Below, piece after piece: positions 1-64,000 of a stretch of DNA of 64,000 nucleotides. The first letter of the stretch is position 1. Every line of letters begins with the position of its first letter. A program made the translations under genes and the position numbers. Source of the DNA: Methanospirillum hungatei JF-1 (GTDB taxonomy: Archaea; Halobacteriota; Methanomicrobia; Methanomicrobiales; Methanospirillaceae). Location: contig NC_007796.1 of NCBI RefSeq assembly GCF_000013445.1, forward strand, positions 2,702,936 through 2,766,935. The letters run 5' to 3'. The notes below the pieces were generated by a model. It did no database searches. It was not told where the DNA came from and saw nothing but the letters and a program-made list of their open reading frames with translations.

Positions 1-567
1 TGGTTCACCTTCAACCTGAATATGAATACCGGGTTTTCTGTTCTCCACCAGGTGAAGTCCGTATTTTGGTGTTTTCCCGATTATCGCTGCTGCAAGAGCT
101 GACGGGCCACCCTCCCGGTTGGTTCTGGCACCGATGACCGAGTTTGCATAACTGACCGCTGAGGACTCTGACCATGCCAGATGGTCCCCATACTCGGTGA
201 TGTTCAGGTAGTACGGAGTACATGTGCATTCAAGCCTGATGCCAAGACGCTCATAGGCTGAGATGACCTCAAGTTGTTTTTTTGCAAATCCGGGATCTAT
301 TCCCATCTCCTCCCACCTGATCCGATCCATCCCGACCGGGTTGAGGACTGCCGGAACCGCAGCATGGGCATCAAGACTTGCCAGCCATTTCAGCCCCCAT
401 TCACCGATGGTCTTGTATGACGCTCCGGAGACCTGGGCACTCCTGATCGGTACCATCTCCTCAGCACCAAAGACCTTTCCGACTCCGACCAGGATCTCCA
501 GGAGCTGCTGTTTTGTCTCCCCTTCCTCTCCATTGAGAATGGCCTCTTCCTCTGCAGTCAGGTGCAT
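1..567 (-). CDS. Aconitase X-type protein, likely mevalonate 5-phosphate dehydratase large subunit (partial)
   Basis: The reading frame starts with ATG at 567 (protein MHLTAEEEAIL) and stays open to the left edge, so only the first 189 residues are visible. The sequence reads as the AcnX (DUF521) family: an N-terminal MHLTxEE, then SxVSYANSVIGARTNREGG near residue 155, the conserved part of the catalytic domain. In archaea AcnX with a small subunit dehydrates mevalonate 5-phosphate to trans-anhydromevalonate phosphate. It follows the UbiD-family stop by 4 nt, so it belongs to the ubiX-ubiD-acnX operon, and that context supports an isoprenoid role over a bacterial hydroxyproline-type aconitase X. 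The small subunit is not in the window and may lie further left. Confidence 0.88.
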   Translation of the reverse strand, partial: MHLTAEEEAILNGEEGETKQQLLEILVGVGKVFGAEEMVPIRSAQVSGASYKTIGEWGLKWLASLDAHAAVPAVLNPVGMDRIRWEEMGIDPGFAKKQLEVISAYERLGIRLECTCTPYYLNITEYGDHLAWSESSAVSYANSVIGARTNREGGPSALAAAIIGKTPKYGLHLVENRKPGIHIQVEGEP

Positions 568-571
568 ATGA

Positions 572-1813
572 TCAGTCCTCCCAGACCGCTCTGACAAACT
601 CCTCTTCCTTTCCTAACTCCATGGTTGCATCAATACCCATCTTGACATTGAGCCCGTCCCCGATCCTGGATGGATCAAGCGATGAACCACGGACACCGGG
701 AATAATGAGGGTGTCACGGTCTGCACGAACCCGTGTTGCAATGGCAAACTCTACGTCAGATGGATTGCCGGGATTGATATCACCATCAACAATGACCACA
801 TGCTTAAGTGACGTATGTGCAGCAAATGCAGCCATGATGGCATTTTTCCCATCTCCCTCGGTTCGTTTTTTAATCTGGACAACGCCATGCAGGTACCCGC
901 ATCCGCCCTTGGTCAGGACCACATCGGTAACCCCGGTCACTCCGGCAACTGACCGGTAGATGAGCGGCTCATAGGGTGCTCCCATCAGGAGTTTATGCTC
1001 ATCCCCTGCATTTACAAGTCCGTGGTAGATAAAGTCAGGTTTCGTATACATCCCGGTCAGCTCAATCACCGGTTGTACCCGTTCAGGATCATAGGTCCTG
1101 GTGATATCCACATATGGGCCTTCAACAGCCGTCTCATTTCCAATGTACCCTTCAAGGATGATCTCAGCGTCAGGAACCCTGACCCCGTTCGAAAGGGTAT
1201 ATACCGGCATCTCACCACCAAGGAGTTCAGCGGCAAAGGGCAGTTCCATGCTCTCCGGGACTCTGCTGCAACTGGCAAAGAGGACAAGCGGGTGCATACC
1301 GATGACGATTGCAACCGGGAGTCGCTCTCCATTGGCCAGGGCTTTCTTATGAAGGGTATGCGTATGTCTGCCTTCCACCAGACGGGCAACAAGTCTGTCT
1401 TTTCCCGCTTTGAGCATCCGGTGAACAGAGGCATTCTCAACCCCTTCGTACCGGGAGAACACTACACCCGAGTTTAAATATCTCCCGGCCTCTCCGGGAT
1501 AATTTTCCATGATGGGAATTTCATCAAGGTTTACCGGCCTCATGGGAAGGGATCCTGCATCGAGGAGTTTTCCGTCATACCGGCAGGAAGCAAGCCGGGG
1601 AACCAGAATTTCGGGAGCAACACCGAGGGCCACAGCCAGGGATTCCCTGGTTGCGACAAGGTTCATAACCGCTTTTCTGCCATCAAGATTATGAAAGAAC
1701 AAAAGCCGGTCTGTACTGAATGCACGCTTTGGTGCGTCATATCGTGAGGAAACCGGATCATGCACATCAGTGACAAGACCCCTGGTTCTCATCTGTTCAA
1801 TAAATGTCCTCAT
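572..1813 (-). CDS. UbiD-family decarboxylase, candidate anhydromevalonate phosphate decarboxylase
   Basis: Protein of 413 aa (MRTFIEQM start) of the UbiD prenylated-FMN-dependent decarboxylase family. Its place between a UbiX-type flavin prenyltransferase and aconitase X points to the archaeal mevalonate pathway, in which a UbiD homologue decarboxylates trans-anhydromevalonate 5-phosphate to isopentenyl phosphate. An in-frame ATG at 1828 would give 418 aa, but the ATG at 1813 overlaps the upstream ubiX stop as ATGA, the usual signature of translational coupling, so I prefer it. Family membership is clear. The substrate is inferred from context, since the family also contains aromatic-acid decarboxylases. 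Confidence 0.87.
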   Translation of the reverse strand: MRTFIEQMRTRGLVTDVHDPVSSRYDAPKRAFSTDRLLFFHNLDGRKAVMNLVATRESLAVALGVAPEILVPRLASCRYDGKLLDAGSLPMRPVNLDEIPIMENYPGEAGRYLNSGVVFSRYEGVENASVHRMLKAGKDRLVARLVEGRHTHTLHKKALANGERLPVAIVIGMHPLVLFASCSRVPESMELPFAAELLGGEMPVYTLSNGVRVPDAEIILEGYIGNETAVEGPYVDITRTYDPERVQPVIELTGMYTKPDFIYHGLVNAGDEHKLLMGAPYEPLIYRSVAGVTGVTDVVLTKGGCGYLHGVVQIKKRTEGDGKNAIMAAFAAHTSLKHVVIVDGDINPGNPSDVEFAIATRVRADRDTLIIPGVRGSSLDPSRIGDGLNVKMGIDATMELGKEEEFVRAVWED

Positions 1814-2361
1814 GGATATCCACTCCATCTTCCGCCTATTGAGTGTGTGATATTCAGATGATCCAGTATCCGTGCAATAACCGCATCCACAAGCCCGGTG
1901 ATATCATCAGGCCGGTGATAAAAGGGAGGGCTCGCCGTCATGATGAGTGCTCCGGCATCATGGGCACGAAGCATATTTTCAATATGAATACGTGAGAGGG
2001 GGTTTTCACGAAGGAGCAGAATACAGGGTCTTCGTTCCTTTAATGTCACATCCGCAGCTCTGGTCAGCAGATTTGGCGTAAAGCCATGAGCGACTGCAGA
2101 CAGGGTCTTCATGCTACAGGGTGCAATGACCATACCCTGATGAAGAAATGAGCCACTCGCAACCGGAGATGCAAGATTATCAGGCGAATGAACAATAAGA
2201 TCAGAATCCTCAAAGGATACCTGTTCATGACGGGCAATCTCACACGCCACCGGAGTCAGAATGATATGAACCTCAGCCTTTCCAGCCAGGTGGTCAAGCA
2301 GCCTTCTGGCATAGAGCATCCCTGATGCTCCCGATACCCCAACAATTATCCTCGGATTCAT
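1810..2361 (-). CDS. ubiX: Flavin prenyltransferase UbiX
   Basis: A 183-aa flavoprotein with the N-terminal GVSGASGMLYA motif of UbiX/Pad1. UbiX joins a dimethylallyl group to FMN to make prenylated FMN, the cofactor of UbiD enzymes. It is the first gene of the operon and overlaps the UbiD gene by 4 nt (ATGA), which fits cofactor maker and cofactor user being made together. The start is supported by a GAGGTG Shine-Dalgarno about 8 nt upstream. Length is normal for the family. Confidence 0.93.
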   Translation of the reverse strand: MNPRIIVGVSGASGMLYARRLLDHLAGKAEVHIILTPVACEIARHEQVSFEDSDLIVHSPDNLASPVASGSFLHQGMVIAPCSMKTLSAVAHGFTPNLLTRAADVTLKERRPCILLLRENPLSRIHIENMLRAHDAGALIMTASPPFYHRPDDITGLVDAVIARILDHLNITHSIGGRWSGYP

Positions 2362-2752
2362 AATTCACACCTCATATTCGCTCCTGTATTAACACTCTGC
2401 TGCGGGACGGATACCGGTATCAGTCATGTGATTCACAGAGCTATCTTTCTCTGAACCATAATGATGGTATCACTCTCGAGAAATGATTGACTCGGTTGAT
2501 ACGTTTCGCGCACAAAAGATAATTAAGACCCACTCATAGAAATCTGGCGCGCTCAGGATTTATCGGATCCAATATATTGATATAAATCCTTATTAACAGA
2601 ATTAGGTCTTGTTTTCCGGTCAGGGGCATTTCCAGAGCCGGGTTTGAAAATGATAGTATTTAATAGAGCTAAGCGTACAGATTAGCACATATATCATGTG
2701 AAGGGTATCACCTGAATCAATTCGGGTCTACCTGCGGATGGGAGGCGTAATG
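2362..2752. promoter_or_regulatory. Divergent promoter region between ubiX operon and surface-protein cluster
   Basis: About 390 bases without a gene separate the minus-strand ubiX operon from the plus-strand surface-protein genes. The part near 2570-2600 and 2655-2670 is AT-rich with TATA-like stretches (for example TTGATATAAATCC), consistent with a plus-strand promoter and a long leader. GGAGG at 2741-2745 is the Shine-Dalgarno of the next gene. I see no RNA gene or repeat here. Confidence 0.4.
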
Positions 2753-5700
2753 ATGAAGATGTGGAGATATGTACCAATTATTCTGCTTATTCTCCTCTGT
2801 GGTGGGGTCACTGCACAGGAGATTGTGTTTTCTCCTACAGGGGGAACAGGAGAAGAGATCCAGGCGGGGAATATATCATTCAGTACCCCGGTGAGTGCAT
2901 CAAGCGGTATTGCAATTCTTTCGGTTGCACAAAACCCTGATGAGTATACCATCTCGAATACCGTGACGGTAGATACTACCAGATTTGATCTCTCCTCAGA
3001 GTCATGCGGGGGAGCTGAGAAGCAGATCACGTTCGGAAACCTGAACCATATTAACCCGAAAGTTTCTGATGGAAGAGTTGTTTTTGAAGAATGGAATGCA
3101 GGTGTTTCCGGCATTGGTCTGTATGATATACAGTCAGGTGGGCTGTATCCGGTATATCCGGGGAAACTTCATCAGACCAACCCGGATATCTCTGGCAGAA
3201 TCGTCGTCTATGAACAGGCCGGAGCAGGATCAAACCAGGTAACCAACATCAACGGGTATGATCTGCAGACCGACACTGCAGCGCCAATCTCTTCATCAAC
3301 TTCCAACCAGAACCAGCCGGTGGTATCTGGACGATATATCGCATGGCAGGACTGGAGAAGTGGCAATCCTGATATCTACATGGCTGACCTGAATTCAGGA
3401 ACCAGCCAGGCGGTAACAAAGGATCTTGCAGAACAGAAGAGACCTGACATCTCCGGATCATATATTATCTGGGAAGACTGGCGGAACGGTAATGCCGACA
3501 TTTATCTGTATGACATTACCGCCGGGAAGGAGTACCAGCTGACAAATGACCGATCTGATCAGAGAAACCCACGGATTAGCGGGAAGATTGTTGTCTGGGA
3601 AGATAACCGGAATGGAATTTCTGATATCTATGCCATGACGCTGGATACCTTCCAGGAGTACCAACTGACCGATAGTAAGTATAAGGCAGTAAATCCTGAT
3701 GTTTCTGGTCCGCTTGTGGTGTGGGAGGATTACCGGAACGGAAACGCAGATATCTACCTGCTTGACCTTATTACCGGGTATATCTACCAGGTAACAACCA
3801 ACCAGGGAGACCAGAAGAATCCGTCGATCTATGGAAATCATCTGGTCTGGCAGGATTACCGGACTGGAAACTCGAACATATTCCTGTATACCTTCTCACA
3901 GGGAGTCGGATCTGGGAAGTATCAGCTCTATGGCTCTGCCACGATAAGCGGAAATGCAGCACCGGTCGGGACTGAAGTCAAGGCTCTGATTGACGGGGTG
4001 GTCAGGGCAAAGACCACGGTGCAGCAGGCTGGAAGTTATGGATCCTCCTACGGACCGTTCCTTGAGATTCCGATTACCAGTGCAGATACAGGCAAAACCA
4101 TCTCATTCAGACTGAACGAGTTCCAGGCAGATCAGGTCCTTACCGTCGGCACGGGCGGAGTTATGAGGCAGGATCTCTCTGCTTCATCGGTTCCACCCGT
4201 CCAGACATATACCCTCTCCGGGAATGCATTCGTAAACAGCATGCCCGCACCGGTTGGAACAATCATTACCGCAACCATCGATTCCCAGATCAGGGGACAG
4301 GTTACGGTTACCACCGCGGGGTCCTATACCGGCCTTGCAATCCCGGTCAATCAGAACGACTCTGGAAAGACGATCATCTTTACGGCAACAACCAGCAGTT
4401 CATCTCTGCAGGCTTCCCAGAGTATTAGCGTCGGACAACAGGTAGGTGGCTGGTTTGACCTGACCTTTGGAACAACTCCCTCGCCGACTACCTACCAGTT
4501 CAGCGGGTCAGTTCTGCTTGACGGGCAGTATGCACCAGCAGGAACAGTCCTTTCCGCAGTCATTGACAATCAGATCAGGGGGCAGACAACCGTTACGACA
4601 AACGGGCAGTACGGCACCCTGAACGTTCCGGTGTACCAGACCGATAATGGGAAATATATAACCTTTACCGCTCAGTTCAGCGGGGCTACCTATGTTGCCG
4701 GACAACAGGTGACGGTCTCGGTCCCGCAGGGCGATCTCATCATCGCATCCGCAGATGTCTCTTCCGCAAGTGGTCAGATTATTCAGAAGAGACTTGACCT
4801 GACCTTCATTGTGTCTGCCCAGTCCAGATATTCATTCTGGGGCCGGGCAACCCTTGACGGAACACCTCTTGCTGCAGGAAATACCATCTACGCCACTATA
4901 GACAATCAGATTCGGGGACAGATAACTACCCAGATCGCCGGTTCATACGGCTCTGAAAACGGACCATACCTTGAAGTGCCGATCACCAATGCCGACATTG
5001 GAAAGACCATCAGATTCCAGACAGCAACCGGGGCAGAGGGAGACCAGAGTCAGCTGGTTGTAAGTGGTCTGAAAGTCTTAAAGAACATTAACTTCGTCTC
5101 AAAACCTTCCAGTGCTGCTGATTTCACGGCAACTCCGACCCAGGGGGCTATTCCCCTTTCCGTCAAGTTCACAGACAAGTCATCAGGAAACCCGAAATCC
5201 TGGTACTGGGACTTCGGCGATGGAACAACCTCTTCTGAAAGAAACCCGACCCATGTATATACCAGAAACGGGGTCTATTCTGTCGGTCTGATGACAACCC
5301 TGTGGAACGGGCAGACAAAGAGCGTTGTAAAACAGAACCTTATTACCGCCGGAATAGTCAGCCCGCCAGAGGCACAGGTCACCCTGAACCAGGGGTGGAA
5401 CTTCATCTCTGTACCAAAGATGCTTGCAGATGGACAAAACTCCGCCAAAGCCCTCTTTGGTCATGTTGATGTCGGCGGTCACAGTATCTTTGCATATAAT
5501 CCACGGACAAAATCCTGGAGCACCGTCAGTGCTAATACGGTTATCAATCCTCTTGATGCGGTCTGGATTTACTCAACCAAGAAAGATGCAATATACCTCT
5601 ACTTTGCCGGTGACGCTCTTCAGATCCCACCGACCAGAAAACTGGTCAAAGGATGGAATACCTTCGGAGTAACCAGCCTGAATACGGTTCCTGCACAGAA

Positions 5701-5878
5701 TGCCCTGCTTTCAGTCAGAGACCAGTGGATCTATGTAATCGGCTTTGACTCCTCGATCCAGCGGTATCAGGGCACCATCATGAACGTGCCGGAGAGTAAT
5801 GCCAATGTTCTGTATCCCGGATATGGATACTGGATTTATATGAGTGAAGAGGGAGATCTTGCCGCTATCGGCATATAA
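2753..5878 (+). CDS. Secreted surface protein: 7 propeller repeats, 4 beta-modules, PKD, GWN C-terminal module
   Basis: About 1041 aa. The start is placed at the third in-frame ATG (MKMWRYVP), 7 nt after GGAGG; ATGs at 2738 and 2750 are less well spaced. A signal peptide (LLILLCGGVTAQ) is followed by seven TolB/WD40-like repeats (pattern NPxISGxxVVWEDxRNGNxDIY, residues about 45-383), then four repeats of an approximately 95-aa module (YxFxGxVxxDGxPAPxGT...AxIDxxIRG...GxYG...GKxIxF, about 386-785), one PKD domain (WYWDFGDG, about 788-875) and a 165-aa C-terminal module that itself contains two GWN...YWIY units. No membrane anchor follows. Probably an envelope or sheath protein; the exact role is unknown. 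It is followed after 44 nt by a paralogue of similar build. Confidence 0.85.
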   Translation: MKMWRYVPIILLILLCGGVTAQEIVFSPTGGTGEEIQAGNISFSTPVSASSGIAILSVAQNPDEYTISNTVTVDTTRFDLSSESCGGAEKQITFGNLNHINPKVSDGRVVFEEWNAGVSGIGLYDIQSGGLYPVYPGKLHQTNPDISGRIVVYEQAGAGSNQVTNINGYDLQTDTAAPISSSTSNQNQPVVSGRYIAWQDWRSGNPDIYMADLNSGTSQAVTKDLAEQKRPDISGSYIIWEDWRNGNADIYLYDITAGKEYQLTNDRSDQRNPRISGKIVVWEDNRNGISDIYAMTLDTFQEYQLTDSKYKAVNPDVSGPLVVWEDYRNGNADIYLLDLITGYIYQVTTNQGDQKNPSIYGNHLVWQDYRTGNSNIFLYTFSQGVGSGKYQLYGSATISGNAAPVGTEVKALIDGVVRAKTTVQQAGSYGSSYGPFLEIPITSADTGKTISFRLNEFQADQVLTVGTGGVMRQDLSASSVPPVQTYTLSGNAFVNSMPAPVGTIITATIDSQIRGQVTVTTAGSYTGLAIPVNQNDSGKTIIFTATTSSSSLQASQSISVGQQVGGWFDLTFGTTPSPTTYQFSGSVLLDGQYAPAGTVLSAVIDNQIRGQTTVTTNGQYGTLNVPVYQTDNGKYITFTAQFSGATYVAGQQVTVSVPQGDLIIASADVSSASGQIIQKRLDLTFIVSAQSRYSFWGRATLDGTPLAAGNTIYATIDNQIRGQITTQIAGSYGSENGPYLEVPITNADIGKTIRFQTATGAEGDQSQLVVSGLKVLKNINFVSKPSSAADFTATPTQGAIPLSVKFTDKSSGNPKSWYWDFGDGTTSSERNPTHVYTRNGVYSVGLMTTLWNGQTKSVVKQNLITAGIVSPPEAQVTLNQGWNFISVPKMLADGQNSAKALFGHVDVGGHSIFAYNPRTKSWSTVSANTVINPLDAVWIYSTKKDAIYLYFAGDALQIPPTRKLVKGWNTFGVTSLNTVPAQNALLSVRDQWIYVIGFDSSIQRYQGTIMNVPESNANVLYPGYGYWIYMSEEGDLAAIGI

Positions 5879-5922
5879 GGAGAATGTATCACCAATTTTT
5901 GTACAATATGAGAGGAAAAACC

Positions 5923-8913
5923 ATGAAAATCGCATCACTGTTAATGGTTCTGATGTTCCTCCTGCTTGTGCCCTGCCTTGCAGAAGAGGAGATCGTTGAA
6001 TTTGAGCCTGTTGTAAGTTTCTCAGCAGAAGAATTGATTGCGCAGGCACCAGGTATTGAAGAACAGATGACCTTTGACTCAGTCTTTGACTGGGACCCAC
6101 GGGTTGACGAACAGTATGTTACCTGGACACAATACGAAGGACAGGGAAAGGTCTGGTACTATGATATGAAGTCCGGAAACCGACAGATGGTCGCTAATAT
6201 TATGAGCGATCAGAATAATCCGGACATCTCCGGAGGTATTATTGTTTGGGATGATAACCGGCACAAGAACTCTGACATCTACTCATATAACATACCGATG
6301 CACAAGGAAAGCCCGGTGTATGTGGATACTACCAATAAGTTCAGACCGGCTGTCTCCCAGGATATGGTTGTGTTTGAGGACTTTGGCAATGATGATATCA
6401 GGGATATCGGGATGGTAAAGGTAGGTACCAGTGCCAGGCCGGTATACATCAATCCAAATGACAAAGATAAGGCCAACCCTGACATCGATGGCGACTGGAT
6501 TGTCTATCAGCAGCTTGATGACAACAAAAACGACTGGAACATTTACCTCTATAATTATAAGACCGATAAAACAGTTCAGGTGACAAGAGATCTCCGTATC
6601 CAGCAGAATCCACGAATCTCCGGTGATTACGTCGTCTGGGAGGACAACCGGAACGGAAAATGGGACATCTTCATGTATAACATCAAAAAGGACATGACAA
6701 CCGCTGTCACCTTTGATGATTATGATGATGTAGAGCCTGCCGTATCAGGATCCAAGATCGTGTGGACCAGGTATGATCAGGAGAATAACAGCGATATCTA
6801 CATGGTAAACCTCCAGATCCCGAAGACCTATGCGGTTTGTGTCGGTCCTGGAAACCAGATACGTCCTGATATCTATGGTGATAAGGTTGTTTGGCAGGAT
6901 GACCGGTTTGGCGGATGGGATATCTTCATTTACACCCTTGAACCGGATACCCCCTTTACTCCATACCAGTTCTATGGCCCGGTCACCTTCAATTACCTCC
7001 CTGCTCCGGTAGGAACAGAGATCATCGCAAAGATTGACGAGGTAACCAAGGACTCCATCGTCACGACCCAGGAGGGATATTATGGTGGAGCAGGAGGTTT
7101 TGCAGATCAGCTGACGGTAAAGATTAACCAGGCTGATATCGGTCGGCAGATCTCATTCTGGAGTGGAGGAATCCAGGGAGCACCATCGGTTACCGTCTCC
7201 GGTGACGGGAAGATGATGGAGCAGCCGCTGAATTTTATCTATGCACAGCCGCTTCCGGACCTTCTGTTCTACGGTTCGGTTACCATTGATGGTCAGCCTG
7301 CTGCGAAGGGAACAGTCCTGAAAGCAATGATTGACGGTGTTGTCAGAGGCAGTTATGAAATAACCCAGACCGGTCAGTATGGTGGAGAATATGAAACCGA
7401 TCCGGCTCTGCGGGTCCCGATTACTGTTGATGACATCGGAAAGCACATCACCTTCATGGAGGGGGAGTATGCTGCAGGTCAGACTTTCCAGATAACCAGT
7501 GGGGGCAGATTCAGACAGGATCTTACCTTTACCACGATTCCGCCAATGAGTCCGTATGAATTCTACGGATATGTCCAGATTGACGGTAAGTCAGCCCCGG
7601 TGGGAACCACCATACAGGCAAAGATCGATAATACCGTCGTGACCACCTATGTCACCAGGTATGCAGGTTCGTACGGGGCTCCGGGGCAGGCTCCTGACGA
7701 TCCACGACTGATCGTTCCGGTCACTGAAGCTGATGCAGGAAAGACGATCTCATTCTGGATCGGAACCATCAGGGCAGGGGCAACCCAAGTCATCACCCGT
7801 GGCGGGGAGCGTATCATCCGAAAAGACCTGGACTTTGGCAGCTCACCACAACCTGGTATTAATGCAGACTTTACCGCTTCTCCACGAAGCGGTCCTGCTC
7901 CCCTGACTGTTCAGTTTACTGATCTCTCAACAGGCGGGCCGACCATGTGGTTCTGGGACTTTGGTGATGGAGTCATTCCGGCAAATGCAACCTGCTCAGG
8001 AACTGACTGTCACAATATAGCAAACCCGATTCACACCTATGCACGGGAAGGCACCTATACCGTCACTTTGATAGCATCCAACCAGTACGGAGCATCTGAT
8101 ACTGAAGTAAAGACCGGATATATCACCGTTGGACAGATTACACCGGGCATACAGGCGGACTTTACCGCATCCCCACGGAGCGGTTCAAAACCCCTGACGG
8201 TCCAGTTTACCGATCTCTCAACCGGTGGGCCGACGATGTGGGCATGGAACTTTGGAGACGGAACGACTGAAGGTCTCCTGGCAAATCCGACCCATACCTA
8301 CGTAAATGACGGGACATACACCGTCACGCTGACTGCATCAAATCAGTTCGGAGCATCAGACACGGAAGTAAAGTCAGGATACATCTGTGTTGGAGGCAGT
8401 CCACAACCGGTTGATTCAATCACGATTTATCCAGGCTGGAACTTTATATCTGTTCCAAAGAAACTGGCACCAGGAAAGGATACTGCAGCAATCTTCAGCC
8501 ATATTCAGGTGGACGGGCACAGTATCTTCCAGTATGATGCAGTGACCGGGCAGTGGATAACCATGACCTCATCAAGCCCAATAAAGCCACTCGATGCAGT
8601 CTGGATCTACTCACGGGTCGCAGACAAGGTCTCACTTACCTATGACTCTGATCCGCTGCAGACACCTCCGACCAAGGAGTTACGAAAGGGTTGGAATGCA
8701 ATCGGATTTACCGGACTTGAACCATTGGAAGCAAAGTTCACCTTCCTGTCAGTTCAGGATAAGTGGGTAAACTGCCTTGGATTCAACGAAGAGAAACAAC
8801 AGTATGATCAGATGATCATCAAGGGCAGGAATGATGATGCACGCCTGTATCCATACAGCGGGTACTGGTTGTTCATGTCTGATAACGGCACTCTTGCCGC
8901 TATTTCAGCCTGA
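5923..8913 (+). CDS. Secreted surface protein: 7 propeller repeats, 3 beta-modules, 2 PKD, GWN C-terminal module
   Basis: About 996 aa, paralogue of the preceding gene. The chosen start (MKIASLLMVLMF) has AGAGG 7 nt upstream; the ATG at 5884 would put 13 polar residues before the signal peptide. Order of parts: signal peptide ending near PCLAEEE; seven propeller repeats (to about residue 342); three copies of the FYGxVxxDGxPAPxGT module (about 345-642); two PKD domains (WFWDFGDG and WAWNFGDG, about 645-824); and the GWN/YWIY C-terminal module (about 831-996). The first PKD domain carries a short insert with a Cys pair (CSGTDC). Probably exported to the cell envelope and possibly co-transcribed with its neighbour. 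Confidence 0.85.
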   Translation: MKIASLLMVLMFLLLVPCLAEEEIVEFEPVVSFSAEELIAQAPGIEEQMTFDSVFDWDPRVDEQYVTWTQYEGQGKVWYYDMKSGNRQMVANIMSDQNNPDISGGIIVWDDNRHKNSDIYSYNIPMHKESPVYVDTTNKFRPAVSQDMVVFEDFGNDDIRDIGMVKVGTSARPVYINPNDKDKANPDIDGDWIVYQQLDDNKNDWNIYLYNYKTDKTVQVTRDLRIQQNPRISGDYVVWEDNRNGKWDIFMYNIKKDMTTAVTFDDYDDVEPAVSGSKIVWTRYDQENNSDIYMVNLQIPKTYAVCVGPGNQIRPDIYGDKVVWQDDRFGGWDIFIYTLEPDTPFTPYQFYGPVTFNYLPAPVGTEIIAKIDEVTKDSIVTTQEGYYGGAGGFADQLTVKINQADIGRQISFWSGGIQGAPSVTVSGDGKMMEQPLNFIYAQPLPDLLFYGSVTIDGQPAAKGTVLKAMIDGVVRGSYEITQTGQYGGEYETDPALRVPITVDDIGKHITFMEGEYAAGQTFQITSGGRFRQDLTFTTIPPMSPYEFYGYVQIDGKSAPVGTTIQAKIDNTVVTTYVTRYAGSYGAPGQAPDDPRLIVPVTEADAGKTISFWIGTIRAGATQVITRGGERIIRKDLDFGSSPQPGINADFTASPRSGPAPLTVQFTDLSTGGPTMWFWDFGDGVIPANATCSGTDCHNIANPIHTYAREGTYTVTLIASNQYGASDTEVKTGYITVGQITPGIQADFTASPRSGSKPLTVQFTDLSTGGPTMWAWNFGDGTTEGLLANPTHTYVNDGTYTVTLTASNQFGASDTEVKSGYICVGGSPQPVDSITIYPGWNFISVPKKLAPGKDTAAIFSHIQVDGHSIFQYDAVTGQWITMTSSSPIKPLDAVWIYSRVADKVSLTYDSDPLQTPPTKELRKGWNAIGFTGLEPLEAKFTFLSVQDKWVNCLGFNEEKQQYDQMIIKGRNDDARLYPYSGYWLFMSDNGTLAAISA

Positions 8914-9062
8914 TTATTTTTTGGGGATGATAAAAATGTGGGGGGATGTGATATGCGAACAGAGACAGGATTCAGATGGATACCATTAAGTTGGTATGAG
9001 ATAAGGTACGGTTTGAGTGGGTGTGTCAGAGGCACATTTCACAACTGCTGGTGGTGGGAAGA

Positions 9063-11888
9063 ATGAAAAAAATAGTGTATATGCTCGCCCTGTTTCTGGT
9101 GCTGACATTTGCGGCATCAGGTATCGTGTCAGGAGCAGGAGAGCAGACTAGTAAAGCAGGAGCTGGAGAGGCCATCTGTGATGGTCCTGGTGGTGCCTGC
9201 ATTATTGCTGATTTTATCGGGAGCCCTACAGACGGGGTCGCTCCACTTCGTGTTCAGTTCCTTGATTCATCGACCGGGTATCCGACGATGTGGAACTGGG
9301 ACTTTGGAGACGGAAATGTTGCATCCGGAACTGCAAATCCGGTCCATATTTACAGTGAGCCCGGGATTTATACCGTCAGTCTGACGGCGACCAGTATTAC
9401 CGGTGCTACGAGTACCAAAGTCAGGCAGCGGTATATCATTGTCAGGGATAAATATCCGCTTGAGGCAGATTTCCTGGCAAATCCAACCTATGGGAAAGCG
9501 CCACTTCATGTTCAGTTTACCGACTGTTCCAAAGGTGCTGTTGAAGAGTGGAGATGGGACTTTGGAGACGGGGGTACTGCATATGAGCAGAATCCAAGTC
9601 ATATCTATCAACGGCCTGGCAAATACACCGTTACACTGACGGTGAGCAGCCCGACTGCAGGGACAAGTACCAAGGTGAAGGAGAAGTACATCATCGTTGA
9701 GCCTTCCTGTATCATAGAGGCCAGGTTCAGAGCTGATCCAACGTCCGGTTCTGCTCCGCTCACGGTGAAGTTTACAGATCTCTCAGTTGGAGGACCAACC
9801 ATGTGGGCATGGGACTTTGGGGATGGAACCACCGACATGGTTGCAAACCCGACCCATGTGTATAAGAACCCCGGAATATACCAGGTTCGTCTTACCGCTT
9901 CAAGCCAGACCTGTGAACCAGGAGTCAGTGAAACGACCATTAAGGTGAATCCGCCGCAGATTAAGGCAGACTTCTCTGCAAACCCACGGTCTGGTGAAGC
10001 TCCGCTGACAGTTCAGTTCACTGATCTCTCGACCGGGAACCCGACCATGTGGAACTGGGACTTTGGGGATGGCACAATCATACCAGCCAGTGAAGACGAG
10101 GAAGTGGCCTGTGAAGGGGGAAGATGTCCGCCGCCGAACACGCTTCAGAACCCACGGCATACCTACCTGGTACCCGGAACATATGCCGTGACACTGACCG
10201 CTTCAAACCAGTACAGTTCTGATACGGTCACAAAGACCCAGTTTGTCACGGTCACACCACGGGCAATCAAGGCAGACTTCTCTGCAGACCCACGGTCTGG
10301 AGATGCACCATTGACAGTCCGGTTCACCGATCTCTCAACCGGGAACCCGACCATGTGGGCATGGGACTTTGGAGACGGGGCAACAGACATGGTTGCAAAC
10401 CCGACCCATGTGTACACAACACCGGGAACCTACTCGGTAACGCTCACCGCGTCGAACCAGTATACGTCCGACACCGTGTGCAAGACACAGTGGGTTACCG
10501 TCAGGGATGTGTCAATCAATGCTGACTTTGTCGGTAATCCGACCAGCGGCTATGCACCTCTGACCGTTCAGTTCACCGATCTTTCAACCGGAAACCCGAC
10601 CAAGTGGCTCTGGGACTTCGGGGATGGGGGAATTATTCCGGCAAGTGAAGATGAGGAAGTAACTTGTGAAGGAGGAAGGTGTCCGCCGCCAAACACCCTG
10701 CAGAATCCACGGCACACCTACCGGCTCCCCGGCACGTATACCGTTACACTGACGGTATCAAACCAGTATGGCACCTCTGACACAGAGGTAAAGCAGGCAT
10801 ACATCACGGTCACCGCAAATGCAATCGTTGCAGACTTTGATGGAACCCCACGATCAGGATGTGCCCCGCTTACCGTCCAGTTCACCGACAAGTCATCAGA
10901 TTCACCAACCATGTGGAATTGGGACTTCGGAGACGGAGGCATCATTCCAGCCAGTACAGAAGAGAATGTAACCTGCGAAGGAGGAGCATGTCCGCCGCCA
11001 AACACCCTGCAGAACCCGAGACATACCTACACCGTTCCAGGAACCTACACCGTCACCCTGACCGCTTCAAACCAGTATGGAGCAACTGGTACGGTCACAA
11101 AACAGGCATTTATCACGGTGGAGAGTTGTCCGGCAATCAAGGCAGACTTTGATGGAGTACCACGGTCTGGTGAGGCCCCGCTCTCGGTCAGCTTTACCGA
11201 TCGCTCGAGCGGAAACCCGACCATGTGGGCATGGGACTTTGGAGACGGGGCAACGGACATGATTGCAAATCCTGTCCATACCTATACCAGGGAAGGAAAG
11301 TACACCGTCACCCTGACCGCATCCAGCACATATGGATCTGACACGATCTCAAAATCTGAGTTCATCACCGTGAACACTCCCTATGATGATCTCATCCCGG
11401 TATCGGGTGGTTGGAACTTCATATCAGTGCCGAAGAAACTGGCACCCGGATTTGACACAGCATCGATCTTCAAGGTCATTGACTCAGGCGGGCACAGTAT
11501 GTTCCAGTATGACACCGGAAAGCATCTGTGGCACACCCTTGATCCGTCCAGCCCGATAAAACCGCTGGAGGGGTTCTGGATCTACTCTAAGGGGACCTCG
11601 TCTGTTCCGATCAGATATGACACAAACCCGGTCCAGACTCCGCCGACTGCATACCTGAAGAAGGGATGGAATGGTATCGGGTTTACCGGAACAACACCAA
11701 TAGAAGCAAAGTTCACACTCCTTTCCGTGCAGGATAAGTGGGTGAACTGTGCAGGCTTTAATGCCCAAGCCCAGCAGTATGACCCGATGATCATCAAGGG
11801 AAGCAATGATGCAACCCTGATGTATCCGTTCCGCGGGTATTGGTTATACATGACCGCAGACGGAGTCCTTGCAGCAAACGCTGCATAA
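9063..11888 (+). CDS. Secreted protein with eight tandem PKD domains and GWN C-terminal module
   Basis: About 941 aa. The ATG at 9063 (MKKIVYMLALF) sits just after a G-rich GGTGGTGGGAA Shine-Dalgarno and begins a clean signal peptide (VLTFAASGIVSGA); a GTG at 9021 is an unlikely alternative. Eight PKD domains follow (each with WxWDFGDG and a GTYTVTLTASN-type end, about residues 46-771), then the same C-terminal module as the two proteins before it. Three PKD domains (numbers 4, 6 and 7) carry a nearly identical insert CEGGRCPPPNTLQNP right after the DFGDG turn. There is no propeller. PKD chains usually form extended rods for adhesion or envelope contacts, so a stalk-like surface role is inferred. 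Confidence 0.85.
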   Translation: MKKIVYMLALFLVLTFAASGIVSGAGEQTSKAGAGEAICDGPGGACIIADFIGSPTDGVAPLRVQFLDSSTGYPTMWNWDFGDGNVASGTANPVHIYSEPGIYTVSLTATSITGATSTKVRQRYIIVRDKYPLEADFLANPTYGKAPLHVQFTDCSKGAVEEWRWDFGDGGTAYEQNPSHIYQRPGKYTVTLTVSSPTAGTSTKVKEKYIIVEPSCIIEARFRADPTSGSAPLTVKFTDLSVGGPTMWAWDFGDGTTDMVANPTHVYKNPGIYQVRLTASSQTCEPGVSETTIKVNPPQIKADFSANPRSGEAPLTVQFTDLSTGNPTMWNWDFGDGTIIPASEDEEVACEGGRCPPPNTLQNPRHTYLVPGTYAVTLTASNQYSSDTVTKTQFVTVTPRAIKADFSADPRSGDAPLTVRFTDLSTGNPTMWAWDFGDGATDMVANPTHVYTTPGTYSVTLTASNQYTSDTVCKTQWVTVRDVSINADFVGNPTSGYAPLTVQFTDLSTGNPTKWLWDFGDGGIIPASEDEEVTCEGGRCPPPNTLQNPRHTYRLPGTYTVTLTVSNQYGTSDTEVKQAYITVTANAIVADFDGTPRSGCAPLTVQFTDKSSDSPTMWNWDFGDGGIIPASTEENVTCEGGACPPPNTLQNPRHTYTVPGTYTVTLTASNQYGATGTVTKQAFITVESCPAIKADFDGVPRSGEAPLSVSFTDRSSGNPTMWAWDFGDGATDMIANPVHTYTREGKYTVTLTASSTYGSDTISKSEFITVNTPYDDLIPVSGGWNFISVPKKLAPGFDTASIFKVIDSGGHSMFQYDTGKHLWHTLDPSSPIKPLEGFWIYSKGTSSVPIRYDTNPVQTPPTAYLKKGWNGIGFTGTTPIEAKFTLLSVQDKWVNCAGFNAQAQQYDPMIIKGSNDATLMYPFRGYWLYMTADGVLAANAA

Positions 11889-11895
11889 AAATTTT

Positions 11896-13095
11896 TTATA
11901 AGAGTCGTTCCTGCCTTGTAAACGGTTTGATATTCAGAACTGATCTGGCTGCATCTGATACGACATCTGTCAGACCCTTTGGTGCATACACACCAAGCCG
12001 CCATTGACTTCTTCTTGTCTCGTTGAGAGTGGTGACGAGGGGCGATACCTCTTCCAGCCGGCAGAGGGAATGCTTGTCCTGAACCTGAACCTCCATCCAG
12101 ATATCACGGGGAAATGCAGGAATATCAACCATCACCTGTTCAGGAGTAATACCAGCCTCATCCGCTATCTTTTCAGCGAGTTTGCGCTCACGAAGGAATG
12201 ATTCAGAAGTAATCAGGTGAACCTCCCTGACATCATCTTTTCCGACATACAATGCCCGTTTAAAGAGCCGGCGTTCATAGAGGTTTTGTGCAAGCCCTGA
12301 AACGGACGGATTGTCTGCATGAAGGAGATGCTGCATACAGGCTGCATCATCTGCCATCAGGAGAGAACGGAGAAGAGACGGATCATCTTTGATGTATTCA
12401 TACACCGCCAGGGAGAACATCTTCTCTGCAATCCGACTGACATGGTGATAATACACCGCAGGTCGCATCAAAGTTCGTGCAATCAGCAGTGATTCTGCGG
12501 CCTGGACCCCTGACATATCAAGGACAATTCCAGTCTCACAAAGCCGCATCGCCCTGATAAGCCGCATGGCATCAACCGTTCCGTACGGCACCCCGGTGTA
12601 ATGGGCATCGCGGAGGAGGTAGTCCATCCGGTCAACATCCAGATCTCCATGAATGATTCCTGAACACTGGGATCTGCCGTTGATGAGCTGATAGATGATC
12701 TCCGGATCAAGCCCGGCCTCATATATTCGCTCTCCAAGAATTCCGGTTTTCAGCTGGTCAGATATGTCGGTATGTCTCTTTTTCAGGATCTCCTCTGAAA
12801 GACCTTCTATTGCATGGGAGAACGGACCATGACCGATGTCATGAAGAAGGCCTGCAACCGTGATGTGGGCATGATCCTCACGGGGGAGAGCGAGCCGGGT
12901 TCCCAGGGAATGGGCCAGGTGCATGGTCCCCAGCGAGTGCTCAAACCGGGTATGATGTGCGCCAGGATAGACGAGAAATGAGAAGCCTAGTTGTCTGATA
13001 TATCGGAGACGCTGGACCTGTGGCGTATCCAGAAGAGGAAGAAATGATGAATCCACCTGGATATACCCATGGACCGGATCCTTAATCGATTTCAT
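11896..13095 (-). CDS. HD-domain phosphohydrolase (SAMHD1/dNTPase-like superfamily)
   Basis: A 399-aa cytosolic protein of the HD hydrolase superfamily. The N-terminal KDPVHGYI, the metal-binding FEHSLG (His53), LLHDIGHGPFSH (His85-Asp86) and GDLDVDRMDYL (about 150-160) form the expected HD metal site. Relatives include dNTP triphosphohydrolases, but many archaeal members are uncharacterised, so the substrate is open. It converges with the PKD gene (7 nt apart) and diverges from cofD with 45 nt between the starts. Confidence 0.85.
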   Translation of the reverse strand: MKSIKDPVHGYIQVDSSFLPLLDTPQVQRLRYIRQLGFSFLVYPGAHHTRFEHSLGTMHLAHSLGTRLALPREDHAHITVAGLLHDIGHGPFSHAIEGLSEEILKKRHTDISDQLKTGILGERIYEAGLDPEIIYQLINGRSQCSGIIHGDLDVDRMDYLLRDAHYTGVPYGTVDAMRLIRAMRLCETGIVLDMSGVQAAESLLIARTLMRPAVYYHHVSRIAEKMFSLAVYEYIKDDPSLLRSLLMADDAACMQHLLHADNPSVSGLAQNLYERRLFKRALYVGKDDVREVHLITSESFLRERKLAEKIADEAGITPEQVMVDIPAFPRDIWMEVQVQDKHSLCRLEEVSPLVTTLNETRRSQWRLGVYAPKGLTDVVSDAARSVLNIKPFTRQERLL

Positions 13096-13140
13096 TCGGT
13101 CCCCACATGAGTTATGATCGGGCAGGTAACATAGAAAAGG

Positions 13141-14034
13141 ATGATCACCTTCCTGTCCGGTGGAACCGGCACACCCAAACTCCTCGAGGGCGCCCGGAAT
13201 ATGCTTCCGGATTCAGATATATCAGTTATCGTTAATACGGGAGAGGATATCTGGTATCAGGGCGGACACATCTCTCCTGATGTTGATACCGTGATGTATC
13301 TCTTTGCCGGTCTGCTTAATACCGATACCTGGTGGGGCGTTCGGGGAGATAGTTTCCTGACACATGACGTCTTGAAGACTCTGCTTCCGGCTTCGTACAT
13401 GTCCATAGGGGATAAGGACCGGGCAGTTCATATCGCGAGGGCTGAGTGGCTGAAAAAGGGTATGACACTGACCCGGGTTACACAGCAATTGTGCTCGCAT
13501 TTCGGGGTATCAACGACTATTCTCCCGATGTCAGACTCGCCCTACACCACCTATGTGCGGACTGCGAAGGGAGACATCCATTTCCAGGAGTACTGGGTCA
13601 GATACCGGGGCAACACTGATATATGTGCAGTTCTTCATGTCCCCGATGAGCAGCCACCGGCAACACCGGAGGTCATAGATGCTATCAGGAAGGCTGAAGT
13701 AGTTATCATCGGCCCCAGTAACCCAGTGACAAGTATCCTGCCTATCCTCTCCTGTACCGGAGTGAGGGAAGAGCTTGCACAGAAGAAAGTAATAGCAATC
13801 AGCCCTTTTATCGGAGAAGGCCCGGTTTCAGGACCGGCTGCCCAGCTCATGAAGACGATGAAATACCCGGCTGATTCCACGGGAGTCAGGGCACTATATG
13901 CGGATCTTGTCGATGTCTTCATACAGGACGAGCGGGATACTGCCCAGGTTCCGGGTTCTGTCCGGTTGGATACCCTCATGAAGACCCCTGCTATTGCAGA
14001 ACGTCTCATGAGGGAGATCCTTACCCGATTATGA
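13141..14034 (+). CDS. cofD: 2-phospho-L-lactate transferase CofD
   Basis: A 297-aa protein that opens with FLSGGTGTPKLLEGAR and continues with NTGEDIWYQGGHISPD, both typical of CofD. It transfers the phospholactyl group from the activated GDP or PP-guanosine intermediate to Fo, giving F420-0, a step in making the methanogen electron carrier F420. Length is normal. It is divergent from the HD hydrolase gene, and its last 6 nt overlap the convergent small secreted-protein gene. Confidence 0.96.
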   Translation: MITFLSGGTGTPKLLEGARNMLPDSDISVIVNTGEDIWYQGGHISPDVDTVMYLFAGLLNTDTWWGVRGDSFLTHDVLKTLLPASYMSIGDKDRAVHIARAEWLKKGMTLTRVTQQLCSHFGVSTTILPMSDSPYTTYVRTAKGDIHFQEYWVRYRGNTDICAVLHVPDEQPPATPEVIDAIRKAEVVIIGPSNPVTSILPILSCTGVREELAQKKVIAISPFIGEGPVSGPAAQLMKTMKYPADSTGVRALYADLVDVFIQDERDTAQVPGSVRLDTLMKTPAIAERLMREILTRL

Positions 14035-14277
14035 CAACGATATTCCAAAGAGCGACATAAACAGGGCAAGTAAGAAGCTGAGAATGCCGGAGATAACTTC
14101 CTCATTCAGGAGGCTGCTTAGATCAAACGAACCCGAATTCATGCCAGAGAACAGCTGATTCAGGTCCTCACCGGAAAAATCACTCGCACTGTTCCCTGTC
14201 TCTTCTGCCGCTGACAGGGATACTCCCAGCAGAACAAAACAGATTAAAACCGCCGTTAAACTGCGTATGAACCTCAT
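14029..14277 (-). CDS. Small membrane or secreted protein of unknown function
   Basis: About 82 aa from ATG 14277 (MRFIRSLTAV); an ATG at 14283 would add two residues. An N-terminal signal-like segment ending in SLSAAEE is followed by a Ser/Asn/Asp-rich stretch and a hydrophobic C-terminal helix (ISGILSFLLALFMSLFGISL), so it could be a small membrane-anchored envelope protein. It lies about 30 nt downstream of the deaminase gene on the same strand and probably shares its transcript. No Shine-Dalgarno is obvious. I do not recognise a family. Confidence 0.5.
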   Translation of the reverse strand: MRFIRSLTAVLICFVLLGVSLSAAEETGNSASDFSGEDLNQLFSGMNSGSFDLSSLLNEEVISGILSFLLALFMSLFGISLS

Positions 14278-14308
14278 GCACATATGTAGGGATGCTGGCA
14301 TTATTGAG

Positions 14309-15658
14309 TTATGCCATAATTCCTGCACGGTTGAGGAGATCATCAGCACTCTCTCGTGCCCCGGCAATAATCTTCTCTTCATCTGGGATATACCGGTTGT
14401 ACATGAGAATCTTACCCTGACAGATGACCGTATCAACGACACTGCCCTCCGCTGAATAGGCAATATTTGAGACCGGGTTATGCAGGGGTACCATGGACGG
14501 GTGAGAGAGGGATATGAGCACAATATCTGCAGGCATGCCTTCCTGAATCACTCCTCCCTGATAGCCAAGGGCCTTCGCTCCCCAGGAAGTCCCCATGGAG
14601 AGGGCTTCTGCTGCCGGGAGAAGGGTGTCTGAATTCCAGAAGAACTTCTGACAGAGGGCAGCGGTCTTCATCTCTTCGAGCATATCCAGGTTATTATTTG
14701 ATGAGCATCCATCGGTCCCGAGACAGACATTTACCCCCTGGTCTTTGAGCCAGTGATAGGGCATTGCCCGCCCGGTTGCAAGCTTCATATTACTGACCGG
14801 ATTATGGGCAACAGAAACCCTCCGTTCTGCAAGAAGCCTGCAGTCATCTTCCGAGAGCCAGCATCCGTGTGCCGCCACGGTTCGTTCGGTCAGGCATCCG
14901 GTCTTGTCAAGAAGGGCTGCCGGGGTCATACCATAGGATTTCTGACAGTCATCAACCTCCTGTTTTGTCTCTGCAAGGTGGGTATGGATGATTATCTTCT
15001 CCTTTTGGCTGTAGTCGGCACAAACCTCGAGGTGCTGCGGTGGAACGGTATAGGGTGCATGGGGGGCGATGGCAGACGTGATCAGGGACGTATTCAGTGA
15101 CCGTACATGATGAACAAGGTCTTCGGTGGCTTTCAGTTCAGCCTCCATCTTGGCTTCGTCTCCAAAGGTGATGATCCCATGACTGAGTACGGCGCGGATA
15201 CCGGATTCTTGCACCGCCCGGGCCGCATCCTTCATGTAGAAATACATGTCATTAAAGGCGATCGTTCCTGACCGAATCATCTCAAGACAGGCAAGTTTCG
15301 TCCCCCAGTAGACATGTTCGCCGGTAAGGTGGGCTTCCAGTGGCCAGATCTTTTCTGAGAGCCACTGTTGCAGATGCATATCATCGGCATATCCACGAAG
15401 GAGGGTCATGGCAGCATGAGTGTGGGTATTGATAAGACCTGGCATCGCGAGAAATCCTGATCCGTCAAGGATGATATCTGCTTCATTCCTATGATTACGG
15501 GCAATATCAGGGCCGCATGTACGGATTGTACCGGTCTCATCATACCAGATGTCGGACCGCGTTTTATCAGGAAGGAGAACACCGGTGATGAGCGTGGAGC
15601 GACATTTTAAAAATAAATCTTCGTTTTTACAGGGTGAGATATCCTTTGGATCTGCCAT
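14309..15658 (-). CDS. 5'-deoxyadenosine / SAH / MTA deaminase (amidohydrolase)
   Basis: A 449-aa member of the SsnA/MtaD amidohydrolase family. Metal ligands are visible as NTHTHAAM, HTHLAETKQE, AAHGCW and LGTDGCSSNN. In methanogens the enzyme deaminates 5'-deoxyadenosine, S-adenosylhomocysteine and methylthioadenosine, clearing by-products of radical-SAM and methylation chemistry. Length is slightly above the usual 420-435 aa because of a short N-terminal extension (MADPKDISPCKNED). It is upstream of the small membrane protein and divergent from aspS. Confidence 0.92.
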   Translation of the reverse strand: MADPKDISPCKNEDLFLKCRSTLITGVLLPDKTRSDIWYDETGTIRTCGPDIARNHRNEADIILDGSGFLAMPGLINTHTHAAMTLLRGYADDMHLQQWLSEKIWPLEAHLTGEHVYWGTKLACLEMIRSGTIAFNDMYFYMKDAARAVQESGIRAVLSHGIITFGDEAKMEAELKATEDLVHHVRSLNTSLITSAIAPHAPYTVPPQHLEVCADYSQKEKIIIHTHLAETKQEVDDCQKSYGMTPAALLDKTGCLTERTVAAHGCWLSEDDCRLLAERRVSVAHNPVSNMKLATGRAMPYHWLKDQGVNVCLGTDGCSSNNNLDMLEEMKTAALCQKFFWNSDTLLPAAEALSMGTSWGAKALGYQGGVIQEGMPADIVLISLSHPSMVPLHNPVSNIAYSAEGSVVDTVICQGKILMYNRYIPDEEKIIAGARESADDLLNRAGIMA

Positions 15659-15759
15659 GAATTACCCATACTGTCTTCTTGTATCACCAATAAAACCAGA
15701 TGATAGGGTGAGTCCACAAAGAGTTTTGAGCGTTCCCGCTCATTGAGTAAGGGTATAAT

Positions 15760-17052
15760 ATGCGTGTTCCGATCAATACCATTACTCCTGATACGCCCTC
15801 AGCCGAGGTTATCGGATGGGCACATGAGATACGTGACCTTGGAGGTCTTGCTTTTCTCTTAATACGTGACAGAACAGGAATTATCCAGGTAACCGTACCA
15901 AAAAAGAAGGTTGCACCGGAGATTGCTGAAACGATCCGAGCAATATCCCGTGAGTCTGTTGTAAGGGTCACCGGAACGGTCAAACCTGAAGGGAAAGCAC
16001 CGGGCGGCAGAGAGCTCATCCCCGATGCAATCGAGATTGTGAGCCTTTCCGCGACCCCTCTTCCTCTCGATGTGGCGGAAAAAGTGCCGGCAGAACTCGA
16101 CACCCGGCTTGATAACCGGTTTTTGGATGCACGCAGACCACGGGTCAGTGCCATATTTAAAATCCGAAACGCTGTTCAGCATGCAACACGGAACTTTTTC
16201 TTTGAAAACGGGTTTATCGAGATTAATACCTCAAAGATCGTCGCCGCAGCAACTGAAGGGGGAACTGAGCTCTTCCCGATCGCATACTTTGAGAAGGAAG
16301 CTTTCCTGAATCAGAGCCCGCAGCTCTACAAGCAGATGATGATGGCTGCCGGGTTTGAGAAGGTCTATGAGATCGGTCCGATCTTCCGTGCTGAAGAGCA
16401 CAATACAACAAAGCACCTGAATGAGGCGACATCCATCGATATTGAAGTCTCATTCACCGATCATCTCGGGGTCATGCAGACGCTCGAAGATCTGATAAGG
16501 GACATCTACCAGTTTGTTGACAAGACCTGCAGTGATGCCATAGCCGATTTAGGGCTTGATGACTTTGCCGTTCCTGAAAAAGGATTCCCACGTCTTCCCT
16601 ATAGTGAGGCGATCGAGATTGCATCTGCTACATGTGAAGAGGATATCGCGTATGGTGATGATATCGGAACGGCTGCAGAGCGTGCGATTGGTGAAGAGAT
16701 GGGACGCCTGTACTTTATCGTCGACTGGCCATCCTCAATCAGACCCTATTATGCCATGCCGTACGAGAACGATCCCGAGATCTGTAAGGCCTTTGATATG
16801 ATGCACCCCAGGATGGAACTCTCATCCGGTGCCCAGCGGGTCCACCAGCATGACCTTCTGGTAGAGCAGATAGCGAAGAAAGGATTAAATCCTGAGAACT
16901 TTGAGTTCTATCTTAACCCATTCAGGTTTGGTATGCCGCCCCATGCGGGCTGGGGACTTGGTGCCGAGCGTCTCGTAACGACCATGCTCGGTCTTCCAAA
17001 TGTCCGTGAAGCAGTCCTCTTCCCCCGTGACAGACACCGGGTTGTTCCCTGA
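15760..17052 (+). CDS. aspS: Aspartyl-tRNA synthetase (archaeal type)
   Basis: A 430-aa class II synthetase: N-terminal OB-fold anticodon-binding domain ([19 protein letters not shown]), motif 2 around [14 protein letters not shown] and motif 3 GWGLGAERL. Its short length and the lack of a bacterial insertion domain fit the archaeal AspS subgroup, which is often non-discriminating and also charges tRNA-Asn; the specificity cannot be settled here. A methionine synthase gene follows after 2 nt, so they form an operon. Confidence 0.95.
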
Positions 17053-17054
17053 TC

Positions 17055-17966
17055 ATGCAGTCATTCATCCCAGACACCATCCTTCCGACAACCGTCGTCG
17101 GCAGCTATCCGTCACAGCCAAAGCGAACACTGAGAAGCTTGTTTGATCCCTACCACGGAGCGGTAGAGGAGGCGGTATCCCTTCAGAAAAAGGCAGGCAT
17201 TACCATCATATCAGACGGTCAGGTGCGGGGTGACATAATCGGGGCATTTGCCTCAAAACTCCCGGGGATCCGGGGAGGCGACGTCATCGGCCGGGTGATG
17301 CCCCCTGATCAGGCAATAACCATAAAAGATACGGCATACGCAGTCAGGCAGCATCCATACGTGAAAGCAATCATTACCGGTCCGTCCACACTTGCATACG
17401 GATTGCATCTTGGAACACCTCTATACCGGAACCGGAATGAACTGGTCCCGGATATTGCATCTTCCCTTGTGGTGGAGGCTCAGGGCCTTGCAAAGACCGG
17501 GGCGGTTATGCTGCAGATTGATGAACCAATCCTCTCGACCGGGGCAGCTGACATGGATGTTGCGAAAAAGGCAATTAGTACCATCGCAAAGGCAGTTTCA
17601 ATCCCGGTCTGTCTGCATGCCTGTGGAAACATTGCACATATCATCGATGACCTGCTGGCAATGCCCATTCAGATCCTTGATTTTGAAGGGAGTGTAAATG
17701 CAGAAAACCTGGCCTCATTATCCGGGAAGGATTTAAAAGACCGGTACATCGGGTATGGAATCGTGGATTCGTCCTCCCCTGTACTTGATTCGGCTGATGA
17801 TGTCAAGAGGCGGCTTTGGAAGGGAATAGATATCCTTGGGGCTGAACGGATCCTTCCTGACCCGGATTGTGGTCTTCGGATGCACACTCCGGAGAGTGCA
17901 TACGCTAAACTGACCAGGCTTACCGGGGTCGTTTCTGAAGTACGGCAGGAAATTGGGAATTTGTGA
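17055..17966 (+). CDS. Core MetE-type methionine synthase
   Basis: A 303-aa protein equal to the C-terminal catalytic barrel of cobalamin-independent methionine synthase, without the N-terminal half. Zinc and homocysteine ligands are present: His188 and Cys190 in LHACGN, Glu211 in FEGSV and Cys272 in DPDCGL. Archaeal core-MetE enzymes take the methyl group from a methylcorrinoid rather than from methyltetrahydrofolate polyglutamate, so the donor here is probably a corrinoid or corrinoid protein (inference). It starts 2 nt after aspS and is clearly co-transcribed. Confidence 0.88.
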   Translation: MQSFIPDTILPTTVVGSYPSQPKRTLRSLFDPYHGAVEEAVSLQKKAGITIISDGQVRGDIIGAFASKLPGIRGGDVIGRVMPPDQAITIKDTAYAVRQHPYVKAIITGPSTLAYGLHLGTPLYRNRNELVPDIASSLVVEAQGLAKTGAVMLQIDEPILSTGAADMDVAKKAISTIAKAVSIPVCLHACGNIAHIIDDLLAMPIQILDFEGSVNAENLASLSGKDLKDRYIGYGIVDSSSPVLDSADDVKRRLWKGIDILGAERILPDPDCGLRMHTPESAYAKLTRLTGVVSEVRQEIGNL

Positions 17967-18008
17967 AAACAATGATTGCGTCTGAACACACATCTGATAG
18001 GTAACCTG

Positions 18009-18566
18009 ATGACGCCTGGCATTCCTTCATTGAACGGAAAAGAGCTGTTGGCAGCAGTGCTGTTCATTGCATCGGTCTTTATCCTTGGCCTGAAGCTGAT
18101 GAACCCGACTCCGCTCGTAATCTGGTATACCGGTGAGGATTATATCATCCAGACCGAACGGATTGGGGATATATATTCGGCAACTGATGTTATCGTGCTC
18201 ATTGTCTCGTCCCTGATAATTTGTGGAAGCGGGCTTTATCTTCTGCTCTATGAACAGATCCATCCCATTCCGGCACTCCAAGCACAGGGAGCGCCACCCC
18301 TGCCATATCAGGAAGCGCCTTTACCATTCTCACCATTGGAAGATAGAAAACGAAAATGGGAGACGGTTCTTCCCACACTCAAAGAGGATCAGCAGCTCAT
18401 CTATCAGACCATCCTTGATGCAGACGGGATTATCCCCCAGAGTGATATCGTTGAAAAGACCGGGCTTTCAAAATCCAATGTCAGCCGGTCTCTTGATATG
18501 CTCGAGAGTATGGGGCTGATTGAGAAGAGAAGGAGAGGGATGGGAAACCTCATTCTGCTGAAATGA
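18009..18566 (+). CDS. Membrane-anchored winged-helix transcriptional regulator
   Basis: About 185 aa from ATG 18009, preceded by AGGTAACCTG; an upstream TTG at 17976 is less likely. Two hydrophobic segments near residues 16-35 and 60-80 flank a short extracytoplasmic stretch, followed by a Pro-rich linker and a C-terminal winged helix (QLIYQTILDADGIIPQSDIV, then TGLSKSNVSRSLDMLESMGL). The arrangement suggests a membrane-held DNA-binding regulator that senses a membrane or outside signal. The signal and target genes are unknown; the next gene, 7 nt downstream, may be its partner. Confidence 0.75.
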   Translation: MTPGIPSLNGKELLAAVLFIASVFILGLKLMNPTPLVIWYTGEDYIIQTERIGDIYSATDVIVLIVSSLIICGSGLYLLLYEQIHPIPALQAQGAPPLPYQEAPLPFSPLEDRKRKWETVLPTLKEDQQLIYQTILDADGIIPQSDIVEKTGLSKSNVSRSLDMLESMGLIEKRRRGMGNLILLK

Positions 18567-18573
18567 GGAGAAT

Positions 18574-18903
18574 ATGGAGAAAAACCGGATAGTATTTCTT
18601 GCAGTGCTCCTCGTCTGCGGCATTTTCCTCTCGGTTGCAGGTAATTTCCTGATGGGTGTCCGGGCACCGGTGAGGGAACAGAGCTCACTTTTGGAAAATT
18701 ACCTTATCATGCAGTCGATGGCCGGGAAAAATGCATCATATGCCAATCAGACATACATGATTGGAGACTCCGGTATTGTTGTAAGCTTTAATGATATCCT
18801 CAATATTCGTGATAGTCCGGTCCACGAGACAAAGGGGGTGGTGAATGCCACCGCTCCACTTACGCTTCCCCGCTCCGCTTTTCCGAACATAACGACTCCC
18901 TGA
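18574..18903 (+). CDS. Small secreted or membrane protein of unknown function
   Basis: A 109-aa protein with a single N-terminal hydrophobic segment (IVFLAVLLVCGIFLSVAGNF) and a mostly polar outside part. The GAGGAGAAT Shine-Dalgarno directly before the ATG and the 7-nt gap to the membrane-anchored regulator argue for an operon pair. The last 44 nt overlap the convergent acyl-CoA synthetase gene. No family recognised; a ligand-binding or accessory role for the regulator is only a guess. Confidence 0.65.
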   Translation: MEKNRIVFLAVLLVCGIFLSVAGNFLMGVRAPVREQSSLLENYLIMQSMAGKNASYANQTYMIGDSGIVVSFNDILNIRDSPVHETKGVVNATAPLTLPRSAFPNITTP

Positions 18904-20413
18904 GTTCCCGCCGGAGAAGTTTCCACCCACCAACTCTTGGTAACTGATTGAGAATCACGAGACGACGGGGTATTTTATACCCTGCAAGCTGCTCACGGCT
19001 CCAGCCGGAGAGTTCCTCAAGGGTAAGGGTATCCTCTTTATTCCGGAGGACAACCGCTGCTGCGGGGATCTCACCTTTTTCTTCATCAGGACAACCAAAG
19101 ATAGCAATATCTGAGATTTTCGGGTGATTGATGAGGACGTTCTCAACCTCGGTCGGATAAACCTTCCATCCTGACATAATGATCATGTCCTTTTTCCGGT
19201 CGGTGATGACCAGCATGCCATGATCGTCGATATACCCGATATCTCCGGTCAGAAACCAGCCATCTTCCATGAAGACTTCTTTTGTCTCTTCAGGCTGGTT
19301 CCAGTATCCCAGGGCTACCCCCGGCCCGCGAAGTGCTATCTCACCAGCATGTGGCGATGTAAGTTCCTTTGCCGGGTTTCCAACTTCAACGATTTTTACC
19401 TCCGCATACCCGACCGGTTTTCCAACGCTGTTATACTCATCCGCAGTCGGATAGTCTTCAGGCCGGATAACAGTCCCGCATCCGAGAACGATCGTCTCTG
19501 AAAGACCGTAGGCATTGATGACCGGAATTTTAAACCGTTCATTGAACTTTTTCCAGGTCGGTGAGTGCATCGGCCCGCCCCCACTGATGATACGGCGGAC
19601 AGAGGTGAAGTTATCCTCGGTTCCCGGGGGGGTTTCAGTCAGGGCATGAATGACCGGGGGCATTCCGGCAAGGATCGTTATCTGATACTCACGGGTCAGA
19701 CTGATGTACTCATCCAGGTTATACCGCTCCATGATCACATAGGTCCCGCCGGCGCGAAGCACAGAAAGCCCCCATGAAATCCCGACATGTGCCATCGGAT
19801 ATATGCCAAGGTAGATGTCATCACATGTCAGATCAAGAGCCTCCCCCTCGGCCTGCAGGGCGGCAAGCCATCCGCTATGAGTCAGCATGGCACCTTTCGG
19901 CCTGCCCGTGGTCCCTGAGGTATACTGTATCTGGCAGACCTGATCCGGAGAGCAGGGTACCGGGCGGAGAGGATCATGAGACAGGGTGAGATTCTCCCAG
20001 GAGTATTTGCCTACTCCTCCCACCTCAACAATATGTACCAGCTCAGGACAGGACTCCTTCATCAAACCGGTGATATCACGTGAACTAACCGATGTGATGA
20101 GCATTTTTGCACCAGAGTCGCGGATTGCATAGGCAAGTTCATCCTTCCGGTACACGATGTTGGTCGGAACCGCTACAAGACCGGCACGCCATAGTGCAAA
20201 ATAGCTGATCAGGTACTCGGGTGAACTGTCCAGATACAGGACAACCCGGTCACCTGGAACCAGACCAAACTCTTCACAAACTACAGCAAGAGAACCACTG
20301 AGTCGGTGGAGATCGGTATATGTATAGGACCGGTTGGATTTTGGGTGGATGAGCGCTATTTTATCTGGAAACCTGGCCTGATGGGTATCAAGAAATGTGG
20401 ATATATTAAACAT
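18860..20413 (-). CDS. AMP-forming acyl-CoA synthetase
   Basis: A 517-aa member of the ANL superfamily. The adenylation P-loop YTSGTTGRPKGAML, YGLSET, the LTGDIGYIDDHG hinge region and ITDRKKDMIIMSGWKVYP are all intact, and the C-terminal lysine lies in GWKLLRREL. It activates a carboxylic acid with ATP and CoA. The acid is not predictable; acetate or medium-chain acids are possible. The gene stands 92 nt after cdc48, with palindromes just upstream of its start, so it probably has its own promoter. Confidence 0.9.
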   Translation of the reverse strand: MFNISTFLDTHQARFPDKIALIHPKSNRSYTYTDLHRLSGSLAVVCEEFGLVPGDRVVLYLDSSPEYLISYFALWRAGLVAVPTNIVYRKDELAYAIRDSGAKMLITSVSSRDITGLMKESCPELVHIVEVGGVGKYSWENLTLSHDPLRPVPCSPDQVCQIQYTSGTTGRPKGAMLTHSGWLAALQAEGEALDLTCDDIYLGIYPMAHVGISWGLSVLRAGGTYVIMERYNLDEYISLTREYQITILAGMPPVIHALTETPPGTEDNFTSVRRIISGGGPMHSPTWKKFNERFKIPVINAYGLSETIVLGCGTVIRPEDYPTADEYNSVGKPVGYAEVKIVEVGNPAKELTSPHAGEIALRGPGVALGYWNQPEETKEVFMEDGWFLTGDIGYIDDHGMLVITDRKKDMIIMSGWKVYPTEVENVLINHPKISDIAIFGCPDEEKGEIPAAAVVLRNKEDTLTLEELSGWSREQLAGYKIPRRLVILNQLPRVGGWKLLRRELRESLCSEKRSGEA

Positions 20414-20434
20414 AACAGGGTACTCTCACTTGTG

Positions 20435-20449
20435 TACTATGTTGTACAT
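20435..20449. promoter_or_regulatory. Palindrome CTATGT-TGT-ACATAG upstream of acyl-CoA synthetase
   Basis: A perfect 6-bp inverted repeat with a 3-bp spacer lies 22 nt before the acyl-CoA synthetase start codon, inside the promoter or leader. Its size and place fit a dimeric-repressor operator, but no binding protein is known from the sequence. Confidence 0.35.
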
Positions 20450-20468
20450 AGATGCCCAAATAGCACTA

Positions 20469-20491
20469 CCTCCATGCATTGGAAATGGAGG
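20469..20491 (-). terminator. Hairpin after cdc48
   Basis: CCTCCAT and ATGGAGG form a perfect 7-bp stem with a 9-nt loop. On the minus strand it follows the cdc48 stop and a run of six T (near 20493-20498), which may end the cdc48 transcript before the acyl-CoA synthetase gene. Confidence 0.4.
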
Positions 20492-20505
20492 GAAAAAAGG
20501 GTTGG

Positions 20506-22920
20506 TTACTGGTACTCAGGTGGCTCGCTCTTTTTCGGCATACCACCTTTGAAATGAGTTTTTACCCGATCATATGCCTCACGAAGCCGCTCGTTCATGG
20601 TCGGGTGGACCTTCTCAAGGGCACGCTCAAAGTGCTCTTTCTTCACATAATGGAGCTGATCCCGCATGGCAAATATGGCTGCTTCACGACAGAGTCCTTC
20701 AAGGTCAGCCCCGACATAGCCGTCTGTCCGTGACGCGATATCACCAAACAATTTATCCAGAACCGGATCTTCAATAGTGATCCTGAATTTTTCAAAGATC
20801 TCAACCAGCATCCTGCGACGTGCTGACCGGCTGATAGTTCCCTGTGACGGGGTGACCGTGCGGATATATTCCATGAGTTCAGGCCCTGATGATTTGACTT
20901 CACGGGGGAGTGTTCCGGCTAGTATCTCAAAGTCGTCCTCGGTAAAGTTCTGGGTGGCATCCACCAGTGATTCCAGTGCGGACCCCTCGATGGGTATGAG
21001 TCGTGCATGGATCTTTAAAATGTCAACCCGGTCAGATGGGCCCGGTTCACCGATATAGATGAGCCGGTCAAACCGTCCTGTTCTGAGAAGGGCAGGGTCT
21101 ACAATGTCAGGCCGGTTTGTCGCTCCCATCACAACCACGTCACGCAGCTCAACCAGACCATCCATCTCGGTCAGGAACTGGTTTAAGACACTCTCCATAG
21201 TGTGACTGTCGCCCGCCGTTCCCCTGGCAGGAGTCAGGGCATCCAGCTCATCAAAGAAGATGATGGCAGGGGAGACCTGACGTGCTTTCTTAAAGATCTC
21301 CCGGACCGCACGTTCCGACTCACCAACCCACTTGGACAGGAGCTGGGGACCCCTGACAGCGATGAAGTTCGCACCTGACTCGTTCGCAACCGCTTTTGCA
21401 AGGAGGGTTTTGCCGGTTCCAGGCGGGCCATAGAGGAGGACACCACGGGGTGACTGGATACCAAGATCATCGTACTTCTCTCTTCTGGTAAGGGGGTACT
21501 CAACCGATTCCCTGATCTCCTCGATGGCATCAGACAACCCTCCCACATCGCGCCATCTGAGGTGGGAGACCTCCAGCATGACCTCGCGCATTCCTGACGG
21601 GGTGATCTCACGAAGGGCCTGGTGAAAGTCCTTTCCGGTTACAACCATGGTCTCCAGGACCTCATCAGGGATGATATCCTCGTCAAGGTTGATGTGAGGG
21701 AGGTACCGGCGAAGGGCCCTGATTGCCGCCTCACGGGATAGGGCTGCGATATCTGCACCGGTATATCCGTGGGTCCGTTCGGCCAGTTCCTCGAGATTTA
21801 CATCATCATAGAGAGGCATTCCCCGGGTATGAATTTTTAATATCTCTATACGGTCCGGGTTTGAGGGGACGCCGATCTCAATCTCACGGTCAAATCTGCC
21901 AGGACGCCTGAGTGCCGGGTCGATGGCATCAAGCCGGTTCGTTGCTCCGATGACGACAACCTGCCCCCGTTCCTCAAGGCCGTCCATCATGGTGAGGAGC
22001 TGGGCAACTACCCGCCGTTCGACCTCACCGGTCACTTCCTCCCGTTTTGGGGTGATTGAGTCGAGTTCATCGATGAAGATGATAGAGGGGGCATTCTCAG
22101 CTGCTTCTTCAAACACTTCACGAAGCCGCTGCTCACTCTCCCCGTAATATTTTGAAATGACTTCGGGGCCGGCAATCGGAATGAAATGAGCCCCTGACTC
22201 ATTGGCAACCGCCTTTGCGATGAGTGTTTTTCCGGTTCCCGGTGGTCCGAAGAGCAGCACGCCTTTGGGGGGTTCTATTCCAAGACGCCGGAAGAGTTCA
22301 GGATGCCGCATCGGAAGTTCGATGGTCTCCCGAAGCCGCTGGAGTTCATCACGAAGACCGCCGATGTCCTCGTAGGTAATCTGGCTGATGCCCTCAAACC
22401 CGCTGATAGGACTGTCTGATATGATCACCTCGGTCCGCTGACTGATGATGACCGCATCCGGGGGATCCAGCTCGATGACCTTGTATGCCACCATCTGCGG
22501 CTGGACAAATGGCATTCCTATGGGAATAGGTACCGAGTCACCCATTGCGACCGGATAATCTATGAGGTTGTGATGTATGGTTGAGGGATCTGCCATCGGC
22601 ACATTTTTCGGGAGATCCTCGGGGGGTGCCAGCACCACGGTCGCGGCAGGGATCGTCTCTTCCACCTTGGTTATTTTGACCGTGTCTCCAATCGAGACAT
22701 TTGCATTCATCCGGGTAAAATTATCAATCCGGATCTTCTGCTGATTCCAGTCTGCCAGCTGGGCACGCCAGACCTTTGCAACGGTTACGGACCTGCCGGA
22801 GATCCGGATGATGTCGCCCGGTGAAAGTCGCATCTGGTTCATAGTTTCCGGATCCAGGCGGGCTTTCCCTCCCCCCTGGTCTCCGGGATATGCACTATCA
22901 ACCCTGAGATACAATTCCAT
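20506..22920 (-). CDS. Cdc48/VAT AAA+ ATPase
   Basis: An 804-aa double-ring AAA+ protein: N-terminal substrate and cofactor-binding domain (about 1-190), D1 with [14 protein letters not shown] and [10 protein letters not shown], and D2 with [14 protein letters not shown] and [10 protein letters not shown], both complete. Archaeal Cdc48/VAT is a hexameric unfoldase that feeds proteins to the proteasome or remodels complexes. Start ATG and length match the family. It is divergent from the larC-like gene with a 43-bp shared promoter region (GTATATGAT on the minus strand). Confidence 0.96.
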
Positions 22921-22963
22921 TACCTAACCATCATATACGCCGGGACTTAAAAGTATAGGAACC

Positions 22964-24151
22964 ATGCGTCTTCTCGCATTTGACCCCTTTCACGGCGCTG
23001 CAGGGGATATGATATGTGGAGCTCTCCTGAGCCTTGGTGCTGACAAAGAGCAGGTCATGCGAGCGATGAGTTCTGTTGTGCAGACTCCAGATAGTGAGAT
23101 AGTAAACAGGTGTGGCATTGCTGCCGTGAAGGTCCATACCCGTGCCGGTCCTGCCCACCGGACTCTCGAGGAAGTGCTGGATATCGTCCGAAAGGCACAT
23201 GCCCCTCCGGCAGTAATTGCGCAGGCTGAACACATTTTTATCAGGATCGCAAAGGCAGAGGAGGCAGTCCACGGAACGCACCATGTTCATTTTCATGAAG
23301 TCGGCGCCGACGATGCGATTGCCGATGTTATCGGTTCCTGTATGGCGGTACATCTGCTTGCTCCTGAAAAAATCATCTCCCTGCCGGTTGCTGTCGGGAC
23401 CGGGATGCTGACCTGTGCTCATGGGACCTTTCCTGTGCCGGCACCAGCAACCGCCGAGATCCTCTCATCCGGCAGACTTCTTGTAATGTCTGGAGAGCAT
23501 ACCGGAGAACAACTCACCCCCACCGGGGCGGCAATCCTCTCCGAGTTCTGTGGAGAGGGGACCCCGTATCTTCCTGTCGGTATCATTCTGAAGACCGGAT
23601 ACGGGGCAGGCAGCAGGGATGATCCCCGATCTCCAAACGTGCTCAGGGCATATGTGATGGAGTGCCAGGGCCTGTCAGAAGACAGGGTGGACATCCTTGA
23701 GACGAATGTTGACGACATCACCGGCGAGTGCATCGGAACCGTGCTTTCACTTGTAATGAAAGAAGGGGCACGGGATGCCTGTGCAGTGCCGGTCCTCATG
23801 AAAAAAGGACGGCCGGGGCATCTTATCAGGGTCATCTCACCGGCTGAACGGTCAGGAGCGCTTGCAGAGATACTTGCCAGGGAACTTGGGACACTGGGTA
23901 TCAGGGTTACCCCGGCTGTTCACCGGTTTATTGCCGAACGGGAGATACAGGAGGTACCGGTTCAGATACACGGGGAGGAGGTCAGGTTTCCGGTAAAGTT
24001 CGGGTATATCGGAGATACCTGCTACCTGGTAAAACCAGAATACGGGGTTGCCGAGGAGTATGCAAAAACCCACACTATTCCGGTGAGGGATGTTCTCCAT
24101 ATCGTGACGGAAGCGGGGAAAAAATTCATCAGGTCAGGTGAGAGCCGATGA
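22964..24151 (+). CDS. LarC-family nickel insertion protein
   Basis: A 395-aa protein of the LarC (DUF111) family, with the N-terminal FDPFHGAAGDM, GYGAGSRDDP in the middle and ETNVDD near the start of the C-terminal domain. LarC uses CTP and places nickel into pyridinium-bisthiocarboxylate mononucleotide, the NPN cofactor. No LarB or LarE is in the window. The C-terminal domain is not split off by a frameshift as it is in some bacteria. It overlaps radB by 4 nt (ATGA). Confidence 0.88.
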   Translation: MRLLAFDPFHGAAGDMICGALLSLGADKEQVMRAMSSVVQTPDSEIVNRCGIAAVKVHTRAGPAHRTLEEVLDIVRKAHAPPAVIAQAEHIFIRIAKAEEAVHGTHHVHFHEVGADDAIADVIGSCMAVHLLAPEKIISLPVAVGTGMLTCAHGTFPVPAPATAEILSSGRLLVMSGEHTGEQLTPTGAAILSEFCGEGTPYLPVGIILKTGYGAGSRDDPRSPNVLRAYVMECQGLSEDRVDILETNVDDITGECIGTVLSLVMKEGARDACAVPVLMKKGRPGHLIRVISPAERSGALAEILARELGTLGIRVTPAVHRFIAEREIQEVPVQIHGEEVRFPVKFGYIGDTCYLVKPEYGVAEEYAKTHTIPVRDVLHIVTEAGKKFIRSGESR

Positions 24152-24852
24152 GATTAACCGGCGTATCCTCAGGAAATGCAGCACTTGATGACCTGATGGG
24201 GACCGGATACCCCCGCAAGATGATCACCCAGATCTTTGGTGAGCCCGGCTCAGGAAAATCTTCCTTATGCCTCATGGCGGCAGTCTCAGTCTTAAAGCAG
24301 GGTGAGTCGGTTGTCTATTTCGATACTGAGAGTTTCTCTGCCGAACGGTTCAGCCAGATTGCCGGTGATGAGGCAGCGACTCTTGCTGACCGGCTGTTCC
24401 TTTATGAACCAGTGGATTTTAACCAGCAGGCTCTGATGATACTTGAATCTGAGGATGTGATACGGGAGCAGAAGGCAGGAATCATCATCCTTGATTCTGC
24501 CACCGGCCTGTACCGGACCGAACTTGAACATATCCAGGAGGCGCTTCAGAAGTTTAACCGCCAGATGACGATGCTCCTTGGGTATGCAAAGCGATATGAC
24601 ATTCCGGTCCTCATCTCAAACCAGGTATATATGGATATCAGCAGAGGTGATTTTGCTCCCCTCGGAGGGACCGGCCTGTATCATCTCAGTAAAATCATCC
24701 TTCAGATTGAACGGCGGGACAATACCAGGAGGATCCGGGTCATGAAACATCATGCACGGCCTGAAGGAACCTATATTGATGTCATCCTTGTCCAGGAGGG
24801 AATCAGAATTATTGATGAGTACCTGGAAGACCTCCAGATCGGGAAGCCATAA
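24148..24852 (+). CDS. radB: DNA repair and recombination protein RadB
   Basis: A 234-aa RecA-family protein with Walker A GEPGSGKSS (31-39) and a Walker B-like IIILDSATGL. It lacks the N-terminal helix-hairpin-helix domain of RadA, which marks it as RadB, a euryarchaeal RadA paralogue thought to assist strand exchange and Holliday junction handling. It starts within the stop of the larC-like gene, so the two are translated together. Confidence 0.92.
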   Translation: MRLTGVSSGNAALDDLMGTGYPRKMITQIFGEPGSGKSSLCLMAAVSVLKQGESVVYFDTESFSAERFSQIAGDEAATLADRLFLYEPVDFNQQALMILESEDVIREQKAGIIILDSATGLYRTELEHIQEALQKFNRQMTMLLGYAKRYDIPVLISNQVYMDISRGDFAPLGGTGLYHLSKIILQIERRDNTRRIRVMKHHARPEGTYIDVILVQEGIRIIDEYLEDLQIGKP

Positions 24853-24899
24853 ACCCTGACAATACCCATCTTTCAGAAGACACCCACACAGGGAAGAAT

Positions 24900-26303
24900 A
24901 TGATCCGATCAATATTTTTCGCAGCGGTTTCCATCACCCTGCTTTTCTCATCTCCGGTGTTTGGAATTTCTATCACTTTTCCCCCTGAATCAGGGCCATA
25001 TACCGGGGATTATGTTCTCATCCAGGAGCCCGGACGATATACGCTTGAGAACAATGTCACCCATACCTACCCGGTCGGTGTTATCATCACCTCCTCATCG
25101 GTCATCCTTGACGGACAGGGATATCAGGTACGTCCTGCAAAAACCGGTGATCCGTCGGTTGGGATCTGGGTGACCCTTCTTGATTCACAGGGAAAACCAG
25201 TCACCGGCGTCCGTATTCAGAACCTGACCGTCCATGATGAGGTGACCGGTATATATCTTGAAGGGGCTGACTCATCTGAGTTTCCCTGGGGACGTGATCG
25301 CTCGAAAGATTATGCAGTGTCTGATGCCACTTTCTCTGATCGGGATATAAAATGCAGCGGTGTTACGATCACCGGCTCACGGATAGGTATCGCATCGAGG
25401 GGTTTGAAAACACCGGCAATCTGGCAGTCAGAGATAAAGGGAAATGAGAAAGGGATCTCCATTTCAGACGGTGCTCCGGATATCAGGGACCTTGTGGTTA
25501 CCGAGAACACCAATGCAGGCATTCATCTGGAGAGAACAAGTGGGGGAGTTATTACCGGGTGCCGGATTGAAGGAAACCAGGGCCCCGGCATTCTCCTGGA
25601 CCATGCAAAAGGGATTCAGATCTGGAATAATATATTTGATAACTATGTGAACATCAGAAATGCCGCAAGCGAAGGGGCATTACTGTATCAGATCCCATCA
25701 AACCAGACCAATATTATCAAGGGTCAGAAAACGGGTGGAAACCTCTGGGCACAGGGAGGGGTTCCGGTCTATTCATCCCATATGATCGCTGACGCGGATC
25801 ATGACGGATTCGGTGATATGCCCTACATCGAATCGGGTCTCATCGATCAATACCCCTTAATCCCGGCCGGGAGTGGTTTTATCCCGGTGGAGATACCTGA
25901 ACCAGAACCAATTCAAACCGTGATGACACCGGTTCCGGTCTCAACGCCATTTACCATCATCACCGGGATTCATGCCGTCATCACCGGGGATTCCATCCCG
26001 ACAGAGATGAAAGCCGGTATGTCATACCCGGTAACCATCACCCTCCTTAATGATGGATCTGATAACTGGCTTGATATGCATGGAGTTGGTATCAGGGCTG
26101 TGGGCGATGCAGCGACCTGGGGTCCTGAATGGCTTCCTGTTCCTTCCGGGATTAATTCAAAGCAGTTTTATACGTTTAATTTTGAGTTAAAGGCACCAAC
26201 ATCACCCGGAACATATGAGCTTTCCTATCAGGCGGTCCGGGGGGGGCAGGGAGTTTCTGTTACATTCGGTAGACCACATAAGAAGGTCGTAACGGTTCAA
26301 TGA
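24900..26303 (+). CDS. Secreted NosD-like beta-helix protein with C-terminal Ig-like domain
   Basis: 467 aa. A signal peptide (AVSITLLFSSPVFG) leads into a right-handed parallel beta-helix of the NosD/CASH type (about 40-310), seen as repeated GI-x-L and VITGCRIEGNQGPGILL coils and the closing GGNLWAQG...DADHDGFGDMPY motif common to secreted archaeal NosD proteins. After a Pro/Glu linker there is an approximately 115-aa Ig-like domain (SYPVTITLLNDGSDNWLD, then GTYELSYQAVRGG) resembling NBR1-type domains. Probably binds envelope carbohydrate or protein. No membrane anchor. Confidence 0.78.
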   Translation: MIRSIFFAAVSITLLFSSPVFGISITFPPESGPYTGDYVLIQEPGRYTLENNVTHTYPVGVIITSSSVILDGQGYQVRPAKTGDPSVGIWVTLLDSQGKPVTGVRIQNLTVHDEVTGIYLEGADSSEFPWGRDRSKDYAVSDATFSDRDIKCSGVTITGSRIGIASRGLKTPAIWQSEIKGNEKGISISDGAPDIRDLVVTENTNAGIHLERTSGGVITGCRIEGNQGPGILLDHAKGIQIWNNIFDNYVNIRNAASEGALLYQIPSNQTNIIKGQKTGGNLWAQGGVPVYSSHMIADADHDGFGDMPYIESGLIDQYPLIPAGSGFIPVEIPEPEPIQTVMTPVPVSTPFTIITGIHAVITGDSIPTEMKAGMSYPVTITLLNDGSDNWLDMHGVGIRAVGDAATWGPEWLPVPSGINSKQFYTFNFELKAPTSPGTYELSYQAVRGGQGVSVTFGRPHKKVVTVQ

Positions 26304-26319
26304 TTGAGAAAAAGAATTA

Positions 26320-26637
26320 TTATGAGTAGTTACGGCCTCCGCCATATCCCCTGCCACGGTTATATCCCCCGCCGCCGGATCCACGGTCAAACTCCCGTCT
26401 TGGCTGCATGGGCCGTGCTTCATCAATACGCATGGTCCGCCCCTCAAATACGGTCTGGTTCAGAGCGTCCATCGCCGCCTGGGCTTCTTCGCTGGTACCC
26501 ATCTCGACAAATCCGAAGCCTTTCTGCTCGATAATTTTTACACTGACAACGTCACCATACTGAGAGAAGAGATCCTTCAGCTGGTCTTCTTTCACAGAGT
26601 ACGTCAGATTGCCGACGTACAGTCGCTTTCCTTCCAT
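26320..26637 (-). CDS. Glycine-rich RRM RNA-binding protein
   Basis: A 105-aa protein with one complete RNA-recognition motif: RNP2 LYVGNL (6-11) and RNP1 KGFGFVEM near residue 40. The last 25 residues are rich in Gly, Arg and Tyr (GGGYNRGRGYGGG). This build is like bacterial and plant cold-induced glycine-rich RNA-binding proteins and is uncommon in archaea. The leader holds GACAC-G-GTGTC (about 26646-26656), an AGGAAAG stretch and an upstream TATA-like CTAAATAG. It is a separate transcription unit and probably acts as an RNA chaperone. Confidence 0.88.
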   Translation of the reverse strand: MEGKRLYVGNLTYSVKEDQLKDLFSQYGDVVSVKIIEQKGFGFVEMGTSEEAQAAMDALNQTVFEGRTMRIDEARPMQPRREFDRGSGGGGYNRGRGYGGGRNYS

Positions 26638-27350
26638 AAGATATCAGACACCGTGTCTCTTTCCTTTCACAATCTATTTAGACATGAGAGGAGTGTGATC
26701 ATGCCCCTTTCACCCGGCAATCTGACCGACAACGGGAGATTTCACCAGCATACATCTGACTGCCCGGATCGGGTATTCGCCAAACTTTCGAGAAGCTGAT
26801 CATGAAAAAAGACGACTCATATGTTATTAATAATTATGTTTGGGAAGGAGAGAATGACCCAAAGATTGATTTACCGTGTTGTTTCCAGGGAATCACCAAC
26901 CCTGAATCCGGTTTTCTCATCCAAAAAAAAAGGGATGTGAGCAGGACCGGGTGTTCAGAGAACCCGAGCAGGAATGAACCTCATCGACAAGTTATCTCCC
27001 ATGAGCTCACCAGATAAGTCATGCCTATATGACCGGCTGCCTGTATACCGCCCTTTTGGGAATGCACGAGTGGGGCATATATAATCCAAGGTGTCTGCCG
27101 CGCAATTTCGCCGAGGAGCACCCATTCCCATGCAGGGGGGCCGGGATCTGTGATTCCTGGGAACGAGGAAGAGCCATTGTGTTCGTGTGAAGCCAAGAAG
27201 GAAGTGACTCGAATGTGTTACTCTGGCAAATACGCATGAGGTCTGTCGTGAGTATCCTGGATTGTGGATACATCAGCGAGAATTTTTCAAGAAAAGAAGG
27301 AAGGATAAGGGAAAAGACTGAGTATAAGAATAAAAAGAGATCTGCCGGGA
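26638..27350. other. Gene-poor region without a supported gene
   Basis: About 700 bases after the RRM gene. A 32-codon ORF at 26701-26799 (with a GAGGAG upstream) is followed 2 nt later by a 71-codon plus-strand ORF at 26802-27017 (MKKDDSYVINNYVW). Neither resembles a known family and base use is uneven, so I leave them as doubtful. The rest shows no repeat, RNA gene or conserved motif I can recognise. Confidence 0.3.
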
Positions 27351-27686
27351 TCATTCCTGCTGAATGATTGAAATTATGGTTTTGACTACGGTTTGTATGA
27401 CAGGATCTACTACATGTCCCAAGGTGTACTGGATCATTGAAACATGAGCAGTAAACAGTTTATCAGGTCTGATATAACTCATCTCTTTTAAGGTTCCGAA
27501 TATTAGGTCTGACGGATGGAGGGGGATACTATACGTATCTGAGTGAAATTTTGAGGTAATTTGGCATAGGATCTAATCGTCCCCGGTTATAGGTGCAATC
27601 ACCAATGCAGGGCGTCGTTTTACAGAACTTAAATCAGAGAACGGAAACGGTATAACGACAATATCTCCTTTTACAAATACTCCCAT
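27351..27686 (-). pseudogene. MazF/PemK-like toxin gene interrupted by one UAG codon
   Basis: From ATG 27686 the frame reads MGVFVKGDIVVIPFPFSD, then VKRRPALVIAPITGDD, then TAG at 27573-27575, and continues in the same frame as ILCQITSKFHSDTYSIPL, SYIRPDKLFTAHVSM and so on to TGA at 27351. The 111-codon total is the usual MazF length and both halves carry family motifs (PFPFxDL, RPALV, ILCQITS, SxIRPDKLFT). Only one base change is needed to restore it. The start overlaps the stop of a short antitoxin-like ORF. UAG is an ordinary stop in this window (ribC and hypB end with it), so a recent nonsense mutation is the simplest reading. Confidence 0.8.
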
Positions 27687-27775
27687 GCTTCATCCTCTTC
27701 AGATGTGAGCCAGTCACATGCAAGAACTCGTTCACTCAAATACATGGTCTCACAAATGTGGGCAGTATCTATCAC
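27671..27775 (-). CDS. Short antitoxin-like ORF upstream of the broken MazF-like gene
   Basis: A 34-codon frame from GTG 27775 ends MYLSERVLACDWLTSEEDEAW and two more residues, with its TAA overlapping the first codons of the MazF-like frame. An acidic tail with LSE-x-LA-x-DWL-x-xEEDEAW is typical of small antitoxins paired with MazF toxins. The frame stays open upstream to about 27905 but without an ATG, so the start is unsure, and it may be an N-terminally decayed antitoxin. The pairing and overlap identify it more than its length does. Confidence 0.55.
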   Translation of the reverse strand: MIDTAHICETMYLSERVLACDWLTSEEDEAWEYL

Positions 27776-27907
27776 ACCAGAACCCTTGATCTGACAAAAA
27801 CTTTGACAGTTACCATGGTCAACGATCTGGAATGATACAAGTCCGGAGACAATCGACCGACAGAAGAAATAAAAACCAACGCAGTAAAACGAGGAGGAAA
27901 AATAGGG

Positions 27908-28171
27908 TTATACCTGTGGTACTGTCACTAACCAGGTCGTACTGTTCGAGTAACTGTACCGCTCAATCTTAAAATCAGGACATATCTCTGACAATAACGC
28001 CATGTTAGTCCCCACTTCTTTTGAGGACAACCCAGTATCCCTGGCGATATACTTTGACTTAAAAAAATTGGATCCTGGTTTCATCTGACATTTGAGGTAA
28101 TTTATCAGACAGATCTGACGCTCATTGTATTTTATGGGAAATTTACTCTGTAAAAGCATGTCTATCTCCAT
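27908..28171 (-). CDS. Small DUF7123-like winged-helix-type protein
   Basis: 87 aa from ATG 28171; the ATG at 28159 (MLLQSKFPIK) has a better placed GGAGATAGAC and may be the true start. The stretch FKSKYIARDTGLSSKEVGTN looks like the helix-turn-helix core of a small archaeal wHTH family (DUF7123-type), usually found as single-domain proteins of unknown target. It is alone in a gene-poor region with two hairpins just upstream of its start on the same strand. Probably a DNA-binding regulator. Confidence 0.65.
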   Translation of the reverse strand: MEIDMLLQSKFPIKYNERQICLINYLKCQMKPGSNFFKSKYIARDTGLSSKEVGTNMALLSEICPDFKIERYSYSNSTTWLVTVPQV

Positions 28172-28203
28172 AAGTACTTCGTTGAAACATTGCAGGAGGA
28201 AAA

Positions 28204-28223
28204 CCGGCCTTGGTATCGGCCGG
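28204..28223. repeat. Short GC-rich inverted repeat CCGGCC/GGCCGG
   Basis: A perfect 6-bp inverted repeat with an 8-nt loop, 33 nt upstream of the DUF7123-like gene start. It lies 14 nt from a longer inverted repeat, so both may belong to one structured leader. Confidence 0.35.
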
Positions 28224-28237
28224 GTGAAGTTCAGGTG

Positions 28238-28283
28238 TGGTCAGGAGAGAAGAATTGGAGGACATGAAACCCTCTCCTGACCA
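28238..28283 (+). repeat. 12-bp perfect inverted repeat with Shine-Dalgarno and start codon in the loop
   Basis: TGGTCAGGAGAG at 28238-28249 and its exact complement at 28272-28283 can form a 12-bp stem. The 22-nt loop contains TTGGAGGACATG, a strong Shine-Dalgarno followed by the ATG (28264) of a 20-codon ORF. It could be a translational switch or simply the remnant of a mobile element end. Confidence 0.45.
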
Positions 28284-28326
28284 GGGGAGTTTCCTTTTCC
28301 GGATGAGATTGATACAACAGGTGTAG
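28264..28326 (+). CDS. Micro-ORF of 20 codons with strong Shine-Dalgarno
   Basis: MKPSPDQGSFLFRMRLIQQV, starting 4 nt after GGAGG in the loop of the 12-bp inverted repeat. Its TAG stop is embedded in the Shine-Dalgarno (TAGGAGG) of the next small ORF, as expected for coupled translation. There is no known family, and chance or decay of an older gene is quite possible. Confidence 0.25.
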   Translation: MKPSPDQGSFLFRMRLIQQV

Positions 28327-28332
28327 GAGGAC

Positions 28333-28491
28333 ATGTTGAACACAACTCACCTCACAGAGATCCTGCCAGTCATCCAGGAGTTATGTCCTAGGGTTTTCAC
28401 AGGGCTCTGTGTGACATACCAGTGTTGCCCGAAACAGGTTAAAAGGGATATGGATAAAACCACTGGAAAACAGTCTGAAACAATTTATTGA
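28333..28491 (+). CDS. Small ORF of 52 codons coupled to the micro-ORF
   Basis: Begins MLNTTHLTEILPVIQELC with AGGAGG ending 2 nt before the ATG and ends ETIY at 28491. The Shine-Dalgarno is among the best in the window, but the product has no recognisable motif besides four cysteines (CPRV, GLCV, QCCP). It may be a real small protein or a fragment of a lost gene. Confidence 0.3.
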   Translation: MLNTTHLTEILPVIQELCPRVFTGLCVTYQCCPKQVKRDMDKTTGKQSETIY

Positions 28492-28880
28492 AACAATCGT
28501 GTGTTTTTTTCTCAAAAAGAATCATAACCACGATAGCTGATCGATCAGGCGATTTCTCATGGGTTGCATCTGGTTTTCAGAAAAAATTCTGTGAGAGAGA
28601 AACCAGAAGATATTAGATGAAATTTAAAATTTCTCCCAGTTTCAACAGTTGCAACCGGTTGCAACCATCGATTCTGTCAGAGTATTAATCAGATTTCCAG
28701 AGGATCAATGTGCGGATCTGTTCAGGTCGCGGAGAAGGGATCCACGCTCAACCATGTATCAGAAGACGACTGAATTTATTTATATGCTCTTCTTATACCG
28801 GGCTTGATAACACACGATTTAGGCAAAATATGAGCAAAATCTATTAATACTATACTTCATATATTAATCCTTGATATATT
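28492..28880. promoter_or_regulatory. Histone upstream region
   Basis: About 390 AT-rich bases before the histone gene. It holds an 18-bp perfect palindrome (28648-28665) and TATA-like elements at 28778-28785 (TTTATATG) and around 28845-28870 (ATACTATAC, CATATATTAA). The start codon has no clear Shine-Dalgarno, so a leaderless or weakly led transcript is possible. Confidence 0.4.
28648..28665. promoter_or_regulatory. 18-bp perfect palindrome upstream of histone gene
   Basis: GTTGCAACCGGTTGCAAC equals its own reverse complement and also contains a tandem GTTGCAACC/GGTTGCAACC. It is 215 nt before the histone start. A perfect 18-bp palindrome is unlikely by chance in a short region and is typical of a dimer-binding operator. 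Confidence 0.45.
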
Positions 28881-29090
28881 ATGGCAGATTTACCACTTGC
28901 AGCCGTTGCCCGTGTCGCAAAGAACAATGGAGCTGAACGGGTCGGAGCAGATGCTACCCAGGCACTTGTTGAACATGCGGAAAATTACCTGGCAAAACTT
29001 GTAAAGGAAGCAAACAAACTCTCCATCCATGCCGGTCGGAAGACTCTCAAGGCCGAAGATATTGAGATGGCAGCAGAGAAATTCGCCTAA
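28881..29090 (+). CDS. Archaeal histone
   Basis: A 69-aa histone-fold protein (LPLAAVARVAKNNGAERVGA at the start, RKTLKAEDIEMAAEKFA at the end) without tails, like HMfA/HMfB. It forms dimers and higher multimers that wrap DNA. The conserved loop residues of the family (RVG near 20, R-K-T near 53) are present. The gene is a single transcription unit, followed by a hairpin and a T-run. Confidence 0.96.
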   Translation: MADLPLAAVARVAKNNGAERVGADATQALVEHAENYLAKLVKEANKLSIHAGRKTLKAEDIEMAAEKFA

Positions 29091-29104
29091 CCTCTTTTTC
29101 TTAT

Positions 29105-29132
29105 AAGGACATTATTACCGTAGTCCTTTTTA
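29105..29132 (+). terminator. Hairpin-T-run terminator of the histone gene
   Basis: AAGGAC (29105-29110) and GTCCTT (29123-29128) form a 6-bp stem with a 12-nt loop, running directly into TTTTTAAG, 15 nt after the histone stop. Poly-T also occurs just before it (CTCTTTTTC). Confidence 0.6.
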
Positions 29133-29242
29133 AGTTCATTTCACAGTATACGAAAAACCAGATTCATGAGAAAACCCCCTATACCGACAGGATTTTTGTC
29201 CATACATTTTTGGTTGGGGATCATCAATTGACAATCCTAACC

Positions 29243-29272
29243 GGGGGTGATGTTACCCCCAGTCTCCTTTTT
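29243..29272 (+). terminator. GGGGGT/ACCCCC hairpin with T-run
   Basis: GGGGGT-GATGTT-ACCCCC forms a 6-bp GC-rich stem followed by a pyrimidine-rich tail containing five T. It resembles an intrinsic terminator, but lies 150 nt beyond the histone gene and its own terminator, so it might end another short transcript. Confidence 0.4.
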
Positions 29273-29532
29273 CCCAGTTCACGCAATTTTCTTCGTATGA
29301 ATCCAGATAATAACACAGTTTATGGTTCTTATTTATTTTTGCTGAATTAAGAAGCATATTTTTAAGAGTTTCGAATAAATTAGTTAAGATTTATTAAATA
29401 TTACAAATATTAGTCAATTTCGCAGAATAATTTTGATGAGGATTTAATTTAAGAATCAGAATTATTGAAAAATACATTAGGAGAGAAATATAATTAAATT
29501 CGACCATTATTTAAAAGTCTATTCTATATTTC

Positions 29533-29560
29533 AGATCAGATGTACGAGCTAATCTGATCT
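29533..29560. repeat. 9-bp perfect inverted repeat AGATCAGAT/ATCTGATCT
   Basis: The two arms (29533-29541 and 29552-29560) are separated by 10 nt. A second small stem CAGAC/GTCTG follows at about 29574-29587. No gene is attached to it. Confidence 0.35.
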
Positions 29561-29649
29561 CAGGAAGATCCGGCAGACATACGTCTGACAAAATATTTCA
29601 TTGATATAGTGAGTATCACATCTCCACCCTTTGAAACACAAAATCTTCG

Positions 29650-29740
29650 AATATATAAATAACATACTTAATTGGGTTGGGAGCATAAGGTGTCACATCA
29701 ACAAAGGCACTCATCCCAGAGAATGTACGGCCACAGGTTA
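29650..29740 (+). ncRNA. Candidate small structured RNA behind a TATA-like element
   Basis: AATATATAAATAAC (about 29650-29663) is a good TATA-like box. About 20-25 nt downstream the sequence can fold into a two-part stem: TGGGA (29678-29682) with TCCCA (29714-29718), and inside it GGTGTC with GGCACT (29689-29694, 29706-29711, with G-U pairs). There is no ORF. It could instead be a terminator structure for thiC read on the minus strand, because thiC ends at 29752. Weakly supported. Confidence 0.25.
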
Positions 29741-29751
29741 ATCATCCCTTC

Positions 29752-31026
29752 TCACGCTGTTCCATTATCATCAGGGGTCGTGAAGAGATCCCGGACCATC
29801 TTCACCGCACACAGGTCACCACACATGGAGCAGGTCTCCTTTTCCTGGTCCCGATCATGGATACTCCGTGCTACTTCGGGGAATAATGAAAGATTAAACT
29901 GTTTTTCCCAGTCCAGTTCCTGACGGGCTTTTCCCATCATAATCTCACGGTTTCGTGCATCCTCCCTGCCGGCGAGCAGATCCCCTATATGGGCTGCGAG
30001 AACAGAGGCCCGGGTCCCTTCAATAATATCATGAACCCGGGGGAGAGCGAGGTGTTCACTGGGAGATACCATGCACAGGAAATTTGCCCCATGCTTGCAG
30101 GCAATGGCACCACCAATCGCACCAACCACATGATCATACCCGGACGCAATGTCAGTCACCAGCGGGCCAAGGAGGTAAAGCGGGGCATAATCAGTCAGTT
30201 CCTTGATCATCCGGACATTGTATCCAATCTGCTCAAGGGGCATGTGACCCGGTCCTTCAATCATCCGGGGGATGCCGAGGTGATGAGCCCTTCGTGCGAG
30301 CCGGCCAAGGTTTAGATATTCAACCGTCTTTGCCTCACGTGTGGCATCTTCATGACAGCCCGGACGCATCCCGTCACCAAGGCTGACCACGACCTGGTAT
30401 TCATCAAGTATCTCACACAGGTAATCAAATTCACTCCAGAGAGGGTTCTCCTCCTCCTGTGCAGCCATCATAGCGACATGAAACGATCCTCCCCGTGAAA
30501 CAACCCCCATACGGCGCGGATCTTCCCGAAGGGATCGGAGCACATCCTGGTTTACCCCACAGTGCAGGGTGAGAAAGTCTACCCCGTCCCTACAGTGCTC
30601 CCGAATGACAGTAAACAAGAGGTCTGCATCAACATCCCGGACCGATCCTGCTCTTCTGACAGCCTCGTAGATAGGAACGGTCCCGACCGGTACCGGAGAC
30701 GAAAGCACCATACGGCGGATAGCAGGTAAATCACCCCCTGTCGAGAGATCCATCAACGTATGGGCACCGTTCTGAATCGCTGCCTCTGCTTTCTCCTTTT
30801 CGAGGGCGGGATCACAGAGACCCTGGGACGTGCCAACATTGACATTGACCTTGACTTTGCATCCTTCACCGATGGCACAGGGGGGGCAAAGCCGTCTCGG
30901 ATTTCGGGGGACTACTACCCTTCCCGCCTGTATCAGTCTGATTAACCGGTCATTATCGAGTGATTCAGCCTGAGCTATTGTATTCAGGACAGATGTATCA
31001 GGAAGGGAATATTGGGTAGGTACCAT
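29752..31026 (-). CDS. thiC: Phosphomethylpyrimidine synthase ThiC
   Basis: A 424-aa radical-SAM enzyme that turns aminoimidazole ribotide into HMP phosphate for thiamine. The C-terminal cluster motif CSMCGDLC (about 399-406) is the ThiC-type Fe-S binding site with CxxCxxxC spacing. Internal motifs EGPGHMPLEQI and PLYLLGPLVTDIASGYDH are typical. No N-terminal extension, so it is the short archaeal form. It is divergent from the metallo-beta-lactamase gene with almost no space between the starts. I see no TPP riboswitch in the few bases before it. Confidence 0.95.
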   Translation of the reverse strand: MVPTQYSLPDTSVLNTIAQAESLDNDRLIRLIQAGRVVVPRNPRRLCPPCAIGEGCKVKVNVNVGTSQGLCDPALEKEKAEAAIQNGAHTLMDLSTGGDLPAIRRMVLSSPVPVGTVPIYEAVRRAGSVRDVDADLLFTVIREHCRDGVDFLTLHCGVNQDVLRSLREDPRRMGVVSRGGSFHVAMMAAQEEENPLWSEFDYLCEILDEYQVVVSLGDGMRPGCHEDATREAKTVEYLNLGRLARRAHHLGIPRMIEGPGHMPLEQIGYNVRMIKELTDYAPLYLLGPLVTDIASGYDHVVGAIGGAIACKHGANFLCMVSPSEHLALPRVHDIIEGTRASVLAAHIGDLLAGREDARNREIMMGKARQELDWEKQFNLSLFPEVARSIHDRDQEKETCSMCGDLCAVKMVRDLFTTPDDNGTA

Positions 31027-31063
31027 ATCCTACTTGTTGTATGCCGGGGAATATGATAGTCAC

Positions 31064-31669
31064 ATGGCAGTAAAATTCATCCCAGGGAGAGGGATGTATG
31101 CAAATGCCTATGTTGCACGGGGTACGGTTCTGGTTGACGCCGGTGTGACCCCGATGGCAATAGAGGCGCATCGAAACACCATCACCCATATCATCCTGAC
31201 CCATTGTCATTTTGATCATATCGCCTACCTTCCGGCTCTGCAGAAGATGACCGGGGCTAAGATCTGTATTCATGAGGCTGACGCAGAAGGACTCATACAT
31301 GACAACCTCAGCCTTGCAATGCATTTCGGAGAACATTCTCCCGGAATCATCCCTGATATCATCCTCCATGGAGGGGAAATAATTGAAGGGTATGAGATCA
31401 TCCACACTCCCGGCCATACACCGGGAAGCATCTGTCTGTATGACAGAGGAACAGCAGAACTCATCTCCGGTGATACGGTCTTTTCTGACGGCGCATTCGG
31501 ACGGTATGACTTCCCGGGCGGGAGCAGGAGCACCCTTTCCGACTCAATACAGAAACTGACCCAGCTGAAGGTCGGGGGCCTATACCCCGGTCATGGAATT
31601 CCTGCACGGGAGAACGGAGAGCGGTTTATTAAGGCGGCTGCAGCCCTCATACAATCAGGATATGGATAA
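31064..31669 (+). CDS. Metallo-beta-lactamase fold hydrolase
   Basis: About 201 aa from ATG 31064 (MAVKFIPGRG); a TTG at 31034 would add ten residues. The metal motif LTHCHFDHIA (HxHxDH), then HTPGHTPGSICLY and SGDTVF, makes this a glyoxalase II-like MBL protein. Substrate unknown; thioesters or glutathione-like adducts are common in the family. It overlaps the GIY-YIG gene by 8 nt, so the two are coupled. Confidence 0.86.
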   Translation: MAVKFIPGRGMYANAYVARGTVLVDAGVTPMAIEAHRNTITHIILTHCHFDHIAYLPALQKMTGAKICIHEADAEGLIHDNLSLAMHFGEHSPGIIPDIILHGGEIIEGYEIIHTPGHTPGSICLYDRGTAELISGDTVFSDGAFGRYDFPGGSRSTLSDSIQKLTQLKVGGLYPGHGIPARENGERFIKAAAALIQSGYG

Positions 31670-32108
31670 GGGAGCATACATCCTCATTTTGAAGAATGAT
31701 GAATGCAGGATTCAGGTAGGAGCACAAGGTCAGAGAACATTTTCTGCCGGATGGCATGCATATGTTGGGTCTGCCCTGGGACCAGGAGGGTTTTCCCGGG
31801 TAATGCGACATTTCAGATTGAATCGTGATAAAAATAAAAGCCCCCGCTGGCATATTGACTCACTCCTGCTTTCTCCCTATTTTCAGGTAGTCCTGGCCTG
31901 TTGTATCCATACCGAAGAGAGGATTGAATGCCATCTTGCCCGGCATATGACCGGGACTGTCATTGTGGGATTTGGATCATCAGATTGCACCTGCGAGGGC
32001 CATCTCTTTTATTATCCATCTGATCCCTATGAGTATATACTCCGTAATATTCAGTCTTTTGCTGAAAAGGAGAGAAATACGTTTCAGATTGAAGTTCGGA
32101 CACCCTGA
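31662..32108 (+). CDS. GIY-YIG (DUF123) family nuclease-like protein
   Basis: 148 aa from ATG 31662 (MDKGAYILILKND), which overlaps the stop of the MBL gene as ATGGATAA; the upstream ATG at 31593 is part of the MBL coding region. The family is DUF123: GAYILIL at the start and AGWHAYVGSALGPGG carrying the degenerate GIY-YIG core, followed by RWHIDSLL and a Cys/His-rich second half (CTCEGHLFYY). DUF123 domains occur alone or fused to endonuclease III in archaea; the activity is not established. Confidence 0.85.
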   Translation: MDKGAYILILKNDECRIQVGAQGQRTFSAGWHAYVGSALGPGGFSRVMRHFRLNRDKNKSPRWHIDSLLLSPYFQVVLACCIHTEERIECHLARHMTGTVIVGFGSSDCTCEGHLFYYPSDPYEYILRNIQSFAEKERNTFQIEVRTP

Positions 32109-32146
32109 CCTGACCGGTGATTGGACATGAAGGGATATTATATGTA

Positions 32147-32154
32147 TTTATAAA
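32147..32154 (+). promoter_or_regulatory. TATA box of the GAPDH gene
   Basis: TTTATAAA lies 42 nt before the GAPDH start codon, predicting a transcript start near 32180, and GAGGT (about 32184-32188) then serves as Shine-Dalgarno. Among the clearest archaeal promoters in the window. Confidence 0.6.
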
Positions 32155-32195
32155 GCAGATACCAAACTCAATCACCGTTATTCAGAGGTCCACAC

Positions 32196-33215
32196 ATGAT
32201 CAAAGTTGCAATTAATGGATATGGAACCATCGGAAAGCGTGTTGCGGATGCGGTCTCTGCCCAGAAAGATATGGAGATCATCGGGGTATCAAAGACAAAA
32301 CCATCAGCCGAGGCCCTGATTGCTGTCCAGAGAGGGTACCCGATCTACATTGCTGACATGAGCAAGAAGGATGCATTCGCGAAAGCTGGAATCCCGGTTG
32401 CAGGTTCAGTTGAAGATATGCTCAAAAAAGCCGACATTGTTGTAGATGGAACCCCTGGCGGTGTCGGTGAATCAAACAAGGCCCTGTATGAGAAAGCAGG
32501 GGTCAAGGCTATCTGGCAGGGCGGTGAAGATCACGAGGTTGCAGGATTCTCATTCAATGCCCATGCAAATTACAAGGATGCGATTGGCAGACAGTTTGTC
32601 AGAGTTGTATCCTGTAACACCACCGGTCTCTGCCGGGTTATCAAAGCGGTGGATGATGCCTTCGGAGTTGTAAAAGTCCGGGCGGTCATGGTCAGAAGAG
32701 GAGCCGACCCGCATGTCGTCAAGAAGGGCCCGATTGATGCGGTCGTCCTTGACCCACCGACCATTCCCAGTCATCACGGGCCGGATGTCAACACCGTCCT
32801 TCCCCACATCGATATTGTAACCATGGCCATGATCGTACCGACGACCCAGATGCATATGCACGCCATCACCATAGAACTGAAAAAGGAAGTCAGTCGTGAT
32901 GATGTACTCGCCGTCATGCGCAGTCACAACCGGATTGGTCTTGTCCAGCCAAAGACTGCGATCAAGAGCACGGCAGAACTCAAGGAGTATGTTATGGATA
33001 TGGGCCGGCCACGTTCTGACTTATGGGAGAACGGCATATTTGAGGCATCGGTGAATATGGTTGGAAAGGAACTCTTCTTCTTCCAGGCTATCCATCAGGA
33101 GGCTGATGTCGTAATTGAGAACGTGGATGCAATCCGCGCGATGATGGGCGAAGTCAGAGACCCGGAGACTTCAATCAGGATGACCAACGAGGCCATGCAG
33201 TTTACTGCCCTCTAA
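32196..33215 (+). CDS. gap: Archaeal glyceraldehyde-3-phosphate dehydrogenase (type II)
   Basis: A 339-aa dehydrogenase: NAD(P)-binding NGYGTIGKRV (7-16) and the catalytic Cys140 in VSCNTTGLCR. Sequence and length match the archaeal tetrameric enzyme that links 1,3-bisphosphoglycerate and glyceraldehyde 3-phosphate, used mainly for gluconeogenesis in methanogens. Single gene with its own TATA box; the next gene, tyrS, starts 42 nt later on the same strand. Confidence 0.96.
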   Translation: MIKVAINGYGTIGKRVADAVSAQKDMEIIGVSKTKPSAEALIAVQRGYPIYIADMSKKDAFAKAGIPVAGSVEDMLKKADIVVDGTPGGVGESNKALYEKAGVKAIWQGGEDHEVAGFSFNAHANYKDAIGRQFVRVVSCNTTGLCRVIKAVDDAFGVVKVRAVMVRRGADPHVVKKGPIDAVVLDPPTIPSHHGPDVNTVLPHIDIVTMAMIVPTTQMHMHAITIELKKEVSRDDVLAVMRSHNRIGLVQPKTAIKSTAELKEYVMDMGRPRSDLWENGIFEASVNMVGKELFFFQAIHQEADVVIENVDAIRAMMGEVRDPETSIRMTNEAMQFTAL

Positions 33216-33257
33216 TCACTCATCCTATTATCACGATCCAATACAAACCTCCTCAGA

Positions 33258-34199
33258 ATGGATACATACGCCCGTGTAATACGGAACACGGTCGAGGTCG
33301 TTACTGACGAGGAACTGCGTTCCCTCCTTGACCGTCCGGTCAGAAAGGTCTACGCAGGATATGAGCCAAGTGGAGAGATCCATCTTGGACACCTGGTTAC
33401 TATCAATAAACTGATAGACCTGAGAGATGCAGGTTTTGAAGTCACTGTTCTCCTTGCCGATCTCCACGCTTTCCTGAACCGGAAAGGAACGATGGAAGAG
33501 GTCAAAAAACTTGCAGAATATAACCGCCGCTGTTTTGAAGGGCTGGGCCTGACTGACATCAAATATGTGCTCGGGTCCAGTTTCCAGCTCTCCCCGGAGT
33601 ATCAGATTCTGGTTCATGAGTTGTCCCAGGCCATCACCCTGAATCGTGCTAAGCGGAGTATGGATGAGGTCGGACGGCAGATGGACAACCCGACCGTCTC
33701 ACAGATGGTATACCCCATTATGCAGATGGCTGATATTGCCATGCTTGGTGTTGATGCTGCACTTGGCGGAATTGATCAGCGGAAGATCCATATGCTGGCT
33801 CGTGAGTATCTGCCATCGAAAAACTATCCCTCCCCGGTCTGTATTCATGTCCCCATTCTTCAAGGACTTGACGGAAAGAAGATGTCCTCTTCCCAGGGCA
33901 ATTACATATCCGTAGCAGAGTCGGAGGAGGATATCAGAAAAAAGATGAAAAAGGCGTTCTGTCCACCGGAGGTAGAAGACAACCCGGTCCTGCAGGTACT
34001 GCAGCATCACATCTTCCCACGACTTGACACCGTAACCATCGAACGACCAGAGAAGTTCGGGGGCAACCGGACATTTGGATCATATGAAGAGATGGAACAG
34101 GCGTATGCCAAGGGTGAGATTCATCCTGCTGACCTGAAAACGGCAGTCGCAGAAAGCCTGATTACCATCCTGGCACCGGTCCGTGAGTATCTTAAATAA
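33258..34199 (+). CDS. tyrS: Tyrosyl-tRNA synthetase
   Basis: A 313-aa class I synthetase of the short archaeal form. The HIGH-type motif is PSGEIHLGH (about 36-44) and the KMSKS motif is KKMSSSQGN. It lacks the C-terminal S4-like domain of bacteria, as expected. Followed after 15 nt by the RIO kinase gene, beginning a run of plus-strand genes to cgi121. Confidence 0.95.
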   Translation: MDTYARVIRNTVEVVTDEELRSLLDRPVRKVYAGYEPSGEIHLGHLVTINKLIDLRDAGFEVTVLLADLHAFLNRKGTMEEVKKLAEYNRRCFEGLGLTDIKYVLGSSFQLSPEYQILVHELSQAITLNRAKRSMDEVGRQMDNPTVSQMVYPIMQMADIAMLGVDAALGGIDQRKIHMLAREYLPSKNYPSPVCIHVPILQGLDGKKMSSSQGNYISVAESEEDIRKKMKKAFCPPEVEDNPVLQVLQHHIFPRLDTVTIERPEKFGGNRTFGSYEEMEQAYAKGEIHPADLKTAVAESLITILAPVREYLK

Positions 34200-34214
34200 G
34201 TTCAGGGTGGTTTC

Positions 34215-34985
34215 TTGAGAGATCGACAGACAGATGAATTTGATAAGAAGGTCGATGAACTCAGGACCAAAATAAAGGGACTTGACCAGCTGAAGGTCAG
34301 GGATGATGTATTTGATGAATACACCCTCCTCGGCCTCTATAAACTTCTTTCCAAGGGGTGGATTACGGCAATGGGGGGGCCCATATCCACCGGTAAAGAG
34401 GCGAATGTCTATCTTGCCGACCGGGACGGAACTCCTGTGGCGGTCAAGATCTATCTGACACGGACTGCGAATTTTAAAAAGATGCAGGATTACATCACTG
34501 CTGACCGGAGATTTATTAATATCGGGAAAAGCAGGAGGGATGTAATCTTTGCCTGGACCAGAAAAGAGTTTTCAAACCTGAAACGTGCAGAAGAGAGCGG
34601 AATACTGGTACCTCACCCTCTGGTTTTTGACCGGAATGTCCTGGTCATGGATTTTTTGGGAGATGAACATGGGGCATTTCCTCAGCTGAGGCTTGCAGAG
34701 TATGAAGATGCTCAGGCGGTATATGACGAGATACTGGAGGATATCAGGATTCTGTGGAGGAAAGCAAAACTGGTTCATGGGGATCTTTCAGAATATAACA
34801 TTCTCTATGGCAAAGGACATCCATATCTGATAGATATGGGTCAGGCAGTAACCTTGGATCACCCCCATGCTCCGGGTTTTTTAAAACGCGATCTGGAACA
34901 GCTGAACCGGTTCTTTAGTGAGCAGTGCTCTACAATTGAGGTATCAGACACACTTGATGAGCTGTGCGGCTCATCCCTACAATAA
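34215..34985 (+). CDS. RIO-type serine/threonine protein kinase (Rio1-like)
   Basis: 256 aa, starting with TTG at 34215 with GGGTGG 5 nt upstream. RIO kinase motifs: the nucleotide loop STGKEANVYLA, the catalytic LVHGDLSEYNILY and the metal loop YLIDMGQAV. The STGKEANV form of the loop fits Rio1, which acts in maturation of the small ribosomal subunit. Its neighbours tyrS and the KH protein also work in translation. Length is normal. Confidence 0.92.
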   Translation: MRDRQTDEFDKKVDELRTKIKGLDQLKVRDDVFDEYTLLGLYKLLSKGWITAMGGPISTGKEANVYLADRDGTPVAVKIYLTRTANFKKMQDYITADRRFINIGKSRRDVIFAWTRKEFSNLKRAEESGILVPHPLVFDRNVLVMDFLGDEHGAFPQLRLAEYEDAQAVYDEILEDIRILWRKAKLVHGDLSEYNILYGKGHPYLIDMGQAVTLDHPHAPGFLKRDLEQLNRFFSEQCSTIEVSDTLDELCGSSLQ

Positions 34986-35014
34986 TCACATTTCAGAGTA
35001 ATTTTGGAGTAATT

Positions 35015-35554
35015 ATGCAACAGGAAACACGAATAACCCAGGAACGAATAGGGGTTCTTATTGGAAAGAAAGGGCTTACGAAGAGGGAGATTGAGGAGAA
35101 GACAAAAACGCGGATACAGGTTGACAGTGAGGAGGGGCTGGTCAGCATCGAGGGTGAGGATGCAGACGGGTTTATCCAGGCTGTTGAGACCGTAAAGGCA
35201 ATAGCCCGGGGATTTTCTCCTGAACGGGCAGCAATATTACTTGAAGATCCTGACCTCTATCTTGAGATCATCGAACTCTCTGAATATGCCGGAAGTGACT
35301 CAAAAATTGAGCGGATAAGGGGGAGAATCATCGGACGTGACGGCCGGTCACGAGCCCAGATCCAGGATATGACGGCGACAGAGATATCCGTATATGGCAA
35401 AACCGTTGGTATCATCGGCACCATTGAACAGGTAAAGATAGCCAGGGAAGCGGTTGAGATGCTCATCAAAGGTGTGTCACATGAATCGGTCTTCTCATTC
35501 CTTGAAAAGAAACGCCGTGAATTAAAACAGGATATGATCAGTTACTACTACTAA
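35015..35554 (+). CDS. KH-domain protein (Dim2/Pno1/Krr1-like)
   Basis: 179 aa from ATG 35015 (MQQETRI), with GGAG 5 nt upstream; an upstream ATG at 34964 lies inside the RIO kinase gene. Two KH domains are visible: GVLIGKKGLTKREIEEKT in the first and RIIGRDGRSRAQIQDMT in the second. The eukaryotic relative binds 16S/18S rRNA near its 3' end and works next to Rio1, which agrees with the gene order rio1-KH. Confidence 0.92.
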   Translation: MQQETRITQERIGVLIGKKGLTKREIEEKTKTRIQVDSEEGLVSIEGEDADGFIQAVETVKAIARGFSPERAAILLEDPDLYLEIIELSEYAGSDSKIERIRGRIIGRDGRSRAQIQDMTATEISVYGKTVGIIGTIEQVKIAREAVEMLIKGVSHESVFSFLEKKRRELKQDMISYYY

Positions 35555-35598
35555 CAGGACTTTCATGCCCTCTTCTTTCCCGTTGCTTTGGTGAATCC

Positions 35599-37998
35599 AT
35601 GGAGATTGCATCACTCCCCCTCCCCGACTCTTTTATCAGAGCCTGTCATGCAAAGGGGATCAGGTCACTCTACCCACCACAGGCGGAATGTATAGAGAAG
35701 GGATTATTGGAAGGGAAAAATCTCTTAATATCGATTCCGACTGCAAGTGGGAAGACCCTCCTTGCCGAGATGGCGATGTGGTCACGGATAGCCGCAGGGG
35801 GAAAATGTCTTTATATTGTACCACTCAGGGCACTTGCATCTGAAAAATACGATGAATTTTCAAAGAAAGGGGTCATCAGGGTCGGTATCGCCACCGGTGA
35901 TCTTGACCGGACCGATGCATACCTTGGTGAGAATGATATCATTGTGGCAACGAGTGAGAAGACTGACTCACTACTTCGAAACCGGACACCCTGGCTCTCA
36001 CAGATCACCTGCATCGTGCTGGATGAGGTCCACCTGATCGGGTCAGAGAACCGGGGGGCTACTCTTGAGATGGTCATAACCAAGCTCAGGTACACAAATC
36101 CAGTTATGCAGATCATCGGTCTGTCTGCAACGATTGGAAACCCGGCCCAGCTCGCAGAATGGCTTGATGCTACGTTGATCACCAGCACCTGGCGACCGGT
36201 TGACCTTCGTCAGGGAGTTTATTATAATGGGAAGATACGATTTTCTGACTCGGAACGTCCGATCCAGGGAAAAACCAAGCATGATGATCTGAACCTCTGT
36301 CTTGATACGATAGAAGAAGGAGGACAGTGCCTGGTCTTTGTTTCTTCACGAAGAAATGCTGAGGGGTTTGCGAAAAAAGCAGCAGGGGCATTAAAAGCCG
36401 GCAGCCCGGACTCAAAGGCCCTCGCACAAGAACTTCGGAGACTTCGTGACCGGGATGAAGGAAATGTCCTTGCTGATTGCGTGGAGCGGGGGGCCGCATT
36501 CCATCATGCCGGTCTTATACGGCAAGAGCGGACAATAATTGAGGAGGGGTTTCGAAACGGCTATATTGAGGTTATTGCCGCTACCCCGACCCTCGCTGCT
36601 GGTCTCAATCTTCCGGCACGACGGGTCATCATACGGGATTATAACCGGTTTGCCTCAGGTCTTGGTATGGTCCCGATCCCGGTCGGGGAGTATCACCAGA
36701 TGGCCGGACGGGCAGGAAGGCCCCATCTTGATCCCTATGGAGAGGCAGTCCTTCTGGCAAAGGATGCACCGAGCGTTGAACGACTTTTTGAAACCTTCAT
36801 CGATGCAGAAGCGGAACGAGTAGATTCACAGTGCGTGGATGATGCGTCGTTGTGTGCTCATATCCTCTCTCTTATCGCAACCGGATTTGCCCATGATCAG
36901 GAGGCATTGTCATCATTCATGGAACGCACCTTTTACTTTTTTCAGCATCCCAAAACCCGTTCGCTCCCCCGGCTGGTTGCTGATGCGATCCGGTTCCTCA
37001 CCACGGCAGGGATGGTAGAGGAGAGAGAGAATACACTTTCAGCAACCAGGCTTGGTAGTCTGGTCTCCCGGCTGTACCTCAATCCCTGCACGGCACGCCT
37101 GATCCTGGACAGCCTGAAGTCATGTAAAACTCCGACACTTATCGGACTGCTTCATGTCATCTGTGTCTCACCTGATATGCAGCGGCTGTATCTCAAGGCT
37201 GCTGACACCCAGCTTCTCCGGACATTTCTCTTTAAACACAAGGATGACCTCATATTACCCCTTCCTTTTGAACAGGAGGAGGAAGAACTCTGGCTCTCCG
37301 GTCTGAAGACCGCTCTGGTCCTGACCGACTGGGCTGATGAATTTTCAGAGGGGATGATAGAGGAGCGGTATGGAATCGGAGCCGGGGATCTCTATAATAT
37401 CGTAGACTCCGGCAAATGGCTCCTCCATGGAACGGAACGACTGGTTTCTGTCGAGATGCCGGAGATGAGCCAGGTTGTAAAGACGCTCTCGGTCAGGGTT
37501 CATCATGGAGTAAAATCAGAGCTTCTGCCTCTCGTTGCTCTCCGTAATATCGGTCGCGTTCGTGCAAGAACTCTGTATAATGCAGGATATCCGGATCCTG
37601 AAGCGGTAGCACGGGCAGGGCTTTCAACGATTGCACGAATCATTGGGGAAGGAATTGCACGGCAGGTTATCGATGAAATTACCGGAGTGAAGAGATCCGG
37701 AATACACTCATCCGACGATGATTATCAGCAGAAAACACCTGAGTTATTAACCGATATTCCGGGAATTGGTAAAAAAATGGCTGAAAAACTCCAGAATGCT
37801 GGCATAATTACAGTTTCTGACCTGCTGACTGCTGATGAGGTGCTCCTCTCGGATGTTCTCGGGGCAGCCAGGGCAAGAAAAGTCCTGGCATTTCTATCTA
37901 ATTCTGAAAAAGAAAACTCATCTTCAGATAAGACAGAAGAGATCCCTGATACGCAGAAGATTAGGGGCCAGTCTTCCTGGGAGGATTTTGGATGTTAA
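35599..37998 (+). CDS. hel308: Hel308 DNA helicase (Ski2-like)
   Basis: A 799-aa superfamily 2 helicase with IPTASGKT (46-53), DEVH (142-145), the GLSATIGN motif III and the QMAGRAGRP motif VI. The C-terminal part holds a winged helix, a ratchet helical bundle and a helix-hairpin-helix end (DIPGIGKKMAEKLQNAG). Hel308 unwinds lagging-strand forks during replication restart. It overlaps the cgi121-like gene by 7 nt. Confidence 0.95.
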   Translation: MEIASLPLPDSFIRACHAKGIRSLYPPQAECIEKGLLEGKNLLISIPTASGKTLLAEMAMWSRIAAGGKCLYIVPLRALASEKYDEFSKKGVIRVGIATGDLDRTDAYLGENDIIVATSEKTDSLLRNRTPWLSQITCIVLDEVHLIGSENRGATLEMVITKLRYTNPVMQIIGLSATIGNPAQLAEWLDATLITSTWRPVDLRQGVYYNGKIRFSDSERPIQGKTKHDDLNLCLDTIEEGGQCLVFVSSRRNAEGFAKKAAGALKAGSPDSKALAQELRRLRDRDEGNVLADCVERGAAFHHAGLIRQERTIIEEGFRNGYIEVIAATPTLAAGLNLPARRVIIRDYNRFASGLGMVPIPVGEYHQMAGRAGRPHLDPYGEAVLLAKDAPSVERLFETFIDAEAERVDSQCVDDASLCAHILSLIATGFAHDQEALSSFMERTFYFFQHPKTRSLPRLVADAIRFLTTAGMVEERENTLSATRLGSLVSRLYLNPCTARLILDSLKSCKTPTLIGLLHVICVSPDMQRLYLKAADTQLLRTFLFKHKDDLILPLPFEQEEEELWLSGLKTALVLTDWADEFSEGMIEERYGIGAGDLYNIVDSGKWLLHGTERLVSVEMPEMSQVVKTLSVRVHHGVKSELLPLVALRNIGRVRARTLYNAGYPDPEAVARAGLSTIARIIGEGIARQVIDEITGVKRSGIHSSDDDYQQKTPELLTDIPGIGKKMAEKLQNAGIITVSDLLTADEVLLSDVLGAARARKVLAFLSNSEKENSSSDKTEEIPDTQKIRGQSSWEDFGC

Positions 37999-38528
37999 CA
38001 CAGGAACACGGATATACTGATGAATATGATATCATCCCGGTCAGAGTGACCATCAAGGACCGGGCAGAATTTCTTGATATGATCAGAAAGACCGGAGAAA
38101 AATATGGCGTGACTATTGTGTGCCTGAACCGGAACATGATTGCCGGGTTTGAGCATGTGAAAACCGCCCTGGTTCATGCTATCCGCGCCTGGAGAGAAGA
38201 CCGGATGATCGCACGAAGTCTTGAGATGGAGGTCCTGCTCTATGCCGCCGGTACCAGGCAGACCGGGCAGATTGCCCCGTTTGGACCTGAAAATGGTATT
38301 AATGACTGCTATCTTTGTATAATTCCTCCAAAACCGGAAGCCGTCACATCGCTTCTGGAGGGAATGGAGGAGGTCAGGGATGATGACAGGAGTCTGATGT
38401 CTGAAGAGAAAAAAAGCAGACTTATACAGTTTTTCGAGGTGACGTCTGAAGAACTGGAGGTAACTGGTCCGGACCGCCTGACAGATCTCATATGTGAACG
38501 GTGTGCTCTCCTGGCTGTGAACCGGTAA
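37992..38528 (+). CDS. KEOPS complex subunit Cgi121
   Basis: A 178-aa protein of the Cgi121/TPRKB family, with the helical core HVKTALVHAIRAWREDR followed by SLEMEVLLYAAGTRQTGQIA. KEOPS makes threonylcarbamoyladenosine at position 37 of ANN-decoding tRNAs, and Cgi121 holds the tRNA 3' end. It overlaps hel308, an arrangement I recall from other methanogens. The C-terminal approximately 45 residues are longer than the minimal family domain. Confidence 0.9.
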   Translation: MLTQEHGYTDEYDIIPVRVTIKDRAEFLDMIRKTGEKYGVTIVCLNRNMIAGFEHVKTALVHAIRAWREDRMIARSLEMEVLLYAAGTRQTGQIAPFGPENGINDCYLCIIPPKPEAVTSLLEGMEEVRDDDRSLMSEEKKSRLIQFFEVTSEELEVTGPDRLTDLICERCALLAVNR

Positions 38529-38530
38529 AA

Positions 38531-38761
38531 TTAAGAGAGATTTTTTATTTTATCTGCGAGTTGAGAGGCCTTTTTTTCATCAACAATGAGCTGGGCTGAT
38601 ATCCCAACCCATTTAGCCAGCTCAGGGATATGCTCTTTTTTCAGGTCGTCAAACTCAAGGCCGTCCAGGTGAAATTTTGTCTGCCGCTCCAAAAAACGCC
38701 TGGAAGCCGGACCTAACACCTGAACGGTTATGGCAAGGACCTTTTCTGATATATCTGACAT
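38531..38761 (-). CDS. Small conserved-looking protein paired with a Cache-HAMP receptor
   Basis: 76 aa (MSDISEKVLAITVQVLGPAS at the start), predicted soluble and mostly helical, with a basic middle (RRFLERQTKFHLDGL) and a C-terminal Lys-rich helix. It starts 11 nt after the stop of the Cache-HAMP gene, so the two form an operon. I do not recognise the family. The pairing suggests it could be the cytosolic partner of a receptor that has no output domain of its own. Confidence 0.7.
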   Translation of the reverse strand: MSDISEKVLAITVQVLGPASRRFLERQTKFHLDGLEFDDLKKEHIPELAKWVGISAQLIVDEKKASQLADKIKNLS

Positions 38762-38772
38762 AGACTCCCTGC

Positions 38773-39582
38773 CTAGGGACTATCATCCATCATCATGATC
38801 TTAAGACTTGAGACCATCCTGCTAAATGACCCGGCAAGTTCCCCGATCTCATCATTTCGTTCAACCGTCACCAGAACGTTCATATCACCGGTGGAGATCT
38901 TTTCGGCAGAATCATTCAGGCTTCTTATATCCCGAATCATGGTCTTACTGATGACCCCGATGATGACCGCGGTGATGCCAATACCAATCAGCATGATCAG
39001 GTAGATGATGTTCCCGATAAAGTCCTGCCGTTCGATGACCCTGGTCGCACTCATGTCAACACCAACGATGCCGGTGACCTCTCCTGCTGCATTCTTTACC
39101 GGGGCATACCCTGAAATGACGGTTCCCCACTGATCGGTTGTGTACTCATGTTCTGCAACCGGAATCTGGAATCCCATCTTCATCTCCTCTGTGGGAGTAT
39201 CATATACATCACCAATACCTGCAGAATCTTCTGATATTCCATATTCTGCATCAACCACAAAAACAATCCCATCTGAGGTCTGTTTCATGGTATAGAGGTA
39301 TAAAATTTCAGGGCTTGAGGTCTGCATCGCATAGAGCTGATCCCGCATTGTGATGAATTCAGGAGTTACCTCATCACCAGGTTGCAACGCTGCAAGGATA
39401 TCCCCGTCTATCTGGGTTGCAATAACACTGGCAAGAGCCACCAGTTCATCCTGCGTAGTCTCTTTAAAAGCTGATTTTGTCGCTCCGAATGTATAGAGCA
39501 CACTCAGACCGGCAATAACCAGAATCAGAATGACAAAAGCAACGGTGAGTTTTGTAATGATACTATGATACCACTGAACCAT
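38773..39582 (-). CDS. Cache-HAMP membrane receptor without output domain
   Basis: 269 aa: TM1 (about 10-32), an extracytoplasmic Cache-type sensor (about 35-188; the WGTVISGYAPVKNAAGEVTG stretch is typical), TM2 (about 191-212) and a HAMP domain (213-265, ending in EIGELAGSFSRMVSSL). The protein stops directly after HAMP, with no kinase, cyclase or methyl-accepting part. The stop at 38773 is followed by the 76-aa gene. Either a minimal receptor acting through a partner or a truncated one. The C-terminal MMMDDSP looks like a natural end. Confidence 0.85.
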   Translation of the reverse strand: MVQWYHSIITKLTVAFVILILVIAGLSVLYTFGATKSAFKETTQDELVALASVIATQIDGDILAALQPGDEVTPEFITMRDQLYAMQTSSPEILYLYTMKQTSDGIVFVVDAEYGISEDSAGIGDVYDTPTEEMKMGFQIPVAEHEYTTDQWGTVISGYAPVKNAAGEVTGIVGVDMSATRVIERQDFIGNIIYLIMLIGIGITAVIIGVISKTMIRDIRSLNDSAEKISTGDMNVLVTVERNDEIGELAGSFSRMVSSLKIMMMDDSP

Positions 39583-39663
39583 GCAGACATGATTGTTCTA
39601 ATACGTAATAAGCAGGTTTATTTGAGTGGTGCCAACGAAAAAAAAATTCCTAGAAAGGAAAAC

Positions 39664-40152
39664 TCACCGGTTTGCATGAGTGAGGATATGATAAATTTCA
39701 GGGATAATAATGTCCCGGGTAGCAAGTTCTGCGGCATTTTTTGACCCAGGTATACAAAAGATGGCTTTCCCATCAATGATACCTCCCACAGCCCTGCTTA
39801 ATACTGTCCTGGTTCCAACCTCTGCAAAACTTTTCATGCGGAATAGTTCCCCAAAACCGTCAAGTCTCTTATCAAAAAGTGGTTCCACTGCTTCAATGGT
39901 GCAGTCATCGTGAGTTATCCCAGTACCCCCAGTCAGGATAATGCAGTTCGCTTCAGAAAGAGCCTTGTGAAGAGCTTTCTGGATCTTTTCAATATTATCG
40001 GGAATGATTTCAGTTCTGATAACCGGGATTGATGACTCCTGAAAGAGTGATTGTATTGCTTTTCCTGCTGTATCTTCTTTTTCTGTTCTGGATGTAGAGA
40101 TCACCAGAATGATCGTCTGAACAGATATCTTTTGAATATGAGAGGGATCCAT
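39664..40152 (-). CDS. moaB: Molybdenum cofactor protein MoaB/MogA family
   Basis: A 162-aa protein with the molybdopterin-binding TGGTGITHDDCTIEAV and the IPGSKNAAELA stretch. The family adenylates molybdopterin before metal insertion, needed for the Mo/W-dependent formylmethanofuran dehydrogenase and formate dehydrogenase of methanogens. The gene points away from the replication origin next to it. Confidence 0.92.
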   Translation of the reverse strand: MDPSHIQKISVQTIILVISTSRTEKEDTAGKAIQSLFQESSIPVIRTEIIPDNIEKIQKALHKALSEANCIILTGGTGITHDDCTIEAVEPLFDKRLDGFGELFRMKSFAEVGTRTVLSRAVGGIIDGKAIFCIPGSKNAAELATRDIIIPEIYHILTHANR

Positions 40153-40213
40153 GTAAAAAAGTTGATAGATTTGGTATTATAGTATTCGACTGGAAGGGTT
40201 CCATCAGCAGGAT

Positions 40214-40239
40214 CCCCCACCCCTTTGTTTCCACTGGAA
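40214..40239 (-). repeat. Origin recognition box, left
   Basis: Read on the minus strand: TTCCAGTGGAAAC followed by AAAGGGGTGGGGG. This is the archaeal ORB pattern, a dyad core with a G-string. The G-string points left, away from the AT-rich region. Confidence 0.85.
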
Positions 40240-40289
40240 AGATGGATCGTCTTTCACCCACAACATCTTTCGCACCTGCTTCCTTCATA

Positions 40290-40365
40290 TACAATCTTTC
40301 ATTTTTCTTAATTTTTTAAATTTTTTATTATCTTATAATAAAATCGGTATCTTTTTATGTACTCG
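40290..40365. other. AT-rich duplex unwinding region of the origin
   Basis: A run of nearly pure A/T with long T tracts (for example TTTTTTATTATCTTATAA) between the two recognition boxes, a low-stability stretch expected for strand opening. Confidence 0.7.
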
Positions 40366-40435
40366 AGCTGACCTATACCACAGAAAGTCTATCCTATTTT
40401 TTAAAAAACTACATGGCATGAGTCAAAGTAAGTGC

Positions 40436-40460
40436 TCCAGTGGAAATGAAGGGGTGGGGG
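40436..40460 (+). repeat. Origin recognition box, right
   Basis: Plus strand: TCCAGTGGAAATG followed by AAGGGGTGGGGG. It is the inverted copy of the left box with two differences, and its G-string points toward cdc6. The TATAATT just after it may also be the cdc6 promoter, so the initiator could regulate its own gene. Confidence 0.85.
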
Positions 40461-40537
40461 TATAATTCTTCAGACACCTGAATACTCCACTAGTATTATT
40501 GGAGTACCGATCGTACAATAGAGGGATTACCTGTTCC

Positions 40538-41812
40538 ATGACACAAGATATGAATGACAGTCCTGGACTTTTTGATAAATATCTCTCAGAGAATCGGATT
40601 TTTCGGGACCGTGAGGTACTCCGCCATTCCTACCGGCCTCATATTCTTCCTCACCGGAAACCTCAGATAGATCAAATAGCGGCCATTCTGGCACCAGCAC
40701 TTCAGACAGAAACTCCCTCAAATATTTTAATATACGGAAAGACTGGAACAGGAAAGACTGCATCTGTCCGATATGTCGGATCAGAGCTGGAGTCAGTAAG
40801 CGCCAGAAGGGGGACCGTCTGCAGAGTCATCCATCTGAACTGTGAAGTCATTGACACTCAGTACCGGGTTTTGGCACAGATTTCCAAGTTAATCATGGGT
40901 GAGGATGAAACACCAAGTGACAAGATTAAAACTCATATCCCCATGACCGGGTGGCCGACAGATCAGGTGTATAGTGAACTTAAGAATCAGATTGAACTTA
41001 ATTCCGGTGTTTTCATAATAATTTTAGATGAAATAGACAAGCTCGTCAAAAAAAGTGGGGATGATACCCTCTATAATCTCACCAGGATTAATACTGATCT
41101 CAACCGGTCTAAAGTATCCATTATCGGGATCTCCAACGATCTCGGATTTAAAACTTTTCTTGATCCCAGGGTTTTATCATCCCTGTCAGAAGAAGAACTC
41201 GTTTTTCCCCCCTATAATGCCCCTCAGCTCTGTGACATTCTTCAGCAGCGTGCAGTGATAGGTTTTGCAGAAGATGCATTGGAAGATGAAGTCATTCCTT
41301 TGTGTGCTGCACTCGCTGCCCAGGAGCATGGCGATGCAAGGCGGGCTCTTGACCTCCTCCGGATATCAGGTGAGCTTGCTGACAGGGAGAATGGATCAAA
41401 GGTCACCGTTGAACATGTGAAAAAGGCCCAGGCAAAGATAGAGACTGACAGCATGGTAGAGTGTATCAGGACGCTGCCTACACAGAGCAAAATTGTGTTA
41501 TACTGCATGCTTCTTTTGCACCGGGCTGGTCAGCGGATCTTCATCTCAGGAGATGTTACGAGAATATATAAAGAACTCACTCCGTTTCTTGAGATTGATG
41601 TTCTTACCGCACGAAGGATATCAGACCTTATTTCAGAACTCAATATGCTCGGCGTTATCAATACAAGGCTGGTAAACCGGGGTCGCCATGGGAGAACCAA
41701 AGAAATGTGGTTTGATACTAATACGGACAAGATATGGGAGGTAATCATGGAAGAGTCAGATGGACGTCTCGCACAGGTTGATGAACAGATTGTGGTCCAG
41801 ATATTACGGTAA
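40538..41812 (+). CDS. cdc6: Cdc6/Orc1 replication initiator
   Basis: About 424 aa from ATG 40538 (MTQDMND); a second ATG lies at 40550, and an upstream TTG at 40499 is less likely. AAA+ motifs: Walker A GKTGTGKT (67-74), Walker B FIIILDEIDKL and sensor 1 IIGISNDLGF. The C-terminal winged helix ends near RHGRTKEMWF. Archaeal Orc1/Cdc6 binds ORB elements and loads MCM; the adjacent inverted boxes are its expected sites. A TATAATT at 40461-40467 precedes it. Confidence 0.95.
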   Translation: MTQDMNDSPGLFDKYLSENRIFRDREVLRHSYRPHILPHRKPQIDQIAAILAPALQTETPSNILIYGKTGTGKTASVRYVGSELESVSARRGTVCRVIHLNCEVIDTQYRVLAQISKLIMGEDETPSDKIKTHIPMTGWPTDQVYSELKNQIELNSGVFIIILDEIDKLVKKSGDDTLYNLTRINTDLNRSKVSIIGISNDLGFKTFLDPRVLSSLSEEELVFPPYNAPQLCDILQQRAVIGFAEDALEDEVIPLCAALAAQEHGDARRALDLLRISGELADRENGSKVTVEHVKKAQAKIETDSMVECIRTLPTQSKIVLYCMLLLHRAGQRIFISGDVTRIYKELTPFLEIDVLTARRISDLISELNMLGVINTRLVNRGRHGRTKEMWFDTNTDKIWEVIMEESDGRLAQVDEQIVVQILR

Positions 41813-41831
41813 ATAAACAGGGCTGAAATTC

Positions 41832-42323
41832 ATGGATGATATAGACCGATCATTACTCTCTCTTCTTGAAGAAGACTGCTCAACTCCCCTTCATGATCTG
41901 GCAGTCATGCTTGGGTGCAGTGATGAAGAGGTAGAAAAACGGAAAAAGCAACTTGAAGAAGATGGCATTATCCGCCGGTACTCTGCGGTTATAAATTGGG
42001 AACAGGTGGATAAAGGTGCAGTGTATGCAATTATTGAGTTGAAAGTTGCGCCTGAGCGGGACTATGGGTACGATCGAATCGCAGCACGGATCTCCCGGTT
42101 TTCGAATGTTCGTAACCTACGACTCAGGACCGGGACCCATGATCTCCAGCTGCTGGTCAAGGGGAAGAGTATGCAGGAGATTGCACGGTTTGTATCTGAG
42201 CAGATTGCTCCCATGGAACGGATCCGGGAGACTGCGACACACATTATCATGAAGACATACAAGGAAAACGGGGTGCTCTATGTTGAGCGTGAAGACGGAC
42301 AACGCCTGCCATTCTCGTTCTGA
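41832..42323 (+). CDS. Lrp/AsnC-family transcriptional regulator
   Basis: 163 aa: N-terminal helix-turn-helix (HDLAVMLGCSDEEVEKRKKQ) and C-terminal ligand-binding RAM domain (AIIELKVAPERDYGYDRIAA). It is 19 nt after cdc6 and overlaps the next aminotransferase gene, so it may respond to an amino acid and control its own operon, as many Lrp proteins next to aminotransferases do. Confidence 0.9.
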   Translation: MDDIDRSLLSLLEEDCSTPLHDLAVMLGCSDEEVEKRKKQLEEDGIIRRYSAVINWEQVDKGAVYAIIELKVAPERDYGYDRIAARISRFSNVRNLRLRTGTHDLQLLVKGKSMQEIARFVSEQIAPMERIRETATHIIMKTYKENGVLYVEREDGQRLPFSF

Positions 42324-43491
42324 TCAGAGAAAACGGGATTTCGTCTCTGAACGGGCGAAAGTTATACCACCGTCAGGAATACGGCGCTTTTTTGATCTAG
42401 CCGGACAGATGGAGGACGTCATCTCTCTCGGGGTTGGAGAGCCGGATTATTCAACTCCCTGGCATATCTGCGATGCAGCGATCACATCTATTGAGCAGGG
42501 TCATACGGCATACACCTCAAACACCGGCATGGAGTCTTTGAGAAGGGAGCTTGCCCGGTTCCTCCGGGACCGGTACCAGGTTGAGTATAATCCGATGTCA
42601 GAGATGATCATCACCACCGGGGTATCTGAGGGCCTCGATATCGTCATTCGTGCGGTAACTAACCCGGGAGATGAAGTACTGGTCATTGACCCGTCTTACG
42701 TGAGCTATGCTCCCTGTGTCACCATGGCAGGCGGTACCCCGGTTCCGGTCCCCTGTACTGAGAAGAACCGGTTTCGTCTTACTGCGGATGTCCTGATGGA
42801 ACACATCACTCCGCAGTCCAAGGCTCTCATCCTGAACTTTCCCAATAACCCGACCGGTGGTGTTATGAGACGGGAAGATCTTGAAGCAATTGCAGATGTC
42901 GCGATTGATCATGATCTGCTCCTCCTCTCAGATGAGGTCTACGCCGAACTGACCTATGAAGGTCATCATACCGCTACCGCCTCAATCGAAGGTCTGTGGG
43001 ACCGGACAATTACACTATCTGGGTTTTCGAAAGCATTTGCCATGACCGGGTGGAGACTGGGATATCTCTGCGCCCCTCCGGATATCACTGCTGCCACTCT
43101 GAAAATTCACCAGTACGTGATGCTGTCGGCTCCGACTATGAGCCAGTATGCTGCACTCGAGGCATTGAAAAACGGAGAAGAAGCGATGCGTGAGATGGTT
43201 CGGGAGTATCATCTCAGGAGAAACCTCTTTGTTGACGGGTTAAACCGGATCGGGCTCTCCTGTCATACTCCAGAAGGAGCGTTCTATGCATTTCCGTCCG
43301 TCAAAGGGACCGGACTTACCGACTATGAGTTTGCCGAGCGTCTGATAACAGAAGCTGGCGTTGCGGTCGTTCCGGGCAGCGTCTTTGGAAACAATGGTAT
43401 CGGGCATGTCCGGTGCTCATATGCCGTTTCAAGGCAGGAACTTACTGAAGCAATACGAAGAATGGATGAGTTTATCAGGTCTTTGCCCTGA
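42280..43491 (+). CDS. Class I/II PLP-dependent aminotransferase
   Basis: 403 aa if started at ATG 42280; a GTG at 42289 is possible and homologous sequence seems to begin near SERAKVIPPSGIRRFFDLA. The PLP lysine lies in [17 protein letters not shown], and NFPNNPTGG and the final arginine region (GHVRCSYAV) are typical of aspartate/aromatic aminotransferases. It overlaps the Lrp gene by about 40 nt, hence co-translation. Substrate not predictable. Confidence 0.9.
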   Translation: MLSVKTDNACHSRSDQRKRDFVSERAKVIPPSGIRRFFDLAGQMEDVISLGVGEPDYSTPWHICDAAITSIEQGHTAYTSNTGMESLRRELARFLRDRYQVEYNPMSEMIITTGVSEGLDIVIRAVTNPGDEVLVIDPSYVSYAPCVTMAGGTPVPVPCTEKNRFRLTADVLMEHITPQSKALILNFPNNPTGGVMRREDLEAIADVAIDHDLLLLSDEVYAELTYEGHHTATASIEGLWDRTITLSGFSKAFAMTGWRLGYLCAPPDITAATLKIHQYVMLSAPTMSQYAALEALKNGEEAMREMVREYHLRRNLFVDGLNRIGLSCHTPEGAFYAFPSVKGTGLTDYEFAERLITEAGVAVVPGSVFGNNGIGHVRCSYAVSRQELTEAIRRMDEFIRSLP

Positions 43492-43510
43492 ACTTAATAA
43501 TAATCTGTTT

Positions 43511-43906
43511 TTATCCAGATCCGATTCCAAGTATTCGTGCTGCAAGATGGGCAGCATTTTCTCCGTTGTCAACTCCGACGCAGGCGACCGGAACCCCTTT
43601 CGGCATCTGCACAATCGAGAGCAGGGCATCAAGACCCCCCATGAGTTTACCGGAGACCGGAACACCGATCACCGGCTTTTTTGTTTTTGATGCTACAACA
43701 CCGGGAAGGGCGGCGGCAAGTCCTGCAATACAGATAAAGACCCTGGCATCAGAAGCGGATATGTGTTCATCCAATCGGTCAGGGTCACGGTGAGCTGAAA
43801 TGACCTGGTAATCATAACTTATTTCATAACCTTTCAGGACTTCCCAGGCCTTTTTCGCGATCTCTTCATCAGATGAGGAACCACAGATAATGCTGACGTC
43901 AGGCAT
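43511..43906 (-). CDS. purE: N5-carboxyaminoimidazole ribonucleotide mutase PurE
   Basis: 131 aa with the PurE opening [17 protein letters not shown], then SAHRDPDRL and [16 protein letters not shown]. It moves the carboxyl group in purine synthesis (class I or class II, not decided here). GTGGAGAGAG is a good Shine-Dalgarno directly upstream. It is shorter than the bacterial form (about 160 aa), as is usual for archaea. Confidence 0.92.
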
Positions 43907-44074
43907 ACTCTCTCCACAATTACCGGGATTTTTCCCTATCAGAGGGTCATATTATCCCATCTTTTGCACATACAATATACACTAGGAAATAATCTTTGTT
44001 TTCATCCCGATTATGATGGATGGAGTGAAAGGCACTATAATCAGTCTGGAAGTAAAATACTATACTCGATTTTT

Positions 44075-45663
<1,589 letters not shown>

Positions 45664-45675
45664 AAGAGGATAATT

Positions 45676-46098
45676 ATGACAGTGAAAAATACAGGAATAA
45701 AACTAGGTTTTGTTGTCGCGGAATTTAACCGTGACATCACCTATATGATGGAGATTGAGGCAGAAGAGCATGCAAAGTTTCTGGGAGCCGAGGTAACAGA
45801 GCGGCTGTATGTCCCCGGCGCTTATGACATGCCTCTTGCCATTAAAAAAATGCTGAGAGATAACAAGGTCGACGCCGTTGTTACCATCGGGTGTGTCATT
45901 GAAGGGGCAACTCAGCATGATGAAATTGTGGTCCAGCATGCAGCCCGGAAGATCATTGATCTCTCCCTTGAGTTTGAAAAGCCGGTGACCCTCGGCATCT
46001 CCGGTCCGGGTATGACCAGGATCGAGGCGACTGAGCGGATAGAGTATGGAAAGCGTGCGGTCGAATCCGCAATCAAACTGGTACAGCGGTTAGCATGA
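45676..46098 (+). CDS. ribH: 6,7-dimethyl-8-ribityllumazine synthase
   Basis: 140 aa with [48 protein letters not shown] and the closing [15 protein letters not shown]. It condenses the dihydroxybutanone phosphate and aminouracil precursors. It sits between ribC and an aminotransferase gene, with which it overlaps (ATGA). Confidence 0.95.
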
Positions 46099-47228
46099 GG
46101 CCTCTCTCGACCAAACTTGCTGCCATCGCTCCGTCAGCAACGATCGAGATCACGGAAAAAGCCCGAAAAATGCAGGCTGCAGGGACAGATGTCATTAGTC
46201 TCTCTATCGGGGAGCCTGACTTTCCTACCCCGGCCCATATCACCGAGGCATGTATTGATGCTCTCCGGCGGGGTGAAACCCACTATGCACCCGGTAAGGG
46301 AATCCCGGAGCTTTTGAAGGCCATCGCCGAAAAGATCGAGCAGGAGAATAAGATTCCCTGTACTCCGGATCAGGTGATCGTCGGATGCGGGGCAAAGGAC
46401 TCGATATATGAGGCATGTGAAGCGGTCCTGAGTCCAGGTGATGAAACCATCATTCTGGATCCATCATGGGTCAGTTATGAGCCCTGTGTTCAGATTGCCG
46501 GAGGTGTACCAGTACATCACCCTCTGCATCAGGATACATTCCAGGTTGATGATAGTCTTCTTGAGAAGGTTACAAAGAAGACCCGGATGATCATTGTCAA
46601 TACTCCGTCAAATCCCTCCGGAGCGATATTAAACCATGAATCCCTGCAGCTGGTTGCTGATATCTGTCAGGATCATGACCTCATTGTCCTCTCCGACGAG
46701 ATATATGAGAAACTGATCTATGGGAAAATCCACACTTCTATCGGGGCATTCCCAGGGATGGAGGATCGGACCATTACGGTGAATGGATTCTCAAAGGCCT
46801 ATGCTATGACCGGATGGAGACTTGGGTATGCCGTCGCATCCAAAGAGATCATCGGGAACATGAACAAGGTCCAACAGCATACCATCTCCCATCCGACGAC
46901 CTTTGCGATGTATGGCGGGGTAGCAGCACTCAAAGGGCCGCAGGAGTGTATTGAGGAGATGCGGACAGAATTTGAGAGAAGACGTGCCTTTGTTCTGAAA
47001 AGCATGGATGAGATGGGCCTTTCGTATGCACCGGCAGACGGGGCGTTTTACGCCTATGTCAAGGTCGACGGGGATGATGCAGAGGTTGCGAACCGCTGGC
47101 TGGAGAAGGGTCATGTCGCTGTCACCCATGGATCTGCGTTCAATCATCCGGGATGGGTTCGGTTAAGTTATGCAGCGTCAATGGACCGGTTACAAGAAGC
47201 GATGAGGAGAATCTCTGCTGTTCTCTAA
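46095..47228 (+). CDS. Aspartate-type aminotransferase (class I)
   Basis: 377 aa. [15 protein letters not shown], the PLP lysine in [18 protein letters not shown], and [10 protein letters not shown] mark a class Ib aspartate aminotransferase. It starts inside the ribH stop codon region (ATGA), so it is the last gene of the riboflavin operon. It is similar to, but distinct from, the aminotransferase at 42280. Confidence 0.92.
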
Positions 47229-47235
47229 TTAAAAA

Positions 47236-49545
47236 TCAGATGGTAACCTGGTAGGTTACATTCCTGGTGGTATAGAGCCAGTATCCCTGCCAGGGTACCA
47301 GTATCCGGCTATCACTCTGGTTCCCGGTTCCATTCCGTAAAATGGGCTCATCGTACATTTGAGATTGGGCATCATACCCAATCACATAGGTCCAGTTATC
47401 TCCCAAAGGAATCAGATTGGTTTTTGCTGATTCATATCCGGTTCCAACGACTCCAAACCCGTTCCAGCCATTTTCCATATCTCTGGTGTATGTTCCGCTT
47501 TGATTTGGATCTGATTTTGGGGTGATATTCTGACTCTCTCCTGAATATATCCAGTATGATGAGAGCGGGGCAATCTTCTCTTCTGCCGGGACTGTTGTCC
47601 AGTTTGCATGTGCGTATTTCAGAACCGAATGTCCGGAGGTGTTGGTGATCTGTCCAAAGAGGTCGAAGGCGGTGTCATTGCCAGCTTTCAGCCTTTTTGT
47701 AATGGAAACATGGTTCCATCCTGGATACAGGGATATCTGGTCCGGTTCTGGTTCAGGTTTTTTCAGGAATGCAAGAGCTGCAGACAGATTTGCCCGCCCA
47801 CCAGATACTGTAATATTTGCGAGATTGGGAATTGGATCAGCAGTTTTCAGTATGGCCTCCTTTATTGTCTGATATGAGACATCAGGAGCATATGTCGCCA
47901 TAAGACCTGCCATTCCGCTGACAAACGGTGCAGCCATGGATGTACCGTCCATATACCCATATCTGGTCTCTACAAGATCTCCATACCCTTCTGAAAGGGT
48001 GATATCATCGAGGAAACACATGACAAAGGTGCCATCCGCACCGAACCTGATATACAGAGGTGCGTTCATCATATCTGATGGAATTTTACACTCCCGGTAG
48101 ATCCAGGGAAGAACGGTCAATGGTTTTGTGTCATACTCCAGTTTTTTCCAGGTCAGATTATCATTGGAAGCTTCAATATAGAATGTGGAGTATGCCCCCA
48201 CCATCTGGAGCTGATAGGAGATTATCGGTTCTGTCAGGTTAAAAATGTCAAGGGGTTCTTTTAATGAGATGATAACAGGTGGCTCTGTCTGGTTCAAGAC
48301 GGTATTGTTTACCAATCCGGAGGCACTAGATGGTGGAGAGGAGAAATTCTCAGTATTGAGCGTCCAATTTCCGTGAATCGTCCAGTTGTTTAATGTTTCG
48401 AATGAATCACGCCAAACCGGGTCTGGTTTATAGATATTGTGTTTGGTAGAATAGATATCTGCTCCTGGTGCTCCGATATCAACTGATACTTTTCCGAAGT
48501 TTGAAAATGAAGCCAATTCGTCATGGGCATTCGTCGCTGCCACAGAAATAATATTGTCAAGGTCATAACTTGACGGGTAATGAGGCTCAAAATCATTATC
48601 CTGCCCAATGTTTCCTGCTGCACAGATGAAAAGCCCCTCTGTTCCGGCAATGACCTCATACTCGGCTTGGCTGAAATCAGAGCCCCCATATGAACATGAA
48701 AAAATTTGAGCACCGTTTCGTGCAGCCCATAATATTGCTTCTATCTCATCCGATACTGTTCCTGTCCCGAAACTGTTCAGGAACCTGACCGGGAGGATGG
48801 TAGCATTCCAGTTTACTCCTGAACCTCCCTTTCCGTTATTTCCGACAGCTCCTATGATTCCGGCACAATGTGTCCCATGTGAGGCAAGGTCCATGGGTTC
48901 TAATGTCCCGGTTATGGCATCATACCCATGTGTTCCGGTCAGGGGATTTGTCCAGATATTATCTGCCAGATCCTCATGGAGGTAATCAACACCTGAATCC
49001 AGGACGGCAATGATGACATCCGAATTCGTGGTTGTATTCCAGGCAGATGCTGCTTGAATATCTGCTCCGGGTGTTCCTGGTGCAAAATCTTCTTTATATA
49101 CTTGTCCTGTGTTCACAAGTCCCCATTGTCTCCAGAGATCCGGATCGTCAGGGATGATTGCTGATGTCCGGTAATAATCCGGTTCTGCGTATTGAATCCC
49201 GGATTTTACCGAGTAGTATGCAACCCCGTCCGTCACACTCATTCCTTCAGGAAGTGCAACTAGTTGCAGACCTGGGGCACCCGAAGCAGAAAAATCCTCG
49301 AGCACTCTGGCACCTATTGTTGCGTGAGCTGAAGAGAGAACTGAAGCGGTATCTTCAGCAGGACCGTCTGCCCGGACCAGGAGGACACCTGGTTGATATG
49401 AATCCTGAAGATCCTGAGGTTTTATTTCATCGAAATTGAAAGGCATTACCGGAATTGCAGTACCAGCCTGTATGAAAATACTAAGAAGAACCAGCACAAA
49501 AACCTTTGAAAAAAAAAGTTTCATCCATCCAATCCCATCTTTCAT
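47236..49545 (-). CDS. Secreted subtilase with inserted beta-domain and GWN C-terminal module
   Basis: 769 aa, start ATG 49545 supported by a perfect archaeal Shine-Dalgarno AGGTGATC 5 nt upstream. Signal peptide (FVLVLLSIFIQAGTA), prodomain-like region (about 40-125), then an S8 protease domain with Asp183 (VLDSGVDYLHEDL), His223 (SHGTHCAGII), Asn312 and Ser536 (GTSMAAPFVSG). About 155 residues (371-527), rich in Asn and Trp and probably a jelly-roll domain, are inserted just before the Ser motif. Residues 603-769 are the same duplicated GWN...YWIY module found in the surface proteins at 2.7-11.9 kb. A surface-bound or sheath-maturing protease is plausible. Confidence 0.9.
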   Translation of the reverse strand: MKDGIGWMKLFFSKVFVLVLLSIFIQAGTAIPVMPFNFDEIKPQDLQDSYQPGVLLVRADGPAEDTASVLSSAHATIGARVLEDFSASGAPGLQLVALPEGMSVTDGVAYYSVKSGIQYAEPDYYRTSAIIPDDPDLWRQWGLVNTGQVYKEDFAPGTPGADIQAASAWNTTTNSDVIIAVLDSGVDYLHEDLADNIWTNPLTGTHGYDAITGTLEPMDLASHGTHCAGIIGAVGNNGKGGSGVNWNATILPVRFLNSFGTGTVSDEIEAILWAARNGAQIFSCSYGGSDFSQAEYEVIAGTEGLFICAAGNIGQDNDFEPHYPSSYDLDNIISVAATNAHDELASFSNFGKVSVDIGAPGADIYSTKHNIYKPDPVWRDSFETLNNWTIHGNWTLNTENFSSPPSSASGLVNNTVLNQTEPPVIISLKEPLDIFNLTEPIISYQLQMVGAYSTFYIEASNDNLTWKKLEYDTKPLTVLPWIYRECKIPSDMMNAPLYIRFGADGTFVMCFLDDITLSEGYGDLVETRYGYMDGTSMAAPFVSGMAGLMATYAPDVSYQTIKEAILKTADPIPNLANITVSGGRANLSAALAFLKKPEPEPDQISLYPGWNHVSITKRLKAGNDTAFDLFGQITNTSGHSVLKYAHANWTTVPAEEKIAPLSSYWIYSGESQNITPKSDPNQSGTYTRDMENGWNGFGVVGTGYESAKTNLIPLGDNWTYVIGYDAQSQMYDEPILRNGTGNQSDSRILVPWQGYWLYTTRNVTYQVTI

Positions 49546-49754
49546 CGTTTGATCACCTGATACTAGGAGATTATGCGGCCCCTTATAAGTATGTGACGTT
49601 TCAGATAGTATTTAGGGATTTTCACGTACCGGTAGAGGATATGTATGCGAAGTCTGGTATATATCCTGAAACGGATTCAAACCAGAGAGTTTTTGAATGA
49701 TGAGTAAAGCGGGGAAACCGAAAATACATATCTCTATCTGACAGATCTCATCTT

Positions 49755-50891
49755 ATGAAGATTCTGCTGCTGATTGTAACCGGCCTTCTTTTTCTCATGG
49801 TCTCCGTAGCAGCGGAATCTGGCTCTCTTGAGATCACCGCTGACATTCCATCAGTTCCGGTTTATATTGATAATGAATATGCAGGACTTTCACCGGTACA
49901 CGTTTCAGAGATTTTGGAGGGTTATCACCTGATTCGGGCTTCTCCGGAAGGGTTCTTCTCTCAGACACAGAATATCTCTGTTGAGGCTGGTGAATTAACA
50001 TATGTTTCCTTTTCTTTTCTCAATAGTGACAAGATCCCAATGCCTGCGCTGGTCCGGATTGGCGAATGTGTGGGAACACCTGAGCCCTCTGATCTGGATG
50101 GAACTGCCTATGATATCATCCGTCTGCCTGATGGATCCCTTATGGCGTATTATAGCGGGTGGGAAGAAGGAATCATGTGCATGGAGTCAACTGATGGGAT
50201 CTCCTGGGAACGGATGAGTGAGCCTTGTCTTGGTGTTCCGACGAGAGGAAGTGTTTTCAGAACCGAACCATGGGTCTTTGCCCTTCCTGACGGGACATAC
50301 CGGATGGTGTTTCGCCAGACAGTCGGTCATCAACATTCACTGTATTTGGGTACTTCTCAGGACGGGATATCTTTCTCCGGGGAGGAACAGATACCCATTG
50401 ATGGTGAGGATACTCAGGGCAATTCAGGATATCCATCTGTCCCAACCGGGATAACCTATGATGACGGAACTGTCAGGATGTACTACAGCATCCCTGGTTC
50501 CGGGATAAAAAGTGCAATATCTGATGATATGGGTATTTCCTGGAAGAAGGAGGATGGTATCAGGATCCGATATGGGACCGACCCTGCGGTCATGATCCTT
50601 CCGGACGGGAGAACTGGTATTTTTTATGTTGATACGACTCCAAAGTCTAAAGGTCAGCGGATATTCTTCTCTCTCTCTGAAGATGGCCTAAATTTTTCAG
50701 GATTACCTGTGCAGGTACTTGAGACGATGGAACCCGGCGTCTGGCTGATGGATCCTGAAATCATCAGTGAAGATGATACAACCTACCTGTACTTCTCAGT
50801 CATGGGAATGGAAGGTATGCAGCATCATACCCTGCCTGGTACACTTCGGAGTGTTATTGATATGGGATGCCTGAGCAGGCAGGTATCATAG
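49755..50891 (+). CDS. Secreted PEGA domain and sialidase-like beta-propeller protein
   Basis: 378 aa: signal peptide (LLIVTGLLFLMVSVAAES), a PEGA domain (VPVYIDNEYAGLSPVHVSE, about 27-90), then a propeller (about 95-375) with Asp-box-like turns STDGISW, SQDGISF, SDDMGISW and SEDGLNF. Such propellers occur in sialidases and other glycosidases; catalytic residues cannot be assigned. No anchor. Divergent from the subtilase gene with about 210 nt of shared upstream region that contains TATA-like sequences on both strands. Confidence 0.82.
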   Translation: MKILLLIVTGLLFLMVSVAAESGSLEITADIPSVPVYIDNEYAGLSPVHVSEILEGYHLIRASPEGFFSQTQNISVEAGELTYVSFSFLNSDKIPMPALVRIGECVGTPEPSDLDGTAYDIIRLPDGSLMAYYSGWEEGIMCMESTDGISWERMSEPCLGVPTRGSVFRTEPWVFALPDGTYRMVFRQTVGHQHSLYLGTSQDGISFSGEEQIPIDGEDTQGNSGYPSVPTGITYDDGTVRMYYSIPGSGIKSAISDDMGISWKKEDGIRIRYGTDPAVMILPDGRTGIFYVDTTPKSKGQRIFFSLSEDGLNFSGLPVQVLETMEPGVWLMDPEIISEDDTTYLYFSVMGMEGMQHHTLPGTLRSVIDMGCLSRQVS

Positions 50892-50930
50892 ACAACAAAA
50901 ACGAATTCTTATTTTTAATTATCAAAAAAA

Positions 50931-51002
50931 TGGACCCGGCGGGATTTGAACCCGCGGCCTCTGCGTTGCGAACACAGCGATCTCCCACTGATCTACGAGC
51001 CC
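50931..51002 (-). tRNA. tRNA-Ala (CGC)
   Basis: The cloverleaf fits: acceptor GGGCTCG/CGGGTCC, anticodon stem CTGTG/CGCAG with loop TTCGCAA (anticodon CGC at 50970-50968), T-arm GCGGG-TTCAAAT-CCCGC, discriminator A. CCA is not encoded. It lies 10 nt after the tfb stop on the same strand and is followed by seven T on its own strand, so it may be processed from the tfb transcript. Confidence 0.95.
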
Positions 51003-51012
51003 GAAATGGAGA

Positions 51013-52026
51013 TCAGAGAATGATCTCAATATCCAGTTTTTCTGCCAGTTCCTTATACCGGTTCCTGATGGTAACTTCTGTCACACCTGCAACCTCTGCA
51101 ACTTCACGCTGGGTTCTGCGTTCACCGCCAAGGATGGAAGAGATGTAGATGGCAGCTGCAGCAACACCGGTTGGTCCTCGTCCTGAGGTCAGCTCCCGTT
51201 CTCCTGCCTGCCTGAGAATCTCAACAGCTCTGCTCTGAACTTCACCTTTCAGCTGGAGCCCGGAACAGAACCGGGGAACATAATCTATCGGCGAGGTCGG
51301 CAGGAGTTTTAATCCAAGTTCACGGGATATGAACCGGTATGTACGGCCGATCTCCTTTCTTGATACTCGTGATACTTCTGCAATCTCATCAAGTGTCCGG
51401 GGAACACTGCACTGACGACAGGCAGCATATAATGCGGCTGCTGCAACCCCTTCAATACTCCGGCCACGAATAAGGTTTTTATCGACGGCATCACGGTAGA
51501 CAACGGCAGCCGTCTCCCTGACATTGCGGGGAAGACCAAGTGCTGAAGCCATCCGGTCCAGTTCAGACAATGCAAAAGCAAGGTTCCGTTCGGTTGCATT
51601 ACTTACCCTGATACGCCGCTGCCATTTCCTGAGCCGGTAGAGCTGTGCACGGTTCTTGGATGAGATAGCCCTTCCATAACTGTCCCGGTTTCTCCAGTCA
51701 ATCATGGTGGAGAGACCTTTGTCATGGATGGTAAAGGTCATCGGTGCTCCGACACGGGACCTTTTCATCCGCTGGTCATGGTCAAAAGCACGCCATTCGG
51801 GCCCGCGGTCGATAAATTCTGCATCAATAACCAGACCACACTGCTGACATACCAGTTCAGCCCGTTCATAATCATGAACGAGTTGTCTGCTGCCACACTC
51901 TGGACATTGAGATTCGGTCTGGTTCTCAATCTTCTTCTGTTTCTCAGTTACCTTCCCGGTCAGCCTGTTTTTCAGGGCTTCACGTTCCTTCTGAAGGGTC
52001 CGGAGTTTCTCAATCTCTTCTGACAT
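51013..52026 (-). CDS. tfb: Transcription initiation factor TFB
   Basis: 337 aa: zinc ribbon (Cys41, Cys44, Cys60, Cys63), the B-finger region [20 protein letters not shown], and two cyclin-like repeats (about 140-335) that bind TBP and the BRE. The first 40 residues are charged and probably coiled-coil ([20 protein letters not shown]), an extension before the ribbon that most archaeal TFBs lack. In an apparent operon with gar1 upstream and tRNA-Ala downstream. Confidence 0.95.
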
Positions 52027-52034
52027 TCTTTCCT

Positions 52035-52265
52035 CTATTTGATAAAGAGCTTCTCGCCGATGAGTCGCGAAGGCTCCTCGATATTGGTCAATACCGCAGC
52101 GTACGGTGATGTGACATTACCGAAAATATCGATAAGTTTCCCCACTGGTTTCCAACGTTTATCAAGAACTTTGCTGTACAGGCGGGGAAGCTTTGCTGCA
52201 TCACATTCAACGATAAGGATGTGATGTCCAAATTTACTTTTGACTCTTCCAATAGCCCGTACCAA
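52035..52265 (-). CDS. gar1: Gar1-like H/ACA RNP protein
   Basis: A 76-aa Gar1 core ([40 protein letters not shown]). It is a subunit of the archaeal H/ACA pseudouridine synthase complex with Cbf5, Nop10 and L7Ae. The start is TTG 52265, preceded by GGGGGCGAT. tfb follows after 8 nt; I recall the gar1-tfb pair from other euryarchaea. Confidence 0.88.
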
Positions 52266-52369
52266 TACATCGCCCCCAAAAATGCCTGTATCCCCCCACC
52301 GGAGATAAGATAAGCAACCTATATATGTGCGAATAAGATCTATTTAATATTTATGACAATTATTAAGTA

Positions 52370-53020
52370 TTACGTAAACCGGTTAAAAAACTCATTTCCC
52401 TCTGTAGAGAGAAGGCTTTTAAGTGATTCACTAGATATTCCAGCACCTGCGGCAATGATCTCACGGTCTCGTCCTGACATCAGATCACCCGGATGATGTG
52501 CATCTGAATCCACAACCATAAGACATCCGGTCTTTTCTGCAATCCTGGCAACATGGCCGTTGGTCCGGTTATGCCCCCCCCGAGCGGTGATCTCCAGGGC
52601 GATATTGTGTTTTCTGGCAAGGGTTGCATCCTCTTCCGTGATGAGACCTGGGTGGGCAAGAATATCAACGTGAGGACAGGAGAGGGCAGCATGATTTGTT
52701 CCTGGCATCACTGGTTCCACCGGAGATTCACCATGTACCACCACAATGTCTGCCCCGTTCTCTTTTGCATATCTGGCCAGATCCGGAATTTCTACCGGTG
52801 GGACGTGGGTTATCTCAACTCCCCTGAGCAGTTTAATTCCCATAGTATGGGCAGATTTTGCCACCCGGCCTAATGATACGAGTGTCTCGTCTATATTTCC
52901 GGCATCAACATGATCGGTAATCCCGACGACGGTGTATCCAAGGACCTGCATCCGTCTGAGCAGTTCAGTCGGAAGGAGGTCCCCGTCTGACAGGAGTGTA
53001 TGGGTGTGAAAATCGTACAT
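52370..53020 (-). CDS. PHP-domain metal-dependent hydrolase
   Basis: 216 aa with PHP metal ligands: FHTHTLLSDGDLLPTELL at the N-terminus, GITDHVD, GVEITH, HPGLI and VDSDAHHPGDL. Relatives include histidinol phosphatase and other phosphoesterases, but this short form is not assigned to a reaction. It starts 1 nt after the srp19 stop on the same strand, so they share a transcript. Confidence 0.88.
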   Translation of the reverse strand: MYDFHTHTLLSDGDLLPTELLRRMQVLGYTVVGITDHVDAGNIDETLVSLGRVAKSAHTMGIKLLRGVEITHVPPVEIPDLARYAKENGADIVVVHGESPVEPVMPGTNHAALSCPHVDILAHPGLITEEDATLARKHNIALEITARGGHNRTNGHVARIAEKTGCLMVVDSDAHHPGDLMSGRDREIIAAGAGISSESLKSLLSTEGNEFFNRFT

Positions 53021-53021
53021 A

Positions 53022-53303
53022 TCAGTTCTTTTTTCCTCCGGTTTTCAATCCGGAACTGACAAGTGCGATCAGTTCACCCTTCGATCCCGGATATTCGACG
53101 ACAAATCTTCCCTGATGTTTCCACCAGTATGCCGGGTGGCATTTTGACTCACGGGTAAAAGGAATTTTATTTGCTTTTAAAATACGTTCGATATCCCCGG
53201 GTTCAGGATGAGCGACGCCGGTGTCATGGGAGACTCTGCGCCCCTCTGACCGCATCAGCTCACTGTCAAAGTAACAGGGATAGAGTTTTACTCCCTTATC
53301 CAT
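53022..53303 (-). CDS. srp19: Signal recognition particle subunit SRP19
   Basis: 93 aa from ATG 53303 (MDKGVKLYPCYFD); a GTG two codons upstream is possible. Conserved SRP19 features: YPCYFDSELMRSEGRRV at the start and KCHPAYWWKHQGRFVVEY in the middle. It binds the tips of 7S RNA helices and helps SRP54 to join. First visible gene of the minus-strand run srp19-PHP-gar1-tfb-tRNA-Ala. Confidence 0.92.
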   Translation of the reverse strand: MDKGVKLYPCYFDSELMRSEGRRVSHDTGVAHPEPGDIERILKANKIPFTRESKCHPAYWWKHQGRFVVEYPGSKGELIALVSSGLKTGGKKN

Positions 53304-53358
53304 TCTCACAGATCTGCAATCTGAACCTATAAAGTACCAGCGGGAGAGATGCTATGGT

Positions 53359-54006
53359 ATGCATCATATCGATATCTCCATTGAAAAAGATATTTTTTCA
53401 GCGAACCGAAAACTGGCTGATGCAAATGCCGCGCATCTTCATGCCCATGGAGTCAGGGCCTTTGATCTGCTCGGGGGCATCGGTTCAGGAAAGACGGCAC
53501 TCATCGAGAAGGTCGTTCCAAAACTGAAGAGCAGAGGACTGAAAGCAGCAGCGATCGCAGGAGATGTATATGGCGATGATGATTTTCAGAGGATTGTGGC
53601 TCTTGGCATTCCTGCTGAAAATGTGAACACCGGAAAGGAGTGTCATCTTGATGCCCATATGATCGAACATGCTCTGGATCATCTTCCGCTCGATGATGTG
53701 GATGTCCTGTTTATTGAGAATGTTGGAAATATGGTATGTCCGACTGATTTTGAGCTGGGCGCGGAGAAACGGATTGTTGTTGTCTCATCCACTGAGGGCG
53801 ATGATGTAGTCAACAAGCATCCGATGATGTTTCGGGGCTGCACGATTGCTGTCCTGAATAAAATTGATCTTGCCGATGCGGTTGGTGCAGACCTGAACCG
53901 GATGGAACGGGACATGCTCAGGTACAATCCAGCTATGAAGATATTCAGGACGAATATGAAGACTGGCGATGGGATTGATCCCCTGGTTGATGAGATCCTG
54001 TCCTAG
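53359..54006 (+). CDS. hypB: Hydrogenase nickel incorporation GTPase HypB
   Basis: A 215-aa SIMIBI GTPase: GGIGSGKT (39-46), the switch region GDVYGDDD, nickel/zinc site Cys95-His96 in TGKECHLDAH, and NKIDLADA for guanine. HypB hands nickel to the hydrogenase large subunit. There is no His-rich N-terminal tail, so nickel storage is unlikely. Ends with TAG. It is divergent from srp19. Confidence 0.95.
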   Translation: MHHIDISIEKDIFSANRKLADANAAHLHAHGVRAFDLLGGIGSGKTALIEKVVPKLKSRGLKAAAIAGDVYGDDDFQRIVALGIPAENVNTGKECHLDAHMIEHALDHLPLDDVDVLFIENVGNMVCPTDFELGAEKRIVVVSSTEGDDVVNKHPMMFRGCTIAVLNKIDLADAVGADLNRMERDMLRYNPAMKIFRTNMKTGDGIDPLVDEILS

Positions 54007-54013
54007 GCGGAAT

Positions 54014-54103
54014 CTTATATACTGGCGCGGGGGATATGTATAAGACTCCGTGGTTTACCCGGCTCTCCCACTCCGGGTAAATGATACTTGAGGATGAGAT
54101 ATT
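54014..54103 (+). promoter_or_regulatory. Promoter and structured leader of the S8e gene
   Basis: CTTATATA (54014-54021) is a TATA candidate that would start the transcript near 54044; ATGTATAAG (54036-54044) is a second one. The leader holds a perfect 9-bp stem, TTTACCCGG (54054-54062) with CCGGGTAAA (54073-54081), and a 10-nt loop. The start codon is 22 nt after it. It could be a site of translational feedback by S8e, or the hypB terminator; there is no T-run after it, which favours a leader. Confidence 0.5.
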
Positions 54104-54481
54104 ATGCAATGGCAAGGACGTTCTGTTCGGAAATCCACCGGCGGCAGGTACAGCCCGTCCCGTGGAAAAAGACGCAGGGAGATAGGGTCAGCCCCGGCTG
54201 AAACCCATATTGGTATTGACCGGAGAAAAATTTCCCGTACCTACGGTGGAAATAACAAGGTCCGGGCACTCCGGTGTGAATATGCTGCAATCAGCAATGC
54301 AAAGACCGGAGAGACGAAGAAAGTAAAGATTGAGACTGTGGAAGAGAATGCAGCAAACCCGAACTATGTCCGGCGTAACCTTCTCACCCGCGGTGCAATC
54401 ATCAGAACTGAACTTGGCCGTGCACGGATTACCAGCAGACCAGGTCAGCATGGCGTTATCAACGCTGTTCTGATCGAATAA
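54104..54481 (+). CDS. rps8e: Ribosomal protein S8e
   Basis: 125 aa, the usual archaeal length. Starts MQWQGRSVRKSTGGRYSPSR and contains NPNYVRRNLLTRGAIIRTEL, both conserved in S8e. A small-subunit protein without a bacterial counterpart. Single gene, followed by a run of six T at about 54484-54489 that probably ends the transcript before the convergent secreted-protein gene. Confidence 0.96.
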   Translation: MQWQGRSVRKSTGGRYSPSRGKRRREIGSAPAETHIGIDRRKISRTYGGNNKVRALRCEYAAISNAKTGETKKVKIETVEENAANPNYVRRNLLTRGAIIRTELGRARITSRPGQHGVINAVLIE

Positions 54482-54499
54482 CTCTTTTTTAAAAAGGTT

Positions 54500-54967
54500 T
54501 CAGGTGGGTTTTACCTGAAAATCAGTATATCCATAATAACTGACAGGAATCTCCCAGACAAATATGCCCTGATCATCCGGAATAACGGTGGCAAGATACT
54601 GATACTCGGCAGCTCCTGTCATACGCCCGAAGATATTAACAGGTGCTCTTAGATTTCCTGCAGATAAAAATCCCACGAGTGATGGTTTTTTACCAGTTGA
54701 GAGATCTCCGGGGTATATCGAGAATGATATGTTCTGTTCCTGGTTTACAAAAGGCTCCGGAATTCCACCTTCATAGGTGTTTACAACGGCAGGAATACTC
54801 ACTCCCTGAGCCGATGTAAAAAGTCCTGGGTGATACCCGGGGGCTGAAGAAGGGACACCTCCGGTATCTGCCAGAACGCTGCTGACTGAAATGGTGCCAA
54901 TCCCCACCAGCACACAAATCAGCAGCATATAATAATGCGATCTGATTTCTCCATTCATCTGACTCAC
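54500..54967 (-). CDS. Secreted protein of unknown function
   Basis: 155 aa from GTG 54967, with GGAGAT just upstream; an ATG at 54958 (MNGEIRSHYY) is equally possible. Signal peptide or anchor MLLICVLVGIGTISVSSVLA, then a beta-rich approximately 115-aa part with PAVVNTYEGGIPEPFVNQEQ and DDQGIFVWEIPVSYYGYTDF. No family recognised; the tail looks like a beta-sandwich strand set. Convergent to rps8e. Confidence 0.65.
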   Translation of the reverse strand: MSQMNGEIRSHYYMLLICVLVGIGTISVSSVLADTGGVPSSAPGYHPGLFTSAQGVSIPAVVNTYEGGIPEPFVNQEQNISFSIYPGDLSTGKKPSLVGFLSAGNLRAPVNIFGRMTGAAEYQYLATVIPDDQGIFVWEIPVSYYGYTDFQVKPT

Positions 54968-55141
54968 ATCTCCATCCGCTTATGCAGTATGTGTACCACC
55001 AATATTCTCTTGTGTAGATAAAAAGAATGGGATGGAAGTATTATCTGTCCAATCCGTGGGAATTTTAAATCAATGAAAAAAGAATGATGAGTTAAGGAAT
55101 CTAACATAAAGTACAGGATTTCTCACCCCCGGTACTCTGAC

Positions 55142-55606
55142 ATGACACTGAAAACCGCACTCGCAGCACCCTTTTATCATAGCAGGGCTCAAAAGCTTGG
55201 AAAAAGCGAATTAATTTACTATTATGCCTTTGACCGCCGGTGGATGGATCGTGAACAGGTTGATCTCCTGATTCACCGGGGCGTAGAGCAGCATCTTCTC
55301 GGAACAGATGGAGAGATGTATTATCCTCTCTTCGATCTCGCAGAGGTCCAGATTCCTATCGGGTATAAACCATCATCATCTATTTTTGATGCGCATGATC
55401 CCTTTGAACAGCTCCTGGACCGTATCACCAGTCATACCCGGAAAGAACCGGAGGAGATCATTGCCCGGATGAATCAGGTGATAACCGAAGACTTTGATGG
55501 AAATATAAGACCTGAAGCAGCACTAGTTATTGTTGCAAAAAGAAATCACATCCCAGTTGCCGATCTGCTGGATCCGCTCAAGCAGGTACTGCTGAAAAAA
55601 GATTAA
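55142..55606 (+). CDS. DUF2240 family protein
   Basis: 154 aa (MTLKTALAAPFYHSRAQKLG at the start). It matches my memory of the DUF2240 family of methanogens and haloarchaea: an N-terminal helical part, a YYPLFDLAEVQIPIGYKPSS segment and a C-terminal region EAALVIVAKRNHIPVADLL. Function unknown; no catalytic motif is visible. It converges with rps6e, 5 nt apart. Confidence 0.7.
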   Translation: MTLKTALAAPFYHSRAQKLGKSELIYYYAFDRRWMDREQVDLLIHRGVEQHLLGTDGEMYYPLFDLAEVQIPIGYKPSSSIFDAHDPFEQLLDRITSHTRKEPEEIIARMNQVITEDFDGNIRPEAALVIVAKRNHIPVADLLDPLKQVLLKKD

Positions 55607-55611
55607 AATAT

Positions 55612-56019
55612 TTATTCTGCTGCCGGTGCTTCTGGCTCTGCCGGAGCAAAGTATTCTGCAAGAGTCTTTGAACCCTGGGTTGCGACGATCGCATTAATCT
55701 GAACAAAGTCCTGGGTGATCTCTGCACCACGGACCATTTTCCTCCGACGCTCGCCATCTACACGTGGGTGAAATCCGACACCGCCTGCCATGAGGACCTT
55801 ACGCCGTCCGGCAATCTGGAGGGTCTTTCTTGCCGGGGTTCCGTTCCGGTCAGATGCACCGGTGATCCGGATCTTGTATCCGTCAAACCCAAGTGCAGCA
55901 CCATCAATCTCCTCACCGATACGCTTGCCAATAAAAGAGCCGGCACCTGCACCACTGGCATCAATATTGTATGCCTTGCCGGTTGCCGGATCTGAAAGGA
56001 CTACCTTAAAATCAACCAT
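55612..56019 (-). CDS. rps6e: Ribosomal protein S6e
   Basis: 135 aa from ATG 56019 (MVDFKVVLSDP), with AGGTGAT 5 nt upstream; a GTG three codons earlier overlaps that Shine-Dalgarno and is unlikely. GFDGYKIRITGASDRNGTP and VDGERRRKMVRG are S6e signatures. The C-terminus is short and acidic (APAEPEAPAAE), without the phosphorylated tail of eukaryotes. It is downstream of infB on the same strand. Confidence 0.94.
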   Translation of the reverse strand: MVDFKVVLSDPATGKAYNIDASGAGAGSFIGKRIGEEIDGAALGFDGYKIRITGASDRNGTPARKTLQIAGRRKVLMAGGVGFHPRVDGERRRKMVRGAEITQDFVQINAIVATQGSKTLAEYFAPAEPEAPAAE

Positions 56020-56143
56020 TATAATCACCTACTAAGAAATTCAACGACCGCTGTTTTTTTTATTTTTCGTCCGATCCGAAGAACCCATCACTCAGACATC
56101 GCTGAGAAGTCTCCATACAGGTTGGTATATATCCTTAATAATT

Positions 56144-57958
56144 CTACTTCCCCCAGAAGGGATTCTCCTTACGAAAGAGCCGGGTGTATTCATTCAGCAC
56201 TTCCTTTGCATCTTCGTTCAGGTGAGAGAGCATTTCAGTCTCCAGAACTTTTACGTGCCGTTCCGGAATGCCCACAAGCAGTTCATCCTCAACGTCAAAT
56301 TGTCTGCCAACCGTGGCACCTTCAATGGAAATTGCAACCTCATCTCCGGCATGTGCCTCCTGGATGTTTTCCTTCCTCAGTTGCATAGATTTGAGCGTTC
56401 CGGCCTTTTTACCATCTCTTCTGACCAGATTCACACCGGTCCTGAGAGTTCCTGAGAGGATTCTGACCCCGACCACTGCAGGATTATTCTGCCTGAAGAC
56501 ACATCCGGGAAGAACAAGGATTTTAGCGGGGAAGATTATTTTTTCAAACCGCTTCTGGTCCATTATCCTCTTAAGATTATTCCTCCATTCCAGGTAATCC
56601 TCAAGAATATGATAGATAACATTCCCTGAGAAGAACTGGATCATCTCTGCATAGGCTGGTTCTTTCAGGAGATCCTGGGCGTCAGGAAGGACCGGGGTGT
56701 TGAATGCGATTAATACCCTGTAAAGGGGATCTTTTATCGTTTCAGCCTCGATAACATCATGCCTGCTGACCTGGCCAACCTCAGCCCGCATGACCGGTAT
56801 TTCATGCGCGGTCAGCTCCTTACATAGTGCCTCAAGCGCCCCAATGGTATCTGCCTTTATGATCAGACCTTCCGGAGAGAGACTGACATTTATTTCGGTC
56901 ATCTCTTTCGCAATACTGGTCTTCACCTCTTCAGGATCTTCACCGATAACCCGCACCGGAGATCCGGCAATGACCTGGTCAAGTCCTGGGGCACTAACCT
57001 TCACTCCCGCTGCGGCGACGACCTCTTTTACCCGTAAGAACCGGTCTTCAACCAGGATCTCCTGCATTGGTCTTGGTTGAAGAAGAGATCTGACCTTTGT
57101 CGTCTGAACCCCCTCTGTGGTTGCGATTGCTATTTCGTCACCGACCCGAATGGTCCCGTCAAATAATATGACGTCGATTGTGGCACCAAGACCCTTCTCT
57201 TCCTTCACTTCAAGGACGGTTCCTGATCCAGGTCCGTCAACAGTAAGAGTCAGGGCTTCCTCCATGTACCGCTGTGCAAGACCAATGAGAACCATCAGAA
57301 GGTCTGGAATTCCTTCACCGGTATGGGCACTGACCGGGACAATCGCCAGGTTTCTTGCGAAATCAGATACCCGGTCAAACCGTTCTGATGAGAATCCATG
57401 CTCGGCAAGAGTGGCAACGATGTCATAGACCTTTGTCTCAACGAGGAGAGTTACCCGTTCATTCTGTGCCGCAAAACTCTTCAGGAACGGAGATTTTTCT
57501 GTGGATCTCCATCCAGGAATCCGGTCAAGTTTGGTTGCAGCGACCACAAACGGGGTCTTGCAATTGCGGAGGATCTGGATCGCCTCGATAGTCTGAGGCT
57601 GAAATCCCTCGGTAATATCCACAACCACGATGGCCATATCAGCAAGTGCACCTCCCCGTGCCCGAAGGGTGGTGAATGCATGATGCCCCGGCGTATCAAT
57701 AAAGAGGAGTCCGGGAATGCTGATATTCAGATTTTTCATTCCACCACTCATGCTCATAATCGAATCTATCGGGACAATGGTTGCACCGATATGCTGGGTG
57801 ATTGCTCCTGCCTCTCCGGCGACGACTGAGGATCCCCTGATCCGGTCAAGAAGAGATGTCTTCCCATGATCCACATGCCCGAGGACGCAGACAATTGGAG
57901 TCCTGATATGGGGTGTATCTCCTTCGTTTTTATTTTTCTTTACTTCTTTTTTACCCAC
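56144..57958 (-). CDS. infB: Translation initiation factor aIF5B
   Basis: 604 aa, starting GTG 57958 after GGTGGAAAG. GTPase domain with VLGHVDHGKTSLLDRI (G1), DTPGHHAFTTLRARG (G3) and ATKLDRIPGW (G4), followed by the EF-Tu-like domain II and the C-terminal domains of IF5B/IF2. It promotes subunit joining. The N-terminal extension is very short and Lys-rich (KKEVKKNKNE). Probably co-transcribed with rps6e, 124 nt away. Confidence 0.95.
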   Translation of the reverse strand: MGKKEVKKNKNEGDTPHIRTPIVCVLGHVDHGKTSLLDRIRGSSVVAGEAGAITQHIGATIVPIDSIMSMSGGMKNLNISIPGLLFIDTPGHHAFTTLRARGGALADMAIVVVDITEGFQPQTIEAIQILRNCKTPFVVAATKLDRIPGWRSTEKSPFLKSFAAQNERVTLLVETKVYDIVATLAEHGFSSERFDRVSDFARNLAIVPVSAHTGEGIPDLLMVLIGLAQRYMEEALTLTVDGPGSGTVLEVKEEKGLGATIDVILFDGTIRVGDEIAIATTEGVQTTKVRSLLQPRPMQEILVEDRFLRVKEVVAAAGVKVSAPGLDQVIAGSPVRVIGEDPEEVKTSIAKEMTEINVSLSPEGLIIKADTIGALEALCKELTAHEIPVMRAEVGQVSRHDVIEAETIKDPLYRVLIAFNTPVLPDAQDLLKEPAYAEMIQFFSGNVIYHILEDYLEWRNNLKRIMDQKRFEKIIFPAKILVLPGCVFRQNNPAVVGVRILSGTLRTGVNLVRRDGKKAGTLKSMQLRKENIQEAHAGDEVAISIEGATVGRQFDVEDELLVGIPERHVKVLETEMLSHLNEDAKEVLNEYTRLFRKENPFWGK

Positions 57959-58189
57959 CTTTCCACCACCACACCTATTCTGTTGTCCATTCCCGGTGCT
58001 ATTTGAAAACAGGAGATATCCTTCCGGGAAGAGGATCTGATAATGTGGTATACATCAGTGGTCACGACTAATAATCATTCACAGTACCTCTCAGGGACGG
58101 TCATTCATACTGACAGCAATCTCGATACGTCAGAGTCAGGGAGTGGATAAGTTCAAGTCATCTCCCTGATAACATATATGGTGCAACCT

Positions 58190-58261
58190 GCCTGGGTGGG
58201 GTAATGGCTATCCTAAGGGATTGTGGTTCCCTCGATCTGGGTTCAATTCCCGGTCCAGGCC
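58190..58261 (+). tRNA. tRNA-His (GTG)
   Basis: Acceptor GCCTGGG/TCCAGGC, D-arm with GGGT/ATCC, anticodon stem AGGGA/TCCCT with loop TTGTGGT (anticodon GTG at 58223-58225), T-arm CTGGG-TTCAATT-CCCGG, discriminator C as expected for tRNA-His. The base before the acceptor is T, so the extra 5' G (G-1) does not seem to be encoded. CCA is not encoded. Confidence 0.93.
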
Positions 58262-58392
58262 TGTCCGTTTTTATTCAGTAATTCTGCTATTTCTTCTGAT
58301 ATTCTGGTTTAATACTACCGTCTCTGTTCCTGGCATCTGAAATCAACCGCTCTCTCCGATAATTTTCTTAATACCCCGGTCAATATCATGGT

Positions 58393-58665
58393 ATGGACCA
58401 GAGCGAAGAGTATCACGAAGCTAAAAGGAAAGTCACAAAACTCAGGGGATTTTATCAGCATCTTGGCTTTTATATCATCATGAATGCCATTCTCATAGTA
58501 ATAAATTTAATAATAAGCCCGGACAGTCTGTGGTTTTACTGGGTGACCATCTTCTGGGGAATCGCTGTGCTATGGCAGGCGTATGATGTCTTTGGAGATG
58601 AGAAGATCCTCGGAAAAGATTGGGAGGAGAAGAAGATTCAGGAATATATGGGAAAGAAAAAGTGA
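58393..58665 (+). CDS. 2TM domain protein
   Basis: 90 aa with two membrane helices (GFYIIMNAILIVINLII and FYWVTIFWGIAVLWQAYDVF) and a conserved charged frame (AKRKVTKLRGFYQHL before, WEEKKIQEYM after), matching the 2TM family. In other organisms this domain sits next to or is fused with sensor kinases. Here it stands alone, and the function is unknown. Confidence 0.8.
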   Translation: MDQSEEYHEAKRKVTKLRGFYQHLGFYIIMNAILIVINLIISPDSLWFYWVTIFWGIAVLWQAYDVFGDEKILGKDWEEKKIQEYMGKKK

Positions 58666-58674
58666 ACCCCGCGG

Positions 58675-60042
58675 TTACTGAAACCCTCCTGCAACCCATC
58701 CGGTATACCCGCCGGCCACATTGAGGATGTTTGAAAAACCGTTTCTCTTCAGGATACTACAGGCCATGGAAGATCTCGCCCCAGTTGCACACAGAACGGC
58801 GATCCGCTTCTCCCTGGATAGTTCTGAGTACCGGGTCCGGAGATCAGGCCAGTGGATATTCACGGATCCGGGAATATGATACCCGGCAAACTCTGCCCCC
58901 GTTCTCACATCCAAAACAATAAGCTCCTTATCAGCCTTCAATAACGCAGCAAGTTCCTGAACAGAAATCGTCTGGACGTGGTCCAGTTCATGTCCGGCCA
59001 GAGCCCATCCCCACACTCCTCCCTCTACATACCCGATGATCCGGTCAATACCTACCCGGTGAAGCATAAGGGTTATTTTTGGGATCTCATCAGGACGATG
59101 AACAGCGAGCAGAATATCTCTGTCAGGAGGGATTACCCACCCGGTGAATGTTGAAAAGTTCATCTCACCATCGATATTCCAGCTCTTCGGGATATGAAGA
59201 GACCCGAAGGCATCGTATCGTCTGGAATCAAGCACTTCACATGCCCCCTGTGTCATGAGATCCTTTCCTGCCCGTGGGCTGATTCCCCTGACAGGAGGTA
59301 AAGTTGAGAGAAGAGCAGGGCCCCTTCGATTCTCATCAGAACACCGGCTGAAGTGATCCGGAGAGGGGGGCATATTTTTCGTAAGTTCATTGATGAATGC
59401 CTCTTTATCGTGAATCTGGAGTATCTGGTTAAACCTCCGTTCATAGCCGATGGTTGTCGTCCGTTTAGCGGATAATGATCTTCCACAGAATGATCCGGCT
59501 CCATGAGCGGGATAGACCTCACAATAATCCGGCAGTTTCATGATCTTCTCATGCAGGGAGTCATACAATGCTGATGCAAGCTCATGGGCACGTCCGGGAA
59601 AAAGATCCGGCCTTCCTACATCACCGACAAAGAGGGTATCACCGGGAAAAAGAGCAGCCGGTTCATCTCCTCTGCTCATATGGGTGACAATATAACTGAC
59701 ATGCTCCGGTGTGTGGCCTGGTGTCTCAATGACAGAGATGGAACAATCATCAAGGGTAATGGTACTTCCCTCACTGACAGGAATATGGGGAAATACACAT
59801 CCGGCACTCTTTGGAGCATAGATTGGTGCACCGGTTCTTTCATGGAGATCGAGGTGACCTGATATGAAATCTGCATGCAGATGTGTCTCAAGAATCCCGG
59901 TAATTCTAAATCCTTCTTCATCAGCAGCCTGAATGTAGATATCCGGATCCCTGGCTGGATCGATGATCATGCAGGAGGAAACCCCGCCCAGAAGGTATGA
60001 GCTGTGAGCGATCCCCGGAATGAAAAACTGCCTGATAATCAT
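58675..60042 (-). CDS. MBL-fold persulfide dioxygenase-like protein with two rhodanese domains
   Basis: 455 aa. N-terminal metallo-beta-lactamase domain with LETHLHADFISGH and VIETPGHTPEHVSY, resembling ETHE1-type persulfide dioxygenases (about 1-245). Two rhodanese domains follow: the first (about 255-345) has HRPD where a catalytic Cys loop is expected; the second (about 355-455) keeps the active Cys in VLCATGARSS. This MBL-rhodanese-rhodanese build is known in bacteria and archaea. Role in a strict anaerobe is unclear; persulfide or polysulfide handling is more likely than oxygen use. Confidence 0.88.
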   Translation of the reverse strand: MIIRQFFIPGIAHSSYLLGGVSSCMIIDPARDPDIYIQAADEEGFRITGILETHLHADFISGHLDLHERTGAPIYAPKSAGCVFPHIPVSEGSTITLDDCSISVIETPGHTPEHVSYIVTHMSRGDEPAALFPGDTLFVGDVGRPDLFPGRAHELASALYDSLHEKIMKLPDYCEVYPAHGAGSFCGRSLSAKRTTTIGYERRFNQILQIHDKEAFINELTKNMPPSPDHFSRCSDENRRGPALLSTLPPVRGISPRAGKDLMTQGACEVLDSRRYDAFGSLHIPKSWNIDGEMNFSTFTGWVIPPDRDILLAVHRPDEIPKITLMLHRVGIDRIIGYVEGGVWGWALAGHELDHVQTISVQELAALLKADKELIVLDVRTGAEFAGYHIPGSVNIHWPDLRTRYSELSREKRIAVLCATGARSSMACSILKRNGFSNILNVAGGYTGWVAGGFQ

Positions 60043-60052
60043 GAAGAGATGA

Positions 60053-62305
60053 TCATCTCAGGAAGTGATGAATCATTCCCCCATCTCGTATGACCAGCCG
60101 GTCCTGCAGGGTTTTTGGGATCTGGTACAGGGAGCATACTCCTTTGTTTATCTCCTCTTCTATCTGCTGAATTTTTTTCCTGATTCTCTCCTTGTCATGA
60201 AAGGATCTGGCACATTCACGTCTCTGTTTAAGAAAGGTCAGCCTATGTAAAGATTTGGTAATCTGCCTGACATGCTCCATCTCTTCAGGGGAATACCAGT
60301 CTGGCTGATGAAACGGGATAGCAGCGATGAGTTGTTCCGGATGGAGAGAAGGCTGGTTTTTACTTATATACCTGTAGTACCACCTGATCAGGGATGATCC
60401 AAGCAGACCTTCAAGGTATTCATCCGGGCCCTTTATGATGATATCTGCAGCGTTCTCATAAGTATCTCCTGCGGTAATCAGCAGACCATCCGAAGTGTCT
60501 TTTAGTGATATCCAGCACCCGTCATGGTTGTGTTCAGACAGGTCTTCTGGTGTATAGAGAGCTCCAAGACAGTACTCAGAGAGTGATACCGAATCTTTCA
60601 GGAGATAACTCAGAACGACGCTCTCCAATGGATCTTCAAGGTTCCAGCCATCTTCTTTTGGCAGATCATCCCGGTTCAGATGATATGATACCATACATCC
60701 GTTATTGGTAAACCGGGTGATCCCGATTGATGACGAAATATTTCCTGCACAGATGCATGACCATGTATCAGACAGGTCCCGTTCCGATGGATGTTCATCC
60801 AGGATGATCTGAGTCACTCTGCTTCTCCGGATCATCTTCCTGAATGGTCCCGCATGCATATCAGAAAGCCATGCTGACGGGAGAAAAATAAATGAGCGGT
60901 GTTGCATTCTGATTGCATATTCAGCAGTATACAATGCAGTCATCGCATCATAGGAATAAGATGAAAAGTGTTTACACAGGTACTGGTGTACTTCCGGATC
61001 TTTCATGGCTTTTTGTCTGCATGGAGCGGTGATGAGCATGGCAGGACGAGGTATGTTTTCCAGCCAATCTTCATCAGATGGTCTCAGCGAATGAACGGCT
61101 GCCTGTGCCTCGTGCACTGAGAGATATTCATTTGCAATCTCTTTGGAAAAGAGGATATTTCCAACCCTGATATGTGACCGGAACATATCCAGCTGTTCTT
61201 TCTCACAGAGCTGAAAGAGGTCCGGGTGCCGTAAATCACCATCGATTGCATGGAGTATCAGCCCGAACCTGGTCAGCAGAACTGAAGAAAACGAGGGATC
61301 TGAACAGAAGACAGTATCTGCAATTCTGCTGAACCGATCACGGGGAGAATCCTCTTTTCCGGTATGTGATCTGAGAAGAAGAAGCAATAATTCACCATTG
61401 CCCGATTGCGGATCAATGACAACCGGAGTTCCCTCTGATTCGTTTATGTACCGGATTACATGGAAAAAGACCGGTGATGATATAAGAGATGAGATATCGC
61501 AGTTACTGGCAATATAATCCTTCTTTCGCGTGTTCCGATCTCTGACCCGCGTTATCAGACGGCTGAACGCACGAACGAGAATGACCGGGTCTATGAGATA
61601 TATCCGGATGGGCTCAGGAACCGGGAGAGAGCACCCTTCTCTTACCATCATGGAATGAGTTACCGGATCAGGTAAGTAAGGAGGTTTGTCTTTCAGATAG
61701 CCTGGGATCGCAGATCCACATTTCACAAGATAACTGATCCAGGAATGTTCCGGGACCGTGTAAAAATCAATGCCACTGCTTTCGAAAATTTTCTTTGTAA
61801 CGGTTTCCAGAATGCCGGAAAGGACCAGGAGTTCACGTCTCTCCCGATCACTCTCTCCATAGGTCCTGTAAAAAACCCCTGACAATGTCCTGTGTAAAGC
61901 ATCCAGATATGTGTCCAGAGATTCAGAAATATCAGCAGATTCACAGAGTATTCCTGTTTGGATGAGTTCAGGAAGGGGCTCTATTATGTTGGAATATTCC
62001 GGGTCTCTTGTCTGCCCGTTTATTACCTGGCTAATGGTACTACTGATAATTCGATATCCTGCACAGGCACCTGTATTTTTCAGGTGAATTATGAGTTCTT
62101 TTTTTATCTCATCACTGATATCAGACTCTTTGGAACAATCCCAGATGATAACCTGACGGAGATCATCCAGGGTGACATAAAAACAGGATATACTGTGATT
62201 ATAATCTTTGATGATGAGATTTCTCTTTCTCAGGGAACAGATATTATCTAAAAAGCCTGCCTTCCTGATTACCTGAATGCAATCCTGGTGAATGTCAGGA
62301 ATCAT
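60053..62305 (-). CDS. Eco57I-type DNA methyltransferase-like protein with lost NPPY motif
   Basis: About 750 aa from ATG 62305; an ORF extension to 62353 runs into the tRNA-Met gene and is not real. It follows the plan of type IIG/Eco57I-like adenine methyltransferases: SAM-binding motif I VVIDPQSGNGELLLLLL (D298-P-Q-S-G-N-G304), the helical and sheet segments after motif IV (EYAIRMQHRSFIFLPSAWLS), and a C-terminal TaqI-like part (RWYYRYISKNQPSLHPEQL). At the NPPY position it has TAPC (426-429), so methylation is probably lost. The N-terminal approximately 150 residues are unlike a known nuclease. There is no restriction partner nearby. Confidence 0.72.
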   Translation of the reverse strand: MIPDIHQDCIQVIRKAGFLDNICSLRKRNLIIKDYNHSISCFYVTLDDLRQVIIWDCSKESDISDEIKKELIIHLKNTGACAGYRIISSTISQVINGQTRDPEYSNIIEPLPELIQTGILCESADISESLDTYLDALHRTLSGVFYRTYGESDRERRELLVLSGILETVTKKIFESSGIDFYTVPEHSWISYLVKCGSAIPGYLKDKPPYLPDPVTHSMMVREGCSLPVPEPIRIYLIDPVILVRAFSRLITRVRDRNTRKKDYIASNCDISSLISSPVFFHVIRYINESEGTPVVIDPQSGNGELLLLLLRSHTGKEDSPRDRFSRIADTVFCSDPSFSSVLLTRFGLILHAIDGDLRHPDLFQLCEKEQLDMFRSHIRVGNILFSKEIANEYLSVHEAQAAVHSLRPSDEDWLENIPRPAMLITAPCRQKAMKDPEVHQYLCKHFSSYSYDAMTALYTAEYAIRMQHRSFIFLPSAWLSDMHAGPFRKMIRRSRVTQIILDEHPSERDLSDTWSCICAGNISSSIGITRFTNNGCMVSYHLNRDDLPKEDGWNLEDPLESVVLSYLLKDSVSLSEYCLGALYTPEDLSEHNHDGCWISLKDTSDGLLITAGDTYENAADIIIKGPDEYLEGLLGSSLIRWYYRYISKNQPSLHPEQLIAAIPFHQPDWYSPEEMEHVRQITKSLHRLTFLKQRRECARSFHDKERIRKKIQQIEEEINKGVCSLYQIPKTLQDRLVIRDGGMIHHFLR

Positions 62306-62329
62306 ACGAAGAATACCTGAAAAGAAGTA

Positions 62330-62404
62330 TAGCGAGGGATGGATTTGAACCATCGGTCTACGGGTTATGAGCCCGTCGGGATATCCTGACTACCCCACCT
62401 CGCT
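62330..62404 (-). tRNA. Initiator tRNA-Met (CAT)
   Basis: Acceptor AGCGAGG/CCTCGCT begins with an A1:T72 pair, and the anticodon stem ends in three G:C pairs (ACGGG-CTCATAA-CCCGT). Both are features of archaeal initiator tRNAs. T-arm GATGG-TTCAAAT-CCATC. CCA is not encoded. Confidence 0.93.
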
Positions 62405-62434
62405 AAAAGTGGATATGAATGTCTCTCGGATGAA

Positions 62435-62444
62435 GATATATATC
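62435..62444 (-). promoter_or_regulatory. TATA box of tRNA-Met
   Basis: GATATATATC is about 31-40 nt upstream of the tRNA 5' end on the minus strand, the right distance for archaeal RNA polymerase with a short leader removed by RNase P. Confidence 0.5.
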
Positions 62445-62464
62445 TATCGCTTCTCTGATGCGAA

Positions 62465-62472
62465 TTTTTAAA
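62465..62472 (+). promoter_or_regulatory. TATA box of the thioredoxin gene
   Basis: TTTTTAAA lies about 28 nt before ATG 62497, so the transcript would start at or very near the start codon (leaderless). This also argues against the upstream ATG 62458, which is in front of the box. Confidence 0.45.
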
Positions 62473-62496
62473 CCAACACCAAGCCAATCATCACCT

Positions 62497-62922
62497 ATGG
62501 ATGAGGAACTTGAGCGGTTACGGGCAAAAAGAATGGAGGAGATCAAACAGCGCATAATGACCCCGCCATCGGCCCATGAAGGAATTCTTATCGTCACGCA
62601 GGAAAATTTTTCCAGGATAATCCGTGAAAACCCGAATCTTATCATTGATTTCTGGGCTCCCTGGTGTGGCCCCTGCCGGATGCTTGCTCCGGTTATCGAA
62701 CAGCTGGCGGCAGAATATGCCGGAAGAATCCGGTTTGCCAAATGTAATACCGATGAAAATCAGCAGATTGCATATCAGTTTGGAATATCAGCTATACCAT
62801 CCCTGTTTTTCTTTCAGAATGGTACGATTATTCATACAGTTTCAGGAGCTCTTCCAAAAGAACATCTTGAGATGCAGATTCGTTCGGTGTATACTATTCA
62901 AGCCCCCCACCGGAGTGATTAG
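62497..62922 (+). CDS. Thioredoxin-like protein
   Basis: 141 aa from ATG 62497 (MDEELERLRAKRMEEIKQRI). The thioredoxin fold has the active site WCGPC (WAPWCGPCRML) and the cis-Pro in SAIPSLFFF. The first 35 residues are a charged helix before the domain. It probably acts as a general disulfide reductase. Divergent from tRNA-Met; convergent with the partial subtilase gene. Confidence 0.92.
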   Translation: MDEELERLRAKRMEEIKQRIMTPPSAHEGILIVTQENFSRIIRENPNLIIDFWAPWCGPCRMLAPVIEQLAAEYAGRIRFAKCNTDENQQIAYQFGISAIPSLFFFQNGTIIHTVSGALPKEHLEMQIRSVYTIQAPHRSD

Positions 62923-62955
62923 GGTATACTATGACAATGAATCATAGAAGCTTGT

Positions 62956-64000
62956 TTACTGATTTCTACCTTCCAACAGGAACTGAAACGCTTTTACAGC
63001 ATCGATCAACCCATATCCATAGGTTGGGTCCCAGCCAGGTTCTCCCAGGTCAAACGCATTTGAATACAATGCTTTCAAGAGGTCATCCCGTGACACATCA
63101 GGAAAAGAGCTCAATAATTGTGCGATGACTCCGGCAACATGGGGTGCTGCGGCACTTGTACCGGGGAATGGAACCGGAAAACTTCCGGCACCGCTGACCT
63201 GTACATTTGTCGGTGCACAGATATCCGGTTTCCACCGTCTGGATGGTTCAGGTATCCGGATAGTAACCGGCCCCTGGGATGAATCCGGTGAGACAGAATA
63301 CGGTGTTCCAATCCCGACTGATCCTACCGTTACCACTTCTTCTAGTGCCGCGTGGCCAAAAATGGAATCTACTGGATCCTTTACGACCTCTGATTCAACC
63401 TGGCGTGGATCGATATTCCTGATATACATTTCAAGAATATTCGGTGTGATATTTTCACCGTTCCGTATAATTGACAATGATATCCGCCTGGATTCGTTCA
63501 TCTCATTTCTGTAGACCAGATGTTCAAACGGTTCTCCGGTATCTTCCTGAATATTCATACTCGTTGCAACGACCTCACCCTTTGCAGGATCGGTGAGGAA
63601 GAGGTCATAGTCATGAACCGCACCTCCCCATGGGTCATCCCACTGTAAGGTAATTATAACCTCGTCATCAGGTTTGAGGACAATAGGAATTGCAGAGTAT
63701 CCATCACCAAAGTCATGGACCGTCTGCTCTGGTCCGATACTTAAACCCGGTTCCCAGGACTTCTGATAATGAAGTGAGGCAAAATTGCCTGAAACGGTAA
63801 CATAGATGCAATCCGGATGAGATTTCAAGACCTCCCTGATATGATCTGCAACGTCACCATCTTCGAGAAATGGCTGCTTGAAAAAATAGAGGTCATCACA
63901 GATGATCCGGCATCCGGCAGCAGCCAGTGTTGAAACTGCTCGTTTAAAATCGTCTGAATTTCCTCCATACGCATGAAAACAGAGTTCTGCATCAGGTGCA
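62956..64000 (-). CDS. Subtilase-family protease (partial, right edge)
   Basis: The frame runs from TAA 62956 to the right edge without a stop, so at least the last 348 residues are visible and the N-terminus is missing. IYVTVSGN supplies the oxyanion Asn and GTSAAAPHVAGVIAQLL the catalytic Ser. Between them an approximately 150-aa beta insert (VLKPDDEVIITLQWDDPWGG) looks like a small pre-peptidase-type domain. The upstream part reads ICDDLYFFKQPFLEDGDVAD, known from a subtilase subgroup with inserted domains. Asp and His lie outside the window. No GWN module at its C-terminus, unlike the subtilase at 47.2 kb. Confidence 0.85.
   Translation of the reverse strand, partial: APDAELCFHAYGGNSDDFKRAVSTLAAAGCRIICDDLYFFKQPFLEDGDVADHIREVLKSHPDCIYVTVSGNFASLHYQKSWEPGLSIGPEQTVHDFGDGYSAIPIVLKPDDEVIITLQWDDPWGGAVHDYDLFLTDPAKGEVVATSMNIQEDTGEPFEHLVYRNEMNESRRISLSIIRNGENITPNILEMYIRNIDPRQVESEVVKDPVDSIFGHAALEEVVTVGSVGIGTPYSVSPDSSQGPVTIRIPEPSRRWKPDICAPTNVQVSGAGSFPVPFPGTSAAAPHVAGVIAQLLSSFPDVSRDDLLKALYSNAFDLGEPGWDPTYGYGLIDAVKAFQFLLEGRNQ

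Follow-up and report, generated by a model that had tools for sequence, protein, structure and literature searches.

Chromosomal origins of the oriC1 type have been studied in Sulfolobus and Haloarcula, where inverted origin recognition boxes (ORBs) lie either side of an AT-rich stretch and are each needed for origin activity (PMC12141716, PMC3936714). Orc1 binds directionally as a monomer in these systems and MCM is loaded between the opposing boxes (PMC12141716, PMC3936714, PMC6742236). The extended G-string of Haloarcula ORBs has been called halophile-specific and tied to high salt, and it is essential for origin function; in the same genus an ORB-rich region makes a neighbouring origin less active, probably through titration of Cdc6 (PMC3936714). 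For the Methanomicrobia, Ori-Finder 2 provides a published ORB motif, TCCA[GC]T[GT]GAAA[CT][AG]A[AT]GGGGT, which was itself derived from database origins (PMC4164010). Paired inverted ORBs, some extended by GGGGGT, are found at orc1/cdc6.1 in the Methanomassiliicoccales, together with two isolated ORBs away from orc1 that are listed for one genome only (PMC4153887).

The locus described here lies in a 64-kb window (the whole stretch of DNA that was analysed), which represents positions 2,702,936-2,766,935 of the closed 3,544,738-bp single contig of Methanospirillum hungatei JF1. We conclude with high confidence that the site is the main chromosomal replication origin of this organism, of the oriC1 type. 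An initial annotation of the window had read it as a textbook archaeal origin, and this reading is supported by the inverted ORBs, the AT-rich stretch, the adjoining orc1 gene, conservation and a coarse turn in GC skew. The probable origin of the Methanospirillum type species is thereby placed to the base. The JF1 genome paper makes no mention of an origin or of Cdc6 (PMC4704411), and the accessible parts of the literature on Methanospirillum and origin recognition boxes yielded no published placement of the JF1 site, for which a database prediction (a DoriC entry) may exist. The features identified are listed in Table 1.

Table 1. Features of the JF1 origin region and ORBs elsewhere. Positions are those of the window unless marked as genome positions or preceded by an L handle.
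Feature	Position	Strand	Sequence or evidence
MoaB/MogA-like gene, left flank, divergent from orc1	39664-40152	-	Pfam MoCF_biosynth, E 1.2e-32
Left ORB with extended G-tail	40214-40238	-	TCCAGTGGAAACAAAGGGGTGGGGG; Ori-Finder 2 Methanomicrobia motif; kept in congeners
AT-rich stretch, candidate duplex unwinding element	40284-40361	none	AT content and nearest-neighbour energy
Right ORB with extended G-tail	40436-40460	+	TCCAGTGGAAATGAAGGGGTGGGGG; kept in congeners
Conserved dyad between right box and orc1	40483-40506	none	TACTCCA-N10-TGGAGTA; 10 congeners retain the TAGTATTA-TGGA core
Initiator gene orc1/cdc6 (Orc1-1 type; 424 aa)	40538-41812 (ATG at 40538)	+	Pfam Cdc6_lid and Cdc6_C
Solitary ORB, intergenic, no G-tail	genome 151,164-151,182	+	Perfect core
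Solitary ORB, intergenic, no G-tail	genome 1,656,216-1,656,234	-	Perfect core
Solitary ORB, intergenic, no G-tail	genome 2,198,210-2,198,228	+	Core with one mismatch
ORB-containing conserved noncoding block with rigid spacing, in front of grpE	genome about 150.73-151.19 kb (L157 about 2130-2600)		
Untailed ORB between convergent genes, copies	L130 2549-2568; L134 2463-2482; L147 2519-2538; L149 2993-3012		

The two inverted 25-bp elements of the initial annotation were borne out to the base. They are identical at 23 of 25 positions, stand 197 bp apart at 2.743 Mb of the chromosome and have their G-tails pointing outward, as had also been claimed. When the window was searched with a box pattern of 24 positions, allowing up to three mismatches, two matches were obtained (none in 100 shuffles), and the Ori-Finder 2 Methanomicrobia motif likewise matched exactly twice; both searches returned the two origin boxes. 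Across the 3.54-Mb genome the core TCCAGTGGAAANNAAGGGG (17 fixed positions) occurs without mismatch at four sites and with a single mismatch at a fifth, and the only paired sites are the origin boxes. No similar DNA was present in the phage collection, and a phage or provirus origin was rejected for this site.

Between the boxes the 75-bp AT-rich stretch that had been described was readily recognised. Positions 40284-40358 are 86.7% AT, the highest value for any 75 bp of the window, and the least stable 75-bp duplex, calculated from nearest-neighbour energy, is located at 40287-40361. In congeners the DNA between the boxes has diverged beyond alignment and its AT-richness has been retained. 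A second strongly AT-rich stretch, which contains no ORBs, is found at 28700-29500 of the window, reaching 84% over 75 bp (29329-29403).

The start codon of orc1 is 77 bp past the right box. The encoded protein has AAA+, lid and winged-helix domains, and the nearest solved structures are those of Aeropyrum Orc1 (2v1u_A, E 3.7e-101) and Sulfolobus Orc1-1 (2qby_A, E 4.1e-97); these relatives, with the Pfam matches, confirm that the pair was correctly placed directly upstream of cdc6/orc1. The gene was conserved in all 41 genomes searched. JF1 has a second orc1-like gene, a distant paralogue (26% identity) at 517.6-518.7 kb, and no ORB was found near it at up to two mismatches. Gene directions had been said to diverge from the site, which holds for the immediate neighbours, orc1 and the MoaB/MogA-like gene, but not for the genes further left, which lie on both strands. 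The conserved dyad in front of orc1 is probably the promoter or operator of that gene.

Sulfolobus oriC1 (ORB2-DUE-ORB3 with orc1-1, in S. islandicus and S. solfataricus) and the JF1 site share inverted ORBs around an AT-rich stretch, an adjoining orc1-1 and the same ORB core; JF1 differs in having only two boxes, a longer gap and an extended G-tail on each box (PMC12141716). The oriC1 of Haloarcula hispanica and other haloarchaea is similar in its two inverted ORBs with extended G-string, its AT-rich stretch and its adjoining orc1/cdc6 (PMC3936714, PMC3528665), whereas JF1 is a non-halophilic methanogen and no inner G-rich inverted repeat was seen between its boxes. Both JF1 boxes also match the motif of the predicted Methanomicrobia origins (Ori-Finder 2/DoriC, PMC4164010). 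The layout matches the Sulfolobus/Haloarcula mechanism in every feature that a sequence can show, and origin binding, helicase loading, unwinding and firing would be expected to proceed by analogy with other archaea. Orc1, the product of the adjacent gene, would occupy each box as a monomer whose direction is dictated by that box, and the two copies would flank the AT-rich stretch, turning their winged-helix/lid sides towards it. These opposed copies would load two MCM helicases onto the AT-rich stretch, giving rise to two outward forks. The JF1 site is almost certainly the origin; it is built like other archaeal origins and is ordinary of its kind, the less expected feature being the plainer copies of the box at a few conserved positions far away, considered below.

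The initial annotation had proposed looking for the boxes upstream of cdc6 in close relatives, and among the 11 Methanospirillum genomes with contigs extending to this region, 10 were found to carry the inverted pair upstream of orc1; a twelfth genome (G006), in which the contig stops before either box, is outside this count. Inversion, G-tail and a start-to-start spacing of 208-229 bp are all kept in the congeners. The exception, G002, has the right box and no recognisable left box, the left position being ∼120 bp from a contig end. Outside the genus, ORB clusters were located at orc1 in nearly all Methanomicrobiales examined. Most of these relatives have at least three boxes, often including an untailed ORB that lies ∼100 bp in front of orc1 and is continuous with a TATA-like stretch (e.g. 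GGGGTTATATCTCC), whereas Methanospirillum has the pair alone.

GC skew in JF1 was sampled in 20-kb stretches approximately every 60 kb, covering about a third of the chromosome. The sampled cumulative skew has its minimum at ∼2.65 Mb and its maximum at ∼0.73 Mb. When the chromosome was split at the box pair the arms differed in skew with a permutation p of 0.002, a value that is optimistic because the test ignores correlation between neighbouring bins, as are those of 0.03 at the site for third-codon-position skew alone, which is weaker, and of 0.0024 for the closed species G001. G001 was sampled in bins at 85-kb intervals, and its skew minimum falls at 2.05 Mb, compared with 2.096 Mb for the boxes. 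The amplitude in the sampled JF1 stretches is weak. When two breakpoints were fitted freely, the best solution began in the bin centred on 2.69 Mb, with starts near 0 Mb almost as good. The coding strand follows the predicted arms, with 58% versus 41% of genes on the plus strand. A skew minimum at the site had been anticipated; a turn was indeed detected near it in two closed species, but with a resolution of 60-85 kb rather than a few kb. The agreement between the two species is a stronger point than the p values.

An origin is not the only function that could be proposed for boxes directly upstream of orc1. They might be only operator sites through which Orc1 controls its own gene, with replication starting elsewhere, and the untailed ORB close to orc1 in other Methanomicrobiales does look like an autoregulatory site. 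However, such an operator leaves unexplained why another box, inverted, lies at a distance of 197 bp and why the spacing is kept, as well as the AT-rich extreme, the G-tails common to both boxes and the skew turn in two chromosomes, and this explanation is considered highly improbable. Autoregulation may coexist with origin function at the orc1 boxes.

Away from the origin, JF1 has three further ORBs, all solitary (Table 1). By simple counting, about 0.08 such sites per genome would be expected by chance, and a reversed control pattern gave no match in 12 Methanospirillum genomes. Judged by flanking genes, all three have orthologous positions in congeners. The ORB at 151,164, upstream of grpE-dnaK, is kept in all 10 genomes in which the region is visible; its distance from grpE is 430 bp in eight of these congeners and 1.47 kb in the other two, while those at 1,656,216 and 2,198,210 each recur in five genomes. 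No counterpart of the grpE ORB was found within 1.5 kb in 18 genomes of other genera. The isolated ORBs of the Methanomassiliicoccales were listed for a single genome, whereas those of Methanospirillum hold their positions genus-wide and differ from the origin boxes in the tail.

The presence of these conserved ORBs, one of them inside a rigidly spaced noncoding block upstream of grpE, would be compatible with a chromosome that has several origins, of which the orc1 site is one and others are marked by solitary ORBs (0.151, 1.656 or 2.198 Mb); in some archaea it is common for a chromosome to have more than one origin (PMC6742236). Yet each of the other sites is a single box, lacking a G-tail, an adjoining orc1 and a skew minimum in the sample, and the second orc1-like gene has no ORB nearby at up to two mismatches. 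Additional origins at these positions are considered very unlikely, and the pair at orc1 is preferred as the main origin.

The noncoding block upstream of grpE is present in a single copy in JF1. It consists, in order, of the ORB with GCGCG, CAAACCGAATnnTTTAT, GCGGGTG, ACCGCA, GCGCG and CTAAC..AGGTTAAT, and the DNA between these elements is unconserved. In each of the eight sequences GCGGGTG is positioned at a distance of 99-101 bp from the box. A noncoding RNA was considered for this block and rejected, there being no Rfam match and no covariation; the consensus energy was -1.88 kcal/mol, and one pair had a two-sided change among the eight sequences. Given that no known RNA family was matched and no covariation was observed, fixed protein sites on DNA are likelier than an RNA, and the block may be a multi-protein DNA site.

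The origin boxes and the other ORBs of the genus are separated by their tails. The G-tail GGGGT[G/A]GGG is carried by 19/19 origin boxes and by 0/33 non-origin boxes, and so within one genus the G-string distinguishes origin boxes from non-origin boxes that are equally conserved. As the G-string is present in a non-halophilic methanogen, its extended form is not limited to halophiles, and this finding combined with the split between origin and non-origin boxes provides a testable statement on what the G-string is for. The solitary ORBs, which are conserved in position and sequence, may be titration or regulatory sites, comparable to datA or to haloarchaeal oriC2D. A more speculative extension, which we put forward tentatively and regard as doubtful, is that Orc1 has two classes of site with the G-tail as the switch between them: G-tailed origin pairs would load helicase, and untailed singles at fixed positions (upstream of grpE and at the two other JF1 sites) would bind Orc1 without loading, serving for titration, reset or regulation in a manner comparable to bacterial datA/DARS. 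No published description of conserved solitary-ORB positions or of the tail split was found.

Three of the 33 non-origin boxes fall within long reading frames and lack a counterpart at the corresponding position elsewhere, and are for these reasons probably due to chance. The branch comprising G003 and G007 has two further groups of non-origin ORBs, one of which is 7 kb from the origin. In the branch of G002, G003, G004 and G007 an untailed ORB was observed between convergent genes, and no JF1 counterpart was located in the 64-kb window. In G002, G003 and G007 this ORB and the origin pair are separated by ∼7 kb, and in G004 it was found on a short contig of its own.
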